DNA from: Pseudolabrys sp.
Lineage (GTDB): Bacteria > Pseudomonadota > Alphaproteobacteria > Rhizobiales > Xanthobacteraceae
Direction: 5' to 3'
Assembly (NCBI GenBank): GCA_025929185.1
Contig: JAICMO010000008.1
Coordinates: 1-41,312, forward strand
DNA length: 41,312 nt
The position numbers were made by a program, and so were the translations under genes. The notes under the pieces are model-generated. The model did not search any database and was not told the origin of the DNA. It saw only the letters and a program-made list of their open reading frames with translations. This document shows, in pieces, positions 1-41,312 of this stretch (the stretch's first letter is position 1; each line of letters starts with the position of its first letter).

Positions 1-291
1 AAAGCCTTGGGCAAACAGCGCGCGCGTGACGCGGTATTCGCGATCGACCGCGTGTGCGGACGGCAGCAGCTTGCCCGGCGGCTTGCGCCGCAGCACGTAG
101 GAGTGCGCAGGTGTTTCCAGGAGATAAGTCGGATTGGATTGCCCGCCTTTGAACTGGCTAATCGTCAGCGGACCGCCGAAGTCCTGAACGCGGTCGCTTA
201 GAAAGCTTTCCAGCTTTCCGGCGTCGAGGCGCAAAACGTCTGCGACATCCTTCGTGCCGGAAAACGCCGATTGCCGGTCGATGCTGGTCAT
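1..291 (-). CDS. Phosphotransferase (aminoglycoside phosphotransferase-like/ACAD10-11-N-type) family protein, N-terminal part, truncated by window edge
   Basis: Reverse-strand frame open from ATG at 291 to window edge: MTSIDRQSAFSGTKDVADVLRLDAGKLESFLSDRVQDFGGPLTISQFKGGQSNPTYLLETPAHSYVLRRKPPGKLLPSAHAVDREYRVTRALFAQGF; the FKGGQSNPTYLL / YVLRRKPPGKLLPSAHAVDREYRV pattern is typical of this family. Not in the ORF track because it is edge-truncated. Confidence 0.85.
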   Translation of the reverse strand, partial: MTSIDRQSAFSGTKDVADVLRLDAGKLESFLSDRVQDFGGPLTISQFKGGQSNPTYLLETPAHSYVLRRKPPGKLLPSAHAVDREYRVTRALFAQGF

Positions 292-334
292 GCGGTGCCG
301 TTCGCTTGCAAAGCTTTCGAGGCCGGGCGCTAAT

Positions 335-1240
335 CTATGCGGCGGTAAAAAAGGAAAGCAATGCCGCCGCGGTGGCGCCCGGATTTTCTTCCGTCAGGAA
401 ATGCCCCGAGTCGATCGGCTCGCCGCGCACGTCACTCGCCCACTGCCGCCAGATTTTTAACGGACCGCCGGTCTCGTTCGGAATTCCCGCCGCTCCCCAA
501 AGCGCCAGCAGCGGGCATGCGATCGTTTTGCCGGCCGCGCGATCGGCTTCGTCGTTGACGAGATCGGCGCCGCGTCCGGCCCGGTAATCTTCGCAATGCG
601 CGTGGATGCGTACCGGATCGGCGAACGCGGCGCGGTAGTGATCCAGAGCGCGCGGATCGAAGGCCGATAGATTTTTGGCCTTTGTCCAGCTCGCCATCTT
701 CCACTCGAGGTATTCAACCGGCGCTTTCTCGATCAGCATTTCCGGCAGCGGATAAGGTTGCGCGAGAAAAGGCCAGTGCCAGACCTTCATCGCCATGTTG
801 CGATCCATGCCATGCCACATGTCATAGGTCGGCACGATATCGAGCGTCGCCATGCGCTCGACGCGTCCGGGATGATCGAGCGCGAGCCGGTACGCCACGC
901 GGCCGCCGCGATCGTGCCCGGCAAGCAGGAATCGCACGTGGCCAAGCTTCTCCATGACTTCGATCATGACATTGGCCATCGACCGCTTGTCGTACGGCGC
1001 GTGCGCGCTATCGGCATCCGGCGCGGCAGACCAGCCGTATCCGGGCAAGTCGGGAATGACGAGTGCGAAACGCGCGGCAAGCGCCGGGGCGACGCGATGC
1101 CACATGACGTTCGTCTGCGTATAGCCGTGCAGGAGCAGCAGGGGCGGGCCGTCTCCGTCGCTGCGCGCAAAGATTCTGCCGACCGAAGTATCGATCCAGC
1201 GCGAGGCAAAATCGGGAAACAGATCGGCGAGGTCGGTCAT
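335..1240 (-). CDS. Alpha/beta hydrolase (haloacetate dehalogenase-like)
   Basis: [35 protein letters not shown] (nucleophile D in GHDRGG), C-terminal GHFLTEENP; start trimmed to MTDLADLF. Confidence 0.88.
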
Positions 1241-1387
1241 GTCATGCCGCATAAGGAGCGGATGACCATATCGGACCGACAGCGGCCGCGCAAAATGCGG
1301 TGCGTTAAAGCAAGAGGCCCGGTCGTCGAACCGGGCCCCCACTTTCTTGTGCGATGTGGCTCAGTGGTCCTGTCTGCACGATATCGC

Positions 1388-1600
1388 TCAGTAGTCCTGC
1401 CCATGCGCGTCGCGCAGCATTTGCAGCCTGATATTCGCATCGGGATCGCGGCCGACGATCTCGTTGCCGAACTGGACGGCGACACCGTCCGGCACGGCGG
1501 CATAAGCACCATCGTCGCTGCTGCGATAAGAAGGGCTTTGCGCCAGAGCGGGAGATGCGATGGCGGTCGCGAACGTAACGATCAAGAGGTACTTCTTCAT
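1388..1600 (-). CDS. Small secreted protein, 70 aa, signal peptide plus GRDPDANIRLQMLRDAHGQDY C-terminus
   Basis: MKKYLLIVTFATAIASPALAQ signal peptide; C-terminus shared with the neighbouring ORF at 1853..2083. Confidence 0.75.
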   Translation of the reverse strand: MKKYLLIVTFATAIASPALAQSPSYRSSDDGAYAAVPDGVAVQFGNEIVGRDPDANIRLQMLRDAHGQDY

Positions 1601-1852
1601 GTTAGACTCCTATGGTTACCAGCCCATAATGTGACTGTAAGCCTTTGCTTCTTCTTTAGGGGTGAACTAGCGCACACTTGTTCTCGACGGCGTTCGAATT
1701 TACTCGCAATTTATGTTGCGGGTTCCCTGGTCGCGAAAGCCAACATGCAAGCAACAGAAGATGCCGTTGATCGCGTGCGCATCCGCATTTTTCGCCGATA
1801 AACGCGGAGTCCGATTTTGCAAACCGGGCCCCGCGTTGTTTCGAAACTGCGC

Positions 1853-2083
1853 TTAGTACGCGTAACCCTCCGCGTCGCGCAGCAATTGCAGCCTGACGTT
1901 CGCATCCGGATCGCGACCGACGAATTGATCGTCGAAGATGACGTTCTGTCCAGGCGCCGCTGCATAAGAGCTGTACGCCGCCCCGGCGGCCGTTTCGGTT
2001 TGCACCGCGCGCTTATGCGAGGCGGCGAATGCGGGAGAAGCGACGAGAGCCGCGAGCGCAACAGTTGTCAGAAAGGTTTTCAT
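1853..2083 (-). CDS. Small secreted protein, 76 aa, paralogue of 1388..1600
   Basis: MKTFLTTVALAALVASPAFAA signal peptide; C-terminus GRDPDANVRLQLLRDAEGYAY. Confidence 0.78.
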   Translation of the reverse strand: MKTFLTTVALAALVASPAFAASHKRAVQTETAAGAAYSSYAAAPGQNVIFDDQFVGRDPDANVRLQLLRDAEGYAY

Positions 2084-2325
2084 TTCTTGTCTCCACTTGG
2101 TTGTGACAGTGCGCGCAACCTATGCAGCGCGAGATGATTTGCAAAACGCACGCGCGCATGTGAGCCATGTGGAATAAAAGCGATTTTACGTTTTCGTTAT
2201 CGACCTGTTTGCGGATCGAACCCGTCGCATCAAGCACTTAAGATGCGTGCCTCTACTAAAGATCAATTCTGACTCCGATTTCTTATGACGCGGACGTGAA
2301 ACAACCGTGAGCGCCATCAAAATCC

Positions 2326-3609
2326 TTAACGCGAGTCATTCTCGCGTTCGATGGCACGCCAACCGATATCGCGGCGACAAAAGCCGTCTTTCCACTTGAT
2401 ACGATCGACGGCGGCGTAAGCGCGCTGTTGCGCGTCACGCACGGTGGCTCCGGCGGCGCAAATATTTAATACGCGCCCGCCATTCGAAAGAATGCGGTTA
2501 CCGTCGGCTCGCGTGCCGGCGTGAAAAATTTCCACGCCTTCGACTTTCGACGCCTCGTCGAGTCCTTCGATCGGCGTTCCTTTGGCGTAATGCCCGGGGT
2601 AGCCTTTCGCCGCCATCACGACCGTCAGCGCTGCATCGGGATACCAGCGCAGATCGAAATTCCTCAGTTGCCCGTCCCGCGCCGCAAGCAACGCCGGCAC
2701 GAGATCGGACATCATGCGCAGCATCAGCACCTGACATTCCGGGTCGCCGAAGCGCACGTTGAATTCGATCAGCTTCGGCCCGCTGTCGGTAATCATCAGC
2801 CCCGCGAACAAAACGCCTTTATAAGGCGCGCCCATCGCCTTCATGGCGCGGATGGTCGGCAGCACGATCTCATCCATCGTGCGGCCGTTCATGTTCTCGG
2901 TCATGATCGGGGCCGGCGAATAGGCGCCCATGCCGCCGGTGTTGGGTCCTTTGTCGCCGTCGAACACGCGCTTGTGATCCTGCGCGGACGCAAGCGGGAT
3001 GGCGGTGTCGCCGTCGCAAAGGGCGAAGAAGGACGCTTCTTCTCCTCGCAGGAATTCCTCGATCACGATTTCCCAAGCCGGCGCGCCGAGCCCGCCGCCG
3101 AACATCATGTCGATCGCCGCTTCGGCCTCCGCCACCGTTTCAGCGACGACAACCCCTTTGCCGGCGGCAAGCCCGTCCGCCTTCACCACGATCGGCGCGC
3201 CTTTTTTGCGCACGTAATCTTTTGCCGGCGCGGGCTGCTTGAAACGCTCGTAGGCGCCTGTCGGAATGTCATTCGCCTTGCAGAGGTCTTTCGTGAATCC
3301 CTTTGAGCCTTCGAGCCGCGCCGCCCACTTGCTCGGCCCGAAGGTCTTCAAGCCGGCCGCTTCAAGATCGTCGGCTATCCCGGCGCACAGCGGCGCTTCC
3401 GGGCCGACGACGACAAAATCGATTTTGTTCTCCTTCGCAAAGGCAATGACCGCCGCGTGATCCGCGATATCGAGCGCCACGCACTCGGCTTCGCGCGCGA
3501 TGCCCGCATTGCCCGGCGCGCAATAAAGGCGCTCGCAAAGCGGGCTTGCGGCGATTTTCCAGGCGAGCGCGTGTTCGCGCCCGCCGGAGCCGAGAAGAAG
3601 GATGTTCAT
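2326..3609 (-). CDS. purD: Phosphoribosylamine--glycine ligase
   Basis: [20 protein letters not shown]..., [38 protein letters not shown]; start set at ATG 3609. Confidence 0.97.
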
Positions 3610-3703
3610 GTTTGCATTCTCTTCACGCCCAAACCGGCCTTGACCCGGCCGCAACGGCGGCTTTTGTGTAACATGCCGGTTCAGCCCGCAAGAGATTCGC
3701 CCC

Positions 3704-5146
3704 GTGTCCGAAGCTGCGCTCAACAATCTGATCGAGTGGACCGTCTCCGAACTGTCGGCCGCGCTGCGGCGGACAGTCGAGGACGCCTACGGCTATGTGC
3801 GCGTGCGCGGGGAGGTGTCCGGTTTCAAGGGCGCGGCGCCGTCCGGCCACTGCTATTTCCGCCTGAAGGACGACAAGGCGGTTCTCGAGGCGGTGATCTG
3901 GAAGGCCACGTTTGCCCGCATGCGGGTGAAGCCGGAGGAAGGACTGGACGTCGTCGTGTCGGGCCGGCTCACGACTTTCGCCGGCTCGTCGAAATATCAG
4001 ATCGTCATCGACACGCTCGAGCCGGCCGGCATCGGCGCGCTCATGAAGCTGCTCGAAGAGCGCAAGAAGAAACTTGCCGCCGAAGGCCTGTTCGATGCCG
4101 CGCGCAAACAGTTGCTGCCGTTCTTGCCTGAGACGATCGGCGTGGTGACCTCGCCGACGGGCGCCGTCATTCGCGACATCCTGCATCGGTTGCAGGATCG
4201 CTTTCCCCGGCGCGTCATCGTGTGGCCGGTGCGGGTGCAGGGCGAAAGCTCGGCCGCCGAGGTGGCGAACGCGATACGCGGCTTCAATGCGCTGCCGGAG
4301 GTAGGCGCGATCGCGCGGCCGGATATTATTATCGTCGCGCGTGGCGGCGGCTCGCTCGAAGACCTCTGGTCGTTCAACGAGGAGATCGTGGTGCGCGCCG
4401 CCGCCGAGAGCATGATCCCGCTCATTTCGGCGGTCGGTCACGAAACCGACGTCACCTTGATCGATTTTGCTTCGGACAAAAGAGCGCCGACGCCGACGGC
4501 GGCCGCTGAAATTGCCGTGCCGGTGCGCGCGGAGTTGATCGCCGAGGTGATGAGCAAGGCGCGGCGCGCGCTCGCCTGTTGGCAACGGGGTCAGGAGCAC
4601 CGGCGGACGGAATTGCGCGCCGCCGCGCGCGCGTTGCCGGCGCTCGATCAAATTCTCGCCGCCCCGCGGCAGCGGCTCGATGCCTGCGCCGCGCGATTGC
4701 CTCGCGCGCTGACGGCGAACGCGCAAACGCATCACCGCGAATTTGCCCGCGCGGCGGCGCGGCTGTCGCCGCTGCTGCTGAGGCAACGCATTGTGCGCGG
4801 GAAAGAGATAACCAAGGCGCTGGGCGAGCGCAGGCTGCGCTGTTATCGGTTCTATCTCGACCATCGAATGCAGCGCGTGCGCTCCGCCGGACAATTGCTG
4901 GAGGCCTTTTCCTATCGCAAGGTGCTCGAGCGCGGCTACGCGCTTGTGCGCGACGACGGCGGCCGGCCGTTGCGCTCTGCCGCCGCCGTTTCGAGCCGCA
5001 TGCGCCTCGACATCGAATTTTCCGACGGCCGCGTCGGCGTGACTGCGGACGATCGGGACGGGACTTCGCCAGTCGCCGCGCCGAAGCCAAAGCGACCTCG
5101 CGGCGGTGAAGGGTCCGGCGGGCAGGGAAGCTTGTTCGGCGCATAA
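3704..5146 (+). CDS. xseA: Exodeoxyribonuclease VII large subunit (GTG start)
   Basis: [104 protein letters not shown]. Confidence 0.97.
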
Positions 5147-5151
5147 CCAAC

Positions 5152-5454
5152 TTGCCGGCGATCGGGGTTTCGCTCGCCGCTGCGAACGACTATCTTCGCC
5201 TTGCAAGGCGCAAAGCGGCGCGCAGGCAGGGTCCCGTGCTCAATCGCTACGATCGTTCCGTTCCCATGAGCGGCGAAGCCGAGGTGAAATACCTCGACGG
5301 CGATTTCCGCGTCGTGCGGCCGGGCGCCTTCGTGCGCTGCGCGGTGACCGGCGTGCCGATTCCGCTCGAAGAGCTCAAATACTGGAGCGTCGATTTGCAG
5401 GAGGCTTACGCCAGCCCGGAAGCCGTTTTGCAACGTCATAACGGGCAGGGCTAA
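5152..5454 (+). CDS. DUF2093 domain-containing protein (true start may be downstream, e.g. ATG 5266)
   Basis: VKYLDGDFRVVRPGAFVRCAVTGVPIPLEELKYWSVDLQEAYASPEAVLQR pattern; position immediately after xseA. Confidence 0.8.
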   Translation: MPAIGVSLAAANDYLRLARRKAARRQGPVLNRYDRSVPMSGEAEVKYLDGDFRVVRPGAFVRCAVTGVPIPLEELKYWSVDLQEAYASPEAVLQRHNGQG

Positions 5455-5460
5455 AGACGC

Positions 5461-6453
5461 CTATTTCCGGACTGCGGTAAGCACCAGTCGGCGCAACTCG
5501 TCCCTCTCACCCACTTCGAGCGTCACGGGCAACGTGCGCGTGCGCGTGCAGAGCGCGGCAAGCACCGGATCGCCGGTCATGCGGGCGTGATCCTTTTCCG
5601 TCGTCAGCAGACTCAGGCCCTCGTGTTCCGCCTGCATGACGAGCGCGGCGGCTTCCTCCGCGGTAAACGCGTGATGGTCCGGGAATGCCCGGCGGACCGG
5701 CGCGGCGATTCCGGCCTCTTCGATCGTCTCAAAAAATTTTTCCGGGTCGCCGATGCCGGCGAAGGCCAAAACTTTTCGGCTTTTGAGCGCTGTGACCGCG
5801 GCGGCGTCGGGCGCCAAACGCCCGTGCAGGACCGGCAGGTTGCGTGTCGACATGGTTACGTTTGCTGCGCCGGATGAATTCCCGACGACGAGCAATGCAT
5901 CGGTGCGATCCAGTTGCGGGTTGAGCGGCGCGCGCAGGGGCCCGGCCGGAAAGACCCTCCCGTTGCCGATCCCGCGCCGGCCGTCGACGACCGCGATGGT
6001 CAAGTCCTTCGCCAGTGACGGATTCTGCATGCCGTCGTCCATGACGAGGACGCTCGCGTCTCGTTCGATTGCGGCCTTTGCCCCGGCGAGACGATCGCGC
6101 GAGACGATTGCCGGCGCGTTGCGCGCCAGCAGCAAAGCTTCGTCGCCGACATCGCGCGCCGTGTGCGAGGCAGCGTCGACCGGGACCGGCCCGGCCAACC
6201 GGCCGCCGTAGCCGCGGCTGAGGCAAAACGGCCGTTCGCCGGCATCGATCAGCATACGCGCGATGGCGATCGCTGCCGGTGTCTTGCCCGTGCCGCCGAC
6301 GGTGAAATTGCCGACGCAGATGACCGGAACTGCCACTTTTGTGCTTGGGCGGCTTAGACGGGCGCGAGCGATCGCGCCGTAAACTGCTGCAAATGGGGAA
6401 AGGAGCGCCGCCGCCGGCCCTGGATCGCGCCACCAGAAGGACGGCTCACGCAT
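5461..6453 (-). CDS. lpxK: Tetraacyldisaccharide 4'-kinase
   Basis: VPVICVGNFTVGGTGKTPAAIAIA, LSRGYGG, DDGMQNPSLAKDLTIAVVDG, FAGIGDPEKFFE. Confidence 0.96.
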   Translation of the reverse strand: MREPSFWWRDPGPAAALLSPFAAVYGAIARARLSRPSTKVAVPVICVGNFTVGGTGKTPAAIAIARMLIDAGERPFCLSRGYGGRLAGPVPVDAASHTARDVGDEALLLARNAPAIVSRDRLAGAKAAIERDASVLVMDDGMQNPSLAKDLTIAVVDGRRGIGNGRVFPAGPLRAPLNPQLDRTDALLVVGNSSGAANVTMSTRNLPVLHGRLAPDAAAVTALKSRKVLAFAGIGDPEKFFETIEEAGIAAPVRRAFPDHHAFTAEEAAALVMQAEHEGLSLLTTEKDHARMTGDPVLAALCTRTRTLPVTLEVGERDELRRLVLTAVRK

Positions 6454-7780
6454 GGCGCGCTTGGCCCAACCGCAGTTGCAGCAGGTAAGGATCGAGCGCG
6501 CGCATGGTGCGCTCGAGCGCGCCGCCCAGGCTCTCGACGGTTTGGCGTCCGGCGTCGGCGACCTTCGCGCGTGCAGCCGGATCGGAGAGCCATGCGGCTA
6601 TTCTGTCGGTCAACTCGTCTACATTCCTGATTTGCCTGGCGCCGTTCGCGGCATCGAGCACAGCATAGATTTCCTCGAAGTTGCCGATTTGCGGCCCGTG
6701 CAGGATGGCGGCGCCGAGCTTGGCGGCCTCGATCGGGTTTTGCCCCCCGTGAGGCACCAGGGATCCTCCGATGAAAACGATCGGCGCCAGGCGGTAGATC
6801 AGGCCCAGTTCTCCCATGGTGTCGGCGATGTAAATCGCCGTCGTGCGCTCCGGTTTCTCGCGCAGGGATCGCAGCGCGGAGGTCACGCCGGCGCTCTTGG
6901 CAAGATCGGCGATGCCGGGCCCGCGCTCCGGATGTCGCGGCGCCACGATGGTCAACAGGCCGGGGAAGCGCCCGCGCAGCCGCTTGTGCGCGTCGATGAT
7001 CATTGCCTCTTCGCCGTTGTGCGTGGAGGCGGCGGCGATCACCGGCCGGTCGCGCATGACCTTCTGCAACGTTGCAAGCGCATCCGTGTCGGTCGGCGGC
7101 GGCGGAACGTCGAGCTTGAGATTTCCGGTGGTCACGACGCGTGGCGCGCCGAGTTCCTCATAGCGCGCGCCGTCGGATGACGTGCGGGCGAGGCAAAGAT
7201 CCAAGCGGAGGAGAAGATTGGCGATCGTACGCGGGAAGCGCCGCCAGCGACGAAAGGAGGATTCCGAAAGGCGTCCGTTCACCAGGATCAGCGGCACGCC
7301 TTCATCTGCCGCTTCCAGCATCAAATTCGGCCACAGGTCGGATTCGACGAACAAGGCGAGGTCCGGCTGCCAATGCCGGATGAAGCGGCGGACGAACCGC
7401 GGACTGTCAAGCGGCACGAATTGATGGACGGCGCCGCGCGTCAGGCGCTGCTCAGCCAGCCCAGCCGAGGTAACGGTGCCGGTGGTGACGAGCACGTTGA
7501 AGCCTCGCGCGCGAACGCGCTCGACCAACGGCAAAGCGCTCGTCAATTCGCCCACGCTGGCACCGTGCACCCAAACCAAAGGGCCCGGCGGCCGGGCGAT
7601 CGAGCTTTCGCCGCGCCGCTCGGCCAACCGCGCGCGATGTTCCTTGCCTCTGCTCAAACGGCGCGCCAGCAACAAGGGCGCGAGCGGCGTGGCGACAACC
7701 GACAGCAGCCGGTAAGCGCGCAAGGTTGCCGGCAATCGCTCAGGCACGGGCGCCGCTCTTGTGTGCGTCGGCGACTTCAT
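6446..7780 (-). CDS. waaA: 3-deoxy-D-manno-octulosonic acid transferase
   Basis: VWVHGASVGELTSALPLVERVRARGFNVLVTTGTVTSAGL, FVESDLWPNLMLEA, AASTHNGEE, FIGGSLVPHGGQNPIEAAKLG; start trimmed to MKSPTHT. Confidence 0.95.
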   Translation of the reverse strand: MKSPTHTRAAPVPERLPATLRAYRLLSVVATPLAPLLLARRLSRGKEHRARLAERRGESSIARPPGPLVWVHGASVGELTSALPLVERVRARGFNVLVTTGTVTSAGLAEQRLTRGAVHQFVPLDSPRFVRRFIRHWQPDLALFVESDLWPNLMLEAADEGVPLILVNGRLSESSFRRWRRFPRTIANLLLRLDLCLARTSSDGARYEELGAPRVVTTGNLKLDVPPPPTDTDALATLQKVMRDRPVIAAASTHNGEEAMIIDAHKRLRGRFPGLLTIVAPRHPERGPGIADLAKSAGVTSALRSLREKPERTTAIYIADTMGELGLIYRLAPIVFIGGSLVPHGGQNPIEAAKLGAAILHGPQIGNFEEIYAVLDAANGARQIRNVDELTDRIAAWLSDPAARAKVADAGRQTVESLGGALERTMRALDPYLLQLRLGQARHA

Positions 7781-8450
7781 AGGCGCGCGCCGTGACCGTG
7801 TTGAGCTCGTCCTGTACCCGGCGCCGGGCGGCCTCCAGCGCCGCATCGTCGGCATCGGAAGGGACGGTGATCGCCTCGCTTGCGACCAAGGCCACGCGTC
7901 CAAACGGAAGATTGATCGCGCTGCGATCCCAATTATCGAGTTCGATGCGGCGCTGGCTTGCGATCGCCACGGCATAGATCGGCCTGCCCGACAGTTGCGC
8001 AAGCTTCACGACGCCCAATCCTGCAACGCGCGCAACCTTCGGCACGTCCGCGGTCAGTGCAATGTTGTAACCCTCGCGAAGCGCTTCCAGCATTTCGGTG
8101 AATGCGACGGCGCCGCCCTTGCGATGAAACTCGCCGCTGTGCGCGCCGGAGCCCCGGATCGTCCCGATGCCGAGCTTTTCCGCCGCGCGCGCGTTGATTT
8201 CGCCGTCGCGATGCCGCGAGATCAGCACCTTCGCGCGATGGTTCGGATCGTTGCGTTTGATGAACGGCATCAAAAAATGCTGCCCGTGCCACATGGCGAT
8301 GATCGCCGGAAACTGCACTCTCTCATAAATCGAGGCGGGCTCGAATGTAGCCCGCGACGTCTTCCACACAAGCCGAAGGTACCAGGCCGCGGCCGTTCCG
8401 ATGGCGCCCTGGGCTGGCGGTGAGGCGAGGATGCGCTTGAGCGCCGCCAT
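7740..8450 (-). CDS. Lysophospholipid acyltransferase family protein (DUF374-type)
   Basis: IAMWHGQHFLMPF, LISRHRDGEINARAAEKLGIGTIRGSG, DVPKVARVAGLGVVKLAQLSGRPIYAVA; overlaps waaA start by about 41 nt. Confidence 0.9.
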   Translation of the reverse strand: MAALKRILASPPAQGAIGTAAAWYLRLVWKTSRATFEPASIYERVQFPAIIAMWHGQHFLMPFIKRNDPNHRAKVLISRHRDGEINARAAEKLGIGTIRGSGAHSGEFHRKGGAVAFTEMLEALREGYNIALTADVPKVARVAGLGVVKLAQLSGRPIYAVAIASQRRIELDNWDRSAINLPFGRVALVASEAITVPSDADDAALEAARRRVQDELNTVTARAYEVADAHKSGARA

Positions 8451-8464
8451 GGTGCGATGACGGC

Positions 8465-8716
8465 CTAGCGCACAGCCCCGCCGGTGCTCTCGGGATCGAG
8501 CAAACGGTGCAGATGGACAATGAAGTAGCGCATCTGGGCGTTATCGACGGTCTGCTGCGCTTTTGCCTTCCAGGCAACGTAGGCGGATGCGTAGTTGGGA
8601 AAAATGCCAACCACGTCCATTTTATCGAGGTCCTTGAATTCCGAGCCGCCGATCTCCGTCAGTTCCCCGCCAAAAACGAGGTGCAACAGTTGCTTGCCGG
8701 GAACTCGTTGCGTCAT
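8465..8716 (-). CDS. DUF4170 domain-containing protein
   Basis: LHLVFGGELTEIGGSEFKDLDKMDVVGIFPNYASAYVAWKAKAQQTVDNAQMRYFIVHLHRLLDPE; conserved alphaproteobacterial small protein in this gene order. Confidence 0.85.
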   Translation of the reverse strand: MTQRVPGKQLLHLVFGGELTEIGGSEFKDLDKMDVVGIFPNYASAYVAWKAKAQQTVDNAQMRYFIVHLHRLLDPESTGGAVR

Positions 8717-8754
8717 CAGGCGATCCTGGTTGCCACGCGTCGGAATCGTTCGAC

Positions 8755-9591
8755 TTACGCAAAATCGCGCTGACGATCGCGCGCAAGCTCGATCAAGGCT
8801 TTATGGCGCGCGCGACCCGCTACGATAAGCGACTCGTGCACGACATGCGGTCGATTGTAGCGCAACGACTGCCCCGCGAAATCGGTCATCGCGCCGCCTG
8901 CTTCGTGCACGATTAGATCGGCCGCCGCAAGGTCCCAATCGTGACTTCCACGCGAGGCAAAGGCGGCATCGAGCGTGCCGTGGGCGACCCGTGCGAAGCG
9001 AAGGGCCAATGAAAAGACCTTCGGTTGAGATTGGATGCGCGGATTGAGGGACTGGAAGTGCTTCAAGTACCGTTGCGGCCCTGCGAGCAGAGCCCCATCG
9101 AGCGTGGCTCCGGTAGACGCGTGGATCGGCGCACCGTTCAGCGTGGCGCCTTCCCCCTTTGCGGCAAGGAACATTTCGTCGGTTACCGGCGCAAAAAGCG
9201 CCGCGAGGGAGGGCCTGCCGTCCTCGACCAGCGCAACGGCGATCGTCCAGTCCGCGCGGCCGAGGATATAAGCGCGAGTGCCGTCGATCGGGTCGACGAC
9301 CCAAATGGCCGCCGTTGCACGATCCGGCGGATGGTCTTCGCTTTCTTCGGATAGCCAACCGGCTTCCGGGACCAAGCCCGGCAGCCGGGCCTGCAAAAAA
9401 TCGTTCACGGCGATGTCGCCTTCGCTCACCGGCGATTCGTCGTGGCCCTTTGTCCAGCGCTTGAGCGGACCGCGCGCGGTAATGCGCGCCAACTCGCCGG
9501 CCTCGCGCACGACCGATTCCAGCCGCTCGCGTAGTGCGGCGCGATCACTGGCCGGCAACGGTGAGGCCCTCCAGCCGAACAGTGGGCGCAT
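8755..9591 (-). CDS. Inositol monophosphatase-family protein / 3'(2'),5'-bisphosphate nucleotidase-like
   Basis: WLSEESEDHPPDRATAAIWVVDPIDGTRAYILGRADWTIAVALVEDG, HDWDLAAADLIVHEAGG. Confidence 0.9.
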   Translation of the reverse strand: MRPLFGWRASPLPASDRAALRERLESVVREAGELARITARGPLKRWTKGHDESPVSEGDIAVNDFLQARLPGLVPEAGWLSEESEDHPPDRATAAIWVVDPIDGTRAYILGRADWTIAVALVEDGRPSLAALFAPVTDEMFLAAKGEGATLNGAPIHASTGATLDGALLAGPQRYLKHFQSLNPRIQSQPKVFSLALRFARVAHGTLDAAFASRGSHDWDLAAADLIVHEAGGAMTDFAGQSLRYNRPHVVHESLIVAGRARHKALIELARDRQRDFA

Positions 9592-10909
9592 TGACGCCGT
9601 AGCGGAACTTCAGATCGTTGGCGGGGGTGAGGCTGCGAAACATGTCGAGCAGGTGTCCGGCAATCGTCACTTCGCTCACCGCGTAGGTGCGCCGGCCGTT
9701 CTCGATCCAGAAGCCGGAGGCGCCTCGGCTGTAATCGCCGGTCACCATGTTGACGCCCATGCCGATCAGGTCGGTGACGTAGAAACCGTCCGCGATGTCA
9801 GAGATGAGTTCTTCCGGCGTTTGCCGGCCCGGCTCGAGATGCAAGTTGGTCGGACCGGGCGAGGGCGCCGACGAGACGCCGCGGTGCGCATGGCCTGTCG
9901 TCGCGAGATCGAGCTCGCGCGCGGTCGCGCAATCGAGCAGCCACGAGCGCAGAAACCCATTTTCGACGAGGGCGAGGCGGCGCGCGCCAATTCCCTCGCC
10001 ATCGAACGGCCGCGAGCGCTGCCCGCGTTTGCGCAAGGGATCGTCGATGATACTGATGCCATCCCCAAACAACTTCTCGCCCATCTTCTCCATGAGAAAG
10101 CTTGTCTGGCGCGCGATTGCTGCGCCGTTCGCCGCGCTCGCAAGATGCGAGACCAGCGAACCGGCAACGCGCGGATCGAACACCACGGGCACCTTGCGTG
10201 TCGAAACTTTGCGCGGATTGAGCCTCTCCACGGCGCGCTCGCCGGCGGTGCGGCCGATTTTTTCCGGGCTCTCGAGATCGGAAAGATGCAGCGCGGACGA
10301 AAAATCGTAGTCGCGCTCCATGCCCGTACCTTCGCCGGCGATTGCCGTCATCGAGATGCCGTGACGCGAAGCAAGATAAGCGCCGCGAAATCCGTGGCTG
10401 GTAACCAGGACCATGCCGCCGATTCCGGCTGAGGCGGAAGCGCCGCCTGACTTGGTGACACCTTTGACGGCCAACCCGGCCTGTTCGGCCGTCCGCGCCA
10501 TTGATTCCATTTGCGCAACCGCCGGCATGTCGGCATCGAGCAGATCGAGATCGGGAAAATCGCGCGCTAACTGATCGACTTCGGCGAGGCCGGCGAACTT
10601 GTCCTCCGGCGCCGCGCGCGCCATGGCCACCGCGCGTTCGGCCAGGGCCTTGCTTCCATCGGAGGATAGATCGTTCGTCGAAACGACCGCCTGGCGGTGG
10701 CCGACGAGAACGCGCAGGCCGAGATCGTCACCCTCCGCGCGCTCGGATTCTTCAACGGCGCCGTCGCGCACTTCGATGGAAAGCGACATGCCGCGGACCG
10801 CCACGGCGTCGGCAGCGTCGGCGCCGGCCTTGCGGGCGGCCGCCACCAATCGCTGCGCGCGATCGGCGAGGGCAGATTGATCGAACAGAGGCGAGGAAGG
10901 AGCGCGCAT
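9545..10909 (-). CDS. pmbA: Metalloprotease TldE/PmbA family
   Basis: [64 protein letters not shown]; start at MRAPSSPLFD. Confidence 0.93.
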   Translation of the reverse strand: MRAPSSPLFDQSALADRAQRLVAAARKAGADAADAVAVRGMSLSIEVRDGAVEESERAEGDDLGLRVLVGHRQAVVSTNDLSSDGSKALAERAVAMARAAPEDKFAGLAEVDQLARDFPDLDLLDADMPAVAQMESMARTAEQAGLAVKGVTKSGGASASAGIGGMVLVTSHGFRGAYLASRHGISMTAIAGEGTGMERDYDFSSALHLSDLESPEKIGRTAGERAVERLNPRKVSTRKVPVVFDPRVAGSLVSHLASAANGAAIARQTSFLMEKMGEKLFGDGISIIDDPLRKRGQRSRPFDGEGIGARRLALVENGFLRSWLLDCATARELDLATTGHAHRGVSSAPSPGPTNLHLEPGRQTPEELISDIADGFYVTDLIGMGVNMVTGDYSRGASGFWIENGRRTYAVSEVTIAGHLLDMFRSLTPANDLKFRYGVNAPTVRLEGLTVAGQ

Positions 10910-11154
10910 GGTGAAAGAGCCCTCAAATGACGCGTTTGCGCGCAATGTGCAACCGCGGATCTCACAATTTGCGTCACCGTGGAAATATCTCGTCAATCAT
11001 GGATTTCAAGCTTGCGTCAATCATGCGACGCGAACGGCCGCGCCGCAGAAACGGTTAACCGAGAACCTTAAGCGGATTCCGGCGCAATTCTGCCAAGCTC
11101 TCACGCGTCGACCGGGCGCAATAAGTCCGGCGCGGGAGAGTTTTGAGGCGTCAA

Positions 11155-11727
11155 ATGCGAAGTGGCGGAATGCCCGCCGGGTCGAGCCGCGTCCTGCGGC
11201 TCGACCCGTTTGCCTTGCCGGTGCAATTCGCGGCGAACGATCCGGCGGCGGACGAGCGCATTCGGCACGTCGAACTGCATCGCGAACGCGTGGTGCTGCG
11301 GCGCGCCGTGCGCGGCATGTTGATGGCGCTCAACATGCCGATTTCCGCCTTCACCGGCGTCGCTATCCGCATGATCCCGCGTGAGGGCGCCAGCGACGCC
11401 GCGATCGCCGTCATCCTCGAACATCAAGACCCTTCTCTCGCCGTGCCGCTGCACGTCGCGACCGAAACCGACGAAGTCATGGCGCAGTGGCATGCATGGG
11501 GAAATGTGCTGGGCTTGCCGCTGCTGGTTACGGCGGCCGACGGCGAATTGTGCGAGCCGTTTGTGCGGCTCGGCCGCTTGCGCGTCGAACGTCCGCGCCC
11601 GCGCCGGCGCCGGCGGACTGCGCTCAAGTTCCGCCGTCCGTCGATTTCGATGCGCCGTGCGCCCGGAAAGATTACGGCTGTAACGCCCGTCCACCGCGGC
11701 GAACGCGAAATCATCGCGCGCAACTAA
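11155..11727 (+). CDS. DUF6101-like hypothetical protein
   Basis: Continuous frame with SSRVLRLDPFALPVQF...RHVELHRERVVLRRAVRGMLMALNMPISAFTGVAIRM; ATG 11155 with GAGG upstream. Confidence 0.65.
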   Translation: MRSGGMPAGSSRVLRLDPFALPVQFAANDPAADERIRHVELHRERVVLRRAVRGMLMALNMPISAFTGVAIRMIPREGASDAAIAVILEHQDPSLAVPLHVATETDEVMAQWHAWGNVLGLPLLVTAADGELCEPFVRLGRLRVERPRPRRRRRTALKFRRPSISMRRAPGKITAVTPVHRGEREIIARN

Positions 11728-11797
11728 GTCCGCTCCCTTGTCGCTTAAATGAAAAGCCGCGCCGAAAGGGCGCGGCTCCATTCGTGTCCGTCAATCG

Positions 11798-13042
11798 CTA
11801 CTTCCGCCAGCCCTTCATCGGCAGCTCGATTTTCGCGACCGCCCGGTCTTCCGGCCAGACGGAGACGTATTCCTTTCCGCGCAGCTGGATCAGGTAGGTT
11901 GAAGACAGAATGTTCTGCCCGGTGTTGTCGAATTTGACGCCGTTGTAACCGATCATCAATTGATCCTTCTTCAGATCGGTCGCCTTCAGCGCAGCCTGAA
12001 TTTTCGCGGGATCGGTCGAGCCCGCGCGGTTGATGGCGTCGGCCAGCACGAAGAAGGCCTGCATCCACCGCGCGCTGGTGTCGTCCAGGTCGCGGTGCGT
12101 CTTTGCCTTGAACATCTCGTTGACGATGTAGCTGTTGGTGCCGGGCTTGCCGGGCGCAAACGCGCTGCGGTCGATCACGCCCTGCGCGAGCGCGCCTGCA
12201 TTGGGAATGAACGCCGGGTCGGAAAAGCCGGAATCGTCGCCGATGATGATCGGCGGCAGGTAGTCCAGATTCTTCATCGTCTTCATGTAAAGGATGGCAT
12301 CGGCGGTGTAGCTCACGAAAATGACCGCGTCCGGTTTTGCGGTCTTGAGCTGCAACACCTGCGCGGTCACGTCCGAGCTGTTCGCATTGTACGGAATCCG
12401 CGCAGCGACTTTGATGTTCGCTTTCTTCGCGGCGTCGACAATGCTCGCGGCGACCGAGGTGCCGTAATCGGTGTTTTCGTTCACGACCGCGATGCTGTCG
12501 ATCTTGTGGCCCGCCTTTTTCATGTCGTTGAGAAATTCTGTGTAGGTCCTGGCGAAGTCGGGTGCGATCGGCGTGACCCGAAACGTCCACTTGAACCCGC
12601 GGCCGGTGATGTTCGCCGCGACCGAATCCGCCACCACGAACGGAATGCCCTGCCGCTCGGCGACGGCGGTCGCAACCAGCGACACCGAGGACTGATACGA
12701 GCCGAGCATCGCCGCGACGTGATCCTGCGTGATCAGGCGCAGCGTCTGTTGCTGGCCGACCTGCGGATTGCCTTGGTGATCCGCCTCATCGAGCACGATC
12801 TTCGCGCCGCCGAGATTGGGCAGCCCTGCGGTCGCGCCGAGCGGAAGATTTTTCAGCTCCGGATATTTGCCGTTGACGATCTCGGCGCCGAGATCGACGG
12901 CGGCCTTGGCCGATTGGCCGGCGCCGGCGGCATTGCCGGTGAGCGGATAGATGACGCCGATCTTCACGTCCGCGGCGCCGGCGGGCGCGATCATGGCGGA
13001 CGCGAGAAGCGCGGCGGCCGCAAGGCCGAGAATTCTTGTCAT
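11798..13042 (-). CDS. ABC transporter substrate-binding protein (branched-chain amino acid type)
   Basis: Signal peptide MTRILGLAAAALLASAMIAPAGAADVKIGVIYPLTGNAAGAGQSAKAAVDLG; no permease/ATPase genes next to it in the window. Confidence 0.92.
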   Translation of the reverse strand: MTRILGLAAAALLASAMIAPAGAADVKIGVIYPLTGNAAGAGQSAKAAVDLGAEIVNGKYPELKNLPLGATAGLPNLGGAKIVLDEADHQGNPQVGQQQTLRLITQDHVAAMLGSYQSSVSLVATAVAERQGIPFVVADSVAANITGRGFKWTFRVTPIAPDFARTYTEFLNDMKKAGHKIDSIAVVNENTDYGTSVAASIVDAAKKANIKVAARIPYNANSSDVTAQVLQLKTAKPDAVIFVSYTADAILYMKTMKNLDYLPPIIIGDDSGFSDPAFIPNAGALAQGVIDRSAFAPGKPGTNSYIVNEMFKAKTHRDLDDTSARWMQAFFVLADAINRAGSTDPAKIQAALKATDLKKDQLMIGYNGVKFDNTGQNILSSTYLIQLRGKEYVSVWPEDRAVAKIELPMKGWRK

Positions 13043-13190
13043 GCGAGCCTCCCTGGTCTGGGGGGCGTTGAATGGCCCCTCTGACAGGGACTTTACGCCG
13101 CCGTCCGCGCCGTTGTCAGCGGGCCGCTGGCGCCAAATCATTTTCCGGCCACTCGCTGTGCAATGGTCGTCCCAACGAAGACCGCGCGAG

Positions 13191-13829
13191 CTATTTTCGA
13201 TAAGCGGCCAGGAAGGCACGGACGGCCATGCCGACGACATGGTCGACGCGCTCGGGTGTCGGCGGTGGCGCAAAATTGAACAGCATCGGCTTTAAAATGG
13301 TGGCGTGGCAGCTTTCAATGAATTGCGCCGCCGCAACCTCGGAATCTTCGATCGTCAGTATCCCGGCCTCGACCTGCGCGCGCAGATAGGCGGCAAGCTT
13401 GGCGATGCCAACCGCAGGACCGGTCTCGTAAACCTTTCGGCCGAGATCCGGCATGCGCTCGGCAACCGCGATTACAGTTCGAAACGAGGAGAGGCGACCC
13501 GAATCGGCAATCGCGCGCACGAAGGCTTTGCCGTGCCGCAGCAGCACGCTATCGACATCATGGTCCCCGAGGTCGAAGTCGAACACGCCTTCGGCCTGCA
13601 TCGCGCATTCCCCGCGCACGATCGCGGCGAACAGCTCATCCTTGTCCTTGAAATAGACGTACAGGGTGCCTTTGGACACGCCGGCGGCCTTCGCAATGTC
13701 GCCCATGCTGGCGGCATCAAAGCCGCGCGAAAGGAACACCGAGCGCGCGCCGTCGATGATTTGGCGGCGCTTGGCGCTGTCCTCGGCCTCTGTCGGGCCC
13801 GGTGGAACCAGTTCGGCTAATTCAGACAT
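13191..13829 (-). CDS. TetR/AcrR family transcriptional regulator
   Basis: RRQIIDGARSVFLSRGFDAASMGDIAKAAGVSKGTLYVYFKDKDELFAAIV HTH; divergent from efflux genes. Confidence 0.95.
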   Translation of the reverse strand: MSELAELVPPGPTEAEDSAKRRQIIDGARSVFLSRGFDAASMGDIAKAAGVSKGTLYVYFKDKDELFAAIVRGECAMQAEGVFDFDLGDHDVDSVLLRHGKAFVRAIADSGRLSSFRTVIAVAERMPDLGRKVYETGPAVGIAKLAAYLRAQVEAGILTIEDSEVAAAQFIESCHATILKPMLFNFAPPPTPERVDHVVGMAVRAFLAAYRK

Positions 13830-13896
13830 AGCGGACGCTCCTCTCGATGCCTCCGGAACCTCGTAAGGCCTCCCCCGGCCTTACACTTTGGACTAA

Positions 13897-13989
13897 TGAC
13901 CGAACCGTTCGGTCAAAAAACGATTGACTCCGTCATAGGCGAATATATTTTGACCGAACCGTTTGGTCAATGACCGATCGGTTCGATTC
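13897..13989. promoter_or_regulatory. Probable TetR operator cluster: two near-identical 19-bp palindromes plus a degenerate third
   Basis: TGACCGAACCGTTCGGTCA (13897-13915), TGACCGAACCGTTTGGTCA (13951-13969), TGACCGATCGGTTCGAT from 13971; between divergent tetR and emrA-like genes. Confidence 0.85.
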
Positions 13990-14000
13990 GGAGTTACCCT

Positions 14001-15353
14001 ATGCAATTAGAAAGCGCTGCAAAAGAAGAAATTTCCTCGACCGGCACGCGGCTGGTTGGCGCACGAGGCGCTATGGCCGCTCAGCGGGTCAGGGCGATCC
14101 ATCTCGCCGCGGTCACAGAACGCCGCGACGACGAAGCGAATGGTCCTGCCGCGGAAGCAACACCGCAGTTCGCGCCAGCCGAGAATGAGCCCGCAGCGCG
14201 CCAGGCGAACCGGCCGGCGTCCGACGTCGTCCCCGCCGAAGCGAAGACCGCGCCCCGGCGCAGTCGGCGCAAACTGGCGCTGATCGGGGCGGGGGCTGTG
14301 ATCGCCGTCGCCGCCGGCGGCTGGTTCGGTTACGACTACGTGACCGTGGGCCGCTATCTGGTGACAACCAACGACGCCTATGTGCGCACGGATGCGACCA
14401 CGCTTGCCGCCAAGGTCGCCGGCTATGTCTCGGCGATCGGCGTTGCCGACAACACGTTCGTCCATGCCGGGCAGGTGATCGCGCGGATCGATGACGGCGA
14501 CTATCGGCTCGCCGTCGCCTCGGCGCGCGACAAGGTGCAGACGCAACAGGCGGCCGTCGATCGCATCGGCAAGCAAATTCCGGCGCAGCAGGCTGCGGTC
14601 GAGCAGGCGCGGGCGCAACTCGCCTCCGCCCAAGCCTCCGCAACGCGTTGGCAATCGGAGTTCGAGCGCCAGCAGGCGCTCGCCGGAAAGGAATTTGCCA
14701 GCCAGCAGACACTCGAGCAGACGCGGGCGAGCCGCGACCAGGCGCTTGCTGGCGTAAAGAGCGCCGAAGCTGCCATCGACGCCGCCGCTGCCAACGTCGA
14801 CGTTCTCAAGGCGCAGCAGCAGGAGGCGTTGCAGCAGTTACAGGAGCTCAAGACCGCGCTTGCGAAGGCCGAGCGCGACCTGTCCTTTACGTTGATCCGC
14901 GCGCCGATCGACGGGGTGCTCGGCAACCGTGCCATGCAGGTCGGCGACTACGTGCAGCCGGGCACGCGGCTCGCCAGCCTCGTTCCGCTCGACGAAGTCT
15001 ACATCGATGCCAATTTCAAGGAGACGCAACTCGCGCGCGTGCGCGCCGGTCAGCCGGTCAACGTGAGTGTCGATGCATTGCCGGGCAAGGAGATCGAGGG
15101 TGAAGTCGCCAGCATCTCGCCAGCCTCCGGCGCGGTATTTTCGCTGCTGCCGCCCGACAACGCGACCGGCAACTTCACCAAGATCGTGCAGCGTCTGCCG
15201 GTGCGCATCCAGTTGCCGCCGGACGTGACCGTTCGCCGCGTGCTGCGGCCGGGCATGTCGGTCGTGGTCAGCGTGAATACCAAGCCGCAGGCGTCGGTTG
15301 CAGATCGCGACTCGCGGCTCGCGCAAGACACCAATCGCCCATTCCGCTGGTGA
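14001..15353 (+). CDS. HlyD/EmrA-family membrane fusion protein
   Basis: GGWFGYDYVTVGRYLVTTNDAYVRTDATTLAAKVAGYVSAIGVADNTFVHAGQVIARIDDGDY; coiled-coil; VGDYVQPGTRLASLVPLDEVYIDANFKETQL. Confidence 0.95.
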   Translation: MQLESAAKEEISSTGTRLVGARGAMAAQRVRAIHLAAVTERRDDEANGPAAEATPQFAPAENEPAARQANRPASDVVPAEAKTAPRRSRRKLALIGAGAVIAVAAGGWFGYDYVTVGRYLVTTNDAYVRTDATTLAAKVAGYVSAIGVADNTFVHAGQVIARIDDGDYRLAVASARDKVQTQQAAVDRIGKQIPAQQAAVEQARAQLASAQASATRWQSEFERQQALAGKEFASQQTLEQTRASRDQALAGVKSAEAAIDAAAANVDVLKAQQQEALQQLQELKTALAKAERDLSFTLIRAPIDGVLGNRAMQVGDYVQPGTRLASLVPLDEVYIDANFKETQLARVRAGQPVNVSVDALPGKEIEGEVASISPASGAVFSLLPPDNATGNFTKIVQRLPVRIQLPPDVTVRRVLRPGMSVVVSVNTKPQASVADRDSRLAQDTNRPFRW

Positions 15354-15359
15354 TCGGCC

Positions 15360-16961
15360 ATGAGTTCGGCCACCACCATGGACGCGCTTCCGGTTGCCGC
15401 CCGGTCCCCGACGGGTGGCGCCGGAGGCGCGGATCAACTGACGCCCCGCCGTCTGCTCGCCTTCGTGGCGATGTGCTTCGGCATGTTCATGGCGTTTCTC
15501 GACATCCAGATCGTGTCCGCCTCGCTCGCAGAAATTCAGGCCGGACTTTCCGCCTCGGCCGATGAAATTCCGTGGGTACAGACCGCGTATCTGGTCGCGG
15601 AGGTCGTCGCCATACCTCTCTCGGGCTTCCTTTCGCGCGCGCTCGGCACGAAAGTCCTGTTCACCGTTTCAGCGGCCGGCTTTACCTTCGCCAGCCTCAT
15701 GTGCGGCCTGAGCTCGTCGATCCACACGATGATGGTGTGGCGCGCGCTGCAAGGCTTCATCGGCGGCGGCATGGTGCCGACCGTCTTTGCCTCCGCCTAT
15801 CTGATTTTTCCGGGCCCCCGGCAGAAATACGTCGCGCCTGTGGTGGGTTTGATCGCAACGCTCGCGCCGACAATCGGGCCGACGATCGGCGGTTACGTGA
15901 CAGACGCGCTTTCCTGGCACTGGCTGTTCTTTATCAATATCGTGCCGGGCATCATCGTGACCGCCGCCACGTTCATGCTGGTCGATTTCGACAAGCCCGA
16001 CCACTCGCTGCTCAACAATTTCGACTGGTGGGGTCTCCTGAGCATGGCCGGTTTCCTCGGTTCGCTCGAATACGTGCTGGAGGAGGGGCCGCGCTACGAT
16101 TGGTTCGACGATCGGACGATCACGCTGCTCGCCATTGTAGCGGCGCTGTCGGCAGTCGGTTTCTTCGCGCGCGTGCTGACGGCGCGCGTGCCGATCGTCG
16201 ATTTGCGCGCGTTTCTCAACCGCAATTTCGCCCTCGGCAGCCTATTCTCGTTCGTGCTTGGCATCGGACTCTACGGACTGACCTACATCTATCCCGTCTA
16301 TCTCGCGCAAATTCGCGGCTACGATTCGCTGATGATCGGCCGGACCTTGTTCGTCTCGGGACTGACGATGTTCATATGCGCGCCGATTGCCGGACAGCTC
16401 AGCCAGCGCCTCGATCCGCGGTACCTGCTGATGAGCGGCTTCGTGCTGTTCGCCATCGGCACCTGGCAGATGACGTATGTGACGAGCGACTGGGATTTCT
16501 GGGAGCTGTTATGGCCGCAAATCTTCCGCGGCGTCGGGCTGATGTTTTCGATTGTGCCCGTGACCAACACCGCGCTCGGCACGCTTACGCCGGAGCGCAT
16601 GAAGAATGCGTCAGGCCTTTTCAATCTGATGCGCAATCTGGGCGGCGCGATCGGCCTTGCCGCAATCAACACGGTGATCAACGATCGGATGGACCTGCAT
16701 CTTGCCCGCCTGCACGAGGCGGTGACATGGTCCCGCGGCCCGGCCGTGGAGTCGCTCGCCAATCTCACCGCGCATTTTCAGGGCTCCGATGCACACATGA
16801 TGGCGCTCAAACAGATGATGGCGATGGTGCGCCGGCAGGCGGCGGTGATGAGCTTCGCCGACGTGTTCCTGATGTTGACCGTGTTGTTTTTCGGTCTCGC
16901 CGCGCTCGGCATCATCATGAAGCGGCCGGCGCCGGCGGCCGCCGATGCGGCCGGGCATTAG
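15360..16961 (+). CDS. DHA2/EmrB-QacA family MFS efflux transporter
   Basis: FMAFLDIQIVSASLAEIQAGLSASADEIPWVQTAYLVAEVVAIPLSGFLSRALGTK; multi-TM; 7 bp after the EmrA-like gene. Confidence 0.95.
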   Translation: MSSATTMDALPVAARSPTGGAGGADQLTPRRLLAFVAMCFGMFMAFLDIQIVSASLAEIQAGLSASADEIPWVQTAYLVAEVVAIPLSGFLSRALGTKVLFTVSAAGFTFASLMCGLSSSIHTMMVWRALQGFIGGGMVPTVFASAYLIFPGPRQKYVAPVVGLIATLAPTIGPTIGGYVTDALSWHWLFFINIVPGIIVTAATFMLVDFDKPDHSLLNNFDWWGLLSMAGFLGSLEYVLEEGPRYDWFDDRTITLLAIVAALSAVGFFARVLTARVPIVDLRAFLNRNFALGSLFSFVLGIGLYGLTYIYPVYLAQIRGYDSLMIGRTLFVSGLTMFICAPIAGQLSQRLDPRYLLMSGFVLFAIGTWQMTYVTSDWDFWELLWPQIFRGVGLMFSIVPVTNTALGTLTPERMKNASGLFNLMRNLGGAIGLAAINTVINDRMDLHLARLHEAVTWSRGPAVESLANLTAHFQGSDAHMMALKQMMAMVRRQAAVMSFADVFLMLTVLFFGLAALGIIMKRPAPAAADAAGH

Positions 16962-17073
16962 CGCTAGAGTCGGTCCGAAATACATCCGCTCGGGCTCATG
17001 CGCGCGAGGTGCTGTGGCGAAATGGACGTCCAATCATGTGGAAAATGACCGCTTATTGTGGAGTAATTTTATG

Positions 17074-17102
17074 TTTACGTTTTGTTCCGTTCGGGATATT
17101 AT
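17074..17102 (+). promoter_or_regulatory. Possible sigma70-like promoter for the 17194/17456 gene pair
   Basis: TTTACG (17074-17079), 17-bp spacer, TATTAT (17097-17102) in an AT-richer intergenic stretch; motif match only. Confidence 0.3.
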
Positions 17103-17193
17103 TCGTTAATAGTTAGATGTGCGGAGTGTTACTCCACTGAGTCGAGGCCGATTCGTTCCGCGTATCCGACTCAAAAACAAAAAAGGATGCGCG

Positions 17194-17451
17194 ATGCTGC
17201 GATTGAAAGTGAAACCTATTGGCGAGGGCCTCCATCCAAGCGAGACCTTCGTGTCCGTTGAAACAAGGGATGGTACTCAGGATTTGGTCGTTAGCCCTAG
17301 TGCAATCCAAGCAAGTTCGGTCGCTGTGGGCTGGCCTGTCGGGAAGGAAGGTTCTTATTTGTTGGTCGAGTTGCCGACACCTACGACGTTAGGTTCGCAA
17401 CGAGTTTGGGTCAGCAAAGACGAATTAGTTAAAGAAAAACGCGCGCGCTAG
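17194..17451 (+). CDS. Hypothetical 85-aa protein, first gene of a two-gene unit with the dCTP-deaminase-like gene
   Basis: ATG 17194 preceded by AAAAAGGATGCGCG (RBS-like AAGGA); MLRLKVKPIGEGLHPSETFVSVETRDGTQDLVVSPSAIQASSVAVGWPVGKEGSYLLVELPTPTTLGSQRVWVSKDELVKEKRAR; stop 4 nt before the next start. Confidence 0.7.
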   Translation: MLRLKVKPIGEGLHPSETFVSVETRDGTQDLVVSPSAIQASSVAVGWPVGKEGSYLLVELPTPTTLGSQRVWVSKDELVKEKRAR

Positions 17452-17455
17452 GGGC

Positions 17456-18004
17456 ATGATCTTTCCGGATCGAGAAATAAAAATCGCGCTAAAAAAGAAG
17501 CTGATCACAATTGATCCGGCTCCAAATAGCAGCGCGTACGCTTCAACCAGTGTTGATTTAACTCTCGATCCCCTCTTGAGAATTTTTAGAAATACCGGCC
17601 CCGGCGTCATCATTGACCCAGGATTACCCGGATATCAGGTTAAACAGTTACTAAATGGAGTGACCGATCCTTTCACGATCCCAGTTGGCGGGTGGGATTT
17701 TCCGCGTGGCACGTTGGTACTTGGATGGACCAAGGAACGGGTCGAGTTAAATCTAAAGGCAAAGCTTGCTGCTCGCGTCGAAGGAAAGAGTAGTCTCGCG
17801 CGTCTTGGGCTAGGGATACATATTACTGCTCCCACGATCCACGCAGGATTTGTCGGTACGATTCAACTCGAAATGTTTAATCATGGGCCGAACCTTATCA
17901 AATTGCGGCCAGATATGCCGATTTGTCAGCTTATCTTTGAAATGACTAAGGGTGTGCCTGAGAAGGCCTACAAAGGACAATTCTCGGGACAAAAGGCTAG
18001 TTGA
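17456..18004 (+). CDS. dCTP deaminase / dUTPase-superfamily protein
   Basis: N-terminus MIFPDREIKIAL..., STSVDLTLDPLLRIFR, VEGKSSLARLGLGIHITAPTIHAGFVGTIQLEMFNHGPNLIKLRPDMPICQLIFE, C-terminal YKGQFSGQ; retains the SSLAR motif and the Glu aligned with E. coli Dcd E138 (LEMFN vs LEFYN). Confidence 0.88.
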   Translation: MIFPDREIKIALKKKLITIDPAPNSSAYASTSVDLTLDPLLRIFRNTGPGVIIDPGLPGYQVKQLLNGVTDPFTIPVGGWDFPRGTLVLGWTKERVELNLKAKLAARVEGKSSLARLGLGIHITAPTIHAGFVGTIQLEMFNHGPNLIKLRPDMPICQLIFEMTKGVPEKAYKGQFSGQKAS

Positions 18005-18029
18005 TCATTTGCGGAAATGAGTGGTTCGC

Positions 18030-21000
18030 CTAGGTCCGCCCATATCCTCCCGCCGTCGGCGTCTGGATGATGACGGCTTCGCCGGCGTCGATGGTGGTCT
18101 CGTCGCAGCCTTGCAGGCGCTCCATGCGGCCGTCCTTGCGGCGCACCCAGTTTTCGCCGACCTGACCGGGCTCGCCCCCGGCAAGGCCGAACGGCGGCAC
18201 GCGGCGATGGCCGGACAAAATCGTGCATTCCATCTTTTCGAGAAAGCGAATGGTGCGGCGGATGCCGTCGCCCGCGTGCCACTTGCCCTTGCCGCCGGAG
18301 CCTTTGCGGATGTGGAAGTCTTCCAGCACCGCTGGATAACGAAACTCCAGCACCTCGGGATCGGTGAGCCGCGTGTTGGTCATGTGCGTATGCACCGCAT
18401 CGGTCCCGTCGAAGCCGGGGCCGGCCGGCGAGCCCGAGCAGATCGTTTCGTAATACTGGTACTTGGCGTTGCCGAAGTTGAGATTGTTCATGGTGCCTTG
18501 CGCGGCGGCCATGGCGCCGAGCGCGCCGAACAGGCAATTCGTCACCGCCTGCGAGGTCTCCACGTTTCCGGCGACCACGGCGGCCGGATATTCCGGCGAC
18601 AGCAAGGATTTCTTCGGCAGGATGATCCTTATCGGCCGCAGGCAGCCGGCGTTCATCGGAATGTCGTCGTCGACCATCACGCGGAAGACGTAAAGCACGG
18701 CGGCGCGCGCGACCGGCTCGGGCGCGTTGAAATTGGTCGGCTGCTGCGGCGAGGTGCCGGTGAAGTCGAGCGTCGCTTCGCGCCTCTTCTTGTCGACGGT
18801 GATCTTCACCTTGATCACCGTGCCCTGATCCATCTCGTAGGAAAACTCGCTGTCGTGCAGGCGGTCGATGACGCGCCGCACGCTTTCGGCGGCGTTGTCC
18901 TGCACGTGCTGCATGTACGCCTCAACCACGGGCAGCGTGAATTGCTTGACCATCTTGCGCAGCTCCTGCACGCCCTTCTCGTTGGCGGCGATCTGCGCCT
19001 TGATGTCGTTGATGTTCTGCACCGGATTGCGCGCCGGGTAGCGCGCGCCGGTCAACGCGGCCATCAGCTCTTTTTCGCGAAAGCGCCCGCGGTCGACGAG
19101 CTTGAAGTTGTCGAACAGCACGCCTTCCTGCTCGATGGTCGTCGCATTGGGCGACATCGAGCCGGGCGAAATGCCGCCGACGTCGGCGTGATGGCCGCGC
19201 GAGGCGACCCAGAAAAGGATTCGCGGGCCTTTCTCCGTCATCCTGAGGTGCTCGCGCGCAGCGCGAGCCTCGAAGGATGCACGGCCCCGGCCGTCGCCCT
19301 TCGAGGCTCGCTTCGCTCGCTCCTCAGGGTGACGGGACTGGCTTTCGAACACCGGCGTGCAGATGGTGATGTCCGGCAGGTGCGTGCCGCCGTTGTACGG
19401 CGCATTGATGCAGTAGACGTCGCCGGCTGAGATCTTGCCCTTGTTGTCGCGAATGACGGTCTCGACCGAACGATCCATCGAGCCGAGATGCACCGGCACG
19501 TGCGGCGCGTTGGCGACCAGCGTGCCGTCGGCGGAAAACACCGCGCAGGAGAAATCGAGCCGCTCCTTGATGTTCACCGAGTAGGCCGTGTTCTGCAGCG
19601 ACACGCCCATCTGCTCGGCCACCGACATGAACAGGTTGTTGAACACCTCGAGCATCACCGGATCGGCCTTTGTGCCGATGGCGTGGCGCCGCTTGGCGGC
19701 CACCGCGCGCGTGAGCACGAGATGATTTTTCGCGGTGATCTCTGCCTGCCAGCCGGGTTCGACCACGACTGTCTGGTGCGGCTCGATGATGATGGCCGCG
19801 CCTTTGACACGCGTGCCGGGCTTGAGCTGCGCGCGGGTATAGACGTTAGCCTTGTGCCATGTGCCGTCGGAAAAGAATTCGGTGCGGCGCGCGGGCGCGG
19901 GCAGGGCGCTGCGGCTCTTGCGCAGCGTCTTCTCGCGAAATTTCGCGCCGCCGCCCACGGCCTCGACCGAGACCGCTTCGACCACCATCTGCTTCGAGCG
20001 GTCGATGAAGCCGAAGCGCGCCTTGTGCGCTTTTTCGAAGGCGTGCTGGATTTTGTTCAGCACTGGACCTCCCCCTGAAAGGGGGAGGTCGGCGCGCGAA
20101 GCGCGCCGGGTGGGGGTCGATGGCATTTGCTTATGACCCCAACCCGGACCGCCTTCGGCGGTCTGACCCTCCCCTTTCAGGGGAGGGATGAAGGTGGGGA
20201 CGACCAGCGGCGTGTCTGTCCCCGCGTAGCGGATGTGCGCGCGCACGATCACTTTGATCTTGGCAGCGGGTACGCCCTGGCCAGCGACTTCATCTTTCGC
20301 CTGTTTACCCATCCGCGCAGCCACGCGTGCGATCACGGCCAGCGCCTTGTCGCCGAACGGCAGCTCGATCGCCTGCTGCCGCGTCGCGCGAATGTCGGCC
20401 AAGCCCATGCCGTAAGCCGAGAGCAGCGACGAGAACGGATGGATCAGCACCTTTGTCATGCCGAGCGCATCGGCGACCAGGCAGGCGTGCTGGCCGCCGG
20501 CGCCGCCGAAGCAATTGAGCGCATAGCGCGTCACGTCGTAGCCGCGCTGCACGGAAATCTTCTTGATCGCGTTCGCCATGTTCTCGACCGCGATCTTGAT
20601 GAAGCCGTCGGCAATTTCTTCCGGCGTGCGGCCGCCGCCGACCTCGCGCGCCAGGTCGGCGAACGCTTTCCGCACTGCCCCGGCATCGAGCGGCAGGTTG
20701 CGCTCGGCGCCGAAAATCTTCGGGAAGAATTCCGGCATCAGCTTGCCGGTCTTGAGGTTGGCGTCGTTCACCGCGAGCGGGCCGCCGCGGCTATAACATT
20801 TCGGCCCCGGTTTGGCGCCTGCCGAAGCCGGGCCGACGCGAAAGCGCGCGCCGTCGAAATGCAGGATCGAGCCGCCGCCGGCCGCGACCGTATGGATGAG
20901 CATCATCGGCGCGCGCATGCGCACGCCGGCGACTTCCGTCTCGTAGGCGCGCTCGTACTCGCCGTCGAAATGCGAGATGTCGGTCGAGGTGCCGCCCATG

Positions 21001-22070
21001 TCGAAGCCGATCAGGCGATCGAAGCCGGCTTCGCGCCCCGTCTGCGCCATGCCGACCACGCCGCCGGCGGGGCCGGACAAGATGGCGTCCTTGCCCTGGA
21101 AAAGCTCGGCCGCAGTCAGCCCGCCGGACGACATCATGAACATCAGGCGGATTGAATCTGTTGCGTCACCGCTTGCGCTGGCGGAATCCTTGCCCGCTTG
21201 CTCATTCTTTTCCCTCCCCCGCTTGCGGGGGTGGGTTAGGGAGGGGGTAAAAGCCTGCTCGGCAATTGAAGAAGAGCCTCCACCCGCCGCGCCTTCGCCC
21301 TTCGGGCTTCGGCGGGCGACCTCCCCCGCAAGCGGGGGAGGTGAAGAAAGCGCGAGGGATGTCGCGCGCATTTCGCTCGCCACCCGCGCCACGTAGCGCC
21401 GCAGGATCGGCGAGAGATAGGCATCGACCACCGTGGTGTCGCCGCGCGAGACGATCTTGATCAGCGGCGAAACCTCGTGGCTCACGGAAATCTGCGCGAA
21501 GCCGACTTCGCGCGCGAGCGCGGCGACGCGCTTCTCATGCTCGGCGTGGTGATAGGCGTGCATGAAGACGATAGCGACAGCTTCGATTCCATCGGCCTTC
21601 GCCGTTTCGAGCTCGCGCCGCACGCTGGCGAGATCGACCTCGCGCTCGACCGTGCCGTCGGCAAGCACGCGCTCGTCGACCTCGACCACGCGTTCGTAGA
21701 GCATGTCCGGTTTGACGATCTGCCGCGCAAAAATCTTCGGCCGCGCCTGGTAGCCGATCTTGAGCGCATCGCGGAAGCCTTTGGTGATCAGCAGCAGCGT
21801 CCGCTCGCCTTTGCGCTCGAGCAGCGCATTGGTAGCGACCGTCGTGCCCATCTTCACCGCGCCGATGCGGCCCGGTGGAATTGCCTCACCCGATTTTAAG
21901 CCGAGCAGGTCGCGGATGCCTTGCACCGCGGCATCGCCATAGGCTTCGGGATTCTCGGACAGCAGCTTGTGCGCAATGAGCGTGCCGTCGGGGCGGCGGC
22001 CGACAATGTCGGTGAACGTGCCGCCACGGTCGATCCAGAAATCCCAGCGGTGCAATGGTTTTGCGATCAT
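18030..22070 (-). CDS. Hydantoinase A/B (5-oxoprolinase-type) fusion protein carrying three in-frame repeat-derived insertions
   Basis: HyuA part: [64 protein letters not shown]; HyuB part: [62 protein letters not shown]; start trimmed to [12 protein letters not shown]. Confidence 0.93.
19237..19333. repeat. Dispersed long imperfect palindrome (GTCATCCTGAGG...CCTCAGGGTGAC type) in frame inside the hydantoinase/oxoprolinase ORF
   Basis: GTCATCCTGAGGTGCTCGCGCGCAGCGCGAGCCTCGAAGG ... CCTTCGAGGCTCGCTTCGCTCGCTCCTCAGGGTGAC; arms pair over most of the element; encodes [35 protein letters not shown]. Confidence 0.88.
20067..20187. repeat. Bipartite palindromic element, in frame inside the hydantoinase/oxoprolinase ORF
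   Basis: ACCTCCCCCTGAAAGGGGGAGGT hairpin ... CGGGTGGGGGTC - spacer - GACCCCAACCCG ... CCCTCCCCTTTCAGGGGAGGG hairpin. Confidence 0.9.
21211..21343. repeat. Bipartite palindromic element, in frame inside the hydantoinase/oxoprolinase ORF
   Basis: TCCCTCCCCCGCTTGCGGGGGTGGGTTAGGG ... CGCCGCGCCTTCGCCCTTCGGGCTTCGGCGGGCGACCTCCCCCGCAAGCGGGGGAGGT; encodes [22 protein letters not shown] ... [11 protein letters not shown] on the minus strand. Confidence 0.9.
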
Positions 22071-22184
22071 GAGAATGAGAACTAGCAACGATATGGGAGG
22101 CGCACTATGTCCCGCCTGTCGCCGATAAAACAAGCCTGTTAGGTTTGCCGCCGGCGCAATGCCGCAATCGGCAAGGACTATTCC

Positions 22185-22952
22185 ATGCGAAAATTTGCAA
22201 AGCCCCTCATCGCAATGGCTCTCTGCGCATCAGGGTTGCTCGTTGCAGCGGCGCAAGCGCAGGCGGCCGAACTCAGGGTTCTGAGCGGCAACGGGGCGAA
22301 AGCGGCCGTGCGCGAGCTTTGCGCGCAATTTGCAAGCAAGACCGGCAACAAGGTTTCGATCCATTTCGAGGTGAACGCCGACCTGAAAAAGAAAATCGAA
22401 GCCGGCGAGCCTTTTGATGTCGCCGTGCTCAACCCGCCGGTGCTCGATGCGTTGATCAAGGAAGGCAAGATCGTTGCCGACACGCGCGCCGACATCGGCC
22501 GCGCGGGCCTCGGCGTCGCGGTGCGCGCAGGCGCTCCGAAGCCTGATATTTCGACGGTCGACGCGTTCAAGCGCGCGCTGCTTGCCACAAAAGCAGTCGC
22601 GTTTCCCGGCAAAGGGGCGAGCGGCCGCTATTTCGTCAGCCTGCTCGACCGCATGGGCATTGCGGCGCAAATGAAACCGAAGCTGAAGCCGATGAAAGCG
22701 GAGGACACCGTGGAGGTCGTCGCGCGTGGTGAAGCCGATATGGTCGTCGTGGTGTCGACGCGGATCACCGGCGTCGCCGGCGTCGAGCGGGTGGGGCCGA
22801 TCCCGGAAGCGCTGCAAACCAAGATCGGATTTGCCGCGGGCGTCGGCAGTTCATCGAAAGCTTCCGATGCCGGCAAAGCGCTGGTGCGATTCCTGAGCGC
22901 GCCGGCAGCAGCCGAGACGCTCAAGAAGAACGGCGTCGATCCGGCGCACTAG
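22185..22952 (+). CDS. ModA-like (molybdate-type) substrate-binding protein
   Basis: Signal peptide [63 protein letters not shown]; type-2 periplasmic binding protein pattern. Confidence 0.88.
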
Positions 22953-22991
22953 AAGGCGATCAACTGAGATTGAAACGGCTCTTTTCTCCGC

Positions 22992-23062
22992 TCATTCCCG
23001 CGCAAGCGGGAATCCAGCGCATATGAAGTCTGGACCCCCGCTTTCGCGGGCGTGAGCGGATG
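22992..23062. repeat. Dispersed palindromic repeat (CATTCCCGCGCAAGCGGGAATCCAG ... TGGACCCCCGCTTTCGCGGG type)
   Basis: ATTCCCGCGCAAGCGGGAAT hairpin and CCCGCTTTCGCGGG hairpin ending GGATGAC. Confidence 0.8.
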
Positions 23063-23093
23063 ACTGATCGATTCAACTCAAACGAATCAAACT

Positions 23094-23975
23094 CTAGCCG
23101 CGCTTCACGCGCATGCGTTGACCGATAACGACAGTGGCGACCACAGCGGCAGCATAAAGCAAAGTCGACAACTTAATCCGCTCGCCGTTCACCGGCGCGG
23201 CCAGCGCGACGATCACAAAGGGCTGCAACAGCATCAATTGCCCGACGCGCGCGACGCCGCCCATCGCCATCGCCGCGTTGAACACAAAGAAGGCGAAGAA
23301 CTGGCTGACGAAGCTGACATAGGCGAGGCCGATCCACGCGGGAAGCGGCGTATCGGTCAGGTGCTGCGGCCATAATGCGAGCGTCGCAATGGCTGCAAGC
23401 GGCATGAACATCGCCACCTGCCACGAGATCACTTCCCAGCCCGGCCGCTGCATGCTCAGGCGGCCCGACAGCGCGTAGCCGAACGCGCCGGCGACGACGG
23501 TGCCGAGCAGATAGAGATCGCCGAGCGCAAACGAATGCGCCTCGCTCTGTCGCAGCACGAAAACGACGACGATTGCCGCACCGGCAAGGCTCGCGAGCCA
23601 AAAGCCCGCGCTCGGCCGTTCATGCGTAACGAACGAAGCGGCGGCGACGGTTGCGAGCGGCATGATGCCGAGCACGACGCCGCCATGCGCCGCCGGAACC
23701 TTGGCCATTGCAAGCGCCATCAACACGGGAAAGCCGACAATGGTGCAAAGCCCGGTGACGAACAGCTCGAACCATATCCTTTGTGTCGGCCAGGGGCGGC
23801 GCAGCACAGTCAGCAATAACAGGCCGGCGCAGCCGGCGATCGTCGCGCGCGCCGCCGTGAGAAACAGCGGGTCGAGCGCGCTGACGGTAAGCCGCGTCGC
23901 CGGCAGCGTGCCGCCGAACAGGCAGACGCCGGCGAAGCCGAGCGCGATTCCCAACTTTTCGCGGGAGGAGGGCAT
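23094..23975 (-). CDS. EamA/DMT-family transporter
   Basis: LGIALGFAGVCLFGGTLPATRLTVSALDPLFLTAARATIAG, AAHGGVVLGIMPLATVAAASFVTHERPSAGFWLAS; start trimmed to MPSSREKLG. Confidence 0.92.
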   Translation of the reverse strand: MPSSREKLGIALGFAGVCLFGGTLPATRLTVSALDPLFLTAARATIAGCAGLLLLTVLRRPWPTQRIWFELFVTGLCTIVGFPVLMALAMAKVPAAHGGVVLGIMPLATVAAASFVTHERPSAGFWLASLAGAAIVVVFVLRQSEAHSFALGDLYLLGTVVAGAFGYALSGRLSMQRPGWEVISWQVAMFMPLAAIATLALWPQHLTDTPLPAWIGLAYVSFVSQFFAFFVFNAAMAMGGVARVGQLMLLQPFVIVALAAPVNGERIKLSTLLYAAAVVATVVIGQRMRVKRG

Positions 23976-24073
23976 GTGGGTCCACGCGGAAGCTATCGGC
24001 TGCCGCGGCCAAAAACCACTTGTGAATGCTCCGCGGAACGCAGTTACGTAAAGTTTCCCGCGGGCCGCTCGCG

Positions 24074-24221
24074 CTAGGGCATGATCGCTTAAAACGGAAG
24101 CGCCGCTCGCCGCAGCGTCATTGCCGGACTTGATCCGGCCATCCATCCTTGCAAACGAGATGGACCCGCGGGTGACGCTGAAGACATTGAGACGATTCAG
24201 TCCCAAGCAATCATGCTTTAG
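24074..24221. repeat. Imperfect terminal inverted repeat CTAGGGCATGATCGCTT / AAGCAATCATGCTTTAG enclosing a degenerate GTCATTGCCGG-type element
   Basis: Left arm 24074-24090 matches reverse complement of right arm 24205-24221 at 14/17 positions; inner element approx 24117-24178. Confidence 0.65.
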
Positions 24222-26311
24222 TGGCTCACCCCGGGCATGACCTGCCCGTTATAGATGTCGGTGTTCGGCGCTCCTTCCACCGAAAGGATTCCGACAAGGC
24301 CGCGCTCCGCGCGCGCCAGCGCGTGATCGACGAGCGTGTAATTCCCCGGCACGTGCAATTTGAACTCCGTTAAGACCGCGCCGCCCGGCGGCACGGTAAC
24401 GGTCTGAATTCCCTTGAGCGGCGGAGTCTCCAGGCTCCCGAGCCTGTAAACCTTGTCGAATATTTCGCCGATGACATGGAATGAGGAAGTGAAATTCGGA
24501 CCACCGACGCCGAAGAAAATACGGACCGTGTCGCCGACCTTGGCGCGCAACGGGTGTAGCTTGGAGATCGCGCCGACCGAGCCATTGAACACGAAATATT
24601 CCGGCTTCTCGTCGAGCAGCTTCTCGACGCTGAACTCCTGGCTGCCACGCTGCCCGAAAGCTTTGTCGGTGTAGATCTCGCCCTGCATCACATAAAATTC
24701 GTGGTCGACCGGCGGCAACCCGCCCTCGGGCTCGACCAAGATCAATCCGTACATTCCATTGGCGATGTGCTCGGCAACCATCGGCGTTGCGCAATGGTAG
24801 ACGTAAAGCCCCGGCACCAGCGCCTTCCAGGTCATGGATTTTTCCTTGCCCGGATCGACCTGGAGCGCTGCTGCGCCGCCGCCGGGCCCGGTCGCGGCGT
24901 GGAAATCCACCGAATGAATCATCGAGCTTTCGGCGGAATTTTTCAGATGAATATCGACCGTGTCGCCGACGCGTACGCGAATAAACGGGCCAGGCACCTT
25001 GCCGTTGAAGGTCCAGTAGCCGAACGTCGTGCCTTCCGCGAGCCGGCCTTCTACTTCGACCGAGAGCAGATCGACTCGAACGGTCTGCGGCTCGCGCTTG
25101 CCGATCGGCGGCGGGAGATCGTCCGGTGCACGGGATATGTCGGCTTCGACCACGCTCGGCACCGGCGGTTTCGGCGTGACGATAAACTGGCCTTGCATGC
25201 CGGCCAGGCGGTGCCCGGGCACGCTGCAATAATAGATAAAGTCGCCTGACTTGCCCGCCCGGAACGCCAACGTTGTGCTCGCGCCCTTGCCGGTCACGCG
25301 CGGCGAGCGCGCGTCTTGATCGGGAAAGACGATGTCGTGCTCGGCGCCCTCGCCATTGATGAGCGTGAGTTGCACCACTTGTCCCTCGGCGGCAGTCAGG
25401 ACCGGGTTCACCTTGCCGTCGATCGTGCCGCCGACGCCGATATAGACCATGCGGCCTTCGGCAATGCCGGAACGCAACGTGTAGCGCGCGTCGGGAATGT
25501 AGACCGTCGATGCACCCGCCTGGCTCGCCGACGGCGCGGCAGGATTTTGTGCAGCGGCTTGCGGCGAAGACGGCGCGGCTTGCGACGCGACCGCATTCGG
25601 CGTCCCGCCTCCGCCCGCAGAAGCCAGATAGGCAATCACGTCGTCACGGTCATGCTCGCTCTTGAGCCCGGGAAACGGCATCTTGTTGCCCGGCACCACC
25701 TTCTGCGGATCGGTGAGATAAGCGCCGAGCGTCTTGGCGTCCCACATGATGTTTGCCTGCTTCATCGCCGGCGAATACGTGTAGCCCGCCTCAGCGCCGA
25801 CCTTGCGGCCGATCACGCCGGCGAGCGATGGCCCGACCAGATTCTTGCCGGGCGTCAGGGAATGACAGGCTTGGCATTTGCGGAAAACCTGACGGCCGGC
25901 GACGGCATCGCCATGGATGCCGGCCGCAGCGGACCAGGCGGCGGTCTGTTGCGCCTGAGCCTGTGGCACAGATGTATGGGGCTGCGTTGCGGGTGTATTC
26001 GCAGTTGAAGGCGGCGTCGCGCTCTTGGTTTGCTGGGCCGTCTTCGAAGGATTTGGACCCGCTGCGGCTGGCGCCGCCGCGCCGGGCTGCGGCTTCTTTG
26101 TTTGCGGGGCAGCCTTGGCGCTTGCTGACCGGTTTTGCGGAGTCGGCGATGGCGCGGAAGAGCTGTTGCTCGCCTGCTCCGATGTCTCGTTCGAAGCGGT
26201 TTGGGATGAGGTTGTGGGAAGCGAAGCGACATAAAAGAACGGAATGATCACGCAAATGCCGACGATCAGGACGATCCAACTGCGAATGGTTTCCTGGATT
26301 TTTTGCCACAT
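24218..26311 (-). CDS. nirK: Membrane-anchored cytochrome c - cupredoxin - copper nitrite reductase (NirK) fusion
   Basis: N-terminal TM helix, Pro/Ala/Gln-rich linker, heme motif FRKCQACHSLTPGK, cupredoxin YYCSVPGHRLAGMQ, NirK core MIHSVDFHAATGPGGG / VYHCATPMVAEHIANGMYG / SSFHVIGEIFD / LVDHALARAERG. Confidence 0.92.
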   Translation of the reverse strand: MWQKIQETIRSWIVLIVGICVIIPFFYVASLPTTSSQTASNETSEQASNSSSAPSPTPQNRSASAKAAPQTKKPQPGAAAPAAAGPNPSKTAQQTKSATPPSTANTPATQPHTSVPQAQAQQTAAWSAAAGIHGDAVAGRQVFRKCQACHSLTPGKNLVGPSLAGVIGRKVGAEAGYTYSPAMKQANIMWDAKTLGAYLTDPQKVVPGNKMPFPGLKSEHDRDDVIAYLASAGGGGTPNAVASQAAPSSPQAAAQNPAAPSASQAGASTVYIPDARYTLRSGIAEGRMVYIGVGGTIDGKVNPVLTAAEGQVVQLTLINGEGAEHDIVFPDQDARSPRVTGKGASTTLAFRAGKSGDFIYYCSVPGHRLAGMQGQFIVTPKPPVPSVVEADISRAPDDLPPPIGKREPQTVRVDLLSVEVEGRLAEGTTFGYWTFNGKVPGPFIRVRVGDTVDIHLKNSAESSMIHSVDFHAATGPGGGAAALQVDPGKEKSMTWKALVPGLYVYHCATPMVAEHIANGMYGLILVEPEGGLPPVDHEFYVMQGEIYTDKAFGQRGSQEFSVEKLLDEKPEYFVFNGSVGAISKLHPLRAKVGDTVRIFFGVGGPNFTSSFHVIGEIFDKVYRLGSLETPPLKGIQTVTVPPGGAVLTEFKLHVPGNYTLVDHALARAERGLVGILSVEGAPNTDIYNGQVMPGVSH

Positions 26312-26500
26312 GGATTGCTTGCCGGTTTGACGTTGCGAACGTTTCCGAACAGCACAATGACACCGCCGAGAGTAGGACAGATTGCTCGTCAGCGCGAAGC
26401 AGAGGTGGCATGCAATTTGCGGCTGACGCGATCATTCGCCGCATCTGATGGCGGTGAAACGTAAACACGTTCGTAGAACAAGCTGCCCGCCAAAATTGGC

Positions 26501-26533
26501 GAGGCGCCCGGCGGGTACTTCGCCGGACGCCTC
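26501..26533 (-). terminator. Candidate terminator hairpin downstream of rnpB
   Basis: GAGGCGCCCGGCGGGTACTTCGCCGGACGCCTC inverted repeat just past the rnpB 3' end; no strong U-tract directly after the stem. Confidence 0.4.
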
Positions 26534-26537
26534 TTGA

Positions 26538-26970
26538 CGTATCAGCCGGCCTGTAAGCCGGGTTCTGTATGGCACGTGGCGAAAGCCACGCACGCGACGG
26601 CCATTCCTCTCGCACGCCGGTTGCCCGGCGCATCAAGCAACCTACCCGAACGGCCGATCCGGACTGATCCCGGGATTGCTCCCGCGCCGTTCCTATTCGG
26701 TCTTGCTCCCGGTGGGGTTTGCCGTGCCGCTTCCGTTGCCGGAAACGCGGTGCGCTCTTACCGCACCTTTTCACCCTTGCCGCGGGCGATACGCAACGCT
26801 GCCCGAGGCGGTTCGTTCTCTGTGGCACTTTCCCTGAGGTTTATCCCCGCGAAAGCAGGGACCCACCCCGCCGGACGTTATCCGGCACCGCTCGTCCATG
26901 GAGCCCGGACTTTCCTCCCCGGCCGCCTTTCGGCAATGGCGCGGAGCGGCCGTCCGGCCGACTGACGCGC
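26538..26970 (-). ncRNA. rnpB: RNase P RNA (bacterial type A)
   Basis: Reverse strand contains GAGGAAAGTCCGGGCTCCA, AGGGAAAGTGCCACAGAGAACGAACCGCC, AAGGGTGAAAAGGTGCGGTAAGAGCGCACCGCG, GTAGGTTGCTTGA, ACAGAACCCGGCTTACAG; P1 pairing CGCGTCAGTCGGCC / GGCCGGCTGATACG sets the ends. Confidence 0.95.
26845..26874 (-). repeat. Repeat-like hairpin inside the rnpB P9 region
   Basis: rnpB-sense TGGGTCCCTGCTTTCGCGGGGATAAA, similar to the CCCCGCTTTCGCGGG half of the repeat at 22992-23062. Confidence 0.6.
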
Positions 26971-26997
26971 TAGGCATGGGGTGCGCGCCGGCCCGCG

Positions 26998-27810
26998 TCA
27001 AGGCCGGTCGTCAGGCTCCGTTAATCGGCGGAACGGCGCGGGGCGCCCTTTGAGCAAGGCGTGCAAGGTCTGCAAGGTCGAGGAATCCGCGATCCCGTCG
27101 ACCCGCGCCTGCCGGAAGTGCCTCTGGAAAGCGACGACGACATCGCGTGTCGTATCGTCGTAAACGCCGGTCGCCGGCACGCCATAGCCGTAGCTGCTCA
27201 AAGCAAGCTGGACCTTGGCGACGTTCTCGCCGCTATCGCCGACTTGCAAGCGGTCGCCTTCCGGCGTCAGCGGGGCAGGCGGCACCCAATGGCCGATGCC
27301 GGACTCGTTCAGCAAAGCCCATGGAAATTTTTCGCCCGGATCCTGCTTGCGCGCGGGCGCAACATCGGAGTGCGCGAGCACGCGGTCCGGGCTGATCGGC
27401 CCGCGGCGCGCGAGGATGGAGCGGCAGAGCGCGATCACCGCGGCGATTTGGCGGCGCGGAAAGTCCGGATAGCCGAATTCGTGTCCCGGATTGACGATCT
27501 CGATCCCGATCGAGCACGAGTTGATATCGGTCTCGCCGGCCCATGAGGACACGCCGGCGTGCCAGGCGCGGCGCACTTCCGGCACACACTGCACAATGCG
27601 ACCGTCTTCGAACACGACGTAGTGCGCCGACACCTTGCTGTCCGGCGAGCAGAGTCGGTCGAGCGCGGAGGGGCCGTCGACCATTCCCGTGTAGTGCAAC
27701 AGAACCAGGTCGGGCGCGCGGCCGTTTTTTAGCTCGTCGTGATTGGGCGAGGGGACGACATCGGCGGCGATAAATGAATCCGGCTGGAAGGCTTCCATGC
27801 GCCGGAACAT
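26998..27810 (-). CDS. N-acetylmuramoyl-L-alanine amidase (AmiD-like) with C-terminal peptidoglycan-binding domain
   Basis: LVLLHYTGMVDGPSALDRLCSPDSKVSAHYVV, SIGIEIVNPGHEFGYPDFP, LAHSDVAPARKQDPGEKFPW; C-terminal DSGENVAKVQLALSSYGYGVPATGVYDDTTRDVVVAFQRHFR. Confidence 0.94.
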   Translation of the reverse strand: MFRRMEAFQPDSFIAADVVPSPNHDELKNGRAPDLVLLHYTGMVDGPSALDRLCSPDSKVSAHYVVFEDGRIVQCVPEVRRAWHAGVSSWAGETDINSCSIGIEIVNPGHEFGYPDFPRRQIAAVIALCRSILARRGPISPDRVLAHSDVAPARKQDPGEKFPWALLNESGIGHWVPPAPLTPEGDRLQVGDSGENVAKVQLALSSYGYGVPATGVYDDTTRDVVVAFQRHFRQARVDGIADSSTLQTLHALLKGRPAPFRRLTEPDDRP

Positions 27811-27907
27811 AACGGATTGTTTGTGGCAATCGAGAGGGATGTCTAAAGCAACAGTCGGGCGGCACCCGCCTATCGTCCGAGTACCGCCCGAAACTGCTTT
27901 CTTGCTT

Positions 27908-27966
27908 CGATACGCTTACGCACTCACGCTTACATACTCACTCGACGCACTCACGCACGCACGCGC
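27908..27966. repeat. Degenerate tetranucleotide (GTGA/GTGC/GTAA) tandem tract
   Basis: Minus strand GTGCGCGTGCGTGCGTGAGTGCGTCGAGTGAGTATGTAAGCGTGAGTGCGTAAGCG. Confidence 0.6.
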
Positions 27967-27967
27967 A

Positions 27968-28540
27968 CTAATGCGTTTTGGAGCCGGCCGGCCGCGTGCC
28001 GCCCAAGCCTCCGCCGGAGCCGGTCGTCTGCCGCGGCGGCTCGTAGGGCTTGAAGTTCTGCGCCTGCTTGAGCTCGTCTTTGGTCATGGCCGTTTTGAGC
28101 TTCGGCGACGCGCCGTTCTGGGCGGGAACGACTTCGAACGAGCTTGGCGGCATTGCAACCGATTTCGATCCGACGCCGAGGAAGCCGCCGACGCTGATCA
28201 CGTAGGCTTCGATCTTGCCCGACTTGTCGAACAGGATGTCGCTCACATCGCCGATGCTCTTGCCGTCGGAACCGAGAACGTCGGTGCCTTTGAATTTTGA
28301 CGCCAGCAACTGATCCGGCTGTTGCGTCGATACAAAGGACGCCTTCTTGGCTTCCGCCGCTTTACTGGTGTCGGCCGCCTTGCTCGACGTATCCGGCATC
28401 TTGGCGGCAGGCGGGGTTGTCGGTGCCGGGCTGCTCGCAGGCGGCGTCGCCGGCGAGGAAGGCGTGGTCGGCGTTTGCGCCATCGCGCCCGACAGCATCA
28501 AGGCACTCACGGCGGTGCCAAGCATGAGTTTCTTCAACAT
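27968..28540 (-). CDS. PRC-barrel domain-containing secreted protein
   Basis: Signal peptide MLKKLMLGTAVSALMLSGAMA; Pro/Ala/Thr linker; LLASKFKGTDVLGSDGKSIGDVSDILFDKSGKIEAYVISVGGFLGVGSKSVAMPPSSFEV. Confidence 0.93.
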   Translation of the reverse strand: MLKKLMLGTAVSALMLSGAMAQTPTTPSSPATPPASSPAPTTPPAAKMPDTSSKAADTSKAAEAKKASFVSTQQPDQLLASKFKGTDVLGSDGKSIGDVSDILFDKSGKIEAYVISVGGFLGVGSKSVAMPPSSFEVVPAQNGASPKLKTAMTKDELKQAQNFKPYEPPRQTTGSGGGLGGTRPAGSKTH

Positions 28541-28954
28541 GGGATTGCCTCCTCAAAAGTTCCTCTCGCCCGACGCTGAACCGTATCGTCCAGCCACAGG
28601 CAGTCGCTGACGCCAACTCATCACCGGAAGGCCTGGTTCCGAAATTTGCTGGTCGGCGTTGCGGAACCGCGTGAGGGGCATGACCCCCAAGGCCCCCGAA
28701 GCCTGCGCGTGCTGGAAAGAATTCCTTAAGTTTAAGAGTGTCTTAGTGGGGCGCGCACTGTGCTTCGCGGCGGCTTGGGAGCGCGCGAGCGCCGCGCGTC
28801 CATTGACGCCCATTAAAGCCCATGATATCCCACAATATCTCACTCGCACGAGAGTTTGAGACACCCAGGAGTGAACGCCGCGGCCCGGGGTCTCTGCGCG
28901 GGAAACGACTGCGAGCACCCCAGCCGGGCGACGAGTCAGCGTGGAGTGCATTCG

Positions 28955-29434
28955 GTGGATCGTTTCGTGTCGAACGTCACGCTGCGGCTCGACTCGAAGG
29001 GACGCGTTTCGGTGCCGGCTCATTTCCGATCGGTGCTGGCGCGCGATGGTTTCGACGGACTCTATTGCTATCCCGCGCTCGATCGGCCGGCGATCGACGC
29101 GGGGGGAAACGCGCTGATGGCGGAGATCGAAGCGCTGATTACGCGGTTTCCGCCCTATTCGGAGGAGCGGGAGCAGTTTGCAGCTGCGCTCTACGGCACC
29201 AGCGAGACCTTGAAAGTGGACGGCGAGGGACGGGTGATCCTAAGCGAACTTTTGAAGGCGCATGCCGGGATCAAAGACGCGGTGGCGTTCGTTGGTCTCG
29301 GCCCCAAGTTTCAGATCTGGGAACCTGGACGGTTTCGCAGCGAGCTCGCAGAGGCAACCCAAAAGGTGCGCGCGCTGAAAGCCCAACTCGGTTCCCAGGT
29401 AGGGGCGCGGAATGCGCCAGGAGCACGGGAATGA
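28955..29434 (+). CDS. mraZ: Transcriptional regulator/cell-division protein MraZ (GTG start)
   Basis: [65 protein letters not shown]. Confidence 0.93.
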
Positions 29435-30462
29435 TGGCAGGCGGCGACGGCTTCACGGCTGTCGCAGGCGGACCGGTCTTCCACATTCCCGTGCTCGGCT
29501 CCGCAGCGCTCGCCTTCCTGAGCCCCCGCGATGGCAGCGTTTACATCGACGCAACGTTTGGCGCCGGCGGTTACACGCGCGCGATCCTCGGTGCGGCGGA
29601 TTGTCGTGTCATTGCGATCGATCGCGATCGCAGCGCGATTGAGCGCGGGGGGGAGCTATGCCGCTCGTACGGCGGCAGGCTGATGCTCGCGGAGGAGCGC
29701 TTTTCCAATCTCGAAAGCGTCGCGCAAGGCGCCGGTCACGCGGCCGTCGACGGCGTCGTGCTGGACCTCGGCGTCTCCTCGATGCAGCTCGACGAAGCCG
29801 AGCGGGGCTTCTCGTTCCGCTCGGATGGCCCGCTCGACATGCGCATGGGTGCGCAAGGCCCGACTGCGGCTGACGTGGTGGCCGCGGCGAGCGAGCGCGA
29901 TCTCGCAAACATCATCTTCCTGCTTGGCGAGGAGCGCCATTCGCGTGCGGTCGCGCGGGCGATCGTCAAAGCGCGCGCCAATGGGCCGATCCTTACCACG
30001 CGCGCGCTTGCCGATATTATTGCGCCCGCCGTTCGCACGCGCAGCGATATCCATCCGGCCACCCGCACGTTTCAGGCGCTGCGCATCTTCGTCAACGACG
30101 AGCTGAGGGAGCTTGCGCTCGGGCTTGCCGCGGCCGAGCACGTGCTGATGCCGGGAGGGCGGCTCGTCGTCGTCGCGTTTCATTCGCTCGAAGACCGAAT
30201 GGTAAAGTCCTTCTTCGCCGAGCGGAGCACAAGCCGCGCTCCTTCGCGCCATGCTCCCGTGATCGAGGAGAGCAGGCCGAGCTTGCGTCTGCTCACCAAG
30301 CGGCCCGTTGTGCCGGACGCAGGGGAAATTGCGCGAAATCCGCGGGCGCGCTCCGCCAAGCTGCGCGCGGCCGAACGCACGGCCGCACCCGCCCACGCGG
30401 GCGGCGAAACGCTTCTGCCGCATTTGCCTTCTTTGGCCGAAATCGTGGGCGGCCGCCGATGA
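29431..30462 (+). CDS. rsmH: 16S rRNA (cytosine(1402)-N(4))-methyltransferase
   Basis: [98 protein letters not shown] overlap with mraZ. Confidence 0.95.
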
Positions 30463-30830
30463 TGCGGCTTCTCAACATTCTTGTGATCGCTTCGCTGATT
30501 TTTGCGGCGGCTTTCGTCTACAAGATCAAGTTCGATTCAACGCTGCAAATCGAGCGCGTCGCCAAATTGCACGGACAAATCAGGCGCGAGCGCGACGCCA
30601 TAGCGACGCTGCGGGCGGAGTGGAGCAGGCTTGATGATCCAGCCCGCATTCAGGCCCTGGCGGAGCGGCATTTGACGCTGAAGCCGGTCAGCCCGACCCA
30701 ATTCGGCGCGTTCGATAACCTGCCGTCGCGGCCGTCGGACGCCGTCCCGCCGGTCGATCCAATCGCAGCTATTCTTAATGCCTCGAGACCCGAATTCACC
30801 GGCAGCATCGCGCCGGCGGTTGGCAGGTAA
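30459..30830 (+). CDS. ftsL: Cell division protein FtsL
   Basis: Short N-terminal [57 protein letters not shown]; position between rsmH and ftsI. Confidence 0.88.
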
Positions 30831-30833
30831 AAC

Positions 30834-32588
30834 ATGGCGTTTTCGTCAACCGTCAAGCCTGCACAAGCCCGCTGGCAGCGCGTCATGCACGCTCTGCTTT
30901 ATGGCAACGACGTCGATCGGACAGTCAAGGCCAAGGCGCGGCTGATCCTCGTCGTCGTCGGCTTCTCGATCATCTATTCGGTCATTGCGGCGCGCCTGGT
31001 GATGTTCGCCGTGGCGAGCGACGGGCACGGCGCCCGCCGCACGGTTTCGCAGGATGCGGTGGCGACTGCGCGCCCCGACATCCTCGACCGCAACGGCCGG
31101 ATACTCGCAACCGACGTGAAGACGCCTTCGCTGTTCGCCGAGCCGCGAAAATTGATCGATCCCGACGAAGCCGAGGAGCTGCTCACCGCCGTTCTGCCCG
31201 ATCTCGACCGCAAGGAATTGCGCGAGCGGCTGACATCGAGGCGCGGCTTCGTCTGGCTGAAACGGGAAATCACGCCGAAGCAGCAGCAGGAGATCCATCG
31301 CCTCGGCATTCCGGGAATTGGATTCCTGACCGAAAACAAACGCGTTTATCCCAACGGGCCGATCGTTTCGCACGAGCTCGGCATCGTGAACATCGACAAC
31401 CAGGGCATCGCCGGAATCGAAAAGTGGATCGACGGGCAGGGGCTCGCGGCATTGCACATGGCCGGCTTGGCCACCGATCGCTTGCAGCGGCCGGTCGATC
31501 TCGCGCTCGATCTTCGCGTGCAATTCGCATTGCGCGACGAACTCGCAAAGGCGCGCGAGAAATTCAAGGCCAAGGCCGCCGCCGGCGTCGTGCTCAATGT
31601 GAATACCGGCGAAATAACCGCGCTCGCCTCCGAGCCGGATTACGACCCGAACAATCCGCGCGAGGCGAACGATCCGACCCGCATCAACCGACTAACCACC
31701 GGCGTCTACGAGATGGGCTCCACGTTCAAGGTGCTCACGGTCGCGATGGCGCTCGATTCGGGAAAGGCGACGCTCAACTCGACATTCGATGCGCGCCAGC
31801 CGTTGCATTATGGACGTTTTGCCATCCACGACTACGAGCCGAAGCACCGCTTCCTTTCGGTGCCGGAAATTTTCACGTTCTCGTCCAACATCGGCGCCGC
31901 GCGCATGGCGCTCGCGGTGGGTGTCGAGGGGCACAAGGCTTTTCTCAAGAAGATGGGCCAACTCGATCGCTTGCGCACTGAGTTGCCGGAAAGCGCCGAG
32001 CCGCTTGTGCCGAAGCACTGGGGCGAGCTTAACACTGTGACGATTGCTTTCGGCCACGGCCTCTCGGTCGCGCCGTTGCAGGCGGCCATGGGCATCGCCG
32101 CGACGGTCAACGGCGGGCTCCTTATCAAGCCGACATTTCTCAAGCGAAGCCCGCAAGAGGCACAGGCCATTGCCAAGCGCGTGCTCAAGCCGGAAACCAG
32201 CCTCGATATGCGCTATCTTATGCGCTTGAACGCCGAAAAGGGCACGGCCACTTTTGCCAACGTCAAAGGTTATTACGTCGGCGGCAAGACCGGCACGGCG
32301 GAAAAAGTCGTCAACGGGCATTATTCCAAGCACAAACTATTGACCGATTTCATGGCGATCCTGCCGGCCGACAAGCCGCGCTACCTGCTTTTGATCATGC
32401 TTGACGAGCCGCAGCCCTTGCCGGAAACCCACGGCTTCGCCACCGCCGGCTGGAACGCGGGCCCGACCGCCGCCAAGGTCATTGCGCGGATTGCGCCGCT
32501 GCTCGATATCGAGCCGCGCTTCGACATGCCGAAGGCCGATCAATTACTGTTGGTGAGCGCCAAGGAAAGCACCAGGGAAACGCGGTGA
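30834..32588 (+). CDS. ftsI: Peptidoglycan D,D-transpeptidase FtsI (PBP)
   Basis: ARPDILDRNGRILATDV, EMGSTFKVLTVAMALDSG (SxxK), FSSNIGAARMAL (SxN), VGGKTGTAEKV (KTGT). Confidence 0.96.
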   Translation: MAFSSTVKPAQARWQRVMHALLYGNDVDRTVKAKARLILVVVGFSIIYSVIAARLVMFAVASDGHGARRTVSQDAVATARPDILDRNGRILATDVKTPSLFAEPRKLIDPDEAEELLTAVLPDLDRKELRERLTSRRGFVWLKREITPKQQQEIHRLGIPGIGFLTENKRVYPNGPIVSHELGIVNIDNQGIAGIEKWIDGQGLAALHMAGLATDRLQRPVDLALDLRVQFALRDELAKAREKFKAKAAAGVVLNVNTGEITALASEPDYDPNNPREANDPTRINRLTTGVYEMGSTFKVLTVAMALDSGKATLNSTFDARQPLHYGRFAIHDYEPKHRFLSVPEIFTFSSNIGAARMALAVGVEGHKAFLKKMGQLDRLRTELPESAEPLVPKHWGELNTVTIAFGHGLSVAPLQAAMGIAATVNGGLLIKPTFLKRSPQEAQAIAKRVLKPETSLDMRYLMRLNAEKGTATFANVKGYYVGGKTGTAEKVVNGHYSKHKLLTDFMAILPADKPRYLLLIMLDEPQPLPETHGFATAGWNAGPTAAKVIARIAPLLDIEPRFDMPKADQLLLVSAKESTRETR

Positions 32589-34039
32589 AGCTGCGCGATC
32601 TTCTGCCTGAGGATGCGGTCGCCCCGAAGGCCTCCGGCATCGATGTTGCAGGGCTGAGCGCCGACAGCCGAAAAATCAGACCGGGCTTTCTGTTCATTGC
32701 CATCGCTGGCACGAAAGCGGACGGATTGCAGTTCGTCAGGCAGGCGGCGGCTGCGGGCGCGGTTGCCGTTGCAGCCGAGCAGATGCCGCGCGGAGAATTG
32801 CCGAACAATGTCGTGTTTGTTCCGCTGCGCAACGCGCGGCGCGCATTGGCGCTGGCGGCTGCCAGATTCTATGCACGGCAGCCCGACACGATCGTGGCGG
32901 TGACAGGCACGAGCGGCAAAACATCGGTCGCAGCTTTCACGCGGCAGATTTGGCGGGCTCTCGGGTACCAAGCCGCGAGCATCGGCACCATCGGCGTCAT
33001 TGCGCCGAAAGGCGAGCAATACGGCTCGCTCACGACGCCCGATCCGGTCGAATTGCACCGGACACTCGACAGGCTCGCGGGCGAGGGCGTCACCTACCTT
33101 GCCCTTGAGGCATCATCTCACGGCCTCGATCAGCATAGGCTCGACGGTGTCCGAATTGCCGCCGGCGCGTTTACGAACCTGTCGCGTGATCATCTCGATT
33201 ACCATCCGACGATCGAAGCCTATCTCGCCGCCAAGCTGCGCCTGTTCGACGCGCTTGTTGCGCCTGGGGGCACGGCGGTCGTCGGGGCGGACGACTGCTA
33301 CGCGGCGCAAGTGGTCGAAGTCGCAAAAAGCCGGGGCTTGAAAATTCTCTCGGTCGGCGAGCAAGGAAATGACATCCGCCTCGTGAGCGGTGCAATCGAG
33401 GGCTTCGCGCAAAAGATTACGATTGAGCACCGCGACCGCAAATACACCGTCAAGCTGCCGCTCGTCGGCGCGTTCCAGGCACAGAATGCCGCGATTGCGG
33501 CGGGCCTGGCGATCGCGACGGGCGGCGAGCCGACACGTGTGTTCGCGTCATTGGAAAACCTTAGCGGTGCAAAAGGCCGTCTCGAGCTCGTCGGCGAGGC
33601 GAACGGCGCGCCGATTTTCATCGACTACGCGCATAAGCCTGATGCGCTCGCCAAGGCATTGCAGGCGTTGCGGCCTTACGCGCGCGGCAGGCTTATCGTC
33701 ATCTTCGGCGCCGGTGGAGACCGTGACGCCGGCAAGCGACCGATCATGGGCCGCATCGCCGTTGAAAATGCCGATCGCGTCATCGTCACCGACGATAATC
33801 CGCGCAGCGAAAAACCGGCTGCTATTCGCGCAGCCATTCTCGCCGCGGCGCCCGGCGCGTCCGAAATCGGCGACCGTGCGGAGGCAATCGGCGCCGGCAT
33901 CTCCGAATTAAAACGTGGCGACGTGCTGCTGATTGCCGGCAAAGGCCACGAAAGCGGCCAGATCGTCGGCGACCGCGTGCTGCCGTTTTCGGATCACGAT
34001 GCGGTGCAACAAGCGTTGAGCGGAGAAAGCGCAGGATGA
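32585..34039 (+). CDS. murE: UDP-N-acetylmuramoyl-tripeptide synthase (MurE)
   Basis: VAVTGTSGKTSVAAFTRQIW, TTPDPVELHRTLDRLAGEGVTYLALEASSHGLDQHRLDGV, DDNPRSEKPAAIRAAI; GTG start overlapping the ftsI stop. Confidence 0.95.
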   Translation: MKLRDLLPEDAVAPKASGIDVAGLSADSRKIRPGFLFIAIAGTKADGLQFVRQAAAAGAVAVAAEQMPRGELPNNVVFVPLRNARRALALAAARFYARQPDTIVAVTGTSGKTSVAAFTRQIWRALGYQAASIGTIGVIAPKGEQYGSLTTPDPVELHRTLDRLAGEGVTYLALEASSHGLDQHRLDGVRIAAGAFTNLSRDHLDYHPTIEAYLAAKLRLFDALVAPGGTAVVGADDCYAAQVVEVAKSRGLKILSVGEQGNDIRLVSGAIEGFAQKITIEHRDRKYTVKLPLVGAFQAQNAAIAAGLAIATGGEPTRVFASLENLSGAKGRLELVGEANGAPIFIDYAHKPDALAKALQALRPYARGRLIVIFGAGGDRDAGKRPIMGRIAVENADRVIVTDDNPRSEKPAAIRAAILAAAPGASEIGDRAEAIGAGISELKRGDVLLIAGKGHESGQIVGDRVLPFSDHDAVQQALSGESAG

Positions 34040-34071
34040 GGAGTTCGATAAGCGAGCCGCATCCACGAGTG

Positions 34072-34214
34072 CCCTCCCCCTTGCGGGGAGGGCGGCGAGC
34101 GACCGCAGGTCGCGAGCGGGTGGGGGTCATCGCATTTGAACAAAGCTCGACGTTACCCCCACCCCGCTCACCTCGCTGCCGCTCGGTGAGCGACCCTCCC
34201 CGCAAGGGGGAGGG
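34072..34214. repeat. Bipartite palindromic element between murE and murF
   Basis: CCCTCCCCCTTGCGGGGAGGG ... GGGTGGGGGT - spacer - ACCCCCACCCC ... CCCTCCCCGCAAGGGGGAGGG. Confidence 0.92.
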
Positions 34215-34241
34215 TAAGAGGTGCACGGCCGGTGCAACGCT

Positions 34242-35672
34242 ATGACCGCGCTGTGGACCATCGACGCAATGGCGGCCGCGATGCGCGCGCAGCGACAGGG
34301 CGCGCTGCCTGCCGAAACCGGCGGCGTGTCCATCGACAGCCGCACGCTCGCGAAGGGCGATGCTTTTTTCGCGATCAAGGGCGACAATCGCGACGGCCAC
34401 GAGTTCGTCGAGGCGGCGCTCGACAAAGGCGCGGGGCTTGCCGTGGTTTCAAAGCGCGAGCGCTTCAGCGCGGACGCGCCGCTGCTGATCGTGCCGGATG
34501 TGCTCGAGGCTTTGCGCGATCTCGCCCGCGCGGCTCGCGCACGGTCGGCGGCGAAAGTCATCGCCGTCACCGGCTCGGTCGGCAAAACGGGAACCAAGGA
34601 AGCGCTGCGGCTCGCGCTGTCACCTCAAGGCGAGACGCATGCGTCGGCCGCTTCCTACAACAATCACTGGGGCGTGCCGCTGTCGCTTGCGCGCTGCTCG
34701 CGAACGGCGAAATTTGCCGTCTTCGAGATCGGCATGAACCATGCCGGCGAAATCACGCCGCTCACGAAACTGGTGCGCCCGCATATTGCGATCGTCACCG
34801 CCGTCGAGCCGGTGCATCTGGAATATTTCGGCTCGCTCGAAAAGATCGCCGACGCGAAGGCGGAGATTTTTTCAGGGCTGGAGCCCGGCGGCGCGGCAGT
34901 GCTCAATCGCAACAATGGACAACATGCGCGGCTGGCTGCGGCGGCCAAGGCGGCGAACGTCGGTCGCATGGTCACCTTTGGCGAGCATGCCGACGCCGAT
35001 GCGCGATTGCTGCGCCATTCGCTGCATCCGGAGTATTCGACCGTCGAAGCGCGTGTCCTCGGCAGCGACATCACCTATAGATTGGGCGCGCCGGGGCGCC
35101 ATCTCGTTCTCAACTCGCTTGCGGTGCTGGCGGTGGTGGTGCTTGCCGGCGGCGATCTGGCCATCGCAGGCAAAGCGCTCGAACGACTGCAACCCGCGCC
35201 AGGCAGGGGCGCGCGCGTAACGCTGTCCGCGCCGGGCGGCGGCGTGTTGCTGATCGACGAAAGCTACAACGCCAATCCCGCCTCGATGCGCGCGGCGATT
35301 GCGCTGCTCGGGCAGGCGCAGATCGGGACCTGCGGCCGGCGTATCGCCGTGCTTGGCGATATGCTGGAACTTGGCCCGGAAGGCCCCAAGCTGCATGGCG
35401 GGCTGGCGGAGGCGATCGCCGCAGCCTCGGTGGACGTCGTGTTTTGCAGCGGCCCTTTGATGCATTCCCTTTGGGATGCTCTTCCCCCGGCGCGCCGGGG
35501 CGGCTATGCGGAGAGCGCGGCGGCGCTCGAGCCGATGGTCGTCGGGGCGGTCGCAGCCGGCGATGCCGTCATGGTCAAAGGCTCGCTGGGCTCAAAGATG
35601 GGGCTGATCGTGAAAGCGCTCGAACGGAAATTTCCGCGCCAGGCGGCGGGCGAGCCGGCGGCCTCAACCTGA
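34242..35672 (+). CDS. murF: UDP-N-acetylmuramoyl-tripeptide--D-alanyl-D-alanine ligase
   Basis: [80 protein letters not shown]; start trimmed to [10 protein letters not shown]. Confidence 0.95.
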
Positions 35673-35688
35673 CCGAAGGTTTGCTGCG

Positions 35689-36774
35689 ATGTTCTACTGG
35701 CTGGTTGAACTGTCGGACAAAGTCTCGCTGTTCAACGTGTTTCGTTACATCACCTTCCGCACCGGCGGCGCGATCGTGACCGCGCTGGTGTTCGTTTTCC
35801 TGTTCGGCGGCCCGATCATCGATCTGCTGCGGTTGAAGCAAGGCAAGGGACAACCGATCCGCGCCGACGGCCCGAAATCGCACCTCGTCACCAAGATCGG
35901 CACGCCGACCATGGGCGGCTTGATGATCCTGTCCGGGCTTCTCGTTTCGACGCTGCTGTGGGCGAACCCGATGAATCCGTACGTGTGGATCGTGCTGTTC
36001 GTCACGCTCTGCTTCGGCTTGATCGGCTTCTACGACGACTACCTGAAGGTAACGAGGCAAACGCATGCCGGGTTTGCCGGCCGCACGCGGCTTGCGGCGG
36101 AAGCGCTGGTCGCCGTCATCGCCTGCATGCTGCTCACGCACATCGGGCGCGGGCCGATCGCGACCTCGCTGGTGTTTCCTTTCTTCAAGGAACTGGTGAT
36201 CAATCTGGGCTGGGCCTTCGTGCTGCTCGGCGCCTTCGTGATCGTCGGCGCCGGCAATGCCGTCAATCTTACCGACGGGCTCGACGGCCTCGCTATCGTC
36301 CCGGTGATGATCGCGGCGGCGAGCTTCGGGCTGATCTCCTATCTCGCCGGCAACGCAGTGTTCGCCGAGTATCTGCAAATCCATTACGTCGCCGGCGCCG
36401 GCGAACTCGCCGTGCTGTGCGGCGCGGTCATCGGCGCGAGCCTCGGATTCCTTTGGTTCAACGCGCCGCCGGCCTCGATCTTCATGGGCGACACCGGCTC
36501 GCTCTCGCTCGGCGGCCTGCTCGGCGTGGTCGCGGTCGCTATCAAGCACGAGATCGTGCTGGCGATCGTCGGCGGGCTTTTTGTGCTCGAAGCGGTTTCG
36601 GTCATCGTGCAGGTGGTGTCGTTCAAGCTGACGGGAAAACGCGTGTTCAAGATGGCGCCGATCCACCATCATTACGAGCAGCTCGGCTGGACCGAACCGC
36701 AGATCGTCATCCGCTTCTGGATCGTCGCCGTGGTGCTGGCACTTGCGGGTTTGGCCACGCTGAAGTTGCGATGA
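35689..36774 (+). CDS. mraY: Phospho-N-acetylmuramoyl-pentapeptide-transferase
   Basis: [70 protein letters not shown]. Confidence 0.97.
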
Positions 36775-36804
36775 GAATGAATGAGCGGCAGCAGGCTCTG
36801 CGCG

Positions 36805-36924
36805 CTCCCTCCCCCCTTGCGGGGGAGGGTTGGGGTGGGGGGTCGCGCGTGGGCCGTCACGCATCGACATCGACCCCCCTCCCGCCGAGCTTCGCTCGGC
36901 TACCTCCCCCACAAGGGGGGAGGT
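36805..36924. repeat. Bipartite palindromic element between mraY and murD
   Basis: CTCCCTCCCCCCTTGCGGGGGAGGG ... GGGTGGGGGGTC-type arm - spacer - GACCCCCCTCCC ... ACCTCCCCCACAAGGGGGGAGGT. Confidence 0.9.
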
Positions 36925-36937
36925 AAAGAGAAGCCGG

Positions 36938-38332
36938 ATGATCCCCATCACCACCTTCGCCGGCAAAAGGGTCGCCGTCTTCGGCCTTGGCACATCGGGC
37001 ATGCTGTCGGCGCGGGCGCTGATTGCCGGCGGCGCCGCTGTCGTCGCCTGCGACGACAGCGGCAAGAGCGGGGCCGAAGCCAAAGCCGCCGGACTGAACG
37101 TGCAAAATCTGCGCGAGCTCGATTGGTCGAAGGTCGCGGCGCTGATATTGGCGCCAGGCGTTCCGCTGACGCATCCCAAGCCGCACTGGGCCGTCGATCT
37201 TGCGCGCAAGCACAACGTCGAGATCATCGGCGATATCGAGCTGTTCAGCCGCGAGCGCGCGAAGGTCGCGCCGCAAGCGCCCTTCATCGCCATTACCGGG
37301 ACCAACGGCAAGTCGACGACCACCGCGCTGACCGCGCACATCCTGCGCAGCGCCGGTTTCGATTCGCAGATGGGCGGCAATATCGGCGTGCCGATCTTGC
37401 AGCTCGAGCCGTTCGCACCGAAGCGCTGTTACGTTGTGGAGGTTTCATCTTATCAGATCGATCTTGCCCCCTCGCTTGATCCGACGGTGGGCATCCTGCT
37501 CAACGTTTCGGAAGACCACCTCGATCGCCACGGCACAATGGAGAATTACGCCGCCATCAAAACGCGGCTTGTTGCCGGCGTGGAAGAAACGGCGGTGGTC
37601 GGCGTCGATGACGCCTATTCGCGCGCTGCGGCTGAGCAGGTTGAGCGTGCCGGCAAGAAAGTCGAGCGCATTTCGGTCCTCGCCCCGTTGCGCAACGGGT
37701 ACTACGCGGACGGCACGCGCATCCTGCACGCCACTGCGGGGAAGGCACGCGAGGTTGCGCAGCTTGCCGGCATCGATTCATTGCGCGGCGCGCACAATGC
37801 GCAGAACGCGGCGTGCGCCATTGCCGCCGCGGTTGCGCTGGGCGTCGACCTGCCGGCCGTTCGAAAAGGCCTCGCCACATTTCCCGGTCTTGCGCATCGC
37901 ATGCAGCAGATTGCGCGCAAGGGCAATGTTTTGTTCGTCAACGATTCGAAGGCGACCAACGCCGACTCCGCCGCGAAAGCGTTGTCGAGCTTCTCCGATA
38001 TTTTCTGGATCGCCGGCGGCAAGCCGAAGACCGGCGGCATTTCGAGCCTTGTCGAATTCTTTCCGCGTATCCGCAAGGCCTATTTGATCGGCGAAGCGGC
38101 GAATGAATTCGCCAGGACGCTGGACGGAAAGGTGCCTTATGAGATCGTCGAGGTGCTTTCGCGCGCCGTCGACGCCGCCGCCGACGATGCCGCCGCGTCG
38201 GGACTGAAGGAGCCGGTTGTGCTGCTGTCTCCCGCCTGCGCCTCCTTCGATCAGTACCGCAATTTCGAGGTGCGCGGCGACGCCTTCCGCGCGCTGGTGC
38301 TGAAGTTGGCGGGCGTGAAGAAAGAGGCATAG
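36938..38332 (+). CDS. murD: UDP-N-acetylmuramoylalanine--D-glutamate ligase
   Basis: [104 protein letters not shown]; start trimmed to after the repeat. Confidence 0.95.
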
Positions 38333-38377
38333 ACCGCGCGTCATCGCCCGCGGAAGCGGGCGAGCGAGGCACGGCTT

Positions 38378-38428
38378 CCCTCTCCCGCTTGCGGGAGAGG
38401 GTGGCCGCGTAGCGGCCGGGTGAGGGTG
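38378..38428. repeat. Left half-element flanking the DUF559 fragment
   Basis: CCCTCTCCCGCTTGCGGGAGAGGGTGGCCGCGTAGCGGCCGGGTGAGGGTG. Confidence 0.88.
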
Positions 38429-38465
38429 AAGCACGCGCGACCGGCAGAAAAGGAACGCAGCACGG

Positions 38466-38684
38466 GTGCTGCGCCGCACTGCCACCGACGCCGAGCGGGT
38501 CATGTGGTTTCTGCTTCGCCACCGTCGGCTCGACGGCGTCAAATTTCGCCGCCAAGTTCCAATTGGCCCTTATGTCGTGGATTTTGCTTCGATCCAGCAT
38601 AGGCTCATCGTCGAGTTGGATGGAAGCCAGCATGCTGAGAGTGCCCTCACCCCGACTCTCCCCCGCAAGCGGGAGAGGGAGTGA
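38466..38684 (+). pseudogene. DUF559 (Vsr/endonuclease-like) fragment, truncated at the C-terminus
   Basis: LRRTATDAERVMWFLLRHRRLDGVKFRRQVPIGPYVVDFASIQHRLIVELDGSQHAES then runs into repeat sequence (ALTPTLPRKRERE); catalytic-domain remainder absent. Confidence 0.82.
38644..38679. repeat. Right half-element flanking the DUF559 fragment, inverted relative to the left
   Basis: CCCTCACCCCGACTCTCCCCCGCAAGCGGGAGAGGG; reverse complement resembles 38378-38428. Confidence 0.85.
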
Positions 38685-38785
38685 GCGCGGCGTCCTCTCG
38701 CACCATTACCGGCGCCTCGCGCGAACAAGCGGCACTCTTAACCTTTCATCAACCAGCCGCGCGCAGGAATGACGCGGGGATCCGT

Positions 38786-39943
38786 ATGCTCTCGCGCGCG
38801 CAACGCACGCCTTTCGGCGAATGGTGGTGGACGGTCGATCGCCTGACCCTGGCTGCGGTCGGCGCGCTGATGATCGCGGGCGTTGTTTTGTCGCTTGCGG
38901 CGAGCCCGCCGGTCGCCGGCCGTCTCGGGCTCGATCCGTTCTACTTCGTCGACCGCCATATCCTCTTTCTCTTTCCCACCATCGCGGTGATGCTCGGAGT
39001 CTCGTTCCTGACGCCGCGACAGATCCGGCGGCTGGCGCTCCTCGTCTTTGCCGCAAGCGTTCTTCTCGCTGCGATAACGCCGTATTTCGGGCCCGAGATC
39101 AAAGGGGCGCGACGATGGATCGTCATCCTCGGCGTCAACATCCAGTCTTCGGAATTTTTGAAGCCGGCATTTGTCGTGCTCATCGCCTGGCTGTTCGGTG
39201 AATCGGCGCGGCGGCCGGAAATGCCGACCAATGCCATCGCCTTGTCGCTGCTGCTGATTGTGGTGGCGCTGTTGGTGATGCAGCCCGATTTCGGTCAGAC
39301 CATGCTGGTCACGCTCGTCTGGAGCGCGCTGTTCTTCATGGCCGGGATGCGGTTGATCTGGGTGTTTGGGCTTGCGGGCATCGCCGGCGTCGGATTGACA
39401 GTTGCCTATTACACCGTCCCGCATGTCGCACGCCGCATCCAACGCTTTCTCGATCCGGCTTCCGGCGACACGTTTAATATCGATCTTGCAACCGATTCCT
39501 TTGTTCGCGGCGGCTGGTTCGGCATGGGGCCGGGCGAGGGCACGATCAAGCGCATCCTGCCGGAGGGGCACACGGATTTCGTGTTTGCGGTGGCGGCGGA
39601 GGAATTTGGCGTAGCGCTTTGTCTCGTGTTGGTTGCGTTGTTCGCCTTTATCGTCATCCGGTCGTTGCTGCGGGCGTTGCGCAACGAGGATCCGTTCACA
39701 CGCTTCGCCGCGACGGGTCTGTCGATCCTTTTCGGCACGCAGGCGGCGATTAATCTCGCGGTGAATGTGCATTTGATTCCGGCCAAGGGCATGACGCTGC
39801 CGTTCATCTCCTACGGCGGCTCATCGATGATCTCGCTGGCCTACGGCATGGGCATGCTGCTGGCGCTGACCCGCCAGCAGCCGCAGGTCGCGATGCTGAA
39901 GCCGCGGATGCGGAGCTTGGCCGTGGCGGAAAACCCTGCATGA
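38786..39943 (+). CDS. ftsW: Lipid II flippase/peptidoglycan polymerase FtsW
   Basis: FYFVDRHILFLFPTIAVMLGVSFL, ARRWIVILGVNIQSSEFLKPAFVVLIAWLF, VMQPDFGQTMLVTLVW, LPEGHTDFVFAVAAEEFG, AKGMTLPFISYGGSSMI; start trimmed to MLSRAQRTPFGEWWW. Confidence 0.95.
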   Translation: MLSRAQRTPFGEWWWTVDRLTLAAVGALMIAGVVLSLAASPPVAGRLGLDPFYFVDRHILFLFPTIAVMLGVSFLTPRQIRRLALLVFAASVLLAAITPYFGPEIKGARRWIVILGVNIQSSEFLKPAFVVLIAWLFGESARRPEMPTNAIALSLLLIVVALLVMQPDFGQTMLVTLVWSALFFMAGMRLIWVFGLAGIAGVGLTVAYYTVPHVARRIQRFLDPASGDTFNIDLATDSFVRGGWFGMGPGEGTIKRILPEGHTDFVFAVAAEEFGVALCLVLVALFAFIVIRSLLRALRNEDPFTRFAATGLSILFGTQAAINLAVNVHLIPAKGMTLPFISYGGSSMISLAYGMGMLLALTRQQPQVAMLKPRMRSLAVAENPA

Positions 39944-39951
39944 CCTTTGCG

Positions 39952-39972
39952 CCTTCCCCTTGTCAGGGGAGG
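39952..39972. repeat. Solitary half palindrome between ftsW and murG
   Basis: CCTTCCCCTTGTCAGGGGAGG, similar to the hairpin end of the bipartite family. Confidence 0.6.
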
Positions 39973-40026
39973 TTGCCTCCCGAGGGCGGCGCACGCGGGC
40001 CCGTCCGGGTCTGCTAGATTGCGCCG

Positions 40027-41184
40027 ATGAACGACGATCTTGCCCAGCACTCTGCGCCGCGGCCCGGCTCTCCGCTTGTAGCGGATGGAAGAAACACGCG
40101 GCTCGTTCTTCTTGCCGCCGGCGGAACGGGCGGTCACTTGTTTCCCGCCGAGGCGCTTGCCGCGGCTCTCGACAAACGTGGGATCGCCGTCGATCTCGCC
40201 ACTGAGGCGCGTACCGCGCATTTCAAGTTTCCCGCGCGCGCGGTGCACCTTATTCCGAGTGCGACATGGCGCAGCAAAAGTCCATTGGACTATGCGCGCA
40301 CGTTGACGATGCTCGGCGCCGGCACAACAAAAGCGCTGCTGATGCTCCGCCGTGTCAGGCCGGCCGTCGTTGTCGGCTTCGGCGGCTATCCGAGCGTGCC
40401 GCCGCTATTTGCCGCCTCGCTGCGTGGCATTCCGACGGTGTTGCACGAGCAAAACGGCGTGATCGGCCGCGCCAATCGCCTGCTGGCCTCGCGCGTGACG
40501 GCGATCGCCACCGGCTTCCGCGAAGTCTCCGGAATTAACGCCGCGCTGAAAGCAAAGGTCACGTTCACGGGCAACCCGATCCGGCCGGCGGTCGTCGCCG
40601 CGGCGGCGAGGCCTTATGCGGCGCCCGCCCCGAACGGGAAATTCAGGCTCGTCGTGTTCGGCGGCAGCCAAGGCGCGCGCGTGATGTCCGATGTGGTGCC
40701 GGAGGCGGTTGCGCGTCTGGAGCCGGATCTGCGCCGGCGACTGGCCGTCACGCAGCAAGCGCGCAGCGAGGATCTCGAGCGCGTGCAAGCGGCCTATGAC
40801 CGGCTTGGCGTTGCAGCGGAGGTGGCGAGCTTCTTTTCGGACTTGCCCGAGCGCGTCGCGGAAAGCCATCTGATTGTTTCACGATCCGGCGCGTCCACAG
40901 TGGCCGAGCTTGCCGGGATCGGTCGTCCGGCCATCTTGGTGCCGCTCCCGCATGCGCTCGATCAGGATCAATTGGCCAATGCCGGCGTGCTGGAGAAGGC
41001 GGGCGGAGCGATTTGCATCGAACAGCCGGGTTTCACAGCGGAACGGTTGGCCGCCGAGATCACGGCACTCGTCGGCGACCCTGAGCGCCTCGCCGGTATG
41101 GCAGCGGCGGCGAAATCCGCCGGCACGATTGACGCCGCCGACCGGCTTGCGGCACTGGTGATGCAGGTTGGCGCGATCGGGTAA
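40027..41184 (+). CDS. murG: UDP-N-acetylglucosamine--N-acetylmuramyl-(pentapeptide) pyrophosphoryl-undecaprenol N-acetylglucosamine transferase
   Basis: LVLLAAGGTGGHLFPAEALAAAL, VVGFGGYPSVPPLFAASLRGIPTVLHEQNGVIGRANRLLA, VVFGGSQGARVMSDVVPEAV, LIVSRSGASTVAELAGIGRPAILVPLPHALDQDQLANA. Confidence 0.97.
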   Translation: MNDDLAQHSAPRPGSPLVADGRNTRLVLLAAGGTGGHLFPAEALAAALDKRGIAVDLATEARTAHFKFPARAVHLIPSATWRSKSPLDYARTLTMLGAGTTKALLMLRRVRPAVVVGFGGYPSVPPLFAASLRGIPTVLHEQNGVIGRANRLLASRVTAIATGFREVSGINAALKAKVTFTGNPIRPAVVAAAARPYAAPAPNGKFRLVVFGGSQGARVMSDVVPEAVARLEPDLRRRLAVTQQARSEDLERVQAAYDRLGVAAEVASFFSDLPERVAESHLIVSRSGASTVAELAGIGRPAILVPLPHALDQDQLANAGVLEKAGGAICIEQPGFTAERLAAEITALVGDPERLAGMAAAAKSAGTIDAADRLAALVMQVGAIG

Positions 41185-41193
41185 GGGAGCGAC

Positions 41194-41312
41194 ATGAAAC
41201 TGCCGCGCGATATTGGGCCGATCCACTTCATCGGGATCGGCGGCATCGGCATGAGCGGCATCGCCGAGGTGCTGGTCAATCTCGGCTATACGGTAACCGG
41301 CTCCGACGTTTC
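41194..41312 (+). CDS. murC: UDP-N-acetylmuramate--L-alanine ligase, N-terminal part, truncated by window edge
   Basis: [39 protein letters not shown] read from ATG 41194. Confidence 0.93.

Follow-up and report, generated by a model that had tools for sequence, protein, structure and literature searches.

Here, we report that a fused HyuA-HyuB gene of a Pseudolabrys-like bacterium carries three palindromic repeats that are read in frame as protein, and that many related lineages have inserts at the same three sites. We propose that REP-like elements insert often and that selection keeps only the in-frame, open copies which lie in tolerant loops, a reading that we consider very probable. The window, by which we mean the whole stretch of 41,312 nucleotides that was analysed, comes from contig C276 of a MAG of 3.6 Mb in 281 contigs (about 90% complete; genome label G000), which among named organisms is closest to Pseudolabrys and other Xanthobacteraceae.

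The reading frame at 18030..22133 (-) has no internal stop, and the ATG at 22070 gives a product of 1346 codons (Table 1). Hydant_A_N, Hydantoinase_A, Hydant_A_C and Hydantoinase_B all lie in this one chain (Pfam), and the nearest solved structure is that of a fused N-methylhydantoinase (7hk5/9h03), with TM-scores for 9h03_A, normalised by query, of 0.73 and 0.63. With HyuA and HyuB domains of known fold in a single chain, the product is a member of the hydantoinase/oxoprolinase superfamily; its substrate may be hydantoin, oxoproline or another compound. The original prediction was that three palindromic repeats sit in frame within one open hydantoinase/oxoprolinase ORF and interrupt recognisable HyuA/HyuB sequence. 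Its coordinates are confirmed, the frame is open throughout, and the residues that it bracketed as inserted are extra in an alignment to 40 orthologues, where most congeners run on without a gap after RRYVxxV..D (site A), from DTALVV to AGxLxAM (site B) and at TPVFDDKKK (site C).

The 30 congeneric orthologues are mostly 1207-1220 aa long with all three sites empty, and among them the insertion at site B is found in the window only. The bracketed residues are thus extra relative to most congeners, but the insertion at site A exceeds its palindrome, and those at sites A and C are not specific to the window because relatives hold other repeats there (site A is filled in G002, G014, G020, G022, G023, G026 and G033, and site C in G002 and, with a short insert, in G023).

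Table 1. Coordinates of the fused gene, its three insertions and the in-frame inserts of other genes in the same genome.
Feature	Position	Strand	Description
Fused HyuA-HyuB gene	18030..22070	(-)	1346 codons plus stop; Pfam domains, solved homologues
Site A insertion	21162..21359	(-)	aa 259-324 of the 1367-codon reading; about 66 aa; helix-to-strand
Site A palindromic element	about 21211-21343	(-)	shorter than the whole site A insertion
Site B insertion	about 20064-20196	(-)	aa about 647-690; hairpin-rich, untagged element
Site C element	19236..19334	(-)	99 nt, CGTCAC..GATGACG; CGTC-tagged inverted repeat; 33 residues in frame
Site C whole insertion	about 19224-19340	(-)	encloses the 99-nt element
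glyS inserts	L124 (G000 C261), aa 309-342 and about 554-583		two apparently different repeat families
prmA insert	L103 (G000 C256), aa 191-238		
dnaE2 (error-prone DNA polymerase) inserts	L131, L132, L136, L138 (G000 C222)		at least three in frame

The inserts have the character of structured repeats. In the window, the insert DNA has folding z-scores of -5.8 at site A, -7.8 at B and -6.0 at C; the 42 inserts of the orthologue set have a median of -4.6, and 30 of them fall below -3, a value passed by 3 of 42 random control stretches from the same genes. Most of these 42 inserts match one another between sites and genomes (blastn), and a minority are unlike these repeats (e.g. G049, G051, L201, L216, L210 site C). 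G051 (L091) and G049 (L090), which belong to different families of the order, carry long extensions at sites A and C that are not palindromic repeats of this kind, the one at site C of G051 being a tandem AEGATGKQ-type repeat. Hence these loops accept other inserts too.

Recurrence at these sites extends well beyond the genus. In a wider set of 80 loci from Hyphomicrobiales, inserts occupy sites A, B and C in many Xanthobacteraceae, in related MAGs and in one isolate (L199, a divergent copy), and Brucella, Roseibium, Alsobacter and most Pseudolabrys have none there. Counting inserts of at least 20 aa against a 1204-column core, we found 45 in 92 non-redundant orthologues: 23 at site A, 9 at B, 10 at C and 3 elsewhere, so that 42 of the 45 lie in three loops. 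When placement was random (2000 draws), the best three windows held at most 13 of the 45. Parsimony on a 92-taxon FastTree tree gives 22 changes for 23 carriers at site A, 9 for 9 at B and 9 for 10 at C; on a 37-taxon IQ-TREE tree the corresponding values are 13 for 18, 5 for 6 and 6 for 7, where the changes are gains and losses together and may include losses or exchange. Several repeat families contribute inserts, and their carriers are spread across the tree. In many lineages these three loops tolerate inserts, and this strong recurrence within one enzyme seems to be the new part, in-frame REPs being already known.

Modelling had been suggested as a way of seeing whether the inserts map to surface loops, and the models do place them in predicted loops. 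AlphaFold was run on each half separately (mean pLDDT values of 72.5 and 70.4), and all three are mostly predicted as low-confidence coil between secondary-structure elements: insert A (pLDDT about 30) follows helix 212-235 and precedes strand 308-312, insert B runs from strand 622-625 to helix 669-686, and insert C (at 122-156 of its half model, pLDDT <50) links strand 110-118 to strand 161-170. The solved 7hk5 chain has no counterpart of the three inserts, with query residues 233-309, 619-673 and 909-955 matching about 10, 18 and 8 residues, respectively.

Three inserts in one gene could also point to a pseudogene, decaying or not expressed, that gathers inserts freely, and dN/dS near 1 had been named as the sign of this. 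Instead, core codons of the window compared with congeners give dN/dS of 0.09-0.23, and pN/pS is 0.17-0.30 for the window against congeners, near the 0.14-0.28 of pairs of other congeners. The window departs at 4 of 315 otherwise invariant positions, as against 0-1 in the compared congeners, a difference that would suit decay; all four departures are mild (V/I, T/N, I/V, V/A). The low dN/dS together with so few and such conservative departures therefore disfavours decay, as do the 1346 intact codons, the confinement of the inserts to loops and the like pattern in glyS and prmA, and we hold a pseudogene to be very improbable. As judged from codon comparisons, these values show ordinary purifying selection on a gene that is permissive at its loops and not decaying, with a slight excess of change possible. 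The description of the gene as a relaxed target is accordingly not supported, dN/dS rejecting relaxed selection as it does a pseudogene.

The same genome was further predicted to harbour a protein-coding palindromic process analogous to that of Rickettsia, and this is upheld by in-frame inserts within or between conserved domains of prmA, glyS, dnaE2, pdhC, MmgE/PrpD and methylmalonyl-CoA mutase, as well as in an FAD-oxidase/Fe-S protein gene and an indolepyruvate oxidoreductase gene. One of the two glyS inserts encodes a VIAGLDPAIH..MDARVKPGHDG peptide. The insert at aa 309 of glyS is common to G000 and G005 and absent from the other 28 genomes compared; long stretches that do not look like repeats follow aa 553 in many relatives and were left out of the counts. 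As a rule, the beta subunit of glycyl-tRNA synthetase is essential, and yet it holds an insert, so a host gene need not be dispensable. In prmA, the insert site is reused in five congeners (G035, G023, G021, G063 and G061) by related repeats in different registers. The view of the HyuA-HyuB gene as unusually permissive thus holds for its three loops across many lineages, but dnaE2 of the same genome also has at least three inserts.

The elements in the gene have many relatives in the genome: at least about 41 places for the site C element (family 1) and at least dozens for those at sites A and B. Copies of the site C family are 92-113 nt long and carry CCGTCAYCCTGAGG and CCTCAGGRTGACGG at opposite ends; their consensus folds as a palindrome of nearly full length. 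The consensus CCGTCAYCC..GGRTGACGG is present at both ends in nearly all of 24 aligned copies, and every full copy consists of two inverted units, that is, a head-to-head dimer, the units folding as hairpins with structured loops that are longer than the published CGTC REP stem. Most copy lengths are not a multiple of three, the intragenic copy being 99 nt, and in neither orientation is the frame from base 3 ever open; survival within a gene hence needs a suitable copy. The elements at sites A and B, which are G+C-rich, hairpin-rich and untagged, belong to a second abundant group. Neither a GTAG nor a terminal CGTC tag could be read in 20064-20196 or 21211-21343, and for this reason we keep these elements out of the CGTC-tagged REP family.

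The elements have no Rfam match in the window, where the sole Rfam hit is a class A RNase P RNA (26538-26965, (-)). More copies of the CCCTCCCC..GGGGAGGG repeat group lie at 36804-36841, 38376-38408 and 38644-38680. Separately, two near-identical TGACCGAACCGTTCGGTCA palindromes (13897-13924 and 13951-13978), 54 bp apart and resembling an operator pair, have a leftward ORF (13191-13829) on one side and a rightward one (14001-15353) on the other. The Y1/RAYT transposase (PF01797) was not found in the MAG (about 90% complete) and is matched in just 5 of 44 genus genomes, and on these grounds RAYT is an unlikely mobiliser of the elements.

Some inserts are alike in both family and position. An HPEE-family element starts exactly four codons past the F of TPVF at site C in the window, L207 and L200; the element of the window is identical to that of L207 at 94 of 99 positions (95%) and to that of L200 at 92 of 105 (88%), as compared with 76-78% gene-wide DNA identity; elsewhere in the window genome, the most similar copy among the matches listed has 87% identity. 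A clade of the window, L207 and L200 is rejected (p-AU 2e-6), and with it the idea that one HPEE insertion at site C was passed down through a clade of carriers, although the element may have been present ancestrally and lost many times. The site A inserts of G022, G033 and L207 likewise share family and register in carriers whose clade is rejected (p-AU 5e-5). The similarity at site C does not look like purely random insertion, and these coincidences speak for locus-directed acquisition, whereby loops are exchanged by recombination or elements are targeted, and recurrence would reflect delivery too. At site C, the same CGTC subtype would then have entered an identical codon offset in at least three non-clade lineages, through a site-aware mechanism or element-sized gene conversion. 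Against this, gene-wide identity has no local peak and no raised flank identity was found around the same-site inserts, which speaks against local recombination there; copies 92-94% identical to the site C element of the window lie at other places in congeners, so that a common active subtype could explain part of the likeness; and many different inserts use the same loops. We judge directed acquisition to be unlikely, both in general and in the form just given for site C. Were it true, protein loops would be interchangeable cassettes.

That inserts persist and recur at fixed loops could also suggest that they are kept because they are useful, as domesticated loops or in mRNA-hairpin regulation. 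However, their peptides vary in sequence, frame and length between lineages, most close relatives are without them, and 3 of the 5 differences between the elements of the window and L207 alter the amino acid (aligned codons); a useful role appears improbable. As the source is a MAG of 281 contigs, an assembly artefact at repeats in a metagenome bin must be considered as well, but the like site pattern in many independent assemblies, and inserts that are short and in frame with both flanks contiguous and homologous, make this scarcely conceivable.

In light of this, how might selective retention of frequent insertions have produced the present gene? We infer that several families of REP/BIME-like palindromes of about 90-140 bp spread in Xanthobacteraceae as mobile elements, either non-autonomous or passively copied. 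Most copies landing in genes would be lost, and the survivors would be those that have no stop in the frame being read, lengthen the gene by whole codons and occupy a surface loop or linker. There, 20-70 added residues would leave the fold unbroken, so that the inserts would be neutral and the product probably intact and functional. The tolerant loops would be the helix-to-strand connection after RRYV, the strand-to-helix connection after DTALVV and, after TPVF, the beta-hairpin. Because those three loops pass the test of tolerance, separate lineages would have filled them repeatedly with different elements, and the window genome has all three filled.

Most known palindromes of this kind, translated as part of a protein, are isolated examples. 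Here one enzyme has filled and empty sites in many parallel cases; how well insertions are tolerated, which frame is chosen and whether they are targeted therefore become measurable from natural data. The pattern looks like selfish DNA that is tolerated solely where the protein can bear it. It also carries a warning for annotation: in proteins of Hyphomicrobiales, peptides of the SPPLAGEV, RHPEERA and RPHPEEPERSEG types represent translated repeats.

A literature search for Pseudolabrys with palindromic repeats found nothing, and the closest parallels come from other systems. According to PMC2229807, Rickettsia palindromic elements (RPE; Ogata 2000, 2002) are in-frame repeats in conserved protein genes and, like the present elements, are palindromes of about 100-150 bp tolerated by the host protein. 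The likeness to RPE is one of description, and the present elements differ in that the host lineage is G+C-rich and not obligate intracellular, in that several families occur at once, and in that identical loops of one gene are filled in many genera. Wolbachia WPE, enterobacterial RU/ERIC and Coxiella MITEs are also described, in PMC2229807 and PMC5896051, as small repeats that can be fused to ORFs, again a likeness by description, and in other hosts. The REPIN/RAYT system (GTAG REPs of Pseudomonas and E. coli) shares short palindromes that are often in inverted pairs, whereas no RAYT was found in the present genome and its elements are without a GTAG tag.

The nearest match for site C is with CGTC-tagged REPs, which include the Bradyrhizobium CGTC families and RPE-4/RPE-6 and in general are without an associated transposase (PMC3733652). 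CGTC and GTAG REPs lie inside ORFs of many species, with dnaE2, truB and tRNA synthetases among the listed targets and recB as a same-site case (PMC3733652). The published CGTC unit has an 8-9 bp stem, a 4-5 nt loop and a short tail, mostly CCA, with other loop sizes noted in Bradyrhizobium CGTC-1 (PMC3733652). In comparison, the site C family has longer stems and loops and co-occurs with untagged elements in its genome. It agrees with the CGTC-tagged REPs in its CGTC/GACG termini, its head-to-head dimer and the absence of a transposase, and like them is abundant and sometimes lies in ORFs.
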